This document shows positions 1 to 64,000 of a stretch of 64,000 nt of DNA, one piece after another (positions within the stretch are counted from its first letter, which is position 1; every line of letters starts with the position of its first letter). This DNA comes from Alphaproteobacteria bacterium. Its GTDB lineage: Bacteria > Pseudomonadota > Alphaproteobacteria > UBA8366 > Aestuariispiraceae. Made by a program: the position numbers and the translations under genes. A model generated the notes under the pieces. It saw nothing but the letters and a program-made list of their open reading frames with translations. It was not told the origin of the DNA and ran no database searches. Location of the stretch: the NCBI GenBank assembly GCA_030065235.1, contig JASJDC010000010.1, positions 1 to 64,000 of the forward strand, in the 5' to 3' direction.

Positions 1-415
1 CTGAGTCGGGCTGGTCTGGCTCGGGCGCGCGCCGGGAAAGCCGCCGACACCGGGGCCCACCGAGCGCGATTGCGCCGAGGGATTCCTCAGCGTTCCGTTC
101 ATGCCGCCCTGCGGAGCGCCGCCAAGAACCCCATTGTGAATCCTACTGAGCGCCCCGTTGAGCGCCGTCTCCGTCGGGCCGGACGATCGCGTCGGGCTTC
201 AAGCCGTTGCGATACTGGAACCGCAGAAGCCCGCGCGTCGCATCGTCATCGAGATAGCCGGTCACGCCGCCTTAGGGCCGCGCCGCATCCCCCGTCCGAA
301 CCAAGGCGTTCTTCAACATCAGCACATCATCCGTCGATTCGAAGCGAAACCGGTCCACCGGCTTCGACAATCTCAACCAAGAGGCGCCGGCCCCAAATGC
401 GCGTTTCTGGATCAT
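1..415 (-). pseudogene. Broken peptidoglycan-binding-domain gene, running off the left edge
   Basis: On the minus strand an ATG at 415-413, preceded by AAGGAAG about 6 bases upstream, opens a frame reading MIQKRAFGAGASW, then a segment with VDRFRFESTDDVLMLKNAL. It stops at TAA (274-272). The same frame resumes at once with GGVTGYLDDDATRGLLRFQ and NGLKPDAIVRPDG. Near 168 the sense switches frame to ETALNGALSRIHNGVLGG, which stays open to base 1 with a Gly/Pro/Ser-rich tail. The order DVxxLKxAL, GYLDDxTRxxLxxFQ, NGLKxDGxxxPxGET is that of a peptidoglycan-binding type 1 repeat as found in large alphaproteobacterial surface proteins. It takes one in-frame stop and one frameshift to break it, so I call a pseudogene. 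Sequencing error is the alternative. Function cannot be inferred because the rest is outside the window. Confidence 0.55.
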
Positions 416-672
416 AACCGCTTCCTTTTGCATTATCCTATGGAAATCATCGGTAGTGTGGCGGGTTTGCGGACGAAAAAAGGCGACGCCTCGGAGCGCC
501 GCCGTGTCTGTGCCTAAGCCATTGACGTTATCGGATCGTCGGATTTGGCCGCCCGCATCGCCCGACTCACACGGGGCGATGCTCAATTTCGAGCGCATCC
601 TGACACGGGTTCAGGCTCCATGTCAAATATTTTGTTTGTTTGCAGTTAATTTGTTTTTCGGCCAGCATGAGC
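416..672. other. Intergenic region without a convincing gene
   Basis: About 260 bases between the broken gene and the atp terminator. Several ORFs cross it on both strands, but none has a ribosome site with a plausible protein. The stretch at 610-660 is AT-rich (TTTGTTTGTTTGC-like) and could carry the promoter of the minus-strand gene at 415, but I see no clear -35/-10 pair. Confidence 0.4.
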
Positions 673-703
673 GAAAAAGAAAACGGCCCCCGGATGGGAG
701 CCG
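673..703 (-). terminator. Rho-independent terminator after atpC
   Basis: Read on the minus strand, CGGCTCCC-ATCC-GGGGGCCG forms an 8-bp stem (one G-U pair) with a 4-base loop at 703-684, followed directly by TTTTCTTTTT (683-674). It lies about 80 bases beyond the atpC stop and ends the F1 ATP synthase operon. Confidence 0.85.
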
Positions 704-783
704 CTCGGGTCTCTTTAGAGAGTGGTTTGCAGGACGGGTCGGATCGGCGCGTTGGGTCCGTCCGAAGCGCCGCCGGAAGAAAA

Positions 784-1197
784 TCAGTAGGGCGGGGCCG
801 CGACCACCGCGCGCTTGGCTTCGGCCGAGGCGAGGGACAGTTCCAGCGCCGCGCGGACCTCGTCATTCGGCGCGATTGAGATATCGTCGCGCAAATCGCT
901 GATTTCGCGATCGACATCGGCGACGGTGACATCCTCCAGCGGGACCGCCATTTCGGCGATCACGGTGCAGCGTTCGGGCGTCACCTCGGCGAAACCGCCA
1001 TCGACATAGAGCCGTTGCGCCACCGCGCCGCCCTCAAAGACGCAGATCGCGCCCTGGCGGATTTGCGAGATCATCGGCGCGTGGCCGGCCATCACGCCGA
1101 GGTCGCCCTCTTCGCCGGGCAGGACCACCATCTCGACCTTTTCCGAGAGCAACAGGCGCTCGGGCGAGACCAGGTCAAAAGCCAGTTTGTCGGCCAT
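784..1197 (-). CDS. atpC: F1 ATP synthase epsilon subunit
   Basis: 137 aa. Epsilon is part of the F1 central stalk; it joins gamma to the c-ring and can inhibit ATP hydrolysis. The N-terminal beta-sandwich is clear (MADKLAFDLVSPERLLLS, then GEEGDLGVMAGHAPMI around residues 29-44), followed by the usual C-terminal helical part. The length fits the family. It is last of five F1 genes in the usual alphaproteobacterial order delta-alpha-gamma-beta-epsilon, 56 bases after atpD and followed by a terminator. F0 genes are not in the window, as expected for alphaproteobacteria where F0 and F1 are encoded separately. Confidence 0.97.
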   Translation of the reverse strand: MADKLAFDLVSPERLLLSEKVEMVVLPGEEGDLGVMAGHAPMISQIRQGAICVFEGGAVAQRLYVDGGFAEVTPERCTVIAEMAVPLEDVTVADVDREISDLRDDISIAPNDEVRAALELSLASAEAKRAVVAAPPY

Positions 1198-1253
1198 GGG
1201 GTCGTTCCTTCCGTCCGGATCGGCGCAGGTGTCGGCGTGTCGGCGGCGGCCCG

Positions 1254-2702
<1,449 letters not shown>

Positions 2703-2738
2703 TCATCCAACCGGGGCCGGTGAAGTTCACATTCATTG

Positions 2739-3650
2739 CTACAGCGCTTCGGCGCCGGAAATAATCTCGATCAGTTCTTTCGTGATCTGGGCCTGCCGCG
2801 ACCGGTTATAGGTGATCGACAATTGGCTGATCATGTCGCCCGCGTTCCGGGTCGCATTGTCCATCGCCGTCATCCGCGCGCCCTGCTCCGAGGCGAAACT
2901 TTCCTGCAGCGCCCGCAGAATCTGAATGCGCAGGTTGCGCGGCAGCAACGCGGCCAGGATCTTCTCTTCCTCCGGCTCGAAATCATAGACCGCGGCGGCG
3001 GTCGTGGGCCCTGCGGCCCCGGCGGCCCTGTCCTCGTCCTCATCCTCCGGCGCGTCCGGCGCCGAGAAGGGGATCAGTTGCAGCGGGGTCGGCTCTTGCG
3101 TCAGCACGGATACGAATTTGTTGTAATAGACCGTGCAGATGTCGAATTCGCCGTCTTCGAACATCGTCGTGATCTTGGTCGCAACCGTCGCCGCGCCGTC
3201 GAAGCTGGGCGCCGGTTTCGACAGTTCCTCGAAGACGCCGACCGTGATCTTCGCGAACTCACGGCGCAGCAGGCCCACGCCTTTGCGCCCGACGATCATC
3301 AATTTGACTGTCTTGCCTTCGCCCCGCATCCGTTCGATGTCGTGGCGCACCGTCCGCGCGATGGCGCCGTTGAAGCCGCCGCAAAGACCGCGATCCGAGG
3401 TCACGACAACGAAAAGATGAACATCTTCCTTGCCTGTGCCGACCATCATCGGCGGCGCGCCTTCGACCGGCGCGCCCGCCGCCAGGGACCCGAGCATCCG
3501 CTCCATGCGTTCCGCGTAGGGCCGCGAGGCTTCCGCCATTTCCTGCGCACGACGCAATTTCGCCGCCGCGACCATTTTCATGGCCGAGGTGATGCGCTGC
3601 GTCGACTTGACGCTGGCGATCCGGGCTTTGAGTTCTTTCAGACTGGCCAT
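2739..3650 (-). CDS. atpG: F1 ATP synthase gamma subunit
   Basis: 303 aa. Gamma is the rotating shaft of F1. It has the family N-terminal helix [18 protein letters not shown] followed by [18 protein letters not shown], the signature [10 protein letters not shown] at about residues 89-98, and the C-terminal helix [15 protein letters not shown] plus [16 protein letters not shown]. An acidic, Ala-rich loop ([16 protein letters not shown]) near residue 200 is an insertion seen in alphaproteobacterial gammas; here it is rather long and acidic. It is placed between atpA (77 bases upstream) and atpD. Confidence 0.98.
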
Positions 3651-3727
3651 GACGACGGTCTACTTTCCGCTGTCCCGATGAGAAGGTTCCTGATACGCCG
3701 ATCCTGGTCGGGCGGGGCGCAAAGCGC

Positions 3728-5257
<1,530 letters not shown>

Positions 5258-5261
5258 GGTC

Positions 5262-5816
5262 CTAAGCCCCCTTCATCGCAAGCTTGAGTTTTTGGAGTTG
5301 CGTAGCCAGCGAGGCGTCGATCATGCGACTGCCCACTTTGACCACAAGACCGCCGATCAACGACGGGTCCGTCTTATGTTCGATCGCGACCGTGCCCGCG
5401 ACCACCTTGTTCAGCGCGTCGGTCACCGCCTGGACCTGCTCTTCGTTGAGCGGACGAGCCGAGGTGACCTCGGCAGTGATCTCGCCGCGCCGGCGCGCCA
5501 ATTCCGCGAGAAAGGCCGACGCCATCGGCCCCAACGCGAAGAGACGGCGTTTCGACGCGACATAGCCGACGAATTTGCGGGTCAGCTCAGAGGCCCCGGA
5601 TTTCTCTAACACGGCGGCGATCGCCTTGCTTTGATCGGCGCGCGAGATGACCGGGCTGCGCACCATGCGGCGCAGATCGTCGCTTTCCGCCATCAGTTGT
5701 TGGATGCCGCGCAGATCTTCCGCAACCGGATCAAGCGCCTTTTGCTCGTCAGCGAGATCAAACAGCGCGCGCGCATAGCGCTCGGCGATTTCGTTCACAC
5801 CAGCTTTTGCAGCCAC
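5262..5816 (-). CDS. atpH: F1 ATP synthase delta subunit
   Basis: 184 aa from a GTG at 5816. Delta is the peripheral-stalk connector between F1 and b subunits. The family N-terminus [16 protein letters not shown] and the C-terminal segment [25 protein letters not shown] are clear. An in-frame ATG exists upstream at 5885 (207 aa product), but the added residues do not resemble the family. The GTG start has AGGGGA upstream, gives the usual length and places family homology at residues 6-10. This is the first gene of the atpHAGDC operon, with a promoter about 130 bases upstream. Confidence 0.93.
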
Positions 5817-5942
5817 GTCGCGGAGATCCCCTGGGTTATTCTGAACTGTGCGGGCGCAACCCTGAACCGGATCGGCTATGCACATAAAGATAGCCTGCGC
5901 CCGCCTAAGGCGAGCGCGACGCCTTCCTTTCCATGGCCGCCG

Positions 5943-5970
5943 TTTATAGGGACCGGGCGGGGCCGTGCAA
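5943..5970 (-). promoter_or_regulatory. Candidate sigma-70 promoter of the atpHAGDC operon
   Basis: On the minus strand TTGCAC (5970-5965), a 16-base spacer and TATAAA (5948-5943). This is a near-consensus housekeeping promoter in otherwise GC-rich DNA. Transcription would start near 5936 and leave a leader of about 120 bases before the GTG of atpH. Confidence 0.7.
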
Positions 5971-6032
5971 GCCTTTTCAGCCCGATTTCAGACAGAATCA
6001 GAGATTCGCAAGCGCCCGTTCGAGATCGCGTC

Positions 6033-7028
6033 TCACGCAAACGAAATCGCGTGAAGGGTCATTTCGGTCACCTTGCCCCGCATGGCGACGGGGCCCTGCG
6101 ATTCAGCGCGCATGTCGGCGGGCAACTCCAAACTCCGAAGGAGATCGTCGGAGATCAAAACCGATCGCCCGAGCGTGCGGCACGCCTGTCCAATGCGGGC
6201 GGTGACGTTGACCGCGTCGCCGACAAAGACGAACTCTTTCTTCGCCGAGCCCATTTCACCCGTTACGACCGGCCCAAGATGCAATCCGGCCCGAAAAGTC
6301 GGGGCCTCGCCGTAGGACGCCACGAAACTGTCGGCCTGCGCCTCCAGCGCGCGTTCCGCATCCCGGACCGCGGCCAAGCATTGCGCGTCTTTCAGACCGA
6401 TCTCGATCGGCCAGGACACAACCACCTCGTCGCCGACATAGCGATGAATTTCCCCTTGATGCGCCAGGATCGGATCGGTGATATCGACATAGAATTGGTT
6501 CAGCATCCGGTGGAAGGTCAGATCCCCCAATGCGTCGGTCAGGCGTGTGCTGCCCACCATGTCGAGAAACAGGAAGACGCGGTCCTCCTGGATCGGCTTG
6601 TGATAGCGGCCGGTAATGAACCGCACCAGGGTGCGCGGCCCCAACAGCCGGTGGATCGCAAAAATAAAATTGAAGATGAAGGAGGCGGTAAGAGAAAACG
6701 CGATATCGCCGTATAGGACACCGACGAATTGGGTCAACGAGATATCTTCGTTCGGCGCTACCAGATGCTGTGAGACCAGGGCGAACAGGGCGATTCCTGC
6801 GTAGATCACCGTCTTGAGCGAAAGCGAGACAAGGAAACTCTGAGCTCGAAAGAACCGCGCCCACAAGCCTTCGGCAAGATAGGTCTCAAACGCCGCCACA
6901 GACCCTGCAATGACGGCGCCGACATAGATCCCGCGTATGGCGGTGAAGACGCCAACTCCCAGATTGTACCAAGTGTAGACAATGCCGACCAAAGCGCCGC
7001 AGATGGCGAAGATGATCACGCGTTTCAT
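6033..7028 (-). CDS. Membrane-anchored class III adenylate/guanylate cyclase
   Basis: 331 aa. The N-terminal half has four or five hydrophobic segments (for example VIIFAICGALVGIVYTW at 4-20, and stretches near 35-45, 65-85, 105-125). The cytoplasmic C-terminal domain from about residue 150 is a class III nucleotide cyclase: VFLFLDMVGSTRLTD holds the first metal Asp, HRYVGDEVVVSWP the second, and KKEFVFVGDAVNVTARI the substrate and transition-state region. It probably makes cAMP; the base specificity cannot be read safely. It follows priA by 34 bases on the same strand and precedes atpH, but the atp operon has its own promoter. No ligand-binding sensor domain is visible beyond the membrane part. 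Confidence 0.88.
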   Translation of the reverse strand: MKRVIIFAICGALVGIVYTWYNLGVGVFTAIRGIYVGAVIAGSVAAFETYLAEGLWARFFRAQSFLVSLSLKTVIYAGIALFALVSQHLVAPNEDISLTQFVGVLYGDIAFSLTASFIFNFIFAIHRLLGPRTLVRFITGRYHKPIQEDRVFLFLDMVGSTRLTDALGDLTFHRMLNQFYVDITDPILAHQGEIHRYVGDEVVVSWPIEIGLKDAQCLAAVRDAERALEAQADSFVASYGEAPTFRAGLHLGPVVTGEMGSAKKEFVFVGDAVNVTARIGQACRTLGRSVLISDDLLRSLELPADMRAESQGPVAMRGKVTEMTLHAISFA

Positions 7029-7062
7029 CCACCGTCTCCCGATCTGTCGCCGCCCCGCTCAC

Positions 7063-9303
7063 TCACATAAAACTGTAGGGATCGATGTCCAACTCCAGAC
7101 GCACTTTGCCGGAAAGGTCGACGCGACCGAACCAGTCCGCGATTACCTTTTGGATCCGCACCGACTTGCGGGTCTTCAACAACAGCCGGCGTCGGAAGCG
7201 GCCGCGCAGCAGCGACAGCGGCGCCGGCGCCGGGCCGAGCACCGCGACGCCGTCCGCATGCGGCGCGGCGCGCGCCAGGGCCTTGGCGGCATGATCGGCC
7301 GCCGCCTCGTCGACGCTGGAGACGATGATCCCGGCCAAGCGACCGACGGGCGGAAAGGCGAAAGCGCGGCGCGCCGCGATCTCCGCCTCCAGAAACCCGT
7401 CTCGGTCATGCTGCGCCAGCGCCTGAAAGACCGGCGCGTCCGGTTCCGCGGTCTGCAGGATCACAAGTCCCGGCTTGCCGGCCCGCCCGGCGCGCCCGCC
7501 GACCTGATGCAGCAATTGATAGCTGCGCTCGGCGGCGCGCAGATCGCCGCCCTTCAGACCCAGATCCGCGTCGACGACCCCGACCAGCGTCAGATTCGGG
7601 AAGTGATAGCCTTTGGCGACGATCTGGGTCCCGATGACGAGGTCGGTTTCGCCTTCGGCCATGCGCGCGACGAAGGCGGCGGCGTCGGCCGGGCTGTGGA
7701 TCGTGTCCGAGGTCACAAGCTCGATTCGCGCTTCCGGCAAAAACGCCGCCGCCTCCTCGTATAGGCGCTCGACGCCCGGGCCGCAGGCCGCGAAACTCTC
7801 CTCGTCGCCGCATTCGGGACAGGCGGCCGGCATCCGGGCGTTGTAGCCGCAATGATGACATTGAAGCCGCTTGGTGAAGCGATGCTCGACCAGCCAAGCT
7901 GCGCAATTGGGACAGTTCAGGCGATGGCCGCAGGTCCGGCACAGGGTCAGCGGGGCGTAACCCCGCCGGTTCAGGAACAGCATCGCTTGGTCGCCGGCCT
8001 CCAGCGTCTCCTCCAACGCCCGGCGCAGCGTCGGGGACAGCCATTGCTGGCGGCCGGGCTTGTCCTTCGTCACATCGACGATCTGAACAGCGGGCAATTC
8101 CGCGCCAGCGTGGCGTTCCGGCAAATGCACGCTCTTATATTTGCCCTCTTGCGCATTGACGACCGTCTCCAAGGATGGCGTCGCCGAGACCAGGATCACC
8201 GGACATTCGGCCAGCCGCGCCCGCACCACCGCCATGTCCCGCGCGTGATAATGGACGCCGTCATCCTGCTTGAAGGCGCTTTCATGTTCTTCATCGACCA
8301 CGATCAGGCCGAGATCGGGAAAGGGCAGGTGCAGGGCCGAGCGTGCGCCGACGACGATCCGCGCCTTGCCTTCGGCGACCGCCCGCCAAGTGCGCCGGCG
8401 CGCACCCTGGGTCAGGTCGGAATGCCATTCCGCCGGCGCGGCGCCGAATCGCCGCTCGAACCGGTCGAGCCACTGCACCGACAGCGCGATCTCCGGCACC
8501 AGCACCAGGACCTGGCGGCCTTCGGCCAGGGCCTCGGCGATCGCCTCGTAATAGACTTCGGTCTTGCCGGCGCCGGTGACGCCGTCCAGCAGGGCGGCGT
8601 CGAAGCGACGCGCCGCGACCAGGCCGCGCAGGATCGTCGCCGCCTCGGTTTGCGCGGATGACAGGCGCGGCGTCTCGGCGGCGGGATCAGGCGGCGCGAA
8701 CCGGGCCTCGTCGGGAATCTGTACGGTCGCCAACCCGCCCAACTCCGCCAGCTTTTTCACCACCGACGCGCTGACGCCCGCCGCTTCGGCCAATTCGCCA
8801 GCGGATCGGGCGAAGCCGTCCTGGGCGGCCGCGATCACGCGCCGCCGCGCCCCGGTCATCTTGATCTCCGGCGCGGTCTCGGCGGCGGTATAGGCGATGC
8901 GGACGCGCGGCGGGGCCAAGGCGCCCGGCGCGCTCATCGCCATGCGCAGGACGGCGCCCGGCGGGGAGAGGTAGTAGCCGCTCACCCAGTCGACGAACGC
9001 CCGATTCGCCGCAGGCAGCGGCGGAATTGGGAGAAGCGCGATCACATCCTTGATTTTCGCCTCATCGAGCGCCGCGTCCGTCGATGGGCCCCAGATCACG
9101 CCGGAGACCTGGCGCGCGCCAAGCGGCACGGTCACGAAAGCGCCGATTTCACAAGCGATATCAACGGGCAAGCGATAGTCAAACGCCCCGGCCAACGGCA
9201 AGGGCAACAGCACCTGGACCCGCTGGCCGGGGCCGAGCGCGGCCACAACGCCGTCGGCCGCGTCAAATGCTTGCGTCTGCGATGTGGCGTCCACCGGTGG
9301 CAT
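7063..9303 (-). CDS. priA: Primosomal protein N' (replication restart helicase PriA)
   Basis: 746 aa. PriA binds stalled forks and reloads the replicative helicase. The order of domains fits: N-terminal DNA-binding region starting at VQVLLPLPLAGAFDYRLP, superfamily 2 helicase with Walker A LLDGVTGAGKTEVYYEAI, Walker B VDEEHESAFKQDD, then a zinc module with eight Cys (CRTCGHRLNCPNCAAWL and CHHCGYN ... CPECG), and the motif HQVGGRAGRAGKPG. The length is normal for the family. It is the first gene of a minus-strand run with the cyclase. It shares a short divergent intergenic region with the transaldolase gene. Confidence 0.97.
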   Translation of the reverse strand: MPPVDATSQTQAFDAADGVVAALGPGQRVQVLLPLPLAGAFDYRLPVDIACEIGAFVTVPLGARQVSGVIWGPSTDAALDEAKIKDVIALLPIPPLPAANRAFVDWVSGYYLSPPGAVLRMAMSAPGALAPPRVRIAYTAAETAPEIKMTGARRRVIAAAQDGFARSAGELAEAAGVSASVVKKLAELGGLATVQIPDEARFAPPDPAAETPRLSSAQTEAATILRGLVAARRFDAALLDGVTGAGKTEVYYEAIAEALAEGRQVLVLVPEIALSVQWLDRFERRFGAAPAEWHSDLTQGARRRTWRAVAEGKARIVVGARSALHLPFPDLGLIVVDEEHESAFKQDDGVHYHARDMAVVRARLAECPVILVSATPSLETVVNAQEGKYKSVHLPERHAGAELPAVQIVDVTKDKPGRQQWLSPTLRRALEETLEAGDQAMLFLNRRGYAPLTLCRTCGHRLNCPNCAAWLVEHRFTKRLQCHHCGYNARMPAACPECGDEESFAACGPGVERLYEEAAAFLPEARIELVTSDTIHSPADAAAFVARMAEGETDLVIGTQIVAKGYHFPNLTLVGVVDADLGLKGGDLRAAERSYQLLHQVGGRAGRAGKPGLVILQTAEPDAPVFQALAQHDRDGFLEAEIAARRAFAFPPVGRLAGIIVSSVDEAAADHAAKALARAAPHADGVAVLGPAPAPLSLLRGRFRRRLLLKTRKSVRIQKVIADWFGRVDLSGKVRLELDIDPYSFM

Positions 9304-9350
9304 CGGATAGATTCCCGACCGTAATGGGGTTCAGAGCCAACGGCGTTGTT

Positions 9351-9380
9351 TTGACGCCGCCTCCGGCTCGCTTTCAGAAT
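9351..9380 (+). promoter_or_regulatory. Possible promoter of the transaldolase-DUF484-xerC run
   Basis: TTGACG at 9351-9356 and CAGAAT at 9375-9380 with an 18-base spacer, about 30 bases before the ATG at 9413. It is the only reasonable pair in the divergent priA/tal gap. The -10 element is weak. Confidence 0.4.
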
Positions 9381-9412
9381 AGACCGAACCGAAGAGACGG
9401 AAGACCGCCGCC

Positions 9413-10066
9413 ATGAAGTTTTTTATCGATACCGCCGAGATAGACGAGATTCGGGATTTAGCGGCAACGGGCCTGGTCGACGGAGTGACCACCAACCCGT
9501 CCCTGATCGCCAAGAGCGGGCGGAACTTCCTCGATGTGGTGGCCGAGATCTGCGATGTGGTCGACGGCCCGGTCAGCGCCGAATGCGTGGCGCTCGACCA
9601 CGAGACCATGCTGAAGGAAGGCCGGAAGCTGGCCGAGATCGCCGACAATATCGCGGTCAAAGTGCCGCTGACGCCGGACGGGCTGAAGACCTGCCGCGTG
9701 CTTGCGGAGGGGGGGACCATGGTCAATGTCACCCTCTGCTTCTCCGCCGCACAGGCCCTGCTGGCGGCGAAGGCGGGCGCGACCTTCATTTCGCCTTTCG
9801 TCGGGCGGCTGGACGATATCGGTCAGGACGGATTGAGCCTGATCGCGGAGATTTGCGAAATCTATGCAAACTACGACTTCCCGACCGAGGTGCTGGTCGC
9901 CTCGGTGCGCGGGCCGCTTCATGTCGCCGCCGCAGCGCGGATGGGCGCGGGCGTCGCGACCCTGCCGCCGAACGTGCTACGCGCCATGTTCAAACACCCG
10001 CTGACCGACAAGGGTCTGGCCGCCTTCCTGGATGATTGGGCCAAGACCGGCCAAACGATCCTATAG
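9413..10066 (+). CDS. tal: Transaldolase of the TalC/MipB-FSA small family
   Basis: 217 aa, the length of the small transaldolase/fructose-6-phosphate aldolase family. It begins [30 protein letters not shown] is the family signature and the Schiff-base lysine lies in [13 protein letters not shown] (about residue 84). The two residues that separate the activities point to transaldolase: SAECVA has Glu where E. coli FsaA has Gln59, and SPFVGRLDD has Phe where FsaA has Tyr131. I therefore infer transfer of dihydroxyacetone units in the pentose phosphate pathway rather than aldol cleavage. Homologues are often annotated fsa. It is first of three plus-strand genes. Confidence 0.93.
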
Positions 10067-10097
10067 CCTGCGGCGCGTTGAAAAGGGGCGAGCGCGT

Positions 10098-10835
10098 ATG
10101 ACCGCGAAGAGCGACAAGGCGAAGACGAAGGCGAAATCGGCGCCCCCGGCGATCACCGAAGATCAGGTGCTGGCCTATCTGCGCGCCAATCCGTCCTTCC
10201 TCACCGACAATATCGAGACGCTGTCGCAAATCGCCTCGCCCGAACGGCCGCTTGGCGAGGGAGTGGTCGATCTGCAGCAAGCGATGATCGGCCGGCTGCG
10301 CAAACAAGTGAAACAGACCGAGGATGTCGCGCGGGTGCTGATCGACACCAGCCGCGACAATCTCTCGACCATGGCGCGGATCCATGAATGCGTCTTGTCG
10401 CTGCTCGACGCGCATTCATTCGAGGAGCTGATCCAGCGGGCGACGGTCGATCTGGGCGTCTTGCTGGATGTTGATGTCGCCGTCCTCTGCGTCGAATCCA
10501 ATGACGCGTTCGGCCTGCCCTTGCCGGCGCTGAAACTGCTGCCGGCCGGATCGGTCGACGCCTATATCGGTCGGATGCAATCGATCCTGTTGCAGAAAGA
10601 AGTCTCGTCAGACCCGGCGATTTTCGGCGAGGCCGCGCCGATGATCCATTCTCACGCCATGGTTCGGCTAAAGGTCGCAGAGGACGCTCCGCCCGCCATG
10701 CTGGCCTTCGGCAGCCGCGAGCCGGCGCGGTTCCATGGCGGCCAGGCGACGGAGCTGTTGAGCTTTTTGGCCCATGTGCTGGAGAAGCTGATGCGGGTCT
10801 GGCTCGACCTGCCTGGCGATCTGGACGAGGACTGA
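10098..10835 (+). CDS. DUF484 family protein
   Basis: 245 aa from the ATG at 10098, which has AAAAGGGG upstream; an earlier in-frame ATG at 10032 lies inside the preceding gene and is rejected. The family (DUF484, GAF-like fold) is recognised from ITEDQVLAYLRANPSFL near residue 21 and the central VVDLQQAMIGRLRKQ helix. Its biochemical role is unknown. In many proteobacteria it sits directly before xerC, as here (12-base gap), suggesting a link to chromosome-dimer resolution or simply shared transcription. The N-terminus is Lys-rich (KSDKAKTKAKS). Confidence 0.9.
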   Translation: MTAKSDKAKTKAKSAPPAITEDQVLAYLRANPSFLTDNIETLSQIASPERPLGEGVVDLQQAMIGRLRKQVKQTEDVARVLIDTSRDNLSTMARIHECVLSLLDAHSFEELIQRATVDLGVLLDVDVAVLCVESNDAFGLPLPALKLLPAGSVDAYIGRMQSILLQKEVSSDPAIFGEAAPMIHSHAMVRLKVAEDAPPAMLAFGSREPARFHGGQATELLSFLAHVLEKLMRVWLDLPGDLDED

Positions 10836-10847
10836 TCCGGACGAGCC

Positions 10848-11834
10848 ATGGCGACGCCAGCGCCCGATACAGACCAGACCGGCGCAAACCCGCCCGACTT
10901 AGAACCGATCGCACCCGACCTGCAACAGGCCTTTACCGAATTTACGCAGTGGCTGTCCGTTGAGCGCCGCTACTCGCCGCTCACCGTTGACGGTTACGGC
11001 CGAGACCTGTGCGATTTTCTGGGTTTTCTCGGCGCTCATCTCGGCGCGCCGCCGACCCTTCACGCGCTCGAGACGCTGAGACCGATGGATTTCCGCGCCT
11101 GGCTGGCCGAGCGTAATGGACGGTCGGGCCGCCGCCGGGTCGGCGCGGCGAGCAACGCCCGGGCGCTGTCGGCGATCCGTACGTTCTTCAAATGGCTGGA
11201 AAAGACCGGCCGCGGGACCAATCACGCGATCCGCGCGGTGAGGGGGCCGAAGAAACCCCAGAATGTGCCGAAAGCGCTCTCGAGCACGGACGCAGATCAG
11301 GTGATCGACACGATCGGCGACTTCGCCTCGGAACCCTGGATCGGGGCGCGCGATACGGCCTTGGCGACGTTGCTCTACGGCGCGGGGCTGCGGATCGCCG
11401 AAGCGCTGTCGCTGGACCGGTCTGTCCTGCCTCTCGGCGAGTCGATCCGGGTCCTGGGGAAAGGCGGCAAGGAACGCATCGTCCCGATCCTGCCGGTGGT
11501 AGCGGCGGCGATCGACGCCTATATCCGCCTTTGCCCCTATCGCCCGGGCTATAACGCCCCCCTGTTCCTGGGGGCCCGCGGCAAACGGCTAAACCCGGCG
11601 ATCGCGCAGAAGGCGATGCGACAGGTCCGAACGGCGCTCGGCCTGCCCGACAGCGCGACGCCGCACGCGCTGCGCCATAGTTTTGCGACCCATCTTCTGG
11701 CGGGCGGCGGCGATCTGCGCGCGATCCAGGAGCTGCTCGGCCACGCCTCGCTCGCCAGCACCCAACGCTATACCCAGGTCGACGCCGCCGCCCTGAACGA
11801 AGCCTACGTCAAGGCGCATCCCCGCGCGCGCTGA
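10848..11834 (+). CDS. xerC: Tyrosine recombinase XerC
   Basis: 328 aa. XerC with XerD resolves chromosome dimers at dif. The N-terminal SAM-like core-binding domain contains FTQWLSVERRYSPLTVDGY. The catalytic residues are all present: Arg182 (LYGAGLRIAEALS), Lys205 (VLGKGGKER), His273-x-x-Arg276 (PHALRHSFATH), His299 (LLGHAS) and the nucleophile Tyr308 (STQRYTQ). The chromosomal context with DUF484 fits XerC rather than a mobile-element integrase. It converges on the DddP-like gene with a gap of only 10 bases. Confidence 0.95.
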   Translation: MATPAPDTDQTGANPPDLEPIAPDLQQAFTEFTQWLSVERRYSPLTVDGYGRDLCDFLGFLGAHLGAPPTLHALETLRPMDFRAWLAERNGRSGRRRVGAASNARALSAIRTFFKWLEKTGRGTNHAIRAVRGPKKPQNVPKALSSTDADQVIDTIGDFASEPWIGARDTALATLLYGAGLRIAEALSLDRSVLPLGESIRVLGKGGKERIVPILPVVAAAIDAYIRLCPYRPGYNAPLFLGARGKRLNPAIAQKAMRQVRTALGLPDSATPHALRHSFATHLLAGGGDLRAIQELLGHASLASTQRYTQVDAAALNEAYVKAHPRAR

Positions 11835-11844
11835 GAGCTCCATC

Positions 11845-13041
11845 TCAATGCCAGTGATCCTCGAACGGATAGTCGCTGAGCGGCTGCGCGCCGCTCTCGG
11901 TGATCAGGACTTGTTCCTCGAGCTTGATGCTCTCACGCCCGCCTTCGGTTCCGACCAGACTTTCGATGCACATCGTCATGCCGGATTCTATGACCCCGTC
12001 ATAACCGCCCTTATCCCAGTCTTGGGAATAGAGAATTCCCGGCCATTCGTCGCATAGGCCGACGCCATGGGCGACGACCGAATAGCGGTTGGCGACGAAT
12101 TCGGCCGGCAGTCGAAAGGAGTTTTCTGAGAACTCCTTGAAGCTCATGCCGGGCTGGATGAACGCAATATTCTCGCGGATCTGGGTGCGGGCGACCTCAT
12201 AAAGCCGGCGCTGCTCGTCGTTCGGCGGGCGTTCGCCGCAGATCCAGGTCCGTGAGATGTCGGAACAGTAGCCATTGGGACCGACCAAATCCGTATCGAA
12301 ACTGACGATATCGCCGTCTTGAATCTCACGATGGCTACATTCCTGAAACCAGGGATTGGTGCGCGGCCCGGAAGTCAACAGCCGTGTTTCGATCCACTCG
12401 CCGCCCAGTTCGATATTCGTCTGATGCAGCACCGACCAGAGTTTCGTCTCCGTCACGCCCGGCTCAAGCGCCGCCCGCATCCGCCGCATGCCTTCCTGGC
12501 AGGCGTCGATCGATTCCCGCATCGCCAGCAGTTCGTCGGCGTTCTTGATCGCGCGCGCCCTTTCGAGGATGGACTGGCCTTCCGCCACATGGATTTGCCG
12601 CGCCTGCAGCGCATGCAGACCCATCGGGTCCAATCTGTCGACGGCGAGCCGCCGATTGCCGCCGCCATGCCGCGCGACCAGATCGGCGATCTCGTCGGCC
12701 CAGACCTGAACCCGGTTTTCCGCCTCAGAACCCGCCAGGAAAAAGGTCCATGAAACAGCCGGCCGCACCTCGTCGACCGTCTCAATATCCTTGGATAGAT
12801 GCGCGCAGCCGTGGAAATCGAACAGCACCACCGGGCCGTCGGTCGCGACAAAGGCGTAGCGGACGGCGTTATGCAGCGTCCAGACCTGCATGTTCGATGT
12901 GTCGGTCGCGTAGCGCACATTCAGCGGATCGTAGAGCAGCGCCGCCGCGCAATCCTGGGTCCGCAACTGTTGACGCACCCGTTCCAGCCGGTAGGCGCGC
13001 AAGGCCGGCTTATTCACCTTGGTGGCGTGAAACGCCGTCAT
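11845..13041 (-). CDS. DddP-like M24 family protein, candidate DMSP lyase
   Basis: 398 aa with the creatinase/aminopeptidase P (M24) fold: an N-terminal domain (about 1-165) and a pita-bread domain. Blocks such as GGEWIETRLL, SGPRTNPWFQEC, VSFDTDLVG, HGVGLCDEWP and IKLEEQVLITE are the ones I know from DddP, the enzyme that cleaves dimethylsulfoniopropionate to DMS and acrylate. The predicted metal ligands are Asp249, Asp251, Asp261, His325, Glu360 and Glu375, and the proposed catalytic Asp331 and Tyr320 are present. These match DddP residues 295, 297, 307, 371, 406, 421, 377 and 366 (numbers from memory) with a constant offset of 46. It lacks the longer N-terminal extension of DddP. It overlaps the upstream HD gene by ATGA. 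A non-lyase M24 paralogue remains possible. Confidence 0.72.
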   Translation of the reverse strand: MTAFHATKVNKPALRAYRLERVRQQLRTQDCAAALLYDPLNVRYATDTSNMQVWTLHNAVRYAFVATDGPVVLFDFHGCAHLSKDIETVDEVRPAVSWTFFLAGSEAENRVQVWADEIADLVARHGGGNRRLAVDRLDPMGLHALQARQIHVAEGQSILERARAIKNADELLAMRESIDACQEGMRRMRAALEPGVTETKLWSVLHQTNIELGGEWIETRLLTSGPRTNPWFQECSHREIQDGDIVSFDTDLVGPNGYCSDISRTWICGERPPNDEQRRLYEVARTQIRENIAFIQPGMSFKEFSENSFRLPAEFVANRYSVVAHGVGLCDEWPGILYSQDWDKGGYDGVIESGMTMCIESLVGTEGGRESIKLEEQVLITESGAQPLSDYPFEDHWH

Positions 13042-13640
13042 GCCGCGTCGGACTGGCCGGCGGCCTTGGGCGCGGCGTCTAGATTGTGGAACTTCGACGT
13101 CGCGAAGACGCGGCGCACCATCGGCTCAAAAAACGCGATCGGCAGCGTATCGTAATCCGGGTCGAACGAGGCCTGATCATAGGCCTCACAGAAATGGACG
13201 CAGTCCGCATACCAGGGATGAGACTTGTGGCGGTCGCGGGCGTTTCTGTCCTGGCCGAAATGATGGCCGTAATAGACCATCTGAAACAGGCCATGCATCT
13301 TGACGATCCAATGGACCCGCTCGCTGACATGGGGTTTCAGGATCGCGGCGGCGACCTCGCTGTGATTTGAGGGCGAGAGGATGTCGCCGATATCGTGGAA
13401 CAGGGCGGCGACGATCATGTCCTCATCCGCCCCGTCGCGATAGGCGCGCGTCGCCGATTGCAGCGAATGCTCGTAGCGCGTTACGCGGTAGCCGTCGATG
13501 CTGTCTTTCAAGAGTTCAAGCTGGGCCAGAAGCCGGTCCGGCGTCGCCGCTATGAAGGCCTTCTCATACTCTTCGAGCAGAAGATATTCGTCGCGGGTTC
13601 CGTCCGCCATCGCCGTGAAATCGACCGTCCGCCCCGTCAT
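13038..13640 (-). CDS. HD-domain protein, possible diiron oxygenase
   Basis: 200 aa from the ATG at 13640, chosen for AAGGAG 7 bases upstream; an earlier ATG at 13679 lacks this. The HD core is plain: His58 in YEHSLQSA, His82-Asp83 in LFHDIGD, then His93, His104, His116 and the paired His126-His127, and Asp155 in EAYDQASFDPDY. The EHSLQ-24-HD pattern resembles the mixed-valent diiron oxygenases of the PhnZ/TmpB type rather than nucleotide phosphohydrolases, but I cannot assign a substrate. Its stop codon overlaps the start of the DddP-like gene (ATGA), so the two are translationally coupled and probably act in one pathway. Confidence 0.78.
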   Translation of the reverse strand: MTGRTVDFTAMADGTRDEYLLLEEYEKAFIAATPDRLLAQLELLKDSIDGYRVTRYEHSLQSATRAYRDGADEDMIVAALFHDIGDILSPSNHSEVAAAILKPHVSERVHWIVKMHGLFQMVYYGHHFGQDRNARDRHKSHPWYADCVHFCEAYDQASFDPDYDTLPIAFFEPMVRRVFATSKFHNLDAAPKAAGQSDAA

Positions 13641-13759
13641 CGCGCTCTCCTTGTCTAGAGCGAAAAGCATCGCCGCCAAGCGGCGCCGCCGTCAATGACG
13701 CTCCGCCCAAACAGGAAGGATGAATTCTCACCCAAGGGCGATTCTGATTGATGGAAAGG

Positions 13760-14275
13760 TCAGGGCGCCAGATCGCGGAAGGCGGCGACCACCTTGCGAT
13801 ACAGGTCGCGCTTGAAATCGACCGTCAGGGCGACAAGCGAATCCATGGGGGCCCAGCGCCAAGCCTCGAACTCCGGGTGATGCAGGGTCAAATCGACATC
13901 GGAATCCTGGCCCAGAAAGCGGAAAGCGAACCATTTCTGCTTTTGGCCGCGATATTTGCCCTTGAAAGCCTTGCGCGAATATTCCGGCGGCAGGTCGTAG
14001 CGCAGCCACCCCTTGGTCTTGCGCAGCAGCGCGACCTTATCTGGCGAGAGACCTGTTTCCTCATAAAGCTCGCGCAAGGCGGCGTCGCCGGGTCTCTCGC
14101 CTTTGTCCACGCCGCCCTGGGGCATCTGCCAATGTTCGCCGGGAATGTCGCGCCGGTTCCCGACAAAGACCTCACCGCGCCCGTTGAGCAGCATCAGGCC
14201 AACACAGGGCCGATAGGGCCGCGCGTCCTCGCTGGAGGCCGAGGCCTTCTTGTCCTTGCCGCGGGTCTTGGACAT
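13760..14275 (-). CDS. rppH: RNA pyrophosphohydrolase, Nudix family
   Basis: 171 aa from the ATG at 14275. RppH removes pyrophosphate from the 5' end of mRNA and starts decay (also known as dinucleoside polyphosphate hydrolase). YRPCVGLMLLN opens the Nudix fold and GEHWQMPQGGVDKGE leads into the Nudix box ending ALRELYEETGL (to about residue 75). GWLRYDLP and YRGQKQKWFAFRF are typical of RppH. It starts 9 bases after the polysaccharide deacetylase stop and is the last of the gpmI-envC-ctpA run before a 119-base gap to the HD gene. The N-terminal Lys/Ser-rich 18 residues are extra. Confidence 0.93.
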   Translation of the reverse strand: MSKTRGKDKKASASSEDARPYRPCVGLMLLNGRGEVFVGNRRDIPGEHWQMPQGGVDKGERPGDAALRELYEETGLSPDKVALLRKTKGWLRYDLPPEYSRKAFKGKYRGQKQKWFAFRFLGQDSDVDLTLHHPEFEAWRWAPMDSLVALTVDFKRDLYRKVVAAFRDLAP

Positions 14276-14283
14276 GGCGGGAC

Positions 14284-15672
14284 CTAACTCGCGAACCGCT
14301 CCGAGATCACGGCGGAGGCCGGGATCAGCGCATAGCCGTTGGCGTCCAGATCCTCCGACCAGATGCGAAGCCTTTCGAGCGTCATCGGAAAGGGTTTGGC
14401 CAGAACGATGACCGAGCCGTTCGCGCTGGCCAGCGATTCGGCGAGTTTCAGCCGTTGCAGCACATGGGCGCGGCCGAAAGATCCGTCGACGACGATATCG
14501 GCCTGCGACACCGGGACGCCGACCGAACGCGCGATGCGCGGGGTGGTCGAGGCGGACGCCTGTCTTCCATCCAAATAGATCAGCCCGCGCGTCTTCAAAT
14601 CGTTGAAGACCGGCCGCACCGCCTGGGCGTTCGCGGCGAAGGCGCCGCCCTGATAGCTGACCAGGCCGACATAGCCGGTGGCCCGGCTGAGCACCCAATG
14701 AAGCCGCCGCACATTCTGATCCGCGTCGAAACCGCTCATCAAGGCGAAGGGACCCGGGTCGCTCCTGGGGAAATCCGCGGGCTCCAGCGGCAAGGTCAGC
14801 ATCACCTCATGCCCGTCGGCGCGGGCCTGTTCGATCCAGTCGCCGACCTTTCGCGCGTAGGGCGCGAAGGCCAGCGTGATCGGTCCCGGCAGCGCGATCG
14901 CCGCTTCGACCCGCCGGGCGTTCACACCCAGATCAGTGACGACAACGGCGATCTTGGGACGCGTCTCCAACGGATTGGAGGGCCGGGAATAAACCTGCCA
15001 GGCACGCCGGCCGTCCTCGCCGATCACCGGCAAAGGACCCACCTCGCTCTCTACGATCAGGCCCGGATCCGGGTGCGGCGCCAGCGTGTCTGCGAAAAGG
15101 TCGGGGATCGGCGGGTCGTCGATGATGTCGGAGGCCGCGTCCGTAGCGGGAACGTCGGCAAGCGGCCTGTCCGCCGCCGCATCGAGCTGGACTGGATCGG
15201 CGGAAGAGATCGCCGGGTCGGGGTCGCTAACGGCCGATACGGCCTCTTTCGCCGCCTCAGCCGCCGCCTCGAGAGCCGCCTCGACCTGGGATTCGGCGTC
15301 CGCTGTGTCGCCCCTAGCCGTCTCGCCCCCAGCCGTCTCACCGACGCGGCGGACGACGATCCGATCGCCAGCCACTTCCGCCTTGGGCCGCGCCTCGATC
15401 ATTTCCTGCTCGATCTGATCCGCCGACAGGATCAGATAGGCGGCGACGCCGCCCAGCGCGGCGGCGGTGGCGGCATAGCCGCCGATCACCGCGATCCAGG
15501 GCAGCCGGCGCTTCAGAGCGTCCGATTCGCCGGTGCGGGGCGCAAAGGCGAACGCGTCTTTGTCTTCGTCTTGGTCTTCATCGACGCCCTCAGACGGGCC
15601 ATTGAGACCGTCGCCAGCGGATCGCTTGCTGAAAGGAAGGCTCAACTTCGGCGCTTTAAAGGGCTGCTTCAC
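14284..15672 (-). CDS. Divergent polysaccharide deacetylase family protein
   Basis: 462 aa from a GTG at 15672 with a perfect AGGAGG (15684-15679) 6 bases upstream; an in-frame ATG at 15750 has no such site. There is a short cytoplasmic N-terminus, one membrane anchor (WIAVIGGYAATAAALGGVAA, about residues 52-71), a long acidic, Ala-rich periplasmic linker, then the divergent polysaccharide deacetylase domain from PKIAVVVTDLGVN through VMLTLPLEP, GLVSYQGGAF and VIVLAKPFP. This family follows ctpA and envC in many alphaproteobacteria; a role in the cell wall is inferred, the substrate unknown. It precedes rppH by 8 bases. Confidence 0.88.
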   Translation of the reverse strand: MKQPFKAPKLSLPFSKRSAGDGLNGPSEGVDEDQDEDKDAFAFAPRTGESDALKRRLPWIAVIGGYAATAAALGGVAAYLILSADQIEQEMIEARPKAEVAGDRIVVRRVGETAGGETARGDTADAESQVEAALEAAAEAAKEAVSAVSDPDPAISSADPVQLDAAADRPLADVPATDAASDIIDDPPIPDLFADTLAPHPDPGLIVESEVGPLPVIGEDGRRAWQVYSRPSNPLETRPKIAVVVTDLGVNARRVEAAIALPGPITLAFAPYARKVGDWIEQARADGHEVMLTLPLEPADFPRSDPGPFALMSGFDADQNVRRLHWVLSRATGYVGLVSYQGGAFAANAQAVRPVFNDLKTRGLIYLDGRQASASTTPRIARSVGVPVSQADIVVDGSFGRAHVLQRLKLAESLASANGSVIVLAKPFPMTLERLRIWSEDLDANGYALIPASAVISERFAS

Positions 15673-15776
15673 CGCGACCCTCCTGTGATCCGTCCTGTCC
15701 GGCCGCCGCGTCCGATCGCTACGTCCGATCGCCGCGTCCGGCCGCTTCAACCGCCAGGCTTGGCGATCGGGCCGGC

Positions 15777-17129
15777 TCAGTTCACTGCGCGTACGCGATA
15801 CAGCGCGATCCCGCGGATCAGATCGAGCGCGCGGGCAAGCTGGTAATCCTCAATCTCTTCGGATTCGGCGGTTTCGTCCACGGCCTCTTCCTGCGCCGGC
15901 TCCGACTCCCCATCTTCGGGATTGGACAAGGCGCCGCGCAGGTCGGCTTCGGTCCGCCCGCGGCGGCCGGTCTCCAGCGACTCGACCCGCGACTGTTCGG
16001 CCAGGATGTCCGGACTGATGCCCTTTTGCTGGATCGAGCGGCCGCTGGGCGTGTAATAGCGCTGCGTCGTCAGCTTGATCGCGATCCCGTCCCGGTTCAG
16101 CGGCATGATGGTCTGCACCGAGCCTTTGCCGAAGGATTGCGTTCCCATCACGATGGCGCGGCCATGATCCTGCAAAGCCCCGGCGACGATCTCCGAAGCG
16201 CTGGCCGAGCCGCCATTGATCAGGATCACCAGCGGCGCGCCGTCCGTCTCGTCGCCCGGCGTCGCCTGGAAGCGCTGCGTCGTATCCGCCACCCGGCCTC
16301 GGGTCGAGACGATCTCGCCCTTGTCCAGGAACGTGTCTGTGACCGATATCGCCTGATCCAGGAGGCCGCCCGGATTGCTGCGCAGATCCAAAACGAAGCC
16401 TTTCACATCCTCGCCGATCTCGTCGCGGATCTCAGCGATCGCCTTGTCCAAGCCGCTTTGCGTCTGACCGGTGAAGCTGGAGATGCGGATATAGCCGACA
16501 TCCCCGCCTTCGATCCGGTGCCGGACCGATCGGATTTGAATGCGGTCGCGAACGATCGTGACCTCGAACGGCTCTTCTTCGCCGCGCAGGACGGTCAGGA
16601 TGATTTCACTGCCGACGACACCGCGCATCTTGTCGACCGCCTCGCTGAGGCTGAGGCCTTGAACCGCCTCGCCGTCCAACTCGACGATCAGATCGCCGGA
16701 TTCGAGCCCGGCGCGATAAGCCGGCGTATCGTCGATCGGCGCGACGACACGGACATAGCCGGTCTCGTCCATGGTCACCTCGATGCCGAGACCGCCGAAT
16801 TCCCCGCGCGTCTGGTCGCGCATCGATTCGAAGTTACGCGTGTCGAGATACGCCGAATGCGGATCCAGGTCGCGCAGCATGCCTTGGATCGCCGCCTCGA
16901 TCAGCTTCTCGTCGGAAATCTCTTCGACATAATCGCGGCGCACGCGCTCGAAGACTTCGCCGAACATATCGAGAAGCTCGTAGGTGTCCGGCGTGTCGTC
17001 GCCGGCGGCGCGCGCGGCGTTCGGCGCTGTTACGGCGATCAGGGCGACCGCCATGGCGCCGGCGAAAGCGCCTTTGAAGGCGAAGAGCTGCAGAATTCGC
17101 GCGGCGGCGCGGCGGGTCGGATTGATCAT
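15777..17129 (-). CDS. ctpA: Carboxy-terminal processing protease, S41 family
   Basis: 450 aa. This is a periplasmic serine protease that trims exported proteins or peptidoglycan hydrolases. A signal-type segment lies near residues 20-42 (FAGAMAVALIAVTAPNAARAA). A PDZ domain follows (YRAGLESGDLIVELDGEAV), then the S41 core with VLDLRSNPGG, the nucleophile Ser in INGGSASASEIVAGAL and the general-base Lys in TQSFGKGSVQT. The last 60 residues are acidic. It lies between envC and the polysaccharide deacetylase in the same direction; in other proteobacteria such proteases regulate cell-wall hydrolases together with an EnvC-like activator. Confidence 0.95.
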   Translation of the reverse strand: MINPTRRAAARILQLFAFKGAFAGAMAVALIAVTAPNAARAAGDDTPDTYELLDMFGEVFERVRRDYVEEISDEKLIEAAIQGMLRDLDPHSAYLDTRNFESMRDQTRGEFGGLGIEVTMDETGYVRVVAPIDDTPAYRAGLESGDLIVELDGEAVQGLSLSEAVDKMRGVVGSEIILTVLRGEEEPFEVTIVRDRIQIRSVRHRIEGGDVGYIRISSFTGQTQSGLDKAIAEIRDEIGEDVKGFVLDLRSNPGGLLDQAISVTDTFLDKGEIVSTRGRVADTTQRFQATPGDETDGAPLVILINGGSASASEIVAGALQDHGRAIVMGTQSFGKGSVQTIMPLNRDGIAIKLTTQRYYTPSGRSIQQKGISPDILAEQSRVESLETGRRGRTEADLRGALSNPEDGESEPAQEEAVDETAESEEIEDYQLARALDLIRGIALYRVRAVN

Positions 17130-17332
17130 AAGAGGGCGTCAACTTCCATCGATTGCGGGCCGGTTCGAAACATCGCACTCCAGGCATGGTGTTCATAACC
17201 AAAGCCTGAAGTGGCGTATATTCGGGATACGTACACTACTGCGGCGCGATGGCCGAATAAAGTCGGGAATCGAGGCGATTGGTCACAGATTGGCGCCATT
17301 GTCGCCCGGCTCCTGCGGCGAAGCGCGGCTTT

Positions 17333-18616
17333 CTAAGTTGGGTCGGCCGCATACGCCACGATCCAGCGCAGCGGGTTCACCGGCTGGCCGCCGCGTCGCA
17401 GTTCGACATAGAAGGCGGCGCGTCCGGCGGCGCCCGTCTCAGCCGCCGCAACCGGCGAGACGCCGCCGGCCAGCCCAAGCGGCTCTCCAGCGAGAACCCA
17501 TTGCCTTGAGACCACATCGACCCGCGCGAAGCCGCTCAAGACCGTGTGATAGTCGCCCTGATGCTCAATGATGACGATGGTTCCGAGATCCTGAAACGGA
17601 CCCGCGAAGGCGACCCTGCCGTCAAACGGCGCCGTGACGAGCGCGTCTCGACGGGTGCTGATCGTCACCCCGCGACTGGTTTGACCAAAGCCCGCGTCGG
17701 CGCCGAAAGCCTGAATCACCGGTCCGGCGACGGGCCGTCCGATCGGCCCCTGCGCCGGGAAGGGACGCAACCCGTCGGGCGGGCCCAGGGTCAAACCGCC
17801 GACTTGCTCCTCGCCAACGCCGGCAGACGAGTCCCGGCGCGGCGCGCGCGGCGCCGCCGACCTTGCGTCTCCGACCTCTGCGCGGGCCAGACTCTCGACC
17901 AGATCGCGCAGGGAGGTCGCTTGTCCGGCCAGGTCATCGACCCGCTGGGCGGCGTCGATCACCGCCGCGTCCTTGCGCGTCAAAAAAGTCTGCTTGTCCG
18001 CCACCAGCCGCGCCAACCGCGTCCGCTCCTGCGTCAGCTCGTCCTCCGCCCGCGACAGAGCCACGATCCGGTCGGCTACATCCGCCTCGACCGCGTCCAG
18101 GGCCTGCAACTCCTCGCGCAGAATATCGGCGCGATCGCGCAGCGCCGGCGCCGCCGAGCGCAGCAGGACCGCGCCGCGGATGGTGTCGATCGGCGGCCCG
18201 CCGCGGATCAGCACCGCTTCCGGATCGATGCGGGCCAGGCGGGTCAGCGCCGCCACAACCTGCGTCAGTTCCGCACGCCGCGCCGCAAGCGCGCGGCGTC
18301 GATCGTCCCGCTCGGCCGTGAGTCGCACCAGCTGGCTCTCAAGATTGCTGACAATGCTCTCGCGTTCTTGCGCATCCTGAGCGGCCAAAACGGCGGCGCG
18401 GCGCAACCGGTCAAGCTCACGAGCGGCGTCTTCGCGCTCCGCCGCCAGTCTGGCCTTGGTCGCCTGCGCCTCGGACAAGGCGCGCTCGGCCGCCTTCAGA
18501 TCGGCGCTGCTGCGCGTCGCGTCGGCCTGCTGCGCGGCCGCCCGGCCGGCCGCCAGTGCAAACACGCACGAAAAACACAGAAAAAGGAATAAAGCGGACC
18601 AGCGTCGACTCGTCAC
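17333..18616 (-). CDS. envC: Murein hydrolase activator EnvC
   Basis: 427 aa from a GTG at 18616 that overlaps the gpmI stop as GTGA. The N-terminal signal peptide is clear (WSALFLFLCFSCVFALAAG), followed by a long coiled coil (about residues 30-250, many Ala/Arg/Glu heptads) and a C-terminal LytM/M23 domain (PFDGRVAFAGPFQDLGTIV, HQGDYHTVLSGF). The HxxxD zinc motif of active M23 peptidases is not seen (GVTISTRRDALV in its place), which fits an activator of amidases rather than an enzyme. Start upstream at 18757 would extend into gpmI and is rejected. A 203-base gap separates it from ctpA. Confidence 0.92.
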   Translation of the reverse strand: MTSRRWSALFLFLCFSCVFALAAGRAAAQQADATRSSADLKAAERALSEAQATKARLAAEREDAARELDRLRRAAVLAAQDAQERESIVSNLESQLVRLTAERDDRRRALAARRAELTQVVAALTRLARIDPEAVLIRGGPPIDTIRGAVLLRSAAPALRDRADILREELQALDAVEADVADRIVALSRAEDELTQERTRLARLVADKQTFLTRKDAAVIDAAQRVDDLAGQATSLRDLVESLARAEVGDARSAAPRAPRRDSSAGVGEEQVGGLTLGPPDGLRPFPAQGPIGRPVAGPVIQAFGADAGFGQTSRGVTISTRRDALVTAPFDGRVAFAGPFQDLGTIVIIEHQGDYHTVLSGFARVDVVSRQWVLAGEPLGLAGGVSPVAAAETGAAGRAAFYVELRRGGQPVNPLRWIVAYAADPT

Positions 18617-20169
18617 GCAGCGCGCACCCCAGCAGCGGATATCAGCGAAACGCCCGTCATCTCTTCCGGCTGCGCAACGCCCATGACGTCGAGGATCGTC
18701 GGCGCCAGATCGGCGAGCCGCCCGTCGCCCAAGGCCTGAACGCCCTCGACGCCGCACAGGATCGCCGGCACCCGGTTCATCGTATGCGCCGTGTGCGCCT
18801 GACCGGTTTCGGGGTCTTTCATCATCTCGGCGTTGCCGTGATCTGCGGTGATCAGAAGCGCGCCCCCCGCCGCCGACACGGCCGCGTCGAGACGGCCGAG
18901 GCAGGCGTCGACCGTCTCGACGGCCTTGACCGCGGCGGCGAGATCGCCCGTGTGGCCGACCATGTCGGTATTGGCGAAATTGACGACGATCAGATCATAG
19001 AGCCCTTCGCCGATCACCCGCACCAGATGATCGGTGACCTCGACCGCCGACATTTCGGGCTTCAGATCATAGGTCTCAACTTTCGGCGACGGCACGAGGA
19101 TCCGGTCCTCCCCGTCATAAGGCTCTTCCTGGCCGCCGTTGAAGAAGAAGGTGACATGCGCGTATTTCTCAGTCTCGGCGATGCGCAGCTGTTTCAAACC
19201 ATGATCGGCGATCACGGCGCCCAGCGTGTTCCGCAATGTCTCGGCAGGGAACAGCGCGCCCATGCGCGTGGAAAGATCGGCGGAATACTCAACCATGCCG
19301 ATCACGGCGGAGAGTTCGGGCGGCGTCTTTCGGTCGAACGCGTCGAAGGCGGGATCGACAAAACTCTGAAGAATCTCGCGGGCGCGGTCGGCGCGGAAAT
19401 TACCCATCAACAGACCGTCGCCCGGCTGCATGCCGGCATAGCCCGCGATCACGCTGGGCGGCACAAACTCGTCGGTTGCGTCCTCCGCATAGGCGGCGTC
19501 GACAGCCGCTGCGGCGGTATCCGCCGCTTGCCCCTCGCCATGCGCGACCGCCGCAAAAGCACGCGCGACGCGTTCCCAGCGTTTATCGCGATCCATGGCG
19601 TAGAAACGGCCCGACACGGTTGCGATCTTGCCGGCGCCGATATTTTCCTCAAATTCCGTAATGTAGCCCATGGCGCTCTGAGGCGGCGTGTCGCGTCCGT
19701 CTAGAAAGGCGTGCACATGGACCGCCAATCCGTGCGCCTCCGCGATCTTCACCAAGGCGGCGATATGATCCTGATGAGCGTGGACCCCGCCAGGCGACAA
19801 AAGCCCCATGACATGGAGCGCGCCGCCTGCGTCGGCGACCGTGTTCAGAAAGCCGACAAGCGCCGGATTGCGCGCCAGCGCGCCGTCCTCAATCGCGGCG
19901 TCGATCTTGGGCAGATCCTGCATGACAACACGGCCGGAGCCGATATTCATATGTCCGACTTCGGAATTGCCCATCTGGCCGCTCGGCAAGCCGACATGCA
20001 GTTCGGACGCGTCGAGCTGACCGTTAGGCCAGCGGGCGCGCAATTGATTGAAGACGGGAGCGCCTGCGTTCACAATTGCGTTATCGGCCGCTTCAGCGCG
20101 GTCGCCCCACCCATCCAGAATGCAAAGAACCGTCGGCTTTCGTCCGGCGTTTGGTTCTTGGTCCGTCAT
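18613..20169 (-). CDS. gpmI: 2,3-bisphosphoglycerate-independent phosphoglycerate mutase
   Basis: 518 aa. It interconverts 3- and 2-phosphoglycerate using two Mn ions. The first metal-binding Asp lies in TVLCILDGWGDRAEAADNAI, the phosphorylated Ser in SGQMGNSEVGHMNIGSG, and later metal residues in VVNFANTDMVGHTGD and LLITADHGNAEMM. Length is usual. It is the first gene of the run gpmI-envC-ctpA-deacetylase-rppH; the overlap with envC is 4 bases. It has no neighbouring glycolytic genes, the usual situation in alphaproteobacteria. Confidence 0.97.
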   Translation of the reverse strand: MTDQEPNAGRKPTVLCILDGWGDRAEAADNAIVNAGAPVFNQLRARWPNGQLDASELHVGLPSGQMGNSEVGHMNIGSGRVVMQDLPKIDAAIEDGALARNPALVGFLNTVADAGGALHVMGLLSPGGVHAHQDHIAALVKIAEAHGLAVHVHAFLDGRDTPPQSAMGYITEFEENIGAGKIATVSGRFYAMDRDKRWERVARAFAAVAHGEGQAADTAAAAVDAAYAEDATDEFVPPSVIAGYAGMQPGDGLLMGNFRADRAREILQSFVDPAFDAFDRKTPPELSAVIGMVEYSADLSTRMGALFPAETLRNTLGAVIADHGLKQLRIAETEKYAHVTFFFNGGQEEPYDGEDRILVPSPKVETYDLKPEMSAVEVTDHLVRVIGEGLYDLIVVNFANTDMVGHTGDLAAAVKAVETVDACLGRLDAAVSAAGGALLITADHGNAEMMKDPETGQAHTAHTMNRVPAILCGVEGVQALGDGRLADLAPTILDVMGVAQPEEMTGVSLISAAGVRAA

Positions 20170-20844
20170 GTTCGCGTGCTCCGCTCGGGTTAGAGATCGC
20201 CGGCGCCTCTTTTCAATCGCCGCTTGTGGTCGCGGGCCAACCGGTCGATCCGGCGGATGGCCCCTATCGGCTGGACTGGCCGCGACGCGGATCAGTATAG
20301 AGCGCCCGCCGCCGACAGCAAATAAGGCCGCCGGGCGGAGTCCGCAATGACCAAACGATTCGCTTCAGGCTGGGCGGCCACACTGGCGCTGTCCGATCAA
20401 ACTTAGCCTCGGGCGCGGACGGCGCGGCGTCGAAACGTAAAGATTTTGAGCTAAGCCGCGAGTTTTGACCCTTTGTTAATAAATTCATAGGTCGATCCGG
20501 TTAGGGGGTAAAGGGTCGCCCGGACGGACCAATTTCCGTTGTATAACAAGGCCGCTTTGGCATACCCTTCACCCTGGAAATAGTCGCCTAGGCTGTTCGA
20601 AAGATCGTCGCGTCGCGCGCAGGCGTTGCGCATGGTCCACATTCTTTCGAACCTTCCCAACGGTGTGGTGAGCCTCCTGAGCAGCGCGGCAGGATCGAGT
20701 GCGGTTCAAACCCTCTCGGATCGCGCCGGGGGCCTTTCTCACCATCGGGGCAAGTCGGGCGGCGGTAGGCGGGGGCCTATACGAGAGAGCGCGCCGGCGA
20801 ACCATTCGGCATGCTCGCAAGCATTGGGTAAGGAGAGACCAAAG
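20170..20844. other. Long spacer between gpmI and the winged-helix gene
   Basis: 675 bases with no well-supported gene apart from the weak small ORF listed at 20451-20633. Composition is uneven: GC-rich near 20220-20420 and 20690-20800, AT-richer at 20430-20600. It must contain the promoter of gpmI (minus) and of the plus-strand gene at 20845; I see no strong consensus for either. Confidence 0.4.
20451..20633 (-). CDS. Possible small protein or remnant, function unknown
   Basis: 60 aa from the ATG at 20633 (MRNACARRDDLSNSLGDYF). The rest runs GEGYAKAALLYNGNWSVRAT and TGSTYEFINKGSKLAA. It reads like real protein, with good hydrophobic patterning and AT-richer codons than its surroundings. It weakly recalls small secreted alphaproteobacterial proteins with a CxxRxxLxxxLxxxYGE ... 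NGxWT pattern, but lacks a signal peptide, so it may be a remnant. No good ribosome site is visible. Confidence 0.35.
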   Translation of the reverse strand: MRNACARRDDLSNSLGDYFQGEGYAKAALLYNGNWSVRATLYPLTGSTYEFINKGSKLAA

Positions 20845-21342
20845 GTGGGACAATCGAGGGATGGAGACTTCGGTCTTCTAGGCGCGGCGGCGCTCGGTAT
20901 GAAGTGTTTTCAAAAGGAAATCGAAAAGCATTCGGAAAAAAACGGTAAATCGACCAATGGCGAAGCGGGACAGTTGGTCAGTTTCCCGGCCTATTCGATT
21001 CTCCTTTTCATGGCGGAGTATGACTCCGCAGGGCTGAACCAGAAGAAGCATCAGGCGCTGCTCAAGCGTTTCAATGTGGATACGGCGGGCAATCTGAAGA
21101 CCTACCCGCTTCTTAGCCAATCCGCCCTTTTTGAAATCTTCGGCGGCCTCGGTATGTCGCGCGAATCTATTCGACGTTTGCTGATCCTGCTCTCGGATCA
21201 CGGGCTGCTGGACCGCACCTCAAAAGGCCCGCCCTTCCCCGATCAATTGGGCGTCTCGAAGGAAGGCGGTCGGCTAATGCGGCGCGCCGCGAAACGGCTC
21301 GCCAAGGAAACCGAAAAAGCCAAGCAGTTCGCCTATCTGTAG
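20845..21342 (+). CDS. Winged-helix-like protein of unknown function
   Basis: 165 aa from a GTG at 20845 with AAGGAGAG about 7 bases upstream; ATG at 20899 is the alternative (147 aa), and an earlier start at 20626 adds implausible residues. The C-terminal half holds a likely winged helix-turn-helix: YPLLSQSALFEIFGGLG, then MSRESIRRLLILLSDHGLL and DRTSKGPPFPDQLGVSKEG as recognition helix and wing. There is a Lys-rich C-terminus. It could be a DNA-binding regulator, but I recognise no family. It stands alone, convergent with rlmH (44 bases apart). Confidence 0.7.
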   Translation: MGQSRDGDFGLLGAAALGMKCFQKEIEKHSEKNGKSTNGEAGQLVSFPAYSILLFMAEYDSAGLNQKKHQALLKRFNVDTAGNLKTYPLLSQSALFEIFGGLGMSRESIRRLLILLSDHGLLDRTSKGPPFPDQLGVSKEGGRLMRRAAKRLAKETEKAKQFAYL

Positions 21343-21386
21343 ACGCAAGCGGCGGACGCGGCTACGCGCGGTCGAGGCGCATACAC

Positions 21387-21845
21387 TCAATCCCGATGAT
21401 ACGGACCGCCGGATAGGATCTGCTCGGCGCGGTAGATCTGTTCCGCCAACAGGGCGCGGACCAGCATATGCGGCCAGGTCATCGCGCCGAGCGAAAGGAC
21501 CCGGTCCGCCTGCGCCCGTAGCGTCGGATCCAGCCCATCGGCGCCGCCGATCGCAAAGGCGACCTTGGCGCGGCCGGAGTCCCGCCAAACGCCAAGTTGT
21601 TCGGCGAAGGCGCGGCTGGTGAGAGAGTCGCCGCGCTCGTCCAAAGCAACCAGGACAGCCCCATCGGGCGACGCGCGGCGAATCAAATCAGCCTCGCTGC
21701 GCTTCAACGCCTCCGTCCCCAGCGGGCGTTTCTCCTCGACCTCGCGCAGCGTCACACGCCAACGAAGCCGTCCAAGATAGTGTTCGAACAAGGCGCGTTC
21801 AGGACCTCGTCGGGCCCGCCCGACGGCGATCACCGTAATATCCAT
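21387..21845 (-). CDS. rlmH: 23S rRNA pseudouridine(1915) N3-methyltransferase RlmH
   Basis: 152 aa. This SPOUT methyltransferase modifies pseudouridine 1915 in helix 69 of 23S rRNA. The knot region reads VLVALDERGDSLTSRAFAEQL, VAFAIGGADGLDP and LGAMTWPHMLVRALLAEQIYRA, with the C-terminal PYHRD close to the usual PYHR/H. It is last in the proB-proA-nadD-rsfS-rlmH run, 53 bases after rsfS, and all partners in that run match the common rsfS-rlmH association. Confidence 0.97.
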   Translation of the reverse strand: MDITVIAVGRARRGPERALFEHYLGRLRWRVTLREVEEKRPLGTEALKRSEADLIRRASPDGAVLVALDERGDSLTSRAFAEQLGVWRDSGRAKVAFAIGGADGLDPTLRAQADRVLSLGAMTWPHMLVRALLAEQIYRAEQILSGGPYHRD

Positions 21846-21898
21846 CCTGCGGCGCTCCGGATCAGAAAGGTGTCATCGCGCGGCGCCCTGCGCCAGCG

Positions 21899-22249
21899 CT
21901 AACGATCCATCTCGGGATCGAGCGCGCCATCCTGCGCATTTGGAAATGGCGGCGGCGCGGCGCCCCAGAGCTTTTCGAGATTGTAGAAGGCCCGCACTTC
22001 CGGCCGGAAGAGATGAACGATCACATCGCTCGCGTCGATCAAGACCCAATCCCCCTGATCCTTGCCGTCGACCAGCGCCTTGGGCGCTTTGGCCGCCTTC
22101 AGCGCTTCGACCAGATGGTCCGCCATCGCCGACAATTGCCGGGTCGAGGCGCCCGACGCGATCACCATGGCGTCGGCGAGGCTCGACTTGCCGTGCAGAT
22201 CGATCGAGATCACGTCCCGCGCCTTGTCATCGTCCAATTGCTTCAGCAC
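21899..22249 (-). CDS. rsfS: Ribosome silencing factor RsfS
   Basis: 116 aa from a GTG at 22249; binds uL14 and blocks subunit joining in starvation. The core is clear: LDDDKARDVISIDLHGKSSLADAMVIASG, then QLSAMADHLVEALK, DWVLIDASDVIVHLFRPEVR and YNLEKLWG. The GTG has no good ribosome site, and family homology appears to begin a few residues earlier (LLSVVLKQLDDD), so the true start probably lies upstream; see the extension entry. It lies between nadD and rlmH. Confidence 0.93.
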   Translation of the reverse strand: MLKQLDDDKARDVISIDLHGKSSLADAMVIASGASTRQLSAMADHLVEALKAAKAPKALVDGKDQGDWVLIDASDVIVHLFRPEVRAFYNLEKLWGAAPPPFPNAQDGALDPEMDR

Positions 22250-22429
22250 GACTGACAGAAGGTCCGGCGGTTCAGGCGTCGCTTTGGCCGCGCGCGGTTT
22301 TTTCGCCGCAGCCGACTTTGCACCATCTTTTTTAGCGGCGGCTTTTTTTGCAACCGCTATTTTTGCAGCGGCTTTAGCAGTGCGCGGCGTCTTCGCCTTG
22401 GCGGCGCCCTTTCCAGATTCAGCGTTGAT
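22250..22429 (-). other. In-frame Lys/Ala-rich N-terminal extension of rsfS without a standard start codon
   Basis: The rsfS frame is open from 22249 up to a TGA at 22444-22442. It encodes about 60 residues rich in Lys and Ala (AAKAKTPRTAKAAAKI, VAKKAAAKKDGAKSAAAKK, PRAAKATPEPPDLLSV). There is no ATG, GTG or TTG in it. An ATC at 22429-22427 follows AAGGAA (22442-22437) by 7 bases, and both overlap the 3' end of nadD. The composition is strongly protein-like, so I infer translation from a non-standard start, or a sequence error removing a start. Confidence 0.5.
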
Positions 22430-23081
22430 CGTCGTGTTCCTTCATCGTCTCAAGCGCCTGCGACGCCCTGATTGCGGTCGCGGAAGCCGGGTGGCGGCGA
22501 AACCGCAAAAACGCCCAGCACGGCGCCGGCCGCTCTTTCAAACGGCGCTCGGCCCCGTCCGGCAGCCGGTTCCGCCGAAAGACCTGGGCCGCCTTCCCCA
22601 GCAACGCCTTCGAATCATAGGTCGGACGGGTGAAGACGGCAACGGGCGCGCGGGCGAAGACCTGTGTCCAATCAAGCCAGCGCGGAACCTGGATCAAATT
22701 GTCCGCACCCATCAGCCAGATGAAGCGGGTCCGCGGGTAAAGCCGGCGCAGGGCCGCCAACGTGTCGACCGTCGCCTGCGTTCCCAGATGGCGCTCAATA
22801 TCACTCACCGCGATGCGCCGGTCCGGCGCCGCGACAGCGCTGGCGGCGCGCAGCCGCTGTTCGAGCGACGCCATGCCCTCGGCCGCCTTGAGCGGATTCT
22901 GCGGCGAGACCAGCCACCAGACCTCACCGATCCCAAGCCGTTTTAGCGCTTCCTCAGAGATACGCCGGTGTCCGGAATGCGCCGGGTTGAAAGAGCCGCC
23001 TAAAAGGCCGACAACGGGCGCGCGCGGAACCGGGCGGCGACAGGCCGGCGGCGGCGGACGAGAGACGAAACGGCGGGCCAA
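22419..23081 (-). CDS. nadD: Nicotinate-nucleotide adenylyltransferase
   Basis: 220 aa from a TTG at 23081, three bases after the proA stop. NadD transfers AMP to nicotinate mononucleotide in NAD synthesis. The nucleotidyltransferase motifs are VGLLGGSFNPAHSGHRRIS (with the HxGH-type motif), WWLVSPQNPLK, and FIWLMGADNLIQVPRW. The C-terminal 30 residues (FLRFRRHPASATAIRASQAL) include the usual SATxIR motif. It overlaps the proposed rsfS extension. Starts further downstream would lose the nucleotide-binding loop. Confidence 0.94.
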   Translation of the reverse strand: MARRFVSRPPPPACRRPVPRAPVVGLLGGSFNPAHSGHRRISEEALKRLGIGEVWWLVSPQNPLKAAEGMASLEQRLRAASAVAAPDRRIAVSDIERHLGTQATVDTLAALRRLYPRTRFIWLMGADNLIQVPRWLDWTQVFARAPVAVFTRPTYDSKALLGKAAQVFRRNRLPDGAERRLKERPAPCWAFLRFRRHPASATAIRASQALETMKEHDDQR

Positions 23082-23084
23082 GCG

Positions 23085-24425
23085 TTAGAGCGGGCGGGTG
23101 TGGCCCGCGCCGCGCACCTGGTATTTGAAGCTGGTAAGCTGCTCGGCGCCGACAGGCCCCCGCGCATGCATCCGACCGGTCGAGATGCCGATCTCCGCCC
23201 CCATGCCGAACTCGCCGCCGTCGGCGAACTGGGTCGAGGCGTTATGCATCACAATCGCGCTGTCGACCTCAGCCAGGAATTGCTCCGCCGCCGCCGCGTC
23301 CTCGGTCACGATACTGTCGGTGTGGTTTGAGCCATAGCCATTGATATGGGCGATCGCCTGATCGACGCCGTCGACCACGCGCACCGACAGGATGGCGTCG
23401 AGATATTCGGTCACCCAATCAGAGTCCTGGGCTGGGTCCGACTCGGGGCAGATCGCCCGCGCTCGCTCATCCGCCAGGATGGCGCAACCCGCCGCCTTCA
23501 GGTCCGCTACAATCGGCGGCAGCATTTCATCGGCGACCGCCGCATCGATCAACAGAGTCTCGGCGGCGCCGCAGACCGAGGTGCGCCGCATCTTGGCGTT
23601 CAGGGCGATGGCGCGCGCCTTTTCGAGATCGGCGCCTTGATGGACATAGACATGGCAGAGCCCTTCCAGATGCGCGAAGACCGGCATGCGCGCCTCGGCC
23701 ATCACGCGTTCAATCAGGCTCTTGCCGCCGCGCGGGACGATGACATCAACATGCGCATTGAGCCGCAACAAGGCCCCGACCGCGGCGCGATCGCGCGTCT
23801 GGATCGTCTGCACCACATCCGGCGGCAATCCGGCCTCGACCAGACCCGCACGCAGGCAGTCGACGATCAGGCCGGAACTGTGAAAGCTCTCGGACCCGCC
23901 GCGCAGGATCGCCGCGTTGCCGGAAAACAGGCACAGGCCGCCTGCGTCCGCCGTCACGTTGGGGCGCGATTCATAGATCACGCCGATCACGCCCAGCGGC
24001 GTGCGGACGCGCTGGATCTGCAAACCGTTCGGCCGCTCCCATTCAGCGATCACATCGCCGATCGGATCTTTCAGCGCAGCGATCGCCTCCAGCCCGGCGG
24101 CCATGCCCTCGATCCGGTCCGGCGTGAGAAGCAGCCGGTCGATCAGCGACTCGGCGATCCCTTTGTCGCGCGCGAAGGCCAGGTCTTTCTCATTCGCCGC
24201 GATCAGCGCCGCCTGGCGTTCCCGCAACAAGCGCGCGGCGGCGGTCAAAGCGGCCACCTTGCTGTCGGTACTGGCGCGGCTCAAGGTCCGGGCGGCGGCG
24301 CGGGCGCGGGCCCCGATCGCGCCCATCTCGGCGTCGAGATCGGCGTCGGAATGGGGCGCTTGCGCATCCGTATCGAGGGCGGCGATCGCCATGACCGTCT
24401 CCATTATCTGCGTCAGGGTCGTCAT
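23085..24425 (-). CDS. proA: Glutamate-5-semialdehyde dehydrogenase
   Basis: 446 aa. It reduces glutamyl-5-phosphate with NADPH, the second step of proline synthesis. There is an aldehyde-dehydrogenase-like fold with [29 protein letters not shown] and the catalytic Cys in [16 protein letters not shown]. The conserved tail [21 protein letters not shown] (split here for length) is present near the C-terminus. The N-terminal 30 residues are longer than E. coli's, so a start at the ATG encoding [12 protein letters not shown] is possible. It lies 87 bases after proB. Confidence 0.96.
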
Positions 24426-24512
24426 GCGGCGCGGGCCTGCGCCGGTCCCCTGTTTAGAAGCATGGAAGGCGCCGGTTAGGCAATGCCTAGACTGGAAGAG
24501 GCGCGGCGGCGC

Positions 24513-25685
24513 TCAGTCTTCCAGCGCCATGTCGTCGCGATGGATCAGCGCGACGCGCCCCTCATAGCCCAGAATGGACGGGATTTCCGCACTGCGTTTG
24601 CCGACGATCCGGCCCGCATCCACGCTGTCATAAGCCGATAGACCGACCCCAAGCGTTTCACCCGATTGGGTCGCGATGGTCACCGGGTCGCCGCGATGGA
24701 ACGCCCCGCTGACCGAAACGACGCCAGCGGGCAACAAGCTCTTGCCGTCGCCCAGCGCCCGGGCCGCGCCATCATCGATCACCACCCGGCCGGCCGGCGT
24801 CAGCAAGCCGGCGATCCAGCGTTTGCGCGCCGCCTGCGGCTTCACGGACGATAGGAAGACCGAACAAGGTCCGCCCGCATCGATCCGAGCCAACGGATCG
24901 GCGACATCGCCCTTGGCGATGATCAGCCGCGCGCCGCCTGAGACCGCGATCTTGGCGGCCGACAGCTTGGTCACCATGCCGCCGGTGGAGAGCCCGCCTT
25001 GAATCCGGTCGAGACGCGCCTGCCCCGCCATCGCCTCGATATCCGGTGTGATCGCGGCGATCTCCGGGATCAGTTTGGCGGTTGGGTCGCCGGTCGGGTC
25101 CGCCGTATAGAGTCCGTCGACATCGCTCAGCAGGACCACCGTATCGGCGCTGACCATGGTCCCGACCCGCGCCGCCAGCCGGTCATTGTCGCCATACTGG
25201 ATTTCCTGGGTCGCAGTCGAGTCGTTCTCATTGATCACCGGCACGGCGCCCAGCTTGAGCAACTGCAAGATGGTCGCGCGCGCGTTGAGATGCCGCCGTC
25301 TCTCCTCGGTATCGCCCGGGGCCAACAGAATCTGAGCGACCGCGATATCGCGCGCCGCCAGCGCGTTCTTATAGGCGTGCGCCAAAGCGATCTGACCAAC
25401 GGCCGCGGAGGCCTGCTTTTCCTCGAGCTTCAATGAACCGCCGGTCAAGCCCAATTGCCGCCGCCCGGCCCCGATTGAGCCGGAGGACACGACGAGAATC
25501 TCGACCCCGCGCGTCCGCAAAGCGGCGATATCCCGCGCCAGCCCCTCAAGCCAATGGGTGCGGATCGCCCCCGTCGCATCATCGACCAGCAAGGCCGACC
25601 CGATCTTCACCACGATCCGCTTCGCCGCCGCCAATGGGGCGCGAGAGGCCGCAACAGCGGCGCTGGAATTTTGGCGAGCGGTCAT
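24513..25685 (-). CDS. proB: Glutamate 5-kinase
   Basis: 390 aa from the ATG at 25685 (MTARQNSSAAVAAS). The first, feedback-inhibited step of proline synthesis. The amino-acid-kinase domain begins RIVVKIGSALLVDD; VSSGSIGAGRRQLGL, PVINENDSTATQE, FGDNDRLAA-like YGDNDRLAARVG and LLSDVDGLYTADP are the family motifs. A C-terminal PUA domain (from about residue 290) ends with GEIPSILGYEG-like AEIPSILGYEGRV and HRDDMALE. obgE, often upstream of proB, is absent; the neighbour is tRNA-Arg on the other strand. Confidence 0.95.
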   Translation of the reverse strand: MTARQNSSAAVAASRAPLAAAKRIVVKIGSALLVDDATGAIRTHWLEGLARDIAALRTRGVEILVVSSGSIGAGRRQLGLTGGSLKLEEKQASAAVGQIALAHAYKNALAARDIAVAQILLAPGDTEERRRHLNARATILQLLKLGAVPVINENDSTATQEIQYGDNDRLAARVGTMVSADTVVLLSDVDGLYTADPTGDPTAKLIPEIAAITPDIEAMAGQARLDRIQGGLSTGGMVTKLSAAKIAVSGGARLIIAKGDVADPLARIDAGGPCSVFLSSVKPQAARKRWIAGLLTPAGRVVIDDGAARALGDGKSLLPAGVVSVSGAFHRGDPVTIATQSGETLGVGLSAYDSVDAGRIVGKRSAEIPSILGYEGRVALIHRDDMALED

Positions 25686-25855
25686 GAGACAGGCTTTGTC
25701 TGTATTATTTGGTCGCGCTGGGTACCCCCAAACGCCCGGCCAATCAATCCACCGATCGAGCACGCCAACGGCTTAGTCCGGTCATCAGTCTCAAGCCGCG
25801 GCGCGCGATTTTGTCTAGCGGGCGGCGCCGCCGCTTGCTATGCCAATCCTAACGC

Positions 25856-25932
25856 GCGCCCGTAGCTCAGCAGGATAGAGCACCAGATTCCTAATCTGGG
25901 GGCCGCTGGTTCGAATCCAGCCGGGCGCGCCA
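25856..25932 (+). tRNA. tRNA-Arg (anticodon CCT)
   Basis: All four arms fold. The acceptor stem GCGCCCG (25856-25862) pairs with CGGGCGC (25922-25928), with discriminator G and an encoded CCA (25930-25932). The D arm is GCTCAGCAGGATAGAGC. The anticodon arm is CCAGA-TTCCTAA-TCTGG with CCT at 25890-25892. The T arm is GCTGG-TTCGAAT-CCAGC. A, TTCCTAA anticodon loop reading AGG codons fits tRNA-Arg(CCU). It lies on the plus strand upstream of the ParDE pair. Confidence 0.97.
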
Positions 25933-25980
25933 GGCTGATCGCAACGCCCTCCTCCTGCTCAACCGATGTACACATGCGCT

Positions 25981-26271
25981 TCAAAGACGGCGCGTGACGT
26001 CCATGCTTTCGTGAAGCACCCGGATGATAAGAACGCCGTTGTCATCGGCGAGATAGACGATCCGATGCTTTTCATAAGCGTATATCCGTACCGGCGGGTC
26101 GAATTCCGGTCTTTGGGCGGCTAGATACGGCGAGGCCGCCAGCAAGGAGAATTGGCGCGCCATACCATCGAGATAGCGCCGGCGTCGCACGACGCCCCAT
26201 TTCCGCTCGGTATAGCGTCCGATTTCCAGAATATCCGCTTGCGCCGCCTTGCTGACTCGGACCTCAGGCAT
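25981..26271 (-). CDS. parE: ParE/RelE family toxin
   Basis: 96 aa. Type II toxin of the RelE/ParE fold. MPEVRVSKAAQADILEIGRY, SPYLAAQRPEF, RIYAYEKHRIVYLAD and the C-terminal IIRVLHESMDVTRRL are typical of ParE, which poisons gyrase, rather than of RNA-cleaving RelE, but the activity is inferred. It overlaps the antitoxin gene by 8 bases, and the antitoxin is transcribed first, the usual arrangement. It lies 48 bases beyond tRNA-Arg, a common site for acquired modules. Confidence 0.9.
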   Translation of the reverse strand: MPEVRVSKAAQADILEIGRYTERKWGVVRRRRYLDGMARQFSLLAASPYLAAQRPEFDPPVRIYAYEKHRIVYLADDNGVLIIRVLHESMDVTRRL

Positions 26272-26503
26272 CGCCCCTGTCGAACGCGTCCTGGATTGCG
26301 GTCATGCTGAACCCCTCAGCCTCGCCGCTTTCAACGCCCTCGGTGATGAGGCGCTGCATATGAGCCAGACCGACAGTGCGTTCCTGGTCGCGCCGGATCA
26401 GGTCGCGGACATAGTCGCTCGCATTGCTGTAACGCCCTGAGCGCGCCTGCGCCTCGACCCAATGTTTCATCGGGTCCGGCAAAGAAACATTCATTGTCGC
26501 CAT
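26264..26503 (-). CDS. parD: ParD family antitoxin
   Basis: 79 aa from the ATG at 26503 with GGAGGAT just upstream. The N-terminal ribbon-helix-helix is MATMNVSLPDPMKHWVEAQA then YSNASDYVRDLIRRDQER. The C-terminal segment (MQRLITEGVESGEAEGFSMT) is the toxin-binding part, and such proteins normally repress their own promoter. The 130 bases upstream are AT-rich, with TTGACA on the minus strand at 26551-26546, a likely promoter that the pair could autoregulate. A longer reading from 26635 is rejected because it lacks a ribosome site. Confidence 0.92.
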   Translation of the reverse strand: MATMNVSLPDPMKHWVEAQARSGRYSNASDYVRDLIRRDQERTVGLAHMQRLITEGVESGEAEGFSMTAIQDAFDRGDA

Positions 26504-26634
26504 GCGATCCTCCATCGACGCACAATCAACCGAATTGGCAAAGTTTGTCAATTTTGAAGGTTTCATTACTGTACTTGTCAGGGCTTTAACAAGAAAACAG
26601 CGGTTACGCCTTAACCTGACCTCACAGCGGCGCA

Positions 26635-27558
26635 CTAAGCCGAGAGTTCCCCCTTCACCAGGTCCAGCAACCGCTCCGCGATCGGGCCGAGGGGGCGGTC
26701 CTTTTGGCGGATCAGGTGGTAGGGCGTCAGGGTGATCTGGGCGGCGGGCTCCAGCGCGGCGAAATCGCCCAACCCGGTTTGCGAGAGAATGTGGGCGACC
26801 TCGCTCGCCACCGGCGCGATCGCGTTCGACCTTCGCAGATAGGCGAGTGTCACGAGCAAAGACGCGGTATCGACCACATCGCTCGGCGGCGACAGACCGG
26901 CGCGAATATGGGCGGCGTCGACAGCCTCGCGGATCGGCGTGCCGCGCTCTTGAATGACCCAGGGCAGATCTGCGAGCGCCTCCAGCTCTACCCTGCGTTG
27001 ATCTCGCAACGGATGGGAGGCGCGCACCAGAAATCGCAGCGTCTCTACCTGACCGTGCAAGATATCCAGGCGGCCGCCATCAATTTCGGGCGGCACGCGG
27101 GACAGCACGAAATCCAGCGCGCCGTCCAAAAGGCAATCCATCAACTGGACGCTCGGCGCGACCTGGATACGGATTTCGGCGCTGCGCGACTCCGCTTTCA
27201 GCGCCTGCACGGCGGGGACGATGTAGCCGACCGCCGCCCCGGTGACCGACCCGACCCGAACTGTACCGGCCCGGCCTGTCTTGATCGCCGCGGCCTCGCG
27301 GGCCGCCTCGTCGATCTCCGACAGCAGAACGCCCGCGCGCCGAGCCAGCACCTCACCCAGAGCGGTCGGCTGCATGCCCTTCGGATGGCGGTCGAACAAG
27401 GGCGCGCCGACCAGCGCCTCGATCTCGGCCAGGCTGCGCGAGGCGGCGGGCTGGGTCATCGCCACGCGCTGGGCGGCGCTCGATAATTGGCCCGAGGCGG
27501 CGATCGCCTGGATGAGCCGAAAATGGCGAAGTTTCAGACGATTGACCGGAACCGACAT
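26635..27558 (-). CDS. LysR family regulator, GbpR-like
   Basis: 307 aa. The N-terminal winged helix reads LKLRHFRLIQAIAASGQLSS, AAQRVAMTQPAASRSLAEIE; a periplasmic-binding-like effector domain follows from about residue 90. It is transcribed away from the chvE-type gene across a 162-base gap rich in A/T (ATATCAATAACCATATAT near 27565-27585). This matches GbpR-ChvE arrangements of Agrobacterium and Azospirillum, in which the LysR protein activates the sugar-binding protein gene in response to galactose, arabinose or fucose. I infer the same role. The C-terminus ends LGPIAERLLDLVKGELSA. Confidence 0.9.
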   Translation of the reverse strand: MSVPVNRLKLRHFRLIQAIAASGQLSSAAQRVAMTQPAASRSLAEIEALVGAPLFDRHPKGMQPTALGEVLARRAGVLLSEIDEAAREAAAIKTGRAGTVRVGSVTGAAVGYIVPAVQALKAESRSAEIRIQVAPSVQLMDCLLDGALDFVLSRVPPEIDGGRLDILHGQVETLRFLVRASHPLRDQRRVELEALADLPWVIQERGTPIREAVDAAHIRAGLSPPSDVVDTASLLVTLAYLRRSNAIAPVASEVAHILSQTGLGDFAALEPAAQITLTPYHLIRQKDRPLGPIAERLLDLVKGELSA

Positions 27559-27720
27559 GATTCAACATATCAATAACCATATATCTGATTCAATTATTTA
27601 TGTTTGCGTGATATGCGGATGGTTGGCATCGTACGAGCGATCTTGCCGTCGATCCGGCGTAACGGACTCGCCATGGCGGGGCGCATAAACAAACCAAGCT
27701 TGGGAATATGGGAGGATGGA

Positions 27721-28791
27721 ATGAAGAGATTTACCACGGCGGTCGCGGCGTTGGCGTTGGGGGTCGGGCTGCTTGCGGGCCCGTCCTTGAGCGTCGCTCA
27801 GGATAAGGGAACGATCGGCATCGCCATGCCGACCAAATCGTCGGCGCGCTGGATTTCAGACGGGGAATCCATGGTCGCGGAGTTCACCAAGGCGGGCTAT
27901 GCGACGGACCTGCAATATGCCGAGGATGACATCCCCAACCAACTCGCCCAGATCGAGAATATGGTGACCAAGGGCGTCGATGTGCTGGTGATCGCCGCGA
28001 TCGACGGCACGACGCTGTCGAACATCCTCGAAACAGCGCATTTCGCCGGAATCAAGACCATCGCCTATGACAGGCTGATCCGGGACAGCGCCTATGTCGA
28101 TTACTACGCCACGTTCGACAATTTCAAGGTCGGCGTGCAGCAGGCCACGTCGCTGGTCGGCGGCCTGGAAGAGCGGTTTGGCGCAGGCCCGTGGAATGTG
28201 GAGCTGTTCGGCGGGTCGCCCGACGACAACAACTCCTACTTCTTCTATAATGGCGCGATGAGCGTGCTGCAGCCGCTGATCGATTCTGGCGATATCAACA
28301 TCGTCTCGGGCCAGATGGGCATGGATGTGGTCGGCACGCTGCGCTGGGACGGCGCGGTCGCCCAGGCTCGCATGGATAATCTACTGTCGGCGCACTACAC
28401 CGATGCGCAGGTGCATGGCGTGCTCGCCCCCTATGACGGTCTCTCGATCGGCATCCTGTCTTCGTTGAAAGGCGTCGGCTACGGGTCCGGCGATCTGCCC
28501 ATGCCGATCGTCACAGGTCAGGACGCCGAACTGCCGTCGATCAAGTCGATCATCGCAGGCGAGCAGTATTCGACGGTCTTCAAGGACACGCGCGAACTCG
28601 CAAAGGTCGCGGTAAGCATGGCCGACGCGCTGTTGCAGGGCGGCACGCCGGAAATCAACGACACCACGACCTATGATAATGGCGTGAAAGTGATCCCGTC
28701 CTATCTGTTGGAGCCGGTGTCGGTCGACATCACCAACTATGAGGAAATTGTGATCGGATCCGGCTATCATTCGGCCGAGGATCTACAATGA
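27721..28791 (+). CDS. chvE: Periplasmic sugar-binding protein of the ChvE family
   Basis: 356 aa from the ATG at 27721 with GGGAGGA upstream. A signal peptide is seen ([19 protein letters not shown], cleaved near SVAQ). The mature protein begins [20 protein letters not shown], with family segments [40 protein letters not shown] and [20 protein letters not shown]-like [20 protein letters not shown]. ChvE binds glucose, galactose, arabinose and related sugars. It is the first gene of an ABC importer with the ATPase and permease next to it. A hairpin follows its stop, which would favour more binding protein than ATPase. Confidence 0.95.
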
Positions 28792-28805
28792 TCGCGTAAC
28801 CGCTG

Positions 28806-28838
28806 CGCCGCCCGCCTTGGTTCGGCGGGCGGCGTTTT
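28806..28838 (+). terminator. Hairpin with short U-tract after the sugar-binding-protein gene
   Basis: CGCCGCCCGCC (28806-28816), loop TTGGTTC, GGCGGGCGGCG (28824-28834), then TTTT. An 11-bp perfect GC stem. Such hairpins after binding-protein genes commonly stabilise the upstream mRNA or partially terminate, which sets the ratio of binding protein to transporter. Confidence 0.75.
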
Positions 28839-28862
28839 CGGGACGGCTTCCGGGGGGACGCC

Positions 28863-30383
28863 ATGCCAGCGCTTCTGGAGATGCGCGAAATCACCAAGAC
28901 CTTTCCCGGCGTCACGGCGCTCGACAAGGTCAGCTTTCAGGTCGAGGAGGGGGAGGTCCACGCGCTGGTCGGCGAAAACGGCGCCGGCAAATCGACCCTT
29001 ATGAAGGTGCTGACCGGCGTCTATCCACATGGCGACTATGAGGGTGAGATCCATTATGACGGCCAACTCGCCCGGTTCGGCGGCATCAGCGACAGCGAGG
29101 CCGACGGCATCATCATCATCCATCAGGAGCTGGCGCTGGCCCCGCTGCTCTCGATCGCCGAGAATATTTTCCTCGGCAACGAATGCGCCCGCTACGGCGT
29201 CATCAACTGGCACGAGACTTTCCACCGCACAGAGAAGCTTCTGAAGAAGGTCGGCCTCAGCGAGCCGCCCGCGACCCGGGTTGATTCCCTGGGCGTCGGC
29301 AAACAACAACTTGTCGAGATCGCCAAGGCGCTGTCGAAAGAGGTGCGGCTTCTGGTGCTCGACGAGCCCACCGCGGCCTTATCGGAATCCGACAGCGAGG
29401 CGTTGCTCGACCTGATCCTCGACCTCAAGGCGCAGGGCGTCACCTCTGTCATCATCAGTCACAAATTGAACGAGGTGCGGCGCGTCGCCGACACCATCAC
29501 CGTGCTGCGGGATGGCGCGACGGTCTCGACCATCGATGCGCGCGACCGCGACATCCCCGAGGATCGGATCGTCCGCGACATGGTCGGCCGCGACATGGCG
29601 CACCGCTACCCGGAACGCGAACGCAATATCGGCGGCGTCCTGTTCGAGGTACGCGACTGGAACGTCATCCATCCCGAACACGCCGATCGTCATGTGGTGC
29701 ACGATATCAACTTCACGGTCCGCGCGGGCGAAGTGGTCGGCATCGCCGGGTTGATGGGCGCCGGCCGCACCGAACTGGCGATGAGCATCTTCGGGCGCAG
29801 CTATGGCCGGCACGCCGGCGGCGAGGCGCTGCTCGACGGCGCGCCGATCGATGTCTCGAGCGCCGGGGCCGCGATCCGCGCCGGCCTCGCCTATGTCACC
29901 GAGGACCGCAAAGAGCTCGGTCTGATCCTTGAAGAGCCGATCCAGCGCAACGTCACCTTGGCCAATCTGGAGGATGTCTCGAACCGGGGGGTGCTGGACG
30001 CGGCGCAGGAGACGCAGGTCGCCGAGAAATACCGCGAGGCGATGAACATCCGCACGCCGAGCGTCTTTCAGCGGGTGATGAACCTATCCGGCGGCAACCA
30101 GCAGAAAGTCGTGCTGTCGAAATGGCTGTTCACCGACCCTAAGGTTTTGATCCTGGACGAGCCGACGCGGGGGATCGATGTCGGCGCGAAGTTCGAAATC
30201 TATAGTCTGATCAACGAACTGGCCGCCGAGGGGCGCGGCGTGGTGATGATTTCCTCGGAAATGCCGGAACTGCTGGGTCTCAGCGACCGGATCTATGTTA
30301 TGAGCGAGGGCTCGTTTGTGGGCGAGTTGGCCGCCGAAGAAGCCAGCCAGGAGCGCATCATGTCGCTCATTGTCACCGAGTAG
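28863..30383 (+). CDS. gguA: Multiple-sugar ABC transporter ATPase (GguA/MmsA type)
   Basis: 506 aa with two ABC modules in tandem. First Walker [22 protein letters not shown], first signature-like [15 protein letters not shown], Walker [16 protein letters not shown]. Second module from about residue 265; its Walker A is degenerate ([16 protein letters not shown]), but the signature [15 protein letters not shown] and Walker [15 protein letters not shown] are intact, the usual pattern in sugar importers of the XylG/AraG class. It is coupled to the permease gene by a 10-base gap. Sequence split in the first Walker A is reported at full family length only for recognition. Confidence 0.95.
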
Positions 30384-30393
30384 GGGAAGGCGT

Positions 30394-31599
30394 ATGTCCG
30401 ACGGTGTCGCGGAACGGCAGGAGCGGAAAGTCCCGGCGAACGGGATCATGCACTATCTCGAAAACCATATGCGCGAATACGGGCTGCTTTTCGCCCTGAT
30501 CGCGATCATGGTTTTCTTCCAGGTGGTGACCGACGGCACGCTGATGCGGCCGATCAACGTGACCAATCTGTTTCTGCAGAACAGCTACATTATCGTCATG
30601 GCGCTGGGGATGCTGATCGTCATCGTCGGCGGCAATATCGACCTCTCGGTCGGCTCGGTCATGGGCTTTATCGGGGCCTTGGCGGCGGTGATGATCGTAG
30701 AGCTGGGCTGGCCGGTCTTCCCGACCATCGTCGTTTGTCTGGTCGTCGGCTCACTGATCGGCGCGGCGCAGGGCTATTGGGTCGCCTATTGGAAGATCCC
30801 GTCCTTCATCGTCACACTGGCCGGCATGCTGGTCTTTCGCGGCGCCTCGCTCTGGCTGCTGGAAGGCCAGTCCGTCGGCCCCTTCCCGACCGAGTTTCAG
30901 AAACTGTCGACCGGCTTCATTCCCGATATTTTTGGGATCGATCGGCCGAACGCGACGGCGCTCGCGGTCGGCGTTATCGCCGTCCTGACGATCCTGTATC
31001 TCGGCCTCAAAAAACGGGCGCGCAACCGGACCTATGGCGTCGAGGACGAGCCGGTCGCCTTTTTCGCGGCGCGGCATGTCACCGTCGCCGCCGCGATCCT
31101 GATCCTGGTCTATTCGCTCTCGACCTTCCGCGGTCTGCCGAATGTGTTGATCACCATGGGTATCCTGACGGTGTTCTACGCCTTCATCACCGAGCGCACG
31201 GTGCTGGGGCGCCGGATCTACGCGCTGGGCGGCAATGAGAAAGCGGCCAAACTGTCGGGTATTCCGACCGAGCGCCTGACTTTCCTGACCTTCGTGAATA
31301 TGGGTTTCCTCGCCGCGCTGGCCGGGTTGATCTTCGCCGCCCGTCTGAACACGGCGACGCCGAAGGCGGGCTTTGCGCTGGAACTCGATGTGATCGCGGC
31401 CGTCTTTATCGGCGGGGCGTCGATGTCGGGCGGGGTCGGCAAGATTCTCGGCGCGGTGGTCGGCGCCTTCATCATGGGCGTGATGAATAACGGCATGTCG
31501 ATCATGGGGATCGGGATCGACTATCAACAGGTCATCAAGGGCCTGGTGCTGCTCGCGGCCGTGATATTCGACGTTTACAACAAACGGAAACAAGGATGA
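30394..31599 (+). CDS. gguB: Multiple-sugar ABC transporter permease (GguB type)
   Basis: 401 aa from the ATG at 30394; an earlier reading from 30316 overlaps gguA. About ten membrane segments of the XylH/AraH type. Family blocks are NLFLQNSYIIVMALGMLIVI, GGNIDLSVGSVMGFIGAL and IAAVFIGGASMSGGVGKILG. The last cytoplasmic end is VYNKRKQG. A long insert near residues 200-235 (RARNRTYGVEDEPVAFF) is hydrophilic, as in other GguB proteins. It imports sugar captured by the ChvE-type protein. Confidence 0.94.
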   Translation: MSDGVAERQERKVPANGIMHYLENHMREYGLLFALIAIMVFFQVVTDGTLMRPINVTNLFLQNSYIIVMALGMLIVIVGGNIDLSVGSVMGFIGALAAVMIVELGWPVFPTIVVCLVVGSLIGAAQGYWVAYWKIPSFIVTLAGMLVFRGASLWLLEGQSVGPFPTEFQKLSTGFIPDIFGIDRPNATALAVGVIAVLTILYLGLKKRARNRTYGVEDEPVAFFAARHVTVAAAILILVYSLSTFRGLPNVLITMGILTVFYAFITERTVLGRRIYALGGNEKAAKLSGIPTERLTFLTFVNMGFLAALAGLIFAARLNTATPKAGFALELDVIAAVFIGGASMSGGVGKILGAVVGAFIMGVMNNGMSIMGIGIDYQQVIKGLVLLAAVIFDVYNKRKQG

Positions 31600-31630
31600 G
31601 CGCGGCAGGCGGATTCACAGGGCGAACCGC

Positions 31631-32590
31631 ATGAGCGCCCCCACCCCGGTCGCCCTGGTCGGCGTCGGCAAGATCGCCCGCGACCAACATATCCCGGCGC
31701 TGGCGGCGAGCCCCGACTTCGAGCTCGCGGCGACCGCCAGCCGCAACGCCTCGGTCGAGGGGGTCGACGCCTATCGCGATGTCACGTCCCTGCTCGCCGC
31801 ACGCCCGGACATTCCCTGCCTGTCGCTCTGCACGCCGCCGCAGGTCCGCTATGGCGATGCGCGGCGGGCGCTCGAGGCCGGCCGGCATGTGATGCTGGAA
31901 AAACCGCCGGGCGCGACAATCAGCGAGGTCGAGGATCTGATCGAACTGGCGAAGAGCCGGTCCTTGTCACTCTATCTGACATGGCATTCCCGGCAAAACC
32001 AAGCCGTCGCCGCCGCGCGATCCTGGCTGAGCGATAAGACGATCCAGTCGGTCTCGATCACCTGGAAAGAGGATGTGCGCCGCTGGCATCCCGGCCAGGA
32101 ATGGGTCTGGCGCCCGGGCGGGCTCGGCGTCTTCGATCCGGGGATCAACGCGCTGTCGATCCTGACCGAGATCTACCCGGGACCGCTGCGTCTGAGCGGG
32201 GCAAAGCTCGTCTTTCCGAGCAATCGACAGACCCCGATCGCCGCGTCGCTCTCGTTCCAGGACCTGAAGGGGGCCGCCGTTTCCGCAGAGTTCGATTGGC
32301 GGCAAGAAGGGCGACAGACCTGGGAGATTCGGATCGCCGCCGTGGAAGGTGACGCGGTCCTGGGAGACGGCGGCTCGACCCTGACGGTCGACGGCGCACC
32401 GACCGCTCCGATCGCGCCCGGCGCCGCACCCGATCTCGATTTTCTACAAGGGGAATACCACGCGCTCTACGCGCAGTTCGCCCGCCTCTTGGCCGCCGGC
32501 GCCAGCGATACCGACCTGGCGCCGCTCCGCCATGTCGCCGACGCCTTCCTTCTGGGAGAGCGCATCGTCACGGCGCCGTTCGACTGGTGA
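31631..32590 (+). CDS. L-arabinose/D-galactose 1-dehydrogenase, Gfo/Idh/MocA family
   Basis: 319 aa. It oxidises the sugar to a lactone, the first step of the non-phosphorylating arabinose/galactose route. The NAD(P) fold is VALVGVGKIARDQHIPAL; the catalytic Lys lies in VMLEKPPGAT, and Asp and Asn in GVFDPGINALSIL. The block WKEDVRRWHPGQEWVW is close to Azospirillum brasilense L-arabinose 1-dehydrogenase as I know it. It follows the transporter by 31 bases, so uptake and oxidation are probably one operon. A decayed inverted copy of residues from about 146 onward lies just downstream. Choice between arabinose and galactose is not settled by sequence. Confidence 0.88.
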   Translation: MSAPTPVALVGVGKIARDQHIPALAASPDFELAATASRNASVEGVDAYRDVTSLLAARPDIPCLSLCTPPQVRYGDARRALEAGRHVMLEKPPGATISEVEDLIELAKSRSLSLYLTWHSRQNQAVAAARSWLSDKTIQSVSITWKEDVRRWHPGQEWVWRPGGLGVFDPGINALSILTEIYPGPLRLSGAKLVFPSNRQTPIAASLSFQDLKGAAVSAEFDWRQEGRQTWEIRIAAVEGDAVLGDGGSTLTVDGAPTAPIAPGAAPDLDFLQGEYHALYAQFARLLAAGASDTDLAPLRHVADAFLLGERIVTAPFDW

Positions 32591-32689
32591 GGCCCGGAGG
32601 CGCGCGCGGCGAACGCACCTACGCGCGATCATGATGACCACTCGGACCAGACCGAACAAGAAATCCGTTCAGAAGCTGACAAGGCGATC

Positions 32690-32945
32690 ATCGCGCGGCA
32701 ATGGGCGGACGGCGCGCCGCCGACCGTCAGGGTCCGATTCGCCGAAACCGTGGCCCCCTTCAACCCTTGAAAGGAGCGCGACGCGGCGATCGGGGCCCGT
32801 CGGTTGCTCGGAAAGACGAGCATGGCCACAGACAGATTTCGGTCAGGATCGACAGCGCGGTGATCCCAAGATAGAAGACGCCGATCCTGTCCGAGCGCCA
32901 GACCCATTCCCGGACCGGATGCCAACGGCGCACATCCTCTTTCCA
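32690..32945 (-). pseudogene. Inverted, decayed partial copy of the sugar dehydrogenase
   Basis: On the minus strand from 32945 the DNA reads WKEDVRRWHP, VREWVWRSDRIGVF, LGITALSILTEIC, then after a frame change LVFPSNRRAPIAAS, SFQGLKGATVSA and LTVGGAP. These match the dehydrogenase at plus 32069-32300 and, after a deletion of about 80 bases, 32375-32400. The catalytic Asp-Asn segment has changed (GVFYLGITALS). There is no start codon or complete frame, so it is a pseudogene fragment. It lies between the intact parent and the RidA gene. Confidence 0.85.
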
Positions 32946-32959
32946 GGGAATAAGAGACG

Positions 32960-33304
32960 ATGAAGAAAATCTATAGGGACAGTCGCGGGCGATGCAGCGC
33001 CGTCGTGTCGGATGGGCTGGTCTATGCGGTGGCGACCGACCCACATTGCGCCGACGGCGTGGCCGATCAAACACGCAACAGTCTGCGCGAGTTGGACCGT
33101 CTGCTCGCCGAAGCGGGCGGCGACAAGGCCGGGTTGCTGCAGGCCACGGTCTATTTGAGCGACATATCGAACAAGCCGGAAATGGACGCGGTCTGGTGCG
33201 ACTGGATCGGGCCTAAGGAGAATTGGCCGCAACGCGCCTGCGTGGGCGCCGGCCTTGAAAACGGCTATCTGATCGAAGTGGTCGTAACCGCGAAGCTACT
33301 CTGA
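32960..33304 (+). CDS. RidA/YjgF family protein
   Basis: 114 aa, single RidA fold: SAVVSDGLVYAVATDP, LRELDRLLAEAGGDKAGLLQ, ATVYLSDISNKPEMDAVWCDW and the catalytic-type Arg in WPQRACVGAGL. RidA proteins hydrolyse reactive enamine/imine intermediates. C-terminal EVVVTAKL is typical. The usual Glu after the Arg-bearing loop is Glu in LIEVVV. Its ATG lies only 15 bases from the decayed dehydrogenase copy, so its own promoter may have been disturbed or supplied by the rearrangement. Substrate is unknown; sugar-acid or amino-acid catabolism is possible from context. Confidence 0.88.
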   Translation: MKKIYRDSRGRCSAVVSDGLVYAVATDPHCADGVADQTRNSLRELDRLLAEAGGDKAGLLQATVYLSDISNKPEMDAVWCDWIGPKENWPQRACVGAGLENGYLIEVVVTAKLL

Positions 33305-33658
33305 TCAAAGAAAGCTCTATCACGCGCTGCGGCGGTCTCGGCATCGAGAAACCCATCAAAATCCGTGACGAGATTCGTATTGACCAATGAAAACGTCGCA
33401 TGATAGCGTCACACTTAAGAGGGGTAGGGTGAGACTTATCGCTGTATTCCGGCGCATTAGAGTCGCGTAACTTCATTGCATATCTTAAGCTGTTAAATAA
33501 GAGTCGTCTTTTGGCTTCTTCTACGCAGGCTGCCTGATCGTCGGCGCCTTTTTCGCTGGGCGCGCTCGAGATCAAGCCTTTTTTGGTCCGCGTCCCCCAC
33601 AGGGCGCGCGCACGAGTTTTTGTCTCAGTCAATATGCAATCGCAAAGGAGTGCTTGGC
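33305..33658 (+). promoter_or_regulatory. AT-richer leader/promoter region of the glutamate decarboxylase gene
   Basis: 354 bases without a gene. It is clearly less GC-rich than its surroundings around 33360-33500, including TTGCAT (33476-33481) followed by TTAAGCTGTTAAATAAG, a possible -35/-10 region. No operator I can name. A 172-residue minus-strand ORF crosses it and the gad start, and is not coding-like. Confidence 0.4.
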
Positions 33659-35059
33659 ATGCCGTTACACTATAAAGATGATATTCGTGATGAATTGCTC
33701 TCCGATGTTTATGGGACGGCTGATCTGTCAAAGCCGATGCCGAAGTACAAGATGCCGGAGAAGGAGCACGATCCGCGGCTGGCCTTCAGCGTCGTCCGTG
33801 ACGAGCTTATGCTTGACGGCAATTCACGGCAGAATCTTGCGACATTCTGCCAGACTTGGCTCGACGACGAGATCCACAGGCTGATGGATCTATGCATCGA
33901 CAAGAACGCGATCGATAAGGACGAATACCCGCAGACGGCAGAGATCGAGGCGCGCTGCATCCACATGATCGCCGATTTGTGGAACTCTCCGGACTCGGCG
34001 AACACCATGGGCACGTCTACGACCGGCTCGTCCGACGCCGCCATGCTGGCGGGGATGGCGGCCAAATGGCGCTGGCGCGAGAAAATGAAGGCGGCGGGCA
34101 AGCCGACCGATAAGCCGAATATGATCTGCGGTCCCGTCCAGGTCTGTTGGCACAAATTCGCCAAATACTGGGATGTGGAACTGCGCGAAATTCCACTCGA
34201 AAAGGATCGGCTGATCATGAACGCGGAAGAGGTGCTTAAGCGTGTAGATGAAAATACGATATGCGTGGTGCCCACCTTCGGCGTCACCTTCACCTGCAAC
34301 TACGAGCCAGTGAAAGAGGTCAATGACGCGCTGGACAAGCTGCAGGAAGAGACGGGTCTCGACATCCCGCTTCATGTGGACGCGGCGTCGGGCGGTTTTC
34401 TCGCCCCGTTCTGCGCGCCGGAGATCGAGTGGGATTTTCGCCTGCCGCGGGTGAAGTCGATCAACTGCTCCGGCCACAAATTCGGGCTGGCGCCGCTTGG
34501 AACCGGCTGGTGTATCTTCCGCGACAAGGAGGATCTGCCCGACGATCTGATTTTCTGGGTGAATTATCTGGGCGGCAACATGCCGACCTTCGCGCTTAGC
34601 TTCTCACGTCCGGGCGGCCAGATCATTGCGCAATACTATAACTTGTTGCGCCTTGGCAAAGAGGGGTACCGCAAGATCCACATGGCGTGCTACGAAACAG
34701 CTCAATTCATCTCCGCCGAGCTCGACAAGATGGGGCCGTTCGAAGTGATCTATCCAGGCGACCCCAAGACCGGCATTCCAGCGCTTTCCTGGACGATCAA
34801 GAAAGGCTACGAGACGCACGGTTACACACTGTTCGATCTCAGCGACCGGCTGCGCATGCGCGGTTGGCAAGTCGCGGCCTATTCAATGCCGGCGCATCGG
34901 GAAGATCTTGTCGTACAGCGTGTTCTGGTGCGCCACGGCTTCAGCAAGGATCTAGGGGCGCTCTTTATCGAGGACGTGAAGACATGCCTGGAGTATTTCA
35001 AGGCGCATCCTGTCACCAGCCCGCTTACGGAAGAGGAAGCCGGTGGTTATCACCACTGA
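33659..35059 (+). CDS. gadB: Glutamate decarboxylase
   Basis: 466 aa, the same length as E. coli GadB. It converts glutamate to GABA and CO2, using one proton. ATG at 33659 follows AAAGGAG by 9 bases. Long stretches match E. coli GadA/B, including [40 protein letters not shown] and the PLP lysine Lys274 in [11 protein letters not shown]. The C-terminus ends GGYHH; its penultimate His corresponds to E. coli His465, which caps the active site at neutral pH. No GadC antiporter is adjacent. Codon use is more AT-rich than in neighbours, suggesting acquisition. It has its own terminator. Confidence 0.96.
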
Positions 35060-35080
35060 GCGCTAACCAGCCAGCGAGCC

Positions 35081-35111
35081 GCGGCGTCCGGCTTCTGCCG
35101 GGCGCCGCTTT
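35081..35111 (+). terminator. Terminator hairpin after gadB
   Basis: GCGGCGTCCGGC (35081-35092), loop TTCT, GCCGGGCGCCGC (35097-35108), then TTT. A 12-bp stem with one G-U pair. Short U-tract, but strong hairpin 21 bases beyond the stop. It separates gadB from the convergent lysK. Confidence 0.7.
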
Positions 35112-35149
35112 CATCTGGGCCGATCAGCGGCGGCTCCAACGTAGCCGCC

Positions 35150-36748
35150 TCAAGCCGCGCTGAGATCCTCGCCGGCGAGGGCCTTGTCGATCAGGGCGAG
35201 CGTTTCGGGCTGGCCGTAGAGGGCGATGAAGCTGCCCATGCGGGGGCCTTGGTCCTGGCCGAGCAGAACCTGATAGAGGATCTGAAACCACTCGCGCAGA
35301 TTCTCATAATCGCGCGCCTTGCCGACCGCATAGACGGCCGACTGGATGTCCTCGGCCTCGCTGTGATCGGGTAGCGCGGCCAGCGCGGCGCGCAGATCGG
35401 CGATCGCCGCCGCTTCATCTTGGGTGGCCGGGCGGTAGTGTTTACCGGGCTTCACAAAATCCTGGTAATATTTCACGGCATAGCCGACCAACCGATCCAG
35501 CAACGGCGCACTGTCTGGCGTCGCGTCCGGCGCGTAGCGGCTGATGAAGCCCCAAAGCACCGAAGGGTCGTCGGTGTTGCAAACCCCGGCCAGGTTCAGC
35601 AGCAACGAGAAGCTGAGCGGCGAGCCGCTTTCCGGCGGCGCCCCGCCATGGATGTGCCAGAGCGGATTGTCGATCTGTTTCTCAGGCCCAAGATCGCCAT
35701 AGCGGTCGAGATGGGCGAGATACTCGTCCACCGTCTTTGGGATGATGTCGAAATAGAGCCGCTTGGCGGTCCGGGGCTTGGTGAACATATAGAGCGCCAG
35801 GCTTTCCTCCGGCGCATAGGCCAGCCATTCCTCCATAGTCAGGCCGTTGCCTTTGGATTTGGAGATTTTTTCGCCCTTCTCATCCAGGAACAACTCATAG
35901 TGGAAGCCTTCCGGCGGGCGGCCGCCCAAGGCCCGGGTGATTTGGCTCGACTGTTTGACGCTTTCGATCAGGTCCTTGCCGGACATCTCGTAGTCGACAT
36001 CCAGCGCGAACCAGCGCATCGCCCAGTCCGGCTTCCATTGCAGCTTACAGGCCCCGCCGGTAACTTTTGTCTCGATCTCGGCCCCATCGGCGCGGCGGTA
36101 GAGGATTGTGCCGCGTTCAGGATCGGTCTCCAGCACGGGAACCTGTTGCACGAGCCGGCTTTCCGGGTCGATGGGCAGGAACGGGCTGTAGCTCGCCCGC
36201 CGCTCTTCGCCCAGCGTCGGCAGCATGATCGCCTGGATCGCATCATAATGCTTCAAGACCGCCAACAGCGCCGCGTCGAACCGGCCGGACGTGTAGCATT
36301 CGGTCGAGCTGAGGAATTCATAGTCGAATCCGAATTGATCCAGGAATTCGCGCAGCCGCGCGTTATTGTGCTGCGCGAAGCCGGCATGCGTGCCGAACGG
36401 ATCCGGCACTTCGGTCAGTTGGCGACCCAGATGCTGCGTCAGGATGTGCTTGTTCGGCACGTTGTCGGGCACTTTACGCATCCCGTCCATATCGTCGGAG
36501 AAGGCGATCAGCTTGGTCGGGATGTCGCAGAGTTGTTCAAAGGCGTGGCGCACCATACTCGTGCGCGCGACCTCGCCGAAGGTGCCGATATGCGGCAGGC
36601 CGGAGGGGCCATAGCCAGTTTCGAACAGGACATAACCCTTCTCCGGCGTCTTGCCGCCGATGCGTTTCAGCAGCCGCCGCGCCTCCTCGAAAGGCCAGGC
36701 CTTGGCGTGGGGGGCGGCGTCTCGAAAACGTCCGTCGGCAGTGGTCAT
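35150..36748 (-). CDS. lysK: Class I lysyl-tRNA synthetase
   Basis: 532 aa. The archaeal-type class I enzyme, common in alphaproteobacteria in place of class II LysS. The class I signatures are HIGT (residues 53-56, in GPSGLPHIGTFGEV) and KISKSKGN in the KMSKS position, with SGKDLIESVKQS between. The alpha-helical anticodon cage follows to the C-terminus. Length is typical. It is monocistronic, convergent with gadB and divergent from the helicase gene. No second lysyl-tRNA synthetase is seen in the window. Confidence 0.97.
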   Translation of the reverse strand: MTTADGRFRDAAPHAKAWPFEEARRLLKRIGGKTPEKGYVLFETGYGPSGLPHIGTFGEVARTSMVRHAFEQLCDIPTKLIAFSDDMDGMRKVPDNVPNKHILTQHLGRQLTEVPDPFGTHAGFAQHNNARLREFLDQFGFDYEFLSSTECYTSGRFDAALLAVLKHYDAIQAIMLPTLGEERRASYSPFLPIDPESRLVQQVPVLETDPERGTILYRRADGAEIETKVTGGACKLQWKPDWAMRWFALDVDYEMSGKDLIESVKQSSQITRALGGRPPEGFHYELFLDEKGEKISKSKGNGLTMEEWLAYAPEESLALYMFTKPRTAKRLYFDIIPKTVDEYLAHLDRYGDLGPEKQIDNPLWHIHGGAPPESGSPLSFSLLLNLAGVCNTDDPSVLWGFISRYAPDATPDSAPLLDRLVGYAVKYYQDFVKPGKHYRPATQDEAAAIADLRAALAALPDHSEAEDIQSAVYAVGKARDYENLREWFQILYQVLLGQDQGPRMGSFIALYGQPETLALIDKALAGEDLSAA

Positions 36749-36883
36749 CGATCGGGTCCTGAAATCTGCGTGTGAGCGCCGGATCGGCGGCGCGCGGAAC
36801 CTAGGGATCGGGCCGCTTTTGTCAATCGCCCGGCGGGACAGTGGGAGGCCCGCTTTCTATTTGTCCGGCGGCCGGCGCGCTTT

Positions 36884-39679
36884 ATGATCCAGGCCATGTC
36901 CGCCCCCCGCCCTTTCGACGACCCGCCGCCGGCGAACGAGAATGCGCAGGGCCGGGTTGCGCCGCCGGACGCGCCTCTGCTCCTCGTTAAGCCGACGCGC
37001 GGCGTCTTCCTGTCGCCGGACGGCGAGATCGAGTCGGTGGATTTCGCCGAGCGCGGCGCCAAGCGCCATCTGGCGGCGCTGATCCGGTCCCAGCCGCCGA
37101 TCCTGATTCACGCGCCGTCGGTGTTTCGCCGTCTCGGCGCGGATCCGGTCCCGTGCTTCGACCTGTTGCAGCTTTTCGCCTTCGTGCGTCCGGCGCAGTT
37201 TTGCGCGCCGACCGTCGCCGGGATGCTGGAGAGCCTCGGGCTGCCGTCTCCAGAGCGGGCCTCCGACACGGCCTTGGCGATGGGGCTGGCGGACTGCACG
37301 GCGGCGCTGCTTCAGGAAGCGGCGACCGCACGGCAAGGCCCCGATGCGGCGCGAATCGCCATGGCGATGGCGCGCGGCGGCTGGCTCTGGGGTCCTTCGG
37401 TCCTGGCGGCGCTGGGGGTGGAGGATGACGGTCTGCGCGCGCCCACCAGCGGTCTCGACGCCTGGCGGCGATTGCCGGAATGGCAGGATCAGGCCCCGCC
37501 GCCGCCGGGCGGGGACGAGCCAGTGGACCCGGTCGAGGCGCGCCGCCGCCTCTCAGACTTGCTGGGACCCAGCGCCGAGGACCGGCCGGCCCAGGCGGAC
37601 TACGCCAGCGCCGCAACCCAGGCTTTCGCGCCGCGCGATGTCGAAGGCGAGCCCAACTTCGTGATGGCCGAGGCGGGCACGGGAGTCGGCAAGACCTTGG
37701 GATATGTCGCGCCGGCCAGCCTGTGGGCGGAGAAGAACGAGGCGCCAGTCTGGCTCTCGACCTATACGCGGAACCTGCAGCATCAAATCGACGGCGAGTT
37801 GACGAAGCTGTTCCCCGACCCGGCGCGCAAGGCCAAACGCGTGGTCCTGCGCAAAGGCCGTGAGAACTATCTCTGCCTGCTGAACTATGAGGAAGCGGTC
37901 CGCGCCGTCGCGGTCACGCGCGAGGCCGCCATACCGCTGGGACTGATGGCGCGCTGGGTCGCGGCGACGCGCGACGGGGACATGACCGGCGGCGACTTCC
38001 CAAGCTGGCTGCCGGACATTCTCGGTCATCGGCCGACCCTGGGCCTGTCGGACCGGCGCGGCGAGTGCATCTACGCCGCCTGCCAGCATTTCGGGCGCTG
38101 CTTTATCGAGCGCGGCGTGCGGCGCGCGCGCCACGCCGATCTGGTGGTCGCCAATCACGCGCTGGTCATGGTGCAAGCGGCGCGCGGCACGCTCGATCTC
38201 GGCGGCCGGGTCAACCGTCTGGTCTTTGACGAGGGCCATCATGTTTTCGACGCGGCGGATGGCGCCTTTTCCGCGCATCTGTCGGGCGCCGAAACGGCCG
38301 AGCTGCGGCGGTGGCTGCGCGGGGCCGAAACGCGCGGCGGCGGTCGGGCGCGCGGCTTGAAGGCCCGGCTGGACGAATTGGCGGTCGGCGACGCGGCGCA
38401 ACAGGCGTTGGAGGATGTGATCCGCGCCGCCGGCGCCCTGCCGACCGAGGGCTGGCGGCAACGCTGCGCCGAGGGCGGGCCGGCCGGCGCGGCCGAGGCC
38501 TTTCTGGCGGATCTGCGGGCGCTGACCTATGCGCGGGCGGCGGGCGTCGACGGTCCCTACGACATCGAATGCGGCGTGACCGAACCGCCCGAGGGTCTGC
38601 TCGACCGGGCGGCGGATTTGCATACGGCGCTGACGCGGCTTTTGGAACCGTCCAAGCGACTGGGCGCCGCCCTGGCCAAGCGCTTGGACGAGGAGGCCGA
38701 GACGCTGGACAGCGCGACGCGCAACCGGTTGGAGTCGGCGATCCGGTCCTTGGAGAATCGCTGCGTCGCGACCGTCTCGGCCTGGGCCGACATGCTAGTC
38801 GCCCTGGCGGACGGAACGCCGCCCGCCTTTGTCGATTGGTTTTCGGTCGACCGGATCGAGGGGCGCGATGTCGATATCGGCATGCACCGCCACTGGCTCG
38901 ACCCGATGGTTCCGTTCGCCGATATCGTCGCCAAGCCGGCGCACGGGGTCGTCGTCACCTCGGCGACGCTGACCGACGGGTCGGGCGATATCGAGACGGA
39001 TTGGGCCGGCGCGGCGGCCCGCACCGGGGCGCGGTATCTGCTGAACCCCGCGCTCCGGGTGCGGGTCGATTCGCCCTTCGACTATCCGGGCCAGACACGC
39101 GTCCTGATCGTGACCGACGTGCGCAAGGACGACCTGGATCAGGTCGCCGCCGCCTATCGCGCCTTGTTCACAACGGCGGGGGGCGGGGCGTTGGGTTTGT
39201 TCACCGCGATATCCCGCCTGCGCGGAGTCTTTAATCGGATCGTCAAACCGTTAGAGACGCAGGGGCTCAGCCTCTACGCCCAGCATGTCGACAATCTGAA
39301 CATCGCCAGCCTGATCGATATTTTCCGCAGCGAGACCGACTCCTCTTTGCTGGGTACGGACGCGTTGCGGGATGGGGTGGATGTGCCCGGCCGCTCGCTG
39401 CGGCTGATCGTCTTCGACCGCACGCCTTGGCCGCGGCCGACCCTGCTGCACAAGGCGCGCAAACAAGCGTTTGGCGGCCGCGCGCTCGATGACGGCGTCA
39501 CACGGTTGCGGTTGAAGCAGGCTTTCGGCCGGCTGGTCCGGCGCGCCGACGATCGCGGCGTCTTTGTGATGCTCGACCCGATGACGCCGTCCCGTCTGCT
39601 CAGCGCCTTTCCCGAAGGCGTCACGATCGAGCGCGTCGGGCTGGCGGAAGCGGTCGAGACGGTGGGCGATTTCCTGTAG
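36884..39679 (+). CDS. ATP-dependent DNA helicase, DinG/XPD family
   Basis: 931 aa (or 927 from ATG at 36896). Superfamily 2 helicase with an Fe-S cluster. The first 200 residues form an extra domain ending in a DEDD-exonuclease-like or unknown fold I cannot name. Walker A is AEAGTGVGKTLGY (about 264), candidate cluster cysteines are in NYLCLLNY (331) and CIYAACQHFGRC (about 395-406), Walker B/DEAH is FDEGHH (about 449), and the C-terminal helicase motif is LKQAFGRLVRRADDRGVF. DinG proteins unwind R-loops and forked DNA. This long version is the form annotated simply as ATP-dependent DNA helicase in alphaproteobacteria. Confidence 0.92.
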   Translation: MIQAMSAPRPFDDPPPANENAQGRVAPPDAPLLLVKPTRGVFLSPDGEIESVDFAERGAKRHLAALIRSQPPILIHAPSVFRRLGADPVPCFDLLQLFAFVRPAQFCAPTVAGMLESLGLPSPERASDTALAMGLADCTAALLQEAATARQGPDAARIAMAMARGGWLWGPSVLAALGVEDDGLRAPTSGLDAWRRLPEWQDQAPPPPGGDEPVDPVEARRRLSDLLGPSAEDRPAQADYASAATQAFAPRDVEGEPNFVMAEAGTGVGKTLGYVAPASLWAEKNEAPVWLSTYTRNLQHQIDGELTKLFPDPARKAKRVVLRKGRENYLCLLNYEEAVRAVAVTREAAIPLGLMARWVAATRDGDMTGGDFPSWLPDILGHRPTLGLSDRRGECIYAACQHFGRCFIERGVRRARHADLVVANHALVMVQAARGTLDLGGRVNRLVFDEGHHVFDAADGAFSAHLSGAETAELRRWLRGAETRGGGRARGLKARLDELAVGDAAQQALEDVIRAAGALPTEGWRQRCAEGGPAGAAEAFLADLRALTYARAAGVDGPYDIECGVTEPPEGLLDRAADLHTALTRLLEPSKRLGAALAKRLDEEAETLDSATRNRLESAIRSLENRCVATVSAWADMLVALADGTPPAFVDWFSVDRIEGRDVDIGMHRHWLDPMVPFADIVAKPAHGVVVTSATLTDGSGDIETDWAGAAARTGARYLLNPALRVRVDSPFDYPGQTRVLIVTDVRKDDLDQVAAAYRALFTTAGGGALGLFTAISRLRGVFNRIVKPLETQGLSLYAQHVDNLNIASLIDIFRSETDSSLLGTDALRDGVDVPGRSLRLIVFDRTPWPRPTLLHKARKQAFGGRALDDGVTRLRLKQAFGRLVRRADDRGVFVMLDPMTPSRLLSAFPEGVTIERVGLAEAVETVGDFL

Positions 39680-39711
39680 GCGGAGACGGGCGGATCGCCC
39701 GCTGACCCTCT

Positions 39712-40674
39712 CTAAACCCGGAACAGGCTGAGCAGCAAGCTGAGCGTTGCGAAACTGGCGATCGTCGTGATTAAGATGACCGCGACCGAGCGCGCGACGA
39801 ATATGCCGGCGCGTTCGCTGATGACGAAGACCAGACTGCCCGTCGGCAGCGCCGCCAGAACCACGGCGACCGCCAGTTCCAGGGGCGACAGCGGCAGAAC
39901 GAACAGCCCGACCAACCAAGTGACCAGCGGTAGGGCGATCAGCTTCAACAGCGCCATCCAAGCCACCTCGCCGCCGCCGCGCGTCACTTCCCGCCCGACC
40001 AGGAACAGGCCCATCGCGAACAGCGCGCACGGACCGGCGGTGCGGCCCAAAAGGTCGAGCGTTGTGGTCAGAGGGCTGGGCAGCGGAATAGACAGGGCTG
40101 AGATCACGGCGCCAATGATGGCGCCGGCCACCAGCGGGCTCTTCAGGAAACCGGCCGAGGCGCGACCCGCCGCCCCTGTCCAACCGCCGCTGTCCGGCGC
40201 GTCGCCGGCGTCCGCCGCCAGGATCGCCGATCCGAAGCCGAGGAACAGCACGCTGTTGACGATCGTCGCCAGGATCGCGAGGACCGCGCCTTCGGGCCCA
40301 TACGCGATCTGCATCAAGGGAATGCCGATATAGCCCGTGTTCGAGAAGACCGTGGACAGGCCATGCAGCCCGACCTCGCTTAACCGTCCGGGGAATAGCT
40401 TCGTCGCCGCGATCATGGCGCCGCCGAGCACAATCAACTGCGCGCCGATGATCACGGCCAGGAAGCTCGGATTGAAGGTCGCGCTCAGCGGAGCGCCGCC
40501 GATTTGCTGGATGAACAGCGCCGGCATGGCTGCGTAATAGACATAGCCGTTCAGCGCCCCGGCCGCACCGTCGGAGATCAACCCGAACCGACCCAGCCCA
40601 TAGCCCAACGCGATGATGGCGAAGACCGGAATGGCGATTTCGATGATGGCGGAGAGACCCGTGGCGTCGACCAT
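39712..40674 (-). CDS. AEC family transporter
   Basis: 320 aa with about ten hydrophobic segments in the auxin-efflux-carrier layout: IPVFAIIALGYGLGRFG at the N-terminus, TVFSNTGYIGIPLMQIAYGP with the NTGYIG motif, and AALPTGSLVFVISERAG in the second half. Members export or exchange small carboxylates such as malate, but substrate cannot be predicted. It is convergent with the helicase gene (32 bases) and stands alone. Confidence 0.9.
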   Translation of the reverse strand: MVDATGLSAIIEIAIPVFAIIALGYGLGRFGLISDGAAGALNGYVYYAAMPALFIQQIGGAPLSATFNPSFLAVIIGAQLIVLGGAMIAATKLFPGRLSEVGLHGLSTVFSNTGYIGIPLMQIAYGPEGAVLAILATIVNSVLFLGFGSAILAADAGDAPDSGGWTGAAGRASAGFLKSPLVAGAIIGAVISALSIPLPSPLTTTLDLLGRTAGPCALFAMGLFLVGREVTRGGGEVAWMALLKLIALPLVTWLVGLFVLPLSPLELAVAVVLAALPTGSLVFVISERAGIFVARSVAVILITTIASFATLSLLLSLFRV

Positions 40675-40894
40675 CGGGGGGACTTAGAGCGCCCGCTCCG
40701 GACCGTCAAATTCGGAAACCGGCCGCTCGAACGCGCGCGGTCGAGCCGCCCCAATGCAAAGCGGCGAATTGGCCCTTGAGCCCAGCCGGCAAACAGGCGA
40801 TTTTGACGGCGGAACCCGACTTTCACCGGTAAGAAGGTCGCGGCCAACCGCGAGAGACCCAACAGTAAGTTATCTGCACCCCGAGAGACACGAC

Positions 40895-41308
40895 ATGATC
40901 AGCGAGCACGAAGCCCTCATCTACATCATGGTTCTGGCGGCGGCCGCCGACACGGAAATGACCGACAGCGAGATCGCCGCGATCGGCGAGCAGGTCATGC
41001 ATCTGCCGGCGTTCCGCGATTTCACCCTCGATAATCTGCCGAAAGTGGCCTCCGACTGCGCCGCTTTGCTGAACGAAGAGGACGGGTTGGAGCAAATTCT
41101 GGCGTCAGCCCATGGGGCCCTGACACCGGCCCTGCGCGAAACCGCCTACGCCTTGGCGCTGGATGTCGTCGCCGCGGACCTGCACGCCGCGCAAGAGGAG
41201 CTTCGCGTGCTGGAACTGATTCGCCACCGTCTGGATATCGACCGGCTGATCGCCGCCGCCATCGAGCGCGGCGCCCGCGCCCGCCATCAATCGATCGGCG
41301 GGGCGTGA
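40895..41308 (+). CDS. TerB-like helical protein
   Basis: 137 aa from the ATG at 40895. All-helical, with the TerB/DjlA-N pattern: LIYIMVLAAAADTEMTDSEI, AIGEQVMHL, ETAYALALDVVAADLHAAQ, and EELRVLELIRHRLDID. The acidic positions after the first and third helices (DTEMTDSE and ADLHAAQEE) are the usual TerB metal-like sites. Role unknown; family members are linked to stress or envelope. It stands alone, upstream of the candidate small RNA. Confidence 0.85.
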   Translation: MISEHEALIYIMVLAAAADTEMTDSEIAAIGEQVMHLPAFRDFTLDNLPKVASDCAALLNEEDGLEQILASAHGALTPALRETAYALALDVVAADLHAAQEELRVLELIRHRLDIDRLIAAAIERGARARHQSIGGA

Positions 41309-41437
41309 CCCATCACAGCAAGATATGTCATAAGCTATTGAATGATCGTGCGGAATTTGCCGCTATGCGCGGAATGCATGGCTGATTTGCCCTGCCCCCA
41401 CTAGAAACACACCACAATCCGTCGTACATATAGTGGG

Positions 41438-41558
41438 CTTCAGTTGTTGCGTTGCAACAACCGGGTGGGCGCGATGCTCATCCGATCTACGTCTCCCAGA
41501 CGTGAAGCCTCCCTGTTCAACTTGCCGGGAAACCAATCGGTTTCTCGGCGATTTTTTT
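41438..41558 (+). ncRNA. Candidate three-hairpin trans-acting small RNA with anti-Shine-Dalgarno motifs
   Basis: No protein fits here. GTTGTTGC-GTT-GCAACAAC (41443-41461) is a perfect hairpin. ACGTCT-CCC-AGACGT (41489-41503) is a second, exposing a CTCCC anti-SD sequence. An unpaired CCTCCCTGTTCAACTT follows (41508 on). Then GCCGGGAAACC-AATC-GGTTTCTCGGC (41524-41549) with TTTTTTT (41552-41558) is a terminator. This architecture is that of alphaproteobacterial suhB/alpha-r type sRNAs carrying CUCCC motifs. TACATA at 41425-41430 could be the -10, giving a start near 41438. The 5' end is inferred. Confidence 0.65.
41524..41558 (+). terminator. Rho-independent terminator of the candidate small RNA
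   Basis: 11-base arms with one mismatch (GCCGGGAAACC and GGTTTCTCGGC), a 4-base loop, then GA and seven T. It points plus and lies 215 bases after the TerB-like gene, too far to be just that gene's terminator. Confidence 0.8.
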
Positions 41559-41572
41559 GGCGGCTTCGCCGG

Positions 41573-42766
41573 TCACGATGCGCCGGCGCCGGCCACCAGT
41601 CCCATCTTCCGGAAGTCGTTGATCGTCTCGTTGACGGTCAACAGGTCGAACTCGCTGAGCGCGGACGCGGCCTGGTGCGCCGTAAACCGGTCCTGGGCGA
41701 CGATCCAGGCGGCGATTTTCTCCTTCCCCGGCGGGATCGGCATGGCCCCGCTGGCCGACGCCAGCACGGGACGCCCTTGGACGGACTTCACCGCCAGCCC
41801 CGGCGTCTTGACCCGCAGCACTTCTTCGGCGACCGGCACGGGCAAGGAGAGCTTCATCCGGTTGTTGCGGAAGCGCTGTTGGTACTGGCTGAACTGATCG
41901 ATGAAGGAGTCCGAGGCGGCGATCTCGGCGATCGCAGCGCCCAGCGTCTCGATCCGTGTCTTCAAGGCGCCGCGTCCGAGCGCGGCTCTGGGGAAATTCA
42001 CGCGGAACCGTTCGTCATGCATCGTGCGCTCTAACAACGCGGACACGAGGTCGTAGCCGATAATCCCCGTCACGCCCATGGCGATATGCATGGCGAAATC
42101 ATCTGAGGCCAGCGCATCGTGGTACTGACCGCGCGGGATGTAGAGGAGATCGCCGGGCTTCATCGTCACATCCATCAAAACGCCGCCCCGCCGCGCCTTG
42201 GCCTGTTCCGGCGGCACCTTGAAGGCCGCATGCCGAATTGGATGCGGCTCTCTATTCTCATAGATCCGCCATACTTTCTCGCCCACCGTGTGGAAGGCGT
42301 AGACGTCATGCGTGTCGAAATGCGAGGCGAAGGCCTGACGGCGCTGGCTTGAAAAATACAGATTGGCTTGCGCCTTGGCGGAGAGCGAATCTTCGAGCGT
42401 GTCCGCCAAAGCGCTGATTTCCGGCGTCAGCGTGTCGATATCGATCGCGACCAGAGACGCCCCGGCCTGCAGAAACCCGCCGACCTTCTCGGCGTTCGGT
42501 ATCAAGACGCTTCGGCCGTCCCGGCTGCCGGGATCGCAGTATTTCTCCCGCGGCACCTGCGTGTTGTCGAGCATCAGGCCCAACGTGTCGGCCGTCCAGA
42601 TCGAATTCAGCCCCAGGATCCGAGACAGGATGTCGAAATCCATCAGGTTGGGGAACTTGCCGGGATCGCCCGGGATATGCAGGGGTTTCTTATCGTAATA
42701 TGCGTCGAAGAACTCCGCCTCGGAGATCGGCGCAAGGATTTCCGAAAAAGTTTTGTTGATGGTCAT
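41573..42766 (-). CDS. Cupin/JmjC-type Fe(II)/2-oxoglutarate oxygenase (RoxA/NO66-like)
   Basis: 397 aa. The JmjC core shows the HxD motif in ASHFDTHDVYAFHTVGEKVW and the distal His in LYIPRGQYHDAL, giving the 2-His-1-Asp iron site. The start YDKKPLHIPGDPGKFPNLM matches the ribosomal oxygenase family in which the target is a ribosomal-protein arginine or histidine, e.g. YcfD/RoxA. The C-terminal region is a winged-helix-like domain (DRFTAHQAASALSEFDLL), also found there. A ribosomal target is inferred. It stands alone, convergent with the sRNA. Confidence 0.85.
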   Translation of the reverse strand: MTINKTFSEILAPISEAEFFDAYYDKKPLHIPGDPGKFPNLMDFDILSRILGLNSIWTADTLGLMLDNTQVPREKYCDPGSRDGRSVLIPNAEKVGGFLQAGASLVAIDIDTLTPEISALADTLEDSLSAKAQANLYFSSQRRQAFASHFDTHDVYAFHTVGEKVWRIYENREPHPIRHAAFKVPPEQAKARRGGVLMDVTMKPGDLLYIPRGQYHDALASDDFAMHIAMGVTGIIGYDLVSALLERTMHDERFRVNFPRAALGRGALKTRIETLGAAIAEIAASDSFIDQFSQYQQRFRNNRMKLSLPVPVAEEVLRVKTPGLAVKSVQGRPVLASASGAMPIPPGKEKIAAWIVAQDRFTAHQAASALSEFDLLTVNETINDFRKMGLVAGAGAS

Positions 42767-42868
42767 GATGGACCCATTGGCTGAATATCTGGGTTAGCCG
42801 GCGATGTCTCGCCGACCTGTTGTTCCGACATTATGGCGCAGAATCCCGACTCCGCGCCAGCGAAAGGA

Positions 42869-43798
42869 TTACTCCGGAAGCGCGACCGCGTTGTAGAACA
42901 ACGCCATTTCGGGCGTGGGTTTGCCGAAATAGTAGGTCAGGATCTCGTAGATCTTTCCAGATCGGTAGAGGCGGCTGAGCGCCGTGTCGACGGCGAGGCG
43001 CAAATCATCATCTCCGCGCGGCAGGGCGATCGCGTAAGGCTCGTTGGTGAAAGTCTTCCGCGAGATCAGCAGCCGGTCCCGCGCCTCGGATTGGCGCACA
43101 TTGCCGAGCAGGATCGCCGCGTCGGCGAAGTAAGCGTCCAGTTCGCCGTCGGCGACTTTTTGTATGCCGTCCCCATGGTCTTGGATCGCCGCAATCGCGA
43201 TCCCGGTCATCTCGCCGATATTGGAACTGGAAAGCCACTCCGCGGCGGTCGTCCCGGTTCGAACGCCGACTCTTTTGCCTTTCAGCGCTTCTGCGGTCGC
43301 GGCGGCGGAAAAGGCGGCGGCGCCGTTGATGATCAAGACTTCTTTAAGCAAATCCGACGCGTCGGTGGAGACAACCGCGCCGACGCCGGTCGAGAATGTC
43401 GGTATCGAAAACGACACCATGTTGCGGCGCGCCAGATTCGCCGTGGTCGCGCCGCAGAGCAGATCAACATCGCCCCGCGCGATGGCGTCGAACCGGTCGG
43501 TCGTGTCGACTTTCACGAGCCGGGCGGAGAAGTCTTCGATCTTGAGAATGCCCGCCATCTGATTGCCGATTTCGACGCAGAGCTCCACCGTGAAGCCGGC
43601 GGCCCGGCCGTCCTGCTCGACCGAGAAGGGCGGCGCGTCGGTGCGATAGCCAAGGCTCATGGTCTTACTGGCGAGAATGCTGTCCATACGCTCGCCCGCC
43701 TGCGCCGTCGTCATCGCCGCCGCCGTCAGGCCTACGCCCGCCGCCGCCACGAGCAACGCGAAGCGCCGCCCGGTCTGAAGTCCCATCATGATGGCCAT
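42869..43798 (-). CDS. Amino-acid ABC transporter substrate-binding protein, orphan
   Basis: 309 aa. Signal peptide FALLVAAAGVGLTAAAMTTAQAG, then the family 3 solute-binding fold: LGYRTDAPPFSVEQDGRAAGFTVELC, DVDLLCGATT, GKRVGVRTGTTAAEWL, LDAYFADAAILLG and LYRSGKIYEILTYYFG. Such proteins bind polar amino acids. No permease or ATPase is nearby, so it is an orphan, perhaps using other transporters or feeding a sensor. The start at 43798 has GAGGAG very close; the ATG three codons later is equally likely. Confidence 0.88.
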   Translation of the reverse strand: MAIMMGLQTGRRFALLVAAAGVGLTAAAMTTAQAGERMDSILASKTMSLGYRTDAPPFSVEQDGRAAGFTVELCVEIGNQMAGILKIEDFSARLVKVDTTDRFDAIARGDVDLLCGATTANLARRNMVSFSIPTFSTGVGAVVSTDASDLLKEVLIINGAAAFSAAATAEALKGKRVGVRTGTTAAEWLSSSNIGEMTGIAIAAIQDHGDGIQKVADGELDAYFADAAILLGNVRQSEARDRLLISRKTFTNEPYAIALPRGDDDLRLAVDTALSRLYRSGKIYEILTYYFGKPTPEMALFYNAVALPE

Positions 43799-44194
43799 CG
43801 CTCCTCTGTTCGATTGCTCCCCGGCGACGATTTGGCTGTGCGCGCCCGCCGCACCGGTATCCGACTATCTCTCAGAGCGGCGCCGGCCGCAAGGATCGCG
43901 GAGGGTCCGCGCGATGCTTTGATCGGACCAAGGCGCGCCGCTGGCTCTACGCTTCATCCTTGCGCGCGGCCGCAGCGCAGGGCGCGCCGCAGCAATGCAC
44001 ATAAATTATCTAAAATTTTATATACATTCTTTTCATTTCTGGTATAAGACGTTCGTGAGAGAACAGTTTGTGTGGAGCGCTTTCGTCCGAATACCGACAA
44101 CGGCGGGCGAAATGGTGGAATGGCGGCACGACAGGCGCTCAGCGGCCGTTAGGGTGAGAGGCGGCGTCGCGGTCCATTCCCAGGGGATATCGAG
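43799..44194. promoter_or_regulatory. Divergent spacer with an AT-rich block
   Basis: 396 bases without a convincing gene. 43998-44050 is an AT-rich block (TAAATTATCTAAAATTTTATA then ACATTC) followed by GGTATAAG (44041-44048), the best -10-like sequence for the plus-strand small gene. The remainder is GC-rich. I see no operator I can name. Confidence 0.4.
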
Positions 44195-44470
44195 ATGAAC
44201 GCAACAGCGTCAGCAACGGCTCTGCTCGCGCAACAAACGGCGCTCCAAGCGGCTGGGCTCGCCGAGACCGGGCGGGCCGATGGCGTCGATGGGCGCGGGC
44301 CGCGTGACCGATTCACCCAACTCCTGCGCCAACAATCCGGCCCTGGCGATGCGGCGCCCTCTGCCTCGGCGCGCGCCGAGCAAGGCGCGGTGCGGCTGAC
44401 GCCGGTCGGCCCTGGACAGAACCCCAACGGCGACGCGCCGCGCGGAAGCTTCGTCGATATCCGCGTCTGA
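44195..44470 (+). CDS. Small protein of unknown function with a C-terminal (R)GxFVDIRV tail
   Basis: 91 aa. ATG at 44195 follows AGGGGATATCGAG. Ala/Gln-rich N-terminus (ALLAQQTALQAAGLAE), a central DRFTQLLRQQSGPGD, then a Gly/Pro/Arg-rich linker and the C-terminus PRGSFVDIRV. The same plan occurs in the 96-aa protein at 46950 (AQLLRL ... RGFYLNILV). No known domain. The AT-rich promoter upstream favours a real gene, and its product is probably intrinsically disordered. Function unknown. Confidence 0.6.
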   Translation: MNATASATALLAQQTALQAAGLAETGRADGVDGRGPRDRFTQLLRQQSGPGDAAPSASARAEQGAVRLTPVGPGQNPNGDAPRGSFVDIRV

Positions 44471-44481
44471 GGCGGCGGCGC

Positions 44482-45513
44482 TCAGTCGGGCTTGCGCGCC
44501 ACCACCACCACACCCTTCACCGGCTCGCCATATTCGGTCCGCAGGGTTTTCTTCGCAGACGACAGACGCGTGAACCCGGCGCCGGCCAAGCATTCATCGA
44601 CATAGTCGCGCCGATGCACATAGCGGCCGCTGACATGCAGCTCGTAGGGCGCCTCTAGTTCGGCCGAGTCATCGATTTCCAGCGAAAAGGCCAGCAAGCC
44701 GTCCGATTTAAGCGTCCCATAGAAAGAGGCGAACACCGTCTCGAGATGGCCGAAATAGCAGAGCACATCGGCCGCAACGACCAAGTCGTAACGGCGTGGC
44801 CGCTTGTCCAGCACCGCGGACAGCTCGCCCTTGGTCAGTTTCGCATAGAGCTTGCGGTCGCGCGCCTTGGCGATCATCTCCGCCGAGAGATCGACGCCTT
44901 CCAACCGCGCCGCCATCGGCGCCAGAAACGGCGCGCAGAGACCGGTGCCGCAGCCCGCATCCATGATCCGCAAATCACTGAGATTGGGCGCGGCCTTGCT
45001 CAGCGCCTTGGCGATCAGTTCCGGCGCCCGATATTTCAGTTCCGCCAGTTTCGAATCGAAGGAATCGGCGAACTCGTCGAAGGTCTGGGCGACATAGGCG
45101 TCGTTCGCCCGCATCGGCGGCGGGCGCGGCCCGCGCTTGCCGCCCGCGCCGATCACCGCCGCCGCCATATGCTGCGCGATTTCGTTGTCCGGATAGTCCG
45201 CCGCCCATTTCTTGGCGATCTTCACCGCCCGTTTCGGCTCGCCCATATAATGCAGGCCGTAAAGCGACTTGCCCAGATTCGAATGCACATACTGATCGGT
45301 CGGGTCCTGATCCAGCGCCTTCAGCATATAGTCGATCGCCGGCCCGTAATCGTCCTGATCGTAGTGCACGATCCCCATCGAATGCAGCGCGGCCTGATGC
45401 AGTGGATCGGCCTCCAACACCTCGCCATAAAGCGCGGCGGCCTTGTCGAGATCGCCGTCATAATAGGCCGCATCGGCCTTTTCATAGATCTTGTCGAGTT
45501 TCTTGGCGGGCAC
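44482..45513 (-). CDS. TPR-methyltransferase fusion
   Basis: 343 aa. The N-terminal 120 residues are tetratricopeptide repeats (YDGDLDKAAALYGEVLEADP, HSMGIVHYDQDDYGPAIDYM, VHSNLGKSLYGLHYMGE). The rest is a class I SAM methyltransferase: IMDAGCGTGLCAPFLAPMA, RLEGVDLSAEMIAKARD, YDLVVAADVLCYFGHL. It resembles the predicted TPR-repeat methyltransferases that act on small molecules or proteins (COG4976), target unknown. A short overlap-free spacing of 11 bases to the small gene on the other strand. ORF is complete. Confidence 0.88.
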   Translation of the reverse strand: MPAKKLDKIYEKADAAYYDGDLDKAAALYGEVLEADPLHQAALHSMGIVHYDQDDYGPAIDYMLKALDQDPTDQYVHSNLGKSLYGLHYMGEPKRAVKIAKKWAADYPDNEIAQHMAAAVIGAGGKRGPRPPPMRANDAYVAQTFDEFADSFDSKLAELKYRAPELIAKALSKAAPNLSDLRIMDAGCGTGLCAPFLAPMAARLEGVDLSAEMIAKARDRKLYAKLTKGELSAVLDKRPRRYDLVVAADVLCYFGHLETVFASFYGTLKSDGLLAFSLEIDDSAELEAPYELHVSGRYVHRRDYVDECLAGAGFTRLSSAKKTLRTEYGEPVKGVVVVARKPD

Positions 45514-45589
45514 GCGGCGGTCTTCTTGTATCGGGTTGGCGGACCGGGCGTCGCTTGCCGCGCCGGCCTGCGGGCTTAGTATCGGCTGG

Positions 45590-46216
45590 ATGACAACGCG
45601 ACAAGATCAGCGGGACGCCAGAGTCGCAGACACGGCGACCAAAGCGACAAAGGGGACAGCGAAAACCGCGCCCCCTCCCTCCGGGCCGACGACCCGGCGC
45701 GTGCCCGAGGGCGACACCCATGAAAGGCTGGTCTGCGACGCCTGCGGCTTCATCAACTATGAGAATCCGAAAGTGGTCGTCGGCGCCGTCGCGGTCTGGG
45801 ACGGAAAGGTGCTGCTCTGCCGCCGCGCGATCGAGCCACGGCGCGGCTATTGGACAATTCCCGCCGGCTATATGGAGCTAAACGAGACGACGGCGGACGG
45901 GGCCCGGCGGGAAGCCCGCGAAGAGGCCTGCGCGGAACTTGACCTGATCGACATTTTGGCGGTTTACACCATCCCGCGGATCAGCCAGGTGCAGATCCTC
46001 TATCGCGCCACGATTCAGCATGGCGTCTTTGCGCCGGGCGCGGAGAGCCTGGAGACAGAGCTGTTCGAATGGGACGCCATCCCGTGGGATGAGATCGCCT
46101 TCCCCTCGGTGCATTGGGCGTTGGACCATTACCAGCAAGCAGAAGGTCAGGCGGTGCTGACGCCCTTCTCCAATCCACCCGGCGCGACCGGCGCCGATCC
46201 CGCCTCAGTCGGCTGA
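45590..46216 (+). CDS. Nudix hydrolase with a partial NudC-type N-terminus
   Basis: 208 aa from the ATG at 45590; the first 45 residues are Thr/Ala/Lys-rich and may be untranslated if a later start is used. LVCDACGFINYENPKVVVGAV is half of a zinc ribbon, as in NADH pyrophosphatases, but only one Cys pair is present. The Nudix box is GYMELNETTADGARREAREEAC, with the usual Glu residues; the final Gly is replaced by Ala-Cys. It likely hydrolyses a nucleotide-linked pyrophosphate. It ends 12 bases inside the convergent yciB. Confidence 0.85.
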   Translation: MTTRQDQRDARVADTATKATKGTAKTAPPPSGPTTRRVPEGDTHERLVCDACGFINYENPKVVVGAVAVWDGKVLLCRRAIEPRRGYWTIPAGYMELNETTADGARREAREEACAELDLIDILAVYTIPRISQVQILYRATIQHGVFAPGAESLETELFEWDAIPWDEIAFPSVHWALDHYQQAEGQAVLTPFSNPPGATGADPASVG

Positions 46217-46816
46217 GTCGGCTGAATCGGAACCGGCCTGCTCCCGCATATGCCGGCTGATCATCGGCGTCTGGCTGAGCATAAAGGCGAAGGTCAGCCC
46301 CATGGCCCCAAACACTTTGTAGGTCACCCAGAAATCATCGGACTGGGTGCGCCAGACGATCTCATTCATCACCGCCAGGAACAGGAAGAAACCCGAAAAC
46401 CGCAGGGTCAGCTTGCGCCAGCCTGCGTCGGTCATGTCGAGCGCCTGGCCCATCAGGAATTTCAGCGGCTGTTTGTTGAAGAAGACGCTGGCCGCCAGGA
46501 TCACGCAGAAGAGGCCATTGACCAGGGTCGGCCGGATCTTGATGAAGGTCTCGTCCTCCAGATAGAGCGTCAGGCCGCCCATGATCAGCAGGATCGGCGC
46601 CGTCACGAGCGGCAATTTCGGCCAGGTGCGCGTGATCGCGTAAGAGGCGATCAGGGCGATCAGGGTCGCAACCATCACCGCCGCGGTCGCCTGGAATAGG
46701 TCGCCGACCAGATAGGTCACGAAGAACACCGCCAGCGGACCGTATTCGCAAGCCGGGTTCAGCCATTTCGGCGCCGGACGGCCGGCCGGCTTTGTCTCTG
46801 TCGAATCATGCGTCAT
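46205..46816 (-). CDS. yciB: Inner-membrane septation protein YciB/IspZ
   Basis: 203 aa from the ATG at 46816. Five or six membrane segments: YGPLAVFFVTYLVGDLF, AAVMVATLIALIASYAI, LVTAPILLIMGGLTLYL, NGLFCVILAASVFF. The conserved DETFIKIRPTLVN and WRKLTLRFSGFFLFLAVMNEIVWR identify the YciB/IspZ (septation protein A) family, which affects cell-envelope synthesis and septation. C-terminal SDSADSAD is extra. It overlaps the nudix gene tail-to-tail. Confidence 0.95.
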   Translation of the reverse strand: MTHDSTETKPAGRPAPKWLNPACEYGPLAVFFVTYLVGDLFQATAAVMVATLIALIASYAITRTWPKLPLVTAPILLIMGGLTLYLEDETFIKIRPTLVNGLFCVILAASVFFNKQPLKFLMGQALDMTDAGWRKLTLRFSGFFLFLAVMNEIVWRTQSDDFWVTYKVFGAMGLTFAFMLSQTPMISRHMREQAGSDSADSAD

Positions 46817-46949
46817 GGCGCGGTTTATAGGGCGCGCGGCGGGCCAGGCCAATATCCAACGCTAACCCGCCCTGCCCGTGCGCCAGAAGCTCTGGTTGCG
46901 CCCGAAGCTCGGGTTGCGCCAACGCGCGGCGCGCTCTAAACATTAGCTC

Positions 46950-47240
46950 ATGGCGATAGGCGACAATCCAGGCGGGTTCGGTCCAGGCGGCGGCCCAGGC
47001 GGCGGACAAATCGGCGGTTTTCCAGACCGTGTCCGCGACATCACGGCGCGCCGGCCGATCGATCCGAACGAGCCGCGCGGGCTGCCGGAATTCAAACGCA
47101 GTTCTCGCCGCGGCGGCCAAGACCCTTATGACCTGAAGGGCGCGTTCGACCGCCTGGCCCAGCTCTTGCGGCTGGATGGCGGCGGCGGCCCCAGGGCCGA
47201 CGCGCCCGATCGCGGGTTCTACCTCAATATCCTGGTCTAA
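46950..47240 (+). CDS. Small Gly-rich protein with a C-terminal RGFYLNILV tail
   Basis: 96 aa. Gly/Pro-rich N-terminus (GGFGPGGGPGGGQIGGFPD), a basic middle, then FDRLAQLLRLDGGGG and DRGFYLNILV at the C-terminus. It has no strong ribosome site. The pattern (F/L)xQLLR, Gly/Pro linker, RGxxxxI(L)V recalls the 91-aa protein at 44195, so I infer they are members of one small family. No known domain, function unknown. Confidence 0.5.
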   Translation: MAIGDNPGGFGPGGGPGGGQIGGFPDRVRDITARRPIDPNEPRGLPEFKRSSRRGGQDPYDLKGAFDRLAQLLRLDGGGGPRADAPDRGFYLNILV

Positions 47241-47340
47241 GCGCGCCGACGAACCCCCGTCCCGAGGATTGCATGCGGCACCGTTTCGGTTCTGAATACG
47301 GCCCCTGGCCAATCCGCGTTCCACGAGATTTCCGCCCTTC

Positions 47341-48426
47341 ATGCCCAGCCCGTACGATTTCTCCCGCCTTTCCGTTCTGGTCGTCGAGGATTCGCGCTTC
47401 ATGCGCAGCCTGCTGGTCACGACCCTGCGGGCGCTGGGGGTCGAGCGCGTCCTGACGGCGGAAAACGGCGAGGAGGCGATCGCGATCATGAGCCCCGCCA
47501 TGGCCGCCGCCTCGATGGGCGAGACCATGGTCGGGCGCACCGGCGTCGACCTGGTTCTCAGCGATTTTGTCATGCCGGTGGTCGATGGCGCGATGCTGGT
47601 GCGCTGGATCCGGCTGTCGGAGAAATCGCCGGACCGGTTCCTGCCCTTCCTGATGATCTCGGCGGCGGCGGACCGCGACGTGATCTACGCCTGCCGCGAC
47701 GCCGGCGTCGACGAATTCATCGCCAAGCCCTTCTCCGCCGAAAGCGTGATGAAGCGGCTGATCGTCGCGATCGAGAACCCCCGCCCCTATGTCTATTGCC
47801 CGAACTATTTCGGTCCCGACCGGCGGCGCCAGGACAAGGATGTCGAGACCGACCGGCGCAGCAAGGATGACAGCGAAGTTCAAATCCTCCATTCCAGTAA
47901 AGACATCGCGAAAATGGGGAATAAGCGCAAACGCGCCTACATCTTCAAACTGCCGAAATATCTGAAACAGAAGCTGGCGACCGGGGCGAAGCCGAAAAAA
48001 GGCGAGCCGCTGTTCGATCCGGAGCTGATCCAGGCGGCGGAGGAGAAGATAGCCAATATGGAGACCGACTACGCGGATTGGGTCGGCGAGTCGGTCGAGG
48101 AACTGCAGCAGGCCCATCACCGGGCCGTCGAGGACCCGGAAAGGGCCGCCGTGCATTTCGAGAAGATCAACGCGGTCGCCTTGGAACTGCGCGGCCAGGG
48201 CGGGATTTTCGGTTATCCGCTGATCACCCAGTTCGGCAAATCGCTGTACGAACTGACCGGCGAGGGCGCGACCGTCACGACCGGTCTGTTGGATCTGATC
48301 GATTCGCATATCTCGCTGGTCAAAGTGGTGATCGGCCAGAAGATCTCCGGCGACGGCGGCGAGACCGGCCGCGAATTGCTGCAAAGCCTGGCCGAGGCCA
48401 AGAAGAAATTCCGCGGGGAAGAGTAA
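47341..48426 (+). CDS. Response regulator with a long C-terminal module
   Basis: 361 aa. A receiver domain at 10-135: SVLVVEDSRFMRSLLVTTLR with the acidic pocket, phospho-acceptor Asp in LVLSDFVMPVVDG, and the Lys in FIAKPFSAESVM. The middle PYVYCPNYFGPDRRRQDKD is a motif typical of this alphaproteobacterial family. The C-terminal helical region (about 220-361, e.g. YADWVGESVEELQQAHHRAV) resembles an Hpt-like or stalk bundle, without a known DNA-binding motif. It is therefore probably a protein-interacting regulator, possibly motility or chemotaxis, partner not in the window. It is followed by the 99-bp repeats. Confidence 0.88.
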   Translation: MPSPYDFSRLSVLVVEDSRFMRSLLVTTLRALGVERVLTAENGEEAIAIMSPAMAAASMGETMVGRTGVDLVLSDFVMPVVDGAMLVRWIRLSEKSPDRFLPFLMISAAADRDVIYACRDAGVDEFIAKPFSAESVMKRLIVAIENPRPYVYCPNYFGPDRRRQDKDVETDRRSKDDSEVQILHSSKDIAKMGNKRKRAYIFKLPKYLKQKLATGAKPKKGEPLFDPELIQAAEEKIANMETDYADWVGESVEELQQAHHRAVEDPERAAVHFEKINAVALELRGQGGIFGYPLITQFGKSLYELTGEGATVTTGLLDLIDSHISLVKVVIGQKISGDGGETGRELLQSLAEAKKKFRGEE

Positions 48427-48447
48427 GCGGGGCGCGCGGTGATCGTT

Positions 48448-48672
48448 ATGCCGGCCTCCGAGCCGGCATCCAGCGGGCGGCACCCAGTACACCTTTGGGG
48501 GCCCCGGCTCACGTCCGGGGCGACGATCTTTCCACCCGCATCCGTCATGCCGGCCTCCGAGCCGGCATCCAGCGGGCGGGACCCATTGAACCGACGGGGG
48601 CCCCGGATCAGGTCCGGGGCGACGATCCTTCCACCCGCATCCGTCATGCCGTCCTCCGAGCCGGCATCCATG
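48448..48672 (+). repeat. Tandem repeat, two full 99-bp units and a partial third
   Basis: Units start at 48448, 48547 and 48646, an exact 99-base spacing. Each begins with the palindrome ATGCCGGC-CTCCGA-GCCGGCAT; the first two also carry CCCCGG...TCCGGGG and end ACCCGCATCCGTC. The third breaks off and has a changed arm (GCCGTCCTCC). The units differ at scattered bases, mostly in the centre. Similar dispersed palindromic elements that happen to encode MPASEPAS are common in alphaproteobacterial intergenic DNA. The open frame through it is therefore not taken as a gene. Confidence 0.9.
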
Positions 48673-48801
48673 GCGACAATCTCGCCGCATGCCGACCATA
48701 GACATTCACCAGTCTGAATGCCTACTCTGGCGGAGTGGCGGGCGCGGCCCAATATCCAGGCCTTAACACGTGCCGACCAAGAACAGGGAGGAGACAAAGG
48801 G

Positions 48802-49680
48802 ATGAGCGAACGCGCGCGGGACCGCATGGCGGTCGAGAGTTTCTTCGACCCGGCGACCTTCACCGTGACCTATGTCGTCTCCGACCCGGCCACATACCGC
48901 GCGGCGGTGATCGACTCGGTGCTGGATTACGACGCCAAGTCGGGCCGCACGGCGACCGACTCGGCGGATCGGGTCATCGCCTATGTCAAAGAGCATGGCC
49001 TGACCGTCGATTGGATCCTCGAGACCCATGTTCATGCGGATCATATCTCCGCCGCGCCGTACCTCAAAAAGGCGCTGGGCGGGGTCACAGGCGTCGGCGC
49101 GCATGTCCGCGAGGTGCAGGGCGTCTTCAAACAGATCTACAATCTGGAGGACAGCCTGATCCCCGACGGGCGGCAATTCGACCGGCTGTTCGTCGAGGGC
49201 GAGACCTTCGAAATCGGTACCCTGACCGGGCGCATCCTGCACACGCCCGGCCACACGCCCGCCTGCATCGCCTATCATATCGAGGACGCGGTCTTTGTCG
49301 GCGACACTTTGTTCATGCCCGACTTCGGCTCGGCCCGCTGCGACTTTCCCGGCGGCGACGCGCGCCAGCTCTATCATTCCGTGAAAAAGATATTGGCCCT
49401 GCCGCCGGAGACGCGTCTTTTCATGTGCCACGACTACGCGCCGGGCGGCCGCGACTACGCCTGGGAGACGACCATCGCCGAGCAGCGCGCCCATAACAAA
49501 CACATGCATGACGGCGTCAGCGAAGAGGATTTCGTCGCCATGCGCGAAACGCGCGACAAAGAACTCGCCATGCCCGCCCTGCTCCTCCCCTCCGTCCAAC
49601 TCAACATCCGCGCCGGGCAGATGCCCGAGCCCGAAGAAAACGGCGTCGCCTACCTGAAAATCCCCCTCAACGCGGTGTAG
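48802..49680 (+). CDS. MBL-fold metallohydrolase of the persulfide dioxygenase (ETHE1/SdoA) type
   Basis: 292 aa from ATG 48802 with GGAGGAG upstream. The metal motif is ETHVHADHISAAPYL (HxHxDH), the later metal Asp/His lie in VGDTLFMPDFGSARCDFPGGD and FMCHDYAPGG. The RCDFPGG block fits the BLH/ETHE1-like persulfide dioxygenases that oxidise glutathione persulfide. In ETHE1, iron is held by two His and one Asp, consistent with the motif. The C-terminal region LPSVQLNIRAGQMPEPEENG is typical. No rhodanese or BigR regulator is adjacent. The reading from 48718 has no better start. Confidence 0.85.
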   Translation: MSERARDRMAVESFFDPATFTVTYVVSDPATYRAAVIDSVLDYDAKSGRTATDSADRVIAYVKEHGLTVDWILETHVHADHISAAPYLKKALGGVTGVGAHVREVQGVFKQIYNLEDSLIPDGRQFDRLFVEGETFEIGTLTGRILHTPGHTPACIAYHIEDAVFVGDTLFMPDFGSARCDFPGGDARQLYHSVKKILALPPETRLFMCHDYAPGGRDYAWETTIAEQRAHNKHMHDGVSEEDFVAMRETRDKELAMPALLLPSVQLNIRAGQMPEPEENGVAYLKIPLNAV

Positions 49681-49757
49681 CGGGCAGGGTCCGAGCCGGG
49701 CGTGCGCCGGGCGGAGAGGCGCAACCAAATCGCGCGAATCGCCTTAGGATGCGGTGT

Positions 49758-50198
49758 ATGAGTGAGAATCAGTTGGTCGAACAGGGAAAGAAAAAAGAAC
49801 CCCTGGCTGGCAGAATGCCGCTGGGGGCCTGGATTGGCGCAGGTGCCTGCGCTGTCTTGCTTCTTGTGATTGGGACCACGATCGAAAGCGACGATGCACG
49901 AAACTTGATCCTCTTAGTTGGCGGTGCCGTTGGCCTTGGATTAGCCGCTTGGCGTGGTTTGGTGATGCAAGGCAACTTGGACCTTGAGCGCGAACGCTCA
50001 AGCCGAGACGACCGATTTAGAAAGAAACAACTCGCCATGGAACAGCTTGCGAGCGATAATCCCGTTGTCCGTAGGGCAGGTGAACTCGGCCTAATCGCGG
50101 CCATGGAGGATAAAGAGGAAGAAAGGCCACACGAATTGGCTCAACTGCTTAGCGAGTATATTTCTTACAACAGCGGCAAGATTGAGCCGAGCAACTGA
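49758..50198 (+). CDS. Small membrane protein paired with a pentapeptide-repeat protein
   Basis: 146 aa from ATG 49758. Two membrane segments (PLGAWIGAGACAVLLLVIG and LILLVGGAVGLGLAAW), then a cytoplasmic helical part rich in charge (NLDLERERSSRDDRFRKKQ, ELGLIAAMEDKEEE). The gene is noticeably AT-richer than its surroundings. It precedes the pentapeptide-repeat gene by 21 bases, so they form a pair. Function unknown. Similar pairs occur in accessory regions of diverse bacteria. Confidence 0.8.
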   Translation: MSENQLVEQGKKKEPLAGRMPLGAWIGAGACAVLLLVIGTTIESDDARNLILLVGGAVGLGLAAWRGLVMQGNLDLERERSSRDDRFRKKQLAMEQLASDNPVVRRAGELGLIAAMEDKEEERPHELAQLLSEYISYNSGKIEPSN

Positions 50199-50219
50199 AC
50201 AGAACAGCGGATCAGATAA

Positions 50220-50744
50220 ATGCCGAACAAAAGACCGAGCAATGAAGACGCTGTGGCCGCGTTGCGCCTGTTCGGCTCTGAGGAACGGCGTCACCACGGC
50301 TTACCGGGCGCGCCGCGGGTCCGCCTTAACTTGCGGAGAGCTCTGTTACAGCAGGCCGATCTTAGCCGGCTCCATTTGGCGCGTGTCGATGCCAATGGCG
50401 CCACCCTCACAGGCACCGATTTATTCAACACCGATCTCACAGGCGCACACGTCACGACAACCAACCTCACCAGGGCTAATCTAACGGATGCGATTTTGAT
50501 TGCGGCGGACCTTACGAATGCTGACCTCACAGAGGCCAACCTTCGTGGAGCTGACTTGACGCGCGCCGACCTCACCGGCGCTCAGTTTCAAAGAGCCAAG
50601 GGATTAGTTCAGTCGCAGCTTGATCAGGCAGTGCAACACCCGGATGGTCCGCCGCCACAGAACCTACCCGATGGCCTCACCTGGGACGAAGAAGCAGCAA
50701 AAGAGCGCTGGCGCGCTCGCCAAAAGAGACAAGACCACTCATAG
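50220..50744 (+). CDS. Pentapeptide-repeat protein
   Basis: 174 aa. About ten pentapeptide repeats of the A(D/N)LXX type (e.g. LTRANLTDAILIAADLTNAD, LTEANLRGADLTRADLTGAQ) form a right-handed quadrilateral helix. The flanks are short and non-repetitive, C-terminus WRARQKRQDHS. Such proteins often bind partner proteins, including gyrase, but that needs other features. It is coupled to the membrane protein and ends 6 bases before the convergent MFS gene. AT-rich as its partner. Confidence 0.9.
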   Translation: MPNKRPSNEDAVAALRLFGSEERRHHGLPGAPRVRLNLRRALLQQADLSRLHLARVDANGATLTGTDLFNTDLTGAHVTTTNLTRANLTDAILIAADLTNADLTEANLRGADLTRADLTGAQFQRAKGLVQSQLDQAVQHPDGPPPQNLPDGLTWDEEAAKERWRARQKRQDHS

Positions 50745-50749
50745 CCGAG

Positions 50750-52006
50750 CTATCGTCCTACTTTTGGCCTCTCGTCCCCACTCGAAAACGGGTACATCGC
50801 CGCTGTCAGGTTCAGCGCGATCAAGCAGAGCAGCGGGTTGAAGATGGTCGTGAATTGGGCCGCGAAGCCCAGCGCGAGGCCGACGCCGACGCCGCAGACG
50901 CCCATCGCAGACTCGCCGATGGAGATATAGATCGGCCGGTCGTCCTTGGGCGTCTGGGCTGAGAGATATTGCGTGCGGGCCTGGATCACGCCTTGCCGCC
51001 CGAGCGAGAGCAGGGTGAAGCTGGCGACATGGAAGAAGGGGATGGTGATCTCCAACACTTCATCCACCAGCAGCGTCGCCGCGCCGGCGACGGCCACCAT
51101 CAGCGACCCCAGCGTGATCGCCGCCTGCGGGCTGCGCGGCACGATCCGGCCCCAGATCGGCCCGCTGAGCAGAAGCCCGGCGCTGATCGCGAAGACCAGC
51201 ATCACCAGATCGCTCGCCGTCGGGTCGTTCAACTGCGCCACATGGATCGTGTAGAACGGTATCGCCAATTCGATCGACAGCAACCAGGCGCGGCCGACCA
51301 GGAATTGCGCGAACCAGGGCTCGGTCCGGATCAGCCACAGGCCGCGGCGCAGCTCCTTCAACGGCGAGACCGGCGGGTGCGGCGCCTTGGGAGGCTCGGC
51401 GATCCCGGCATAGAGCAGCCCCGCCATGAGCCACAAGCCGACCGCGATCCAGAGCAGTAGGGTCTTATTGTCCAGCGCGTCGCGCGCCAGCAGGTAGAAG
51501 CCCATGGTCACCGCCATGGTCAAAAGCCCGCCGCCCGCCGCGCGATAGCCCATCATCACCCCGCGCCGCTGCGGCGTCAGAACCCGCGCGATCACGTCTT
51601 GGTGGCAGATCGTATAGAGGCCCCAACAGACGCCGAAGCCGGCGGCGCTGGCGATCAGGATCAACCCGGCAAGCTCCGGCGTCACCAGCGCCGCGAAAAA
51701 CGCCGCGAACCCAATGGCGAGCGCCGAGCCCAATTCCGCCAGCGCCAGCGCGCCCCGGCTGCGCTTCAGCATTGAGAGTTGCGGGCCGATGAAAAGCTGA
51801 CCCAACACCTGGCCCAATTGCGTCAGCGGCACGATCAGCGCGATCAAGAGCGGCGCCACGCCGAGCGTCCCGGCGATCCACGGCAGGACCGAGCGGAAAT
51901 CCCCGACCTGCAACCCCATCATATGCAGCGCCCCGCCGCCGAGCAGGACGGAGAAATTCCGCCGGTCCGACGGGGCCTTGTCAGGCTTGGAATTGGCGTC
52001 GCTCAT
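50750..52006 (-). CDS. MFS transporter
   Basis: 418 aa, 12 predicted membrane segments. The cytoplasmic loop 2-3 motif is weak (IGPQLSMLKRSRGALALA). Hydrophobic segments include LIALIVPLTQLGQVLGQLF, LILIASAAGFGVCWGLY and ALILLVFAISAGLLLSG-like regions. It is last of five co-directional genes after ClC and GltS (6-base gap to gltS), suggesting it exports or exchanges a metabolite linked with amino acids. Substrate cannot be predicted. Confidence 0.88.
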   Translation of the reverse strand: MSDANSKPDKAPSDRRNFSVLLGGGALHMMGLQVGDFRSVLPWIAGTLGVAPLLIALIVPLTQLGQVLGQLFIGPQLSMLKRSRGALALAELGSALAIGFAAFFAALVTPELAGLILIASAAGFGVCWGLYTICHQDVIARVLTPQRRGVMMGYRAAGGGLLTMAVTMGFYLLARDALDNKTLLLWIAVGLWLMAGLLYAGIAEPPKAPHPPVSPLKELRRGLWLIRTEPWFAQFLVGRAWLLSIELAIPFYTIHVAQLNDPTASDLVMLVFAISAGLLLSGPIWGRIVPRSPQAAITLGSLMVAVAGAATLLVDEVLEITIPFFHVASFTLLSLGRQGVIQARTQYLSAQTPKDDRPIYISIGESAMGVCGVGVGLALGFAAQFTTIFNPLLCLIALNLTAAMYPFSSGDERPKVGR

Positions 52007-52012
52007 CCCGCC

Positions 52013-53257
52013 CTACTCCAGAACCGTCGACAGCAGATACAGCTGCAGCACCAGCGCATTGACCAGATCGATCAGAAAGGCGCCGACGATCGGCACGGCG
52101 ATGAAAGCGACCGGCGCCGGCCCGTGCCGGGTGGTCACGGCGCGCATATTGGCCAGCCCGACAAAGGTTGCGCCTAGCCCGAACCCGATCAGGCCGCCGC
52201 ACATCACCGCGGCCTCATAGCTGCGGCCCAGAATATGAAACACAGAGAAATAGACGAAAAACAGCACCATGACGATCTGCAGCAGACAGACCAGCAGCAA
52301 CGGCCCAACCAGATCTGTGAGGGCGCCCAACTGGATGCTCATCACGCTCATCACGATGAATATTTGCAGGCTGAGATCGCGCATCACCCCGGTCGCCGCC
52401 GGATCGGTTGGCAGCCGGATCGCATCCGCGAGGTTCGACAGCACCGCGCCCGCCACCAGGGCCAGCGCGAAGGGCGGCAGGGTGACGCCGAGCCCCGCCA
52501 ACAGGGCTGACAGCGGCGGCGCGGCGACGGCGCCCAGCAGGATCAGCAGGGCGGCGGTCAGCATGGTCGGCCGGACACGAAACCGGCGCACGGCCTCGAT
52601 CGGCGCGCTGATCACTTGCCCGTCCCCTTCTTCATCGGGCTTGCCCGACAATCCGTGCTTGCGGATCAGATGCTGCGCCACCGGCCCGCCCAACAGCCCG
52701 CCGGCAAGCAAGCCAAGCGTGGCGAAAACCAACGCCACCTGCTCCGCGTCGTCGATGCTATAGCGCTCTGAGAGGATCGCGCCCCAGGCGACGCCGGTGC
52801 CATGGCCGCCCATAAAGCTGATGCTGCCCGCCAGCAACCCGTAACCAGGATGCGCGCCCAGGCTGGCCGCGACAGCTGAGCCCACCATGTCCTGGAACAC
52901 CAGCAAGGCCGCCGCGACGCCCAGCAACAACCCAACGGCGCACGCCGAGGCCAAGATGCGGCGCGCCTTGATTGACAGGCCGATCGCCGAGAAGAGGATC
53001 AGGGCGGCGATGTCTCGCAACTCCGGCGAGAAGGCGACGGTCGCCCAGCCAGATGCGTCCAACAGAGCGGTGATAAGGCAGACCGCCAACCCGCCGAGCA
53101 CGGCCGACGGCACGCTCAACCGCTTGAGAGCCGGGCTGAGCGCAATCAGGCCTTCGCCCAGAATCAGGGCCGCCAGGCTGACCAGCAGGACCCAGACCCC
53201 GCCGATGGCGAGAACGGACTCGCCGTCGGCGAAGGTGGGAACGACCTGATCAAACAT
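52013..53257 (-). CDS. gltS: Sodium/glutamate symporter GltS
   Basis: 414 aa, about ten membrane segments in two inverted halves. GSISFMGGHGTGVAWGAIL and GGLIGFGLGATFVGLANMRAV are the family-specific re-entrant loop regions. It imports glutamate with Na+. It is the third of four tightly spaced genes (5 bases after ClC, 6 before MFS), so it is likely in the same operon. Because a glutamate decarboxylase (gadB) exists elsewhere in the window, its import role is of interest. Start ATG 53257. Confidence 0.93.
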   Translation of the reverse strand: MFDQVVPTFADGESVLAIGGVWVLLVSLAALILGEGLIALSPALKRLSVPSAVLGGLAVCLITALLDASGWATVAFSPELRDIAALILFSAIGLSIKARRILASACAVGLLLGVAAALLVFQDMVGSAVAASLGAHPGYGLLAGSISFMGGHGTGVAWGAILSERYSIDDAEQVALVFATLGLLAGGLLGGPVAQHLIRKHGLSGKPDEEGDGQVISAPIEAVRRFRVRPTMLTAALLILLGAVAAPPLSALLAGLGVTLPPFALALVAGAVLSNLADAIRLPTDPAATGVMRDLSLQIFIVMSVMSIQLGALTDLVGPLLLVCLLQIVMVLFFVYFSVFHILGRSYEAAVMCGGLIGFGLGATFVGLANMRAVTTRHGPAPVAFIAVPIVGAFLIDLVNALVLQLYLLSTVLE

Positions 53258-53262
53258 CGCGT

Positions 53263-54843
53263 CTAGGCGTTCTGCGCCATGACACGGCGATAGGCGGAGA
53301 GCAGGTCCGACATCTCGATCATGCCGATAATCGCCGCCGGATCGTCCGGTTCGTGCACCATGACCCGGTCGCCTTCATGCGCCTTCATCAGGTCCCAGGC
53401 CGCCTCCCCCGTCTCCTCTACCGACAGCGCCGGTTCGCTCGCCCGAACCGACGCCCCTTCGGGGATAGGCCGGACGAGGTCCTGGACCGCCATATCGACC
53501 AGGGCGGCGCGCATGCTGATCGCGCCCGGACGCAGGCCCAGCGCCTCGACGCCGGCGCGGAAGAAATTCGTGCGCCAGACATCGTTCAGGATGATCGAGG
53601 AAATGACAGTCGCCACCAGGACGCCCAGCGCCACCGGGTAGCTGTTGACCATCTCGAAGATGATGATGACCTTAGCGAAGGGCGTGCCCAACAAGGCGCC
53701 GGCGGTCGCCGCCATGGCGACGACCATATAGGCGGTCGGGCCGGACGAGTATTCCGGGAAAGCCAGGGTGGCCAACCCGCCAAAGACGCCGCCGGCGAAG
53801 GCGCCGATAACAAGCGAGGGGGAAAAGACACCGCCGCCAAAGCCCGACCCCAGGCTGAGGGCCGTCGCCGCCACTTTCGCGACCAGCAGCATGGCCAGCA
53901 GTCCCAGCGGATAGGCGCCGCGCAGCGCCTCGCTTGTCGCTTCATACCCAATGCCCAAGACCTGGGGAAAGATGAGCGCGATCGCGCCCAGCGCCAAGCC
54001 GGCCAGAGCGGGGCGCAGGATCGGGTGGATCGACAGGCGCGCATGCGCCGCCTTGACCAGCGCCGTCAGTCGGATCACCGCCAGACCGAGCAAGGCGCAA
54101 ATCGCGCCCAGAAGCGCAAAGGCGGGAAACTCCCAATTCGAAATCAGGATCTGCTCTTCGACGCGCCAGGCCGGGAAATCCCCGAACGCATAGCGGTTCA
54201 ACGCCGTGCCTGTCACAGCGGCGATCGCCACCGGCGCCAGCCTTTGAATCGAATAGCGCCGTAGACAAATCTCAAACGCGAATACGGCGCCGCCGACCGG
54301 CACGTTGAAGGAGGCGGCGACACCCGAGGCCACGCCGCAGGCGAGCAAGGTGCGCGTATCATAGGGCGTCAGCTTCAGCCGTTGGGCGATCCAGGAGCCA
54401 AGACTGGCGCCGAGATGCACCATCGGCCCTTCCCGCCCGACAGATGCGCCGACACCGGCCGAAGCGGCGCTGGCCAGGGCGGCGGGCAGCAGGGCGCGGG
54501 GCGGCAGCTTGCCGGCGTCGCGGATTGAGGCGGTGATCACGTCGGGCACGCCCTGCACCCGGCGTTCGAGCGCGAAGCGATGCACGAACCAGCCGATCAA
54601 CAAGCCGCCCAAAGCCGGAACCAGCAGCATATGCCACCATACGGCCGTACTCGCCGCCTCCAGCAGATCCGTCGTCTTGCCCCAATAGGCCGCAAAGATC
54701 GTCAGATCGATCAGCCACTTGAAGCCGACCGCCGCGGCCCCGGCGACCAAGCCCGTCGCCAGCGCCAGAACGGCGATCCGCGCATGCTGCGGCAGCGTCT
54801 TGGAATCGATCGAGTCGAGATCAAGGATGGGAACTGAAGGCAG
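53263..54843 (-). CDS. ClC-type chloride channel/antiporter with CBS domains
   Basis: 526 aa if read from CTG at 54843, with AAGGAG (54856-54851) 7 bases upstream. The nearest TTG (54750) would cut the first helix; no ATG/GTG serves. The gating Glu is in SVGREGPMVHLG; the GSGFGGGVFSPSLVIGA filter is present. In GGAVFAFEICLRRY the internal Glu of proton-coupled ClCs (second E of EcClC EE) is Ile, as in channels and in the alphaproteobacterial CLC-ck2. A CBS pair lies at the C-terminus. It follows the decarboxylase by 84 bases and precedes gltS. Confidence 0.87.
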   Translation of the reverse strand: MPSVPILDLDSIDSKTLPQHARIAVLALATGLVAGAAAVGFKWLIDLTIFAAYWGKTTDLLEAASTAVWWHMLLVPALGGLLIGWFVHRFALERRVQGVPDVITASIRDAGKLPPRALLPAALASAASAGVGASVGREGPMVHLGASLGSWIAQRLKLTPYDTRTLLACGVASGVAASFNVPVGGAVFAFEICLRRYSIQRLAPVAIAAVTGTALNRYAFGDFPAWRVEEQILISNWEFPAFALLGAICALLGLAVIRLTALVKAAHARLSIHPILRPALAGLALGAIALIFPQVLGIGYEATSEALRGAYPLGLLAMLLVAKVAATALSLGSGFGGGVFSPSLVIGAFAGGVFGGLATLAFPEYSSGPTAYMVVAMAATAGALLGTPFAKVIIIFEMVNSYPVALGVLVATVISSIILNDVWRTNFFRAGVEALGLRPGAISMRAALVDMAVQDLVRPIPEGASVRASEPALSVEETGEAAWDLMKAHEGDRVMVHEPDDPAAIIGMIEMSDLLSAYRRVMAQNA

Positions 54844-54927
54844 GGCCGGACTCCTTTCCCCAATAAAAACGGAAGCCGGGCCGTGTCGCCACGAAACCGG
54901 CTTCCGCGCAGGTCGGATGAAGAACCG

Positions 54928-57708
54928 CTAGATGCGTTTCTTCTTCAACGCGCTCGGCTTGATCAGTTTCAGACCCATCGCCGCGTTGTAGCCATGGATC
55001 TCCTTCACATCGAGCGCCCGCATGAAGTCGATGATCTCTTTCGTGATCACCTGGCCGGGCACCATAATCGGGAAGCCGGGCGGATAGGGGATGACGAAAT
55101 TCGCCGAAACCAGGTCGGGCCCGTTTTTCAGCCGATCGTCGATCTCCTTGCCGCGCAGTTGAACATGCTCGCAATCGGACTCGGTGTAGGCGGTGAAATA
55201 GCCGCTCCGCATATGACCTTCGCGAGTTTCCGATTTCGCATTGTCCCGATAGGCGTCCGCGAAATGGCTAAAGTTCGGCAAGTCCGGCACATCCTCCATC
55301 AGCGACTTGACCCGGGCCTTGAAGGCGGCCTTCTCCGCCGGGGTCCCCTTGGTCACCACCTTATCCAACTTATGCGCGATCTCTGACAGAGTCTCGATCA
55401 GGAAGGAGGTGGCGCTGCGGGTATTGTTGATGTTGGACTGGAACAGCACCGAGTTCCGTGAGGTCTTGTTGAGCTGGATGTTGTACTTGTCCATCAACTC
55501 GTTCTTGAACTGGGTGCCGTCATAGCCGGCCGTGCCGACCACCAGGGTCAGCCGGGTCGGGTCGAGCACGAACTCGTCCTTCTCCCAGGCGTCGACCATG
55601 TCCATGAAGTTCAGTTCCGCATCCGCATAGGTCTTCAGCCCACTCTCCCGGTACTTGGCCGGGACCATCTCTTCCGCCGTCAGAATGCGGAAATATTTGG
55701 AGATCAAAGGATGGGTGTTCACCTCATGCCGCAGCGTCATGGCCAGCATGATCTGGTCGCGCACGAACTCGTACCCTTCCAACTCCGCCTGGCGCCGGGA
55801 CGCGTCCAGCGAGGCGATGATCTGGGCGTTCGGCGAGGTCGAGGTGTGGGTCATGAAGGCTTCTTCGAACGCCTCATGCACTTCGGCCTCATAATCCTCA
55901 TCATTCACCTGGATCATCGATCCCTGGCGCAGCGCCGACAGCGACTTATGCGTCGAATGGGTCGCATAGGCCCGCAGCTTGACCTTGTCCGGGTCGGGAT
56001 AGAGCCGCATGTCCAGAAGCTTCTTATTCTTCGGATCGATCGCGCCAACCTTCTTCTTGAAGGCTTCGTATTCCTGGCGATATTCGTCGCTGGCGAACCG
56101 TTCGCGCAGCGCCGCAACCGCGCCCATCGAGGTCCGGCCGCGATAGACCGGCGAGAACCGGGCGAAAGCGTACCAGGCCTCGTCCCACAGGAAGACGAGA
56201 TCGGGTTTGATCGCCAGGCATTCCTCCATCACCCGTTGGACATTGTAGATATGACCGTCGAAGGTGCAGTTGGTCATCAGCACCATGCGCACTTTGTCGA
56301 GCTTGCCTTCGGCCTGCATCTTCAGCAGCGCATCCTTAATCGTGCGCAGCGGAACCGCCCCATACATCGAATACTCGACCATGGGATAGGCGTCGACATA
56401 GTAGGGCTGGGCCCCGGTCAGGACGAAGCCGTAATGGTGGGACTTGTGGCAGTTCCGGTCGACGATGACGACATCTCCGGGTTTGCAGAGCGCCTGCACC
56501 ACGATCTTGTTCGCCGTCGATGTGCCGTTGGTCACGAAATAATTGTGCTCGGCGCCAAAACAGCGCGCCGCCTTTTCCTGCGCCTCCTTAATCGTGCCGG
56601 TCGGCTCCAACAGACTGTCCAGCCCGCCGGCGGTCGAGGAGGATTCCGCCAGGAACAGGTTGGTGCCGTAGAAATGGCCCATATCCTTGATCCAGTGCGA
56701 TTTGAAGATCGACCGGCCGCGCGCGATCGGCAGCGCGTGGAAGGTGCCGACCGGCCGCCGCGCGAATTGCTGAAGATTGGTGAAATGCGGCGTGTCGTAT
56801 CGATCCTGAACGCCCGCCAGGATACTCAGATGCAGCTCGTTCAGTTCTTCGACATCGTAGAAGATCCGCTTCAGGTTCGACGGTTTCTCCATCGCCGCGA
56901 GATGTTCGACATTGCGGTTGGTCATCATGAAGACGTCCAACTCGGGGCGGATATCCTGGATCACGCCGGTCAGGGCCATGCCGTAGGATTCCTCGGTCAG
57001 CGTGTCGGCGTTGGGCGGCAGGAACGGCGTCAGACGTTCGCGCAGGCGCGGCATGGTCAGCTTTGAATCGAACGGGAAACCGTCATAGATCACGACCGAC
57101 TGCACCAGATGGTTCAACAGCGTGGCCCCGACCGCATCCTCGAAATTGGCGACAAAGACCAGCTCATAGATGAACGGGTCCTCCGGCCGGCGCAGGCTCA
57201 TCATCGCCTCTCTGACCGCCTTCTGCTGTTCAATGGTCGTGGCGTGGGACGTAACCACAAGCACCTCGAAATAGGGTCGTCCCGTGTCGCGCCGGTCGTA
57301 ATAGTCCGGCATGCCGGTGACCGCGTCATCCGGGTCCGCGTCCAGATCCCAGGCGGACGGGCTTTGGCGGAAGGTCTGATACATCAGCGCCGAGGTCACG
57401 CGATCGACCGAATTAGCCAGCGCGCCGTATTTGCCGTCCTCGAACAGGGTGACCAGATCGGCGCAGATCGCCGGTCCGGGATAGGCCCAGAAAGATTCAA
57501 ACGTACTGCGCGTCTCCATGATGTCGCTGACCGCCTTTTCCAGCGCATCGGTCTTGGCGCCCTTTGAATCGGCGCTCGCCAGACGCGCCGTCGCACTTTT
57601 GAATTCCTGCCAGGCGTCCATCCGGTTCTTGGCGGCGCCGAAGAAATCCAGCGCGGAAAGGGTCAGCGACTTACTCTTGCTCGCCGATTTGGATTTTGTT
57701 TTAGGCAT
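54928..57708 (-). CDS. Large PLP-dependent Orn/Lys/Arg-type decarboxylase
   Basis: 926 aa. Fold-type I decarboxylase: PLP Lys588 in THSTHKSLSALRQGSMI; the aminotransferase-type PLP pocket around FFVTNGTSTANKI-like FVTNGTSTANKIVVQAL and LVFLWDEAWYAFARF is present. It has a longer N-terminus than E. coli AdiA/LdcC (about 755 aa). Substrate may be arginine, ornithine or lysine; the exact choice is not readable. Decarboxylation uses a proton. Its upstream neighbour is an AspT-type exchanger, forming a likely antiport pair. Start MPKTKSKSASKSKSL is Lys/Ser-rich. Downstream is ClC. Confidence 0.93.
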   Translation of the reverse strand: MPKTKSKSASKSKSLTLSALDFFGAAKNRMDAWQEFKSATARLASADSKGAKTDALEKAVSDIMETRSTFESFWAYPGPAICADLVTLFEDGKYGALANSVDRVTSALMYQTFRQSPSAWDLDADPDDAVTGMPDYYDRRDTGRPYFEVLVVTSHATTIEQQKAVREAMMSLRRPEDPFIYELVFVANFEDAVGATLLNHLVQSVVIYDGFPFDSKLTMPRLRERLTPFLPPNADTLTEESYGMALTGVIQDIRPELDVFMMTNRNVEHLAAMEKPSNLKRIFYDVEELNELHLSILAGVQDRYDTPHFTNLQQFARRPVGTFHALPIARGRSIFKSHWIKDMGHFYGTNLFLAESSSTAGGLDSLLEPTGTIKEAQEKAARCFGAEHNYFVTNGTSTANKIVVQALCKPGDVVIVDRNCHKSHHYGFVLTGAQPYYVDAYPMVEYSMYGAVPLRTIKDALLKMQAEGKLDKVRMVLMTNCTFDGHIYNVQRVMEECLAIKPDLVFLWDEAWYAFARFSPVYRGRTSMGAVAALRERFASDEYRQEYEAFKKKVGAIDPKNKKLLDMRLYPDPDKVKLRAYATHSTHKSLSALRQGSMIQVNDEDYEAEVHEAFEEAFMTHTSTSPNAQIIASLDASRRQAELEGYEFVRDQIMLAMTLRHEVNTHPLISKYFRILTAEEMVPAKYRESGLKTYADAELNFMDMVDAWEKDEFVLDPTRLTLVVGTAGYDGTQFKNELMDKYNIQLNKTSRNSVLFQSNINNTRSATSFLIETLSEIAHKLDKVVTKGTPAEKAAFKARVKSLMEDVPDLPNFSHFADAYRDNAKSETREGHMRSGYFTAYTESDCEHVQLRGKEIDDRLKNGPDLVSANFVIPYPPGFPIMVPGQVITKEIIDFMRALDVKEIHGYNAAMGLKLIKPSALKKKRI

Positions 57709-57828
57709 CTCTCACTTCTCCCTTGCTTCTGGGTTGGGCGCATCACGGCGCGCACGCCGCCCGGCCCCGTCCATTCTCTGATGCAACCGATAACAACGCT
57801 CTGAACTCATGACTTTGAGCGCATGAGA

Positions 57829-57871
57829 CCCGAGGGCGGCGTTCCGGATCAAGCGGCGATCCGCCCTCGGG
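57829..57871. repeat. Inverted repeat between the exchanger and decarboxylase genes
   Basis: CCCGAGGGCGG (57829-57839) and CCGCCCTCGGG (57861-57871) are perfect 11-base arms around 21 bases that contain a nested GGATC...GATCC pair. No U-tract follows on either strand. It may regulate read-through or stabilise mRNA between the two genes, or it may be a dispersed palindromic element. Confidence 0.6.
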
Positions 57872-57920
57872 CCCCGGCCCTTCCCCGGGGACCTCATTTA
57901 TCCACGCAACGATGACGCGC

Positions 57921-59801
57921 CTATGACAGGATCATCGCCAGGTAACCGCCGATCAACGCCAGGACGGTGGTCAGGGCGTAGGTGAGCGGATAGGCCGCAG
58001 CCGCCGCCGCGCTTCTCGATTCGGCGACGATGGCGTTCAGGCCCGGCGTGCTGTTCCGCGCCCCGGCCGCCGCGCCGGCCGCGACGATCGAGTTCAGCTT
58101 GAAGACCTTCATGCCGACAACGAAGGCGATGAAGGGCGGGATCAGCGCCGCGGCGGTGCCGATGATGGCGATCCAGATCACTGTCGGGCCTTGGAAGGAT
58201 TCGATGACCTTCGGACCGACATTGGCCGCCAGCACCGCGACGAACATGTTCAAGCCGATATCCTGCAGGAAGGAGCGCGCCCCTTCGCTGACCGGCCCGC
58301 CGAATTCCGGGTTCCGACTGCGGAAGTAGCTGACGAAAATGCCCGCCAAAAGACAGCCGGCCGAGGTGCCCAACGCAAACGGAATGCCGCCGGCGGTGAA
58401 GGATAGGATGCCGACCAGATAGCCGATGACCATGGCGATCGCCATATACATCACCTCGGTCAGCGCCGTGTCGCGGATCGGACGGCCGCCCAGCATTTTG
58501 GCGGCGCGGTCGATGCACCATTCGGGACCGACAATGCGAACCACATCGCCGAACTCGATCACCGTTTCCGGGCCGGCGACAATCTGGTTGCCCTGACGGA
58601 ACATCGCCTTCAACTGTAGGCCGAACCCGACATCCGGGGCCGCCTCCTGGATCTGCTTGCCGACGAAATCGGCCGAGCCGATCCGGACATCCGCCGCTTC
58701 CAGCGCAATATCCCGGGCGATCGGATCCTGAACCTCCGGGCCGATCTCCAGTCCGCGCTCGATGTGGTTGATGACGTCAGAGCGAACGGTGATGACGTCG
58801 CCCTTCTGGATCGTCGGATTTTCCGTCGGCTCGATCACCGCGCCGTCCCGCACGACGCGCAGGATCGGGGCCATCGGATGCTCTTCGAAGAATTTCGAGA
58901 TCGTCCGGCCGGCCACTTGATCGCTCTCGACCTTGTAGGCCCGAATATCCATCGGCGAGAAACCGATGGTGAGCGAACCGGCCGCGCCCGGCACCGGGTC
59001 TGTGGCGCCGCCGCTCATTTCCTTCTCGGCGACCTTGGCGTCCTCGACCGCATTGCGGCCGAACATCGCCGGCAGATAGCGGATCAACAGGATGATGCCG
59101 ACGCTGGACAGGATATAGCTGATCGCATAGCCGGCGGCGATATTCGCGCCGATCTGATCCGCCGTGATCCCGTCGGCCGGCGTGTAGGCGCCGCTTTGCA
59201 GGGCCGAGGTCGCAACCCCGATAATGGCTGTGATCGTGTAGCTGCCGGAGATGATGCCGGGGCCGAAGCCCGGCGCCATGCCGATCGCCTTGACCGCGCC
59301 CATGACGATGACCCAGTTCAGCACCACGACCAGAATTCCGATCGTGACGAAGGCGACGCCGCCGCTTTTCAGGCCGGAGAAGAATTGCGGCCCGACCTTC
59401 AGGCCCAGCGCATACATGAACATCAACAGGAAGATGGTCGAGACCAGGCCCGGCATATCATAGGTGATGTCGAAAGCGAGCTTGGCCGTCAGCGCCATGG
59501 CGATCCCGACCAGCAGCGTGCCGGCCGTTGGTCCCAGCGAGATCCCCATCACGGTGATCCTGCCAAGCGGATAGCCGATCGCCAGCGCCAGCAATAGGAA
59601 GACGAATTTCTGTTTCTCGAGCAGTTCGAAGAAGCCGTGGAAACCGGATTCGATCACGGGCTCGAACAGATCCAAGGCCGCGCCGCCGACTCCCTGCGCC
59701 TGCGCGACCGCCATCCCGCCGAGCACGGCGAAACCCGTGACCAAGGCGATCGACAGTCGCGTCAGCGTCTTTTGATGTTGTCGAAGAAATGTCCCGAACA
59801 T
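57921..59801 (-). CDS. Aspartate:alanine exchanger family (AAEx/AspT) transporter
   Basis: 626 aa. A membrane antiporter in two halves of about five segments with two central TrkA-C (RCK_C) regulatory domains (about residues 270-460; e.g. VITVRSDVINHIERG and ETVIEFGDVVRIVGPE). SGSYTITAIIGVATSALQSG and AGAAAGARNSTPGLNAIVAE are the repeated family motifs. AspT family exchange amino acid for its decarboxylation product, driving proton export. Here substrate likely matches the decarboxylase downstream (212-base gap). Leader includes a hydrophobic N-terminus and an FNR-type site 132 bases upstream. Confidence 0.92.
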   Translation of the reverse strand: MFGTFLRQHQKTLTRLSIALVTGFAVLGGMAVAQAQGVGGAALDLFEPVIESGFHGFFELLEKQKFVFLLLALAIGYPLGRITVMGISLGPTAGTLLVGIAMALTAKLAFDITYDMPGLVSTIFLLMFMYALGLKVGPQFFSGLKSGGVAFVTIGILVVVLNWVIVMGAVKAIGMAPGFGPGIISGSYTITAIIGVATSALQSGAYTPADGITADQIGANIAAGYAISYILSSVGIILLIRYLPAMFGRNAVEDAKVAEKEMSGGATDPVPGAAGSLTIGFSPMDIRAYKVESDQVAGRTISKFFEEHPMAPILRVVRDGAVIEPTENPTIQKGDVITVRSDVINHIERGLEIGPEVQDPIARDIALEAADVRIGSADFVGKQIQEAAPDVGFGLQLKAMFRQGNQIVAGPETVIEFGDVVRIVGPEWCIDRAAKMLGGRPIRDTALTEVMYMAIAMVIGYLVGILSFTAGGIPFALGTSAGCLLAGIFVSYFRSRNPEFGGPVSEGARSFLQDIGLNMFVAVLAANVGPKVIESFQGPTVIWIAIIGTAAALIPPFIAFVVGMKVFKLNSIVAAGAAAGARNSTPGLNAIVAESRSAAAAAAYPLTYALTTVLALIGGYLAMILS

Positions 59802-59932
59802 AACCCCTCAACCCTCTCTGTTATTGTGACAAGATCGTACGATCGCGCCCGACCGGCTTGCGGGTCACGCGCAGTACTCGCGATCAAAAAAACCAACTGA
59901 CTAAAGAAAACATGGACCCTGGATGAAGGTAA

Positions 59933-59946
59933 TTGATCGATATCAA
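59933..59946. promoter_or_regulatory. Perfect FNR/ANR-type binding site in a divergent promoter region
   Basis: TTGAT-CGAT-ATCAA matches the FNR consensus (TTGAT-N4-ATCAA) in all ten conserved bases and is palindromic. It lies 132 bases before the AspT-type gene (minus) and 123 before the hydrolase gene (plus), in an AT-rich part of the gap. Oxygen-responsive control of the exchanger-decarboxylase operon is the inference; the regulator is outside the window. Confidence 0.75.
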
Positions 59947-60068
59947 TGGAAACCGGCAAATTGCGTGGCGCGTTCTCTGCGACCATGCCGAGCCGACCGG
60001 GCGCGCGGTGATGGCTCACCTAGAGAGGGTCAGCGCCTTCGCCGAGTGGTAACGCAAAGGAGTGCGAG

Positions 60069-61091
60069 ATGGCGCTTTGTGGATATCGGACCGGGTTCAT
60101 AACCGACCAGACGCGACCGAGTTGGGATCAAGAGAAAGGCCGCCCTATCGCCTGGTCAGCGTGGTATCCGGCGGCGGAAACAGGATCGATTGTTCGCCCG
60201 CCTGACAATCTCTTCGACACGGGCGCAGTGTCTCTGAATGCGCCCATGCTCGGGACTGGAAAACACCCTGTTGTTCTTCTGTCCCACGGGACCGGCGGAA
60301 CGGGTGAAAGCCTTGGCTGGCTTGCGCGGTCTTTGGCTTCCGAAAACTATATCGTCATCGCGGCCAATCATCATGGCAATACCAGCCTGGAACCCTATCA
60401 AGCCGAAGGTTTCCTCTGCTGGTGGGAGCGTGCGATCGATTTGTCGGCGCTTCTCAGCACCCTTGCCACGGAAAGCGCATTTGCAGGCAGACTTGATTTG
60501 ACCTGCGTATCCGCCGTTGGTTTCTCGCTTGGCGGTTATACGGTCTTGGCACTGGCCGGCGCGCGGAGCGCGGTGCAAAACTTCGACCTGTGGCGGAGAC
60601 AAAACGCAATCAAAAGAGCCGGTCCCAGAGAGTTCCCGGACCTAGCTGATCATGTGGCCCGCCTTCTCAAGACGTCAGGCGCGTTTCGCCAATCATGGGA
60701 CCGTCAGAGCGATGATTTCAGCGACGCCCGAATCACATCCATAGTCGCGCTCGCTCCAGCGCCGCCTGTACGCGCCTTTACCACGCAATCCGTCGCCCAG
60801 ATAGACCGACCCGTCACGTTGATAACGGGCGGCGCCGATCAGGAAGCGCCAACGCGACATTGCGCAGGCTGGTTATCGTCTCAGAACAGCCGTTTCACCC
60901 ATCACGATCTTGGCGAGCATGTCGGACATTATACTTTCTTGGACATGCCGTCTGACAGGTCTTTGATCGGGACAGAAGATATTTTCACAGACCATAACAG
61001 CATCAACAGGCGGGAAATTCATCGGCTAGCCGCCCGGACAGTGTTGCGCGCCGTCAAATCCGCTCAGGGTTCGACCGGCAAGAGTTCGTAA
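60069..61091 (+). CDS. Alpha/beta-hydrolase (dienelactone hydrolase/PAF-acetylhydrolase-like)
   Basis: 340 aa from ATG 60069 with AAGGAG upstream. Alpha/beta fold: HPVVLLSHGTGGTGESLGWL (oxyanion region), nucleophile Ser in VGFSLGGYTVLAL, the Asp in VTLITGGADQEAPT and the His in HDLGEHVGHYTFL. The nearest relatives are predicted dienelactone hydrolases of unknown substrate. The gene is AT-richer than its neighbours and shares the FNR-type-site gap with the exchanger. It is convergent with the GNAT gene. Confidence 0.85.
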   Translation: MALCGYRTGFITDQTRPSWDQEKGRPIAWSAWYPAAETGSIVRPPDNLFDTGAVSLNAPMLGTGKHPVVLLSHGTGGTGESLGWLARSLASENYIVIAANHHGNTSLEPYQAEGFLCWWERAIDLSALLSTLATESAFAGRLDLTCVSAVGFSLGGYTVLALAGARSAVQNFDLWRRQNAIKRAGPREFPDLADHVARLLKTSGAFRQSWDRQSDDFSDARITSIVALAPAPPVRAFTTQSVAQIDRPVTLITGGADQEAPTRHCAGWLSSQNSRFTHHDLGEHVGHYTFLDMPSDRSLIGTEDIFTDHNSINRREIHRLAARTVLRAVKSAQGSTGKSS

Positions 61092-61105
61092 CCTTGCAAA
61101 GACCA

Positions 61106-61600
61106 TTACAAGAGCAACGTGTAGCAGACGCTGTATTCGCTCTTGACATAGTCGCCAAAGATGGGGCAGGGCGTGAAGCCGAACCCTTCATAGAGACGTC
61201 GTGCGGCGGCGAATTCCACCATCGTCCCGGTCTCGAGACTAAGGCGTTCGTAGTTCCGCGCGCGAGCCGTTTCGAGGATGACCTCAACCAGCGCCTTGGC
61301 GACGCCTTTGCCGCGCGCCTCTTGGGCGGTGTGCATGCTCTTGATCTCGCCATGGCCGGGCTGAAATTCCTTCAACGCCCCGCAGCCCAGCAAGACCTGC
61401 CCCTCCCATGCCGTCCAAAAGGTAATCTCAGGCGTGCGCAGCCCGTCCAGATCGAGCGCGAAGACGAATTCCGGCGGCGAGGCGGCGCGGCAATGGCTGA
61501 GATGACGTTCCAGGAGCGCGATGACCGCCGGTTCGCCCGGGTCGCTTTCAAAGATGCGTAGGGCCGCGAAGCCGCCCTCTCCGTCCTTTGGCGCGGTCAC
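61106..61600 (-). CDS. GNAT family N-acetyltransferase
   Basis: 164 aa from a GTG at 61600 that overlaps the pncA stop as GTGA. The acetyl-CoA loop is EIKSMHTAQEARGKGVAKAL (Q/RxxGxG/A) and YEGFGFTPC is the later GNAT motif. Target unknown. Co-translation with nicotinamidase suggests it is in the same unit with leuB and pncA. Confidence 0.88.
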   Translation of the reverse strand: MTAPKDGEGGFAALRIFESDPGEPAVIALLERHLSHCRAASPPEFVFALDLDGLRTPEITFWTAWEGQVLLGCGALKEFQPGHGEIKSMHTAQEARGKGVAKALVEVILETARARNYERLSLETGTMVEFAAARRLYEGFGFTPCPIFGDYVKSEYSVCYTLLL

Positions 61601-62235
61601 GCCGCGATCGCGTCGCTGGTGGAAAAGACCACACCGGCCGCCGCCATCGCGTCTTTCGCCGCCGCAAGCGATCCGTCCAGGTCGATGGCGCGGCTGGCGT
61701 CTTCCAGCAGCACCACGTCAAAGCCGTTGCTGCACCCGTCGATCGCCGACCAGCCGACGCAGAAATCCGTCGCCAGCCCAGCCATGAACAGCCGCGTCAG
61801 GCCGCGTTCCTTTAGATAACCGGCCAGGCCCGTCGGCGTCTGTTTGTCGTTCTCCTGAAAGGCGGAGTAGCTGTCGATCGCCGGGCGGAAGCCTTTCCGA
61901 ATCACCAGCTCGGCCTTGGTCCAGGCCAGGTCCTTGTGGAAGGCTGCGCCGGGCGTCCCCTGCACGCAATGGTCGGGCCACAAGACTTGCGGGCCGTAAG
62001 GCGCCTCGGTCAGGCCGAAGGGGGCGCCGCCTTCATGGGCGCTGGCGAAGGAACTGTGCCCCGCCGGATGCCAGTCCTGGGTCAGGATCACATGCTCAAA
62101 CTGTCCGATCAGCCGGTTGATCGGCGCAACGCAAGCGTCGCCGTCCGGCACCGCCAAGGCGCCGCCGGGGCAGAAGTCATTCTGCATGTCGATGACGATC
62201 AGCGCGTCTGTCGGGCCGGGCGTGAAGTCCGTCAT
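61597..62235 (-). CDS. pncA: Nicotinamidase/pyrazinamidase
   Basis: 212 aa. It hydrolyses nicotinamide to nicotinate for NAD salvage. The catalytic triad is visible as Asp in LIVIDMQNDFCPGGAL, Lys in ELVIRKGF and Cys in GLATDFCVGWSAIDG; the metal site is in TQDWHPAGHSSF. Family length is normal. It follows leuB by 30 bases and overlaps the GNAT gene. nadD is elsewhere in the window (22.4 kb), the next enzyme in the pathway after NMN formation. Confidence 0.95.
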   Translation of the reverse strand: MTDFTPGPTDALIVIDMQNDFCPGGALAVPDGDACVAPINRLIGQFEHVILTQDWHPAGHSSFASAHEGGAPFGLTEAPYGPQVLWPDHCVQGTPGAAFHKDLAWTKAELVIRKGFRPAIDSYSAFQENDKQTPTGLAGYLKERGLTRLFMAGLATDFCVGWSAIDGCSNGFDVVLLEDASRAIDLDGSLAAAKDAMAAAGVVFSTSDAIAA

Positions 62236-62265
62236 CCGGGCGATCTCCTGCTAGGCGGTCTGCTG

Positions 62266-63381
62266 CTAGGCGGCGCGCTTGTCGAGTTCTTCCAGAACGG
62301 CGTCGCCCATCTGCGCGGTCGAGACGCGCTCGGCCCCGTCCGTCATGATATCGCCGGTGCGGATGCCGCGCGCCAGAACGGCCTGAGCCGCATCCTCGAT
62401 CAGGTCCGCATCCTCCTGCAGGTCGAAGGAATAGCGCAGCGTCATGGCGAAAGAGAGCAGCATGGCCAGCGGGTTCGCCATGCCCTGGCCGGCGATATCC
62501 GGGGCGGAGCCGTGCACCGGTTCGTACAACGCCTTGCGGCGCCCCATCTCATCGACCGCGCCGAGCGAGGCCGACGGCAACATGCCGAGCGAGCCGGTCA
62601 GCATCGCCGCCACATCCGACAGCATATCGCCGAACAGGTTGTCGGTGACGATCACGTCGAACTGTTTCGGGTTCCGCACCAACTGCATGGCGCAATTGTC
62701 GGCCAGCATATGCTGCAGCTCGATATCGTCATAGAGGCCGGACCCGTGCAGTTCGGTCACGGTCTGGCGCCAGAAGATCCCGGTCTTCATCACATTGGCC
62801 TTTTCGACCGAATGCACCTTGCCGTTGCGTTTACGCGCCAGGTCGAAGGCGGCCTCGGCCACACGCTCGATCTCAGCCTTGGTGTAGGATTGCGTGTCGA
62901 TGCAGCGCTCCGTCCCGTCCTCCAGCGTCTGCATGCCGCGCGGTTCGCCGAAATAGACCCCGGCGGTCAGTTCACGCACGATCATGATGTCGAGCCCTTG
63001 CAGCACGTCGGGCTTCAGCGTCGAGGCGTCGAGCAGCGCGTCGAAGGCGACGGCGGGGCGCAAATTGGCGAACAGGTCCATCTCCTTGCGCAGCCGCAGT
63101 AGGCCCGCTTCCGGGCGATGCTCCCAGGCCAGATTGTCATATTGCGGCCCGCCGACGGCGCCGAAGACAACCGCATCCGCATCCATCGCCGCCTGCATGT
63201 CCGCATCGCTGATCGCCTCGCCATGGGCGTCGTAGGCGGCGCCGCCGACCAGACCATGTTTCAGGTCGAACGAGACGGCCCGCCGCTTGTCCATCCAATC
63301 GATGACCTTATGAACTTCGCCGCAAATCTCCGGCCCGATGCCGTCGCCCGGCAACATCAGAAGCGTTTTGTTGGACGCCAT
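62266..63381 (-). CDS. leuB: 3-isopropylmalate dehydrogenase
   Basis: 371 aa. Leucine synthesis step 3, NAD-linked oxidative decarboxylation. [16 protein letters not shown] at the N-terminus, [15 protein letters not shown] (with the Arg residues that recognise isopropylmalate), [20 protein letters not shown] with the metal-binding Asp residues, and [18 protein letters not shown] all fit. It is first of leuB-pncA-GNAT and diverges from the FkbM gene. No other leu genes are in the window. Confidence 0.97.
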
Positions 63382-63473
63382 GTTCGTTCCTTAACCCGTT
63401 TCAGCATGATAGCACTTGGTCGCTCAGCCCGGTTTTATACATGCCAGCACCCGGCGTCCAACCAGGAAACACC

Positions 63474-64000
63474 ATGCCCGTCCCACGACCGGAATTTCTG
63501 CAGACCCCGTCCGGAGACTATCTCGTCTTTCCCGCCGATTTCGACATCGTTCAGCATCTGCGCGAAACAGGGCGGCACGACCCGTACCTGGTGGAGACCG
63601 CCATGCGGCTCCTGAACACGCGCAGCGATTGGGATACCGTGCTGGATATCGGCGCGCATTTGGGAACCTTCTGCATACCGCTTCACGCCGCGCGTCCGTG
63701 CCGGATCCACGCTTTCGAAGCGCAACGGCCGATCGCCCAGTTGCTGGGCGCGAATTTCGTGATCAACGGCGTGTCGCAAGGATGGGTTCACCAGGTCGCG
63801 GTTGTCGGTCCCGACGCGCCGCCGTTTCTGGAACTGCCCGTCGCGGATTTCAGCGCACCCGGGAATTTCGGCGCCTATTCGACCGATCCAGAGATCGCCC
63901 GCACCAGCTCAGCACTCCGCCTGCGCTACGAACCGCATACCGAACAGACGCCGGCGCGGACCATCGACTCTTACGCCGGCGTCGGCGGGTTCGACCGGAT
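63474..64000 (+). CDS. FkbM family methyltransferase, truncated by the window end
   Basis: At least 175 aa; no stop before 64000. ATG 63474 has AGGAAA 7 bases upstream. The SAM-binding segment is TVLDIGAHLGTFCIPLHAAR, and IHAFEAQRPIAQLLGANFVI with ING is the typical FkbM second block. These enzymes O-methylate sugars, lipids or antibiotics. The rest lies beyond the window. It diverges from leuB across 92 bases. Confidence 0.88.
   Translation, partial: MPVPRPEFLQTPSGDYLVFPADFDIVQHLRETGRHDPYLVETAMRLLNTRSDWDTVLDIGAHLGTFCIPLHAARPCRIHAFEAQRPIAQLLGANFVINGVSQGWVHQVAVVGPDAPPFLELPVADFSAPGNFGAYSTDPEIARTSSALRLRYEPHTEQTPARTIDSYAGVGGFDR

What the first reader, a model, noticed from the sequence alone, without database searches (positions are those of the whole stretch)
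11845..13041. DddP-like protein retains the whole DMSP-lyase active site
The M24-fold protein shows Asp249, Asp251, Asp261, His325, Glu360 and Glu375 at metal positions, plus Asp331 and Tyr320. These match DddP residues 295, 297, 307, 371, 406, 421, 377 and 366 (numbers recalled from the structure) with one constant offset of 46 residues. Surrounding blocks (SGPRTNPWFQEC, HGVGLCDEWP, IKLEEQVLITE) match too. The N-terminal extension of known DddP is absent, so it could be a shorter, divergent lyase or a sister peptidase family.
Basis: partly seen in the sequence, partly recalled or inferred. Interest (0 to 1): 0.75.

Follow-up and report, generated by a model that had tools for sequence, protein, structure and literature searches.

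The report
DddP-like enzyme outside DMSP-lyase clade
This bacterial gene encodes an enzyme predicted to be almost superimposable on a known marine sulfur-releasing enzyme (DddP), but it belongs to a large sister family whose genes often sit beside genes that break down betaines, so its intact active site alone does not show that it makes the climate gas DMS.

Summary
Window 11845-13041 (minus strand, 398 aa) carries every reported residue; the eight residues align with DddP at one offset of 46, and Trp95 is kept as Trp54. The predicted fold superposes on DddP crystals (TM 0.94, 1.7 A) better than on peptidases (0.66-0.77). The interpretation needs correcting. The protein misses NCBI's DddP cut-off (440 of 600 bits), has no room for the N-terminal extension and lies outside the DddP clade (AU p 0.0145). 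The same nine residues are identical in 162 of 182 family members sampled, so they do not diagnose DMSP lyase. Relatives often stand beside betaine-demethylation genes: MttB, dimethylglycine dehydrogenase, M24 in 44 of 47 Mesorhizobium-type rows, and the same genes around two nearer relatives (L006, L143). In the window the gene overlaps a PhnZ/TmpB-like HD gene. Best reading: a binuclear-metal, non-peptidase enzyme acting on an onium carboxylate; DMSP lyase activity is possible but unproven. Surveys that count such homologues as dddP may overstate DMSP cleavage.

The parts
11845..13041 (-). DddP-like M24-fold protein, 398 aa (P0001)
12856..12882 (-). residues Trp54 to Tyr62: Trp54 = DddP Trp95 (sulfur binding in DddP); Tyr62 stands where the DddP clade has Ala103
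   Evidence: role from PMC5395565 (section 9), number 95 recalled
12337..12372 (-). SGPRTNPWFQEC, residues 224-235; Phe232 stands where E. coli PepQ has a His; Ser236 follows (Gly282 in 33 of 33 DddP-clade rows)
12259..12297 (-). metal ligands Asp249, Asp251, Asp261 (DddP 295, 297, 307)
12040..12087 (-). residues 319-334 with Tyr320, His325 (metal), Asp331 (putative base)
11917..11964 (-). metal ligands Glu360 and Glu375 (DddP 406, 421)
13038..13679 (-). HD-domain protein (213 aa from TTG; true start not settled), PhnZ/TmpB-like, upstream partner in a putative two-gene operon
13038..13041 (-). ATGA overlap: stop of the HD gene and start of the DddP-like gene
13760..14290 (-). NUDIX gene upstream on the same strand; probably not part of the function

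Best explanation
P0001 is a member of a large DddP-like sister family: a binuclear-metal enzyme (dimer inferred) with the M24 pita-bread fold that is not a peptidase. Shown by computation: fold, residue set, clade position, gene context. Inferred: it works as DddP is proposed to work. Two ions (iron in DddP) held by Asp249, Asp251, Asp261, His325, Glu360 and Glu375 bind a substrate carboxylate; Trp54 and Tyr320, perhaps with Tyr62 from the N-domain, hold a positively charged onium group (N+ or S+); Asp331 takes the alpha proton and a neutral amine or sulfide leaves by beta-elimination. The main substrate is probably a betaine-type osmolyte, or betaines and DMSP both, rather than DMSP alone. 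In this genome the gene is probably co-transcribed with that of a PhnZ/TmpB-like HD oxygenase (inferred from the 4-base overlap).
For: Model pLDDT 92.9; Foldseek TMq 0.94, rmsd 1.7 to 4s01/4rzy/4s00/4b28, against 0.66-0.77 for the other 46 of the 50 rows shown, all peptidases, creatinases or ectoine hydrolases. Nine catalytic residues kept. Clade: DddP 100/100, P0001 outside; AU p 0.0145. Betaine-demethylation genes (MttB, DMGDH, Rieske or homocysteine methyltransferase) within 5 kb: Mesorhizobium type 44 of 44, P0001 clade 3 of 8, Rhizobium/Pseudomonas/Paraburkholderia 9 of 21, grade30 group 9 of 20, three other groups 0 of 8, 0 of 3 and 0 of 5, DddP clade 7 of 25, arbitrary stretches 1 of 20. 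HD neighbour: E 3.3e-6 to PhnZ, 1.8e-4 to TmpB.
Against: No substrate was tested. P0001 itself has no MttB, DMGDH or Rieske gene within about 5 kb, only the HD gene; the betaine link rests on relatives, 3 of 8 in its own clade. The Mesorhizobium rows are close kin, so 44 is not 44 events, and the Fisher p values are not valid as probabilities; even so the P0001 clade does not differ from the DddP clade (p 0.67), nor do two other groups (0.36, 0.35). The control stretches come from 15 other alphaproteobacterial genomes, none a Mesorhizobium. DddP-clade members can have the same neighbours (7 of 25, five of them from one genus; L283 overlapping DMGDH, L290 Rieske). Three sister groups (16 loci) have none. 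In 3841 pRL12 the Rieske cluster exists without the M24 gene, so M24 is not needed for that pathway. The Pseudomonas Rieske protein scores only 132 bits to GbcA. That sister clades keep a lyase mechanism is not shown.
Confidence: 0.5

Rival explanations
1. P0001 is a genuine, divergent DMSP (and DMSOP) lyase: DMSP to DMS plus acrylate, by the DddP mechanism, without the N-terminal extension.
For: All nine residues kept and fold superposes at 1.7 A. The host genome has an acrylyl-CoA reductase-like gene (412 bits, over the TIGR02823 cut-off of 297, but 424.6 under NF051456's 440) and a DmdA-like gene (364 of 410 bits). HD genes also lie beside two DddP-clade genes (L293 same strand, L303 convergent).
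Against: Below the DddP equivalog cut-off, outside the DddP clade, differs at clade-typical sites Ala103, Phe155, Gly282 and Pro283, lacks the extension; AcuI stands within 5 kb of 4 of 25 DddP-clade genes (one of them the source of a query) and of 0 of 109 sister-clade genes counted.
Confidence: 0.3
2. An M24-type hydrolase (of an amide, an N-methylated dipeptide or a creatine- or ectoine-like compound) feeding the demethylation enzymes.
For: Creatinases and ectoine hydrolase share the fold (TMq 0.70-0.75); creatinase makes sarcosine (recalled), and sarcosine/dimethylglycine dehydrogenase-like genes are neighbours in relatives.
Against: M24 catalytic histidines replaced as in DddP; best hydrolase phmmer score 57 bits against 350 for DddP.
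Confidence: 0.12
3. An ordinary prolidase or aminopeptidase P, as plasmid records name its relatives ('Xaa-Pro peptidase family protein').
For: The annotation in records and Pfam M24 plus Creatinase_N domains.
Against: Residues, phylogeny and fold, as above; PMC5395565 (section 9) reports that RlDddP, with the same replacements, has no measurable Val-Pro activity.
Confidence: 0.03

Closest known systems
DddP DMSP lyase (RdDddP 4b28, RlDddP 4rzy/4rzz/4s00/4s01; NCBIfam NF043017)
   Same: fold (TMq 0.94), all six metal ligands, Tyr366, Asp377, Trp95
   Different: 41-43% identity, no N-terminal extension, 440 of 600 bits, outside the DddP clade, different residues at 103, 155, 282 and 283
Mesorhizobium-type DddP-like proteins (MttB-DMGDH-M24 clusters)
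   Same: nine residues identical in 47 of 47; 53% mean identity to P0001; below the DddP cut-off (best such copy 467-486 bits in 14 genomes)
   Different: nearer to the DddP clade than P0001 is; longer N-terminus; betaine-demethylation neighbours
Rhizobium/Paraburkholderia/Pseudomonas 'Xaa-Pro peptidase family protein' beside Rieske oxygenases or BCCT transporters
   Same: nine residues identical in 22 of 22 rows of the clade, 51% mean identity to P0001
   Different: neighbours: Rieske systems, betaine transporters, hydroxyproline epimerase in part of the clade
Phn-HD / PhnZ / TmpB oxygenases (for the neighbour gene)
   Same: HD signature; His71, His95, Asp96, His129 and Asp168 invariant in 11 of 11 aligned homologues
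   Different: only about 58 residues align by sequence; 42.5 of 214.6, 37.6 of 300 and 25.6 of 300 bits

Membership tests
DddP DMSP lyase | six metal ligands 295, 297, 307, 371, 406, 421 | tested here: met
DddP DMSP lyase | Tyr366, Asp377 and Trp95 at the substrate | tested here: met
   with the ligands shared by 162 of 182 members sampled, so not diagnostic
DddP DMSP lyase | score over NCBI's equivalog cut-off (600 bits) | tested here: not met
   440.5 bits
DddP DMSP lyase | position inside the clade that holds the two crystallised DddPs | tested here: not met
   (AU p 0.0145, groups named after a first tree); Oceanimonas and fungal DddPs were not in the tree
DddP DMSP lyase | N-terminal extension of about 45 residues | tested here: not met
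DddP DMSP lyase | DMS and acrylate released from DMSP | not testable with these tools
   needs protein
M24 peptidase (prolidase, aminopeptidase P) | two catalytic histidines besides the metal-binding one | tested here: not met
   Phe232 stands where E. coli PepQ has His; Asp331 = DddP Asp377, which replaces the other His according to PMC5395565 section 9 (PepQ is not reliably aligned there)
M24 peptidase (prolidase, aminopeptidase P) | closest fold and sequence | tested here: not met
Phn-HD/PhnZ/TmpB (neighbour HD gene) | score over the family cut-offs | tested here: not met
   42.5 of 214.6, 37.6 of 300, 25.6 of 300 bits

The most novel reading that the evidence does not exclude
The DddP superfamily is at root a family of betaine-type onium-carboxylate lyases (for example releasing an amine from beta-alanine betaine or a related zwitterion) working beside MttB- or Rieske-type demethylases; DMSP lyase is one nested clade that changed a few residues (Ala103, Gly282). 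P0001 would then be a quaternary-ammonium lyase paired with a di-iron oxygenase, and much environmental 'dddP' would not make DMS.
Probability: 0.3. Interest if true: 0.75.

Novelty: new variant of a known kind. Interest (0 to 1): 0.55.

Why it matters
dddP makes up about 65% of ddd genes in the Tara data of PMC10686828 (passages), and surveys rest on homology: PMC7494906 (passages) kept matches at E up to 1e-50, then filtered them by trees and BLAST, and reports dddP in 43% of its genome bins; PMC7039863 (passages), also with a tree filter, reports dddP in 37.8% of sediment bacteria on average, prominent in Pseudomonas and Mesorhizobium. Here 78 of 385 alphaproteobacterial genomes match the DddP model at 1e-70 but 12 pass its cut-off, and of 20 genomes searched through loci that had been picked for a P0001 relative (14 Mesorhizobium or Aminobacter, 5 Pseudomonas, 1 Hwanghaeella) one passes. 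If the sister clades do not cleave DMSP, such budgets may be inflated; if they do, DMSP cleavage is far wider than thought. Either way the window's short enzyme and a Mesorhizobium cousin are a direct test. The context also suggests a setting (betaine demethylation) from which DddP may have evolved.

Tried and rejected
Null-host argument: Rhizobium is used as a host that cannot catabolise DMSOP (PMC10686828, passages). I hoped that a DddP-like gene of its own would make it a negative control; that the host derives from strain 3841 is recalled. pRL12 of 3841 has the Rieske cluster without the M24 gene, so the argument tests nothing and was dropped.

HD-DddP pairing as a general rule: rejected. 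The HD family (alignment A1, E 1e-25) occurs in 109 of 385 genomes; compared by eye with the places, it lies within 10 kb of a DddP-like gene in 2 (G000, the window; G200, about 5.6 kb). The pair is on one strand here, in L002 and L003, and in L293, whose HD gene is too divergent to appear; it is convergent in L303 and L235.

A first count of neighbours used an ABC ATPase query that rings for many ABC transporters and broad dehydrogenase queries; searches replaced it. In those the queries come from loci in the set (L005, L006, L048, L056, L059, L176, L202, L203, L235, L279, the window), so these rows find themselves. In one search the 15-kb window stretch was not loaded, and rows without a locus or with under 3 kb of flank on one side were dropped: 8 of 33 DddP (two are the PDB chains), 3 of 47 Mesorhizobium-type, 2 of 10 in the P0001 clade (P0001 and L002), 1 of 22, 3 of 11, 10 of 30, 1 of 4, 4 of 9; 16 of 182 rows belong to no group and were not counted.

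Not done: distances in the model, docking, Oceanimonas or fungal DddP in the tree, re-analysis of published metagenomes. The original RlDddP paper (10.1111/mmi.13119) is not held. Statements on what is not in print rest on the listings only.

Full report
Observation. The gene lies on the minus strand (13041 to 11845, 398 aa, ATG). Against the RlDddP chain, Asp249, Asp251, Asp261, Tyr320, His325, Asp331, Glu360 and Glu375 align with 295, 297, 307, 366, 371, 377, 406 and 421, one offset of 46; Trp54 aligns with Trp95. The roles are as given in PMC4108388 (abstract, sections 8 and 9 read) and PMC5395565 (section 9, part 1, read); the number Trp95 is recalled; the original RlDddP paper is not held. 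The extension is absent and there is no room for it: a stop lies 29 codons upstream, and no ATG, GTG or TTG start lies between.

Fold. phmmer gives 350 bits to DddP chains and 57 bits to the best prolidase. The AlphaFold2 model built from 42 window and locus proteins has mean pLDDT 92.9. Foldseek places four DddP entries first (TMq 0.94, rmsd 1.7) and a prolidase next (0.73, 3.7). Phe232 stands where E. coli PepQ has a His, and Asp331 equals the DddP Asp that replaces the other M24 His (PMC5395565). By these measures it is not a peptidase.

Is it DddP? NF043017 (DddP equivalog) gives 440.5 bits against a cut-off of 600. In 385 alphaproteobacterial genomes 78 match at E 1e-70 or better and 12 pass the cut-off, with scores from 903 down to 241 bits, often several copies per genome. 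In the window's family 14 of 14 genomes match and 4 pass; 8 have both a copy of 589 bits or more and a copy of 414-435 bits (the latter in another sister clade, not P0001's); the window's genome is the only one with a single match at that E value. A tree of 184 rows and a careful tree of 79 chosen rows put the two PDB DddPs in one clade (100/100 in the latter). The Mesorhizobium-type rows and six ungrouped rows join the DddP clade at 100/92; the P0001 clade (ten rows, 90/88; P0001 with two Hwanghaeella rows 100/98) lies outside, with the root placed on the most distant group. Forcing the P0001 clade and the DddP clade together is rejected (log-likelihood 30.25 lower, AU p 0.0145); the groups were named after a first tree was seen, which weakens that p value.

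The active site is not diagnostic. All nine residues are identical in 162 of 182 rows: 33 of 33 in the DddP clade, 47 of 47 Mesorhizobium-type, 22 of 22 Rhizobium/Pseudomonas/Paraburkholderia, 11 of 11 and 4 of 4 in two other groups, 9 of 10 in the P0001 clade (the exception, L206, has changes at 95, 366 and 377), 22 of 30 in grade30, 0 of 9 in the most distant group, which has Gly at 377 in 9 of 9. What separates the 33 DddP-clade rows from 140 others (the most distant nine left out) is chiefly Ala103 (Tyr 81, His 43; Tyr62 here), Phe155 (Trp 123), Gly282 (Ser 123) and Pro283. Position 103 lies eight residues from Trp95 in the N-domain, which in RdDddP forms the wall of the partner's tunnel (PMC4108388, section 8); a role in substrate choice is inference.

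Context. In the window the gene overlaps by ATGA an HD gene that resembles PhnZ (E 3.3e-6) and TmpB (1.8e-4) over about 58 and 40 residues and keeps His71, His95, Asp96, His129 and Asp168 in 11 of 11 aligned homologues, so a di-iron oxygenase is likely (inference). The same pair, same strand, occurs in two Hwanghaeella loci. In other relatives the neighbours are betaine-demethylation genes. In L176, from the window's own family but with a copy outside the P0001 clade, the order is M24, MttB, DMGDH, behind two genes that I read as threonine catabolism (Pfam shows a zinc dehydrogenase and an aminotransferase-fold enzyme). In 44 of 47 Mesorhizobium-type rows the order is MttB, DMGDH, M24 on one strand, with a homocysteine S-methyltransferase gene within 5 kb in 36 of 44. 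In plasmids of R. leguminosarum WSM1325, R. etli CIAT 652 and a Paraburkholderia, M24 follows a Rieske oxygenase (WSM1325: 411.6 bits to GbcA, cut-off 670) and its reductase, and in the two Rhizobium plasmids a hydroxyproline epimerase or proline racemase gene and glycine betaine/proline ABC genes lie next to it. In Pseudomonas MPC6 M24 stands before a BCCT gene, with a Rieske gene (132 bits to GbcA) some 6 kb upstream.

Counts within 5 kb: 44 of 44 Mesorhizobium-type, 3 of 8 P0001 clade, 9 of 21, 0 of 8, 9 of 20, 0 of 3, 0 of 5 for the other sister groups, 7 of 25 for the DddP clade (five of the seven from one genus), 1 of 20 for arbitrary stretches of 15 alphaproteobacterial genomes (2 of 20 by the wider rule). 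AcuI is within 5 kb of 4 of 25 DddP-clade genes and of 0 of 109 sister-clade genes. These are counts of related sequences, not of independent events, and apart from the Mesorhizobium type no sister group differs significantly from the DddP clade in the Fisher tests. So the betaine link is strong for the Mesorhizobium type, present but patchy elsewhere, and not unique to the sister clades.

Host. The window's genome has four MttB-family genes, a DmdA-like gene below cut-off (364 of 410 bits) and an AcuI-like gene (424.6 of 440 bits in NF051456; 412 over 297 in TIGR02823), and three M24 proteins in all. This keeps a DMSP role possible.

How it most likely works. By analogy with DddP: carboxylate on the metal pair, onium group in an aromatic site (Trp54, Tyr320, perhaps Tyr62), Asp331 as base, beta-elimination. 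Residues and predicted fold are shown; dimer, metal, substrate and reaction are inferred.

Literature. PMC7039863 (passages) names Pseudomonas and Mesorhizobium as prominent dddP holders in sediments; PMC7494906 (passages) kept matches at E up to 1e-50, followed by tree and BLAST filtering. I did not re-analyse their data; whether their sequences belong to the sister clades is inference, in line, in which 1 of 20 genomes passes the DddP cut-off (these genomes were chosen because they hold a P0001 relative). In the listings of ten searches and in the parts read of eleven papers (sections of PMC4108388 and PMC5395565; passages of PMC5395565, PMC10686828, PMC7039863, PMC6309047, PMC11306096, PMC3338564, PMC12239276, PMC12478193, PMC9327192 and PMC7494906) I saw no report that links this family with MttB or Rieske clusters.

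Noticed in passing
L210 3935-22897 (NC_008378.1, R. johnstonii 3841 pRL12): Rieske, GlxA, hydroxyproline epimerase and betaine ABC cluster is present but the M24 gene, found at this place in WSM1325 and TP25, is absent; two genes annotated as DMSP lyase (family) proteins flank ETF genes in the same region.
   Followed up: partly
L277 and L278 (own genome, contig 13): An MttB-family gene, two DMGDH-like genes and a DmdA-like gene of 364 bits (cut-off 410) lie within about 20 kb.
   Followed up: partly
L160 2420-8690; also L145, L150, L157: DddP-like genes in tandem: four copies in L160, two in each of the others, which may mean diversified substrates.
   Followed up: no
L108 (2801-4009), L129-L134, L154, L172: Most distant DddP-like group has Gly instead of Asp377 and Phe or Tyr instead of Trp95, with all metal ligands kept: the chemistry probably differs.
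   Followed up: no
L283 3537-7345; L290 4648-7288: DddP-clade genes with an overlapping DMGDH gene (L283; its genome's DddP scores 866.6 bits) or a Rieske gene 59 bases upstream (L290), on the same strand.
   Followed up: no
L235 151-7025: A distant DddP-like gene near a PhyH dioxygenase gene, a choline dehydrogenase-like gene and a more PhnZ-like HD gene (106 of 214.6 bits to Phn-HD).
   Followed up: partly
class survey: The window's HD family occurs in 109 of 385 alphaproteobacterial genomes, mostly as a single copy and seldom beside DddP-like genes; what it does there I did not establish.
   Followed up: partly
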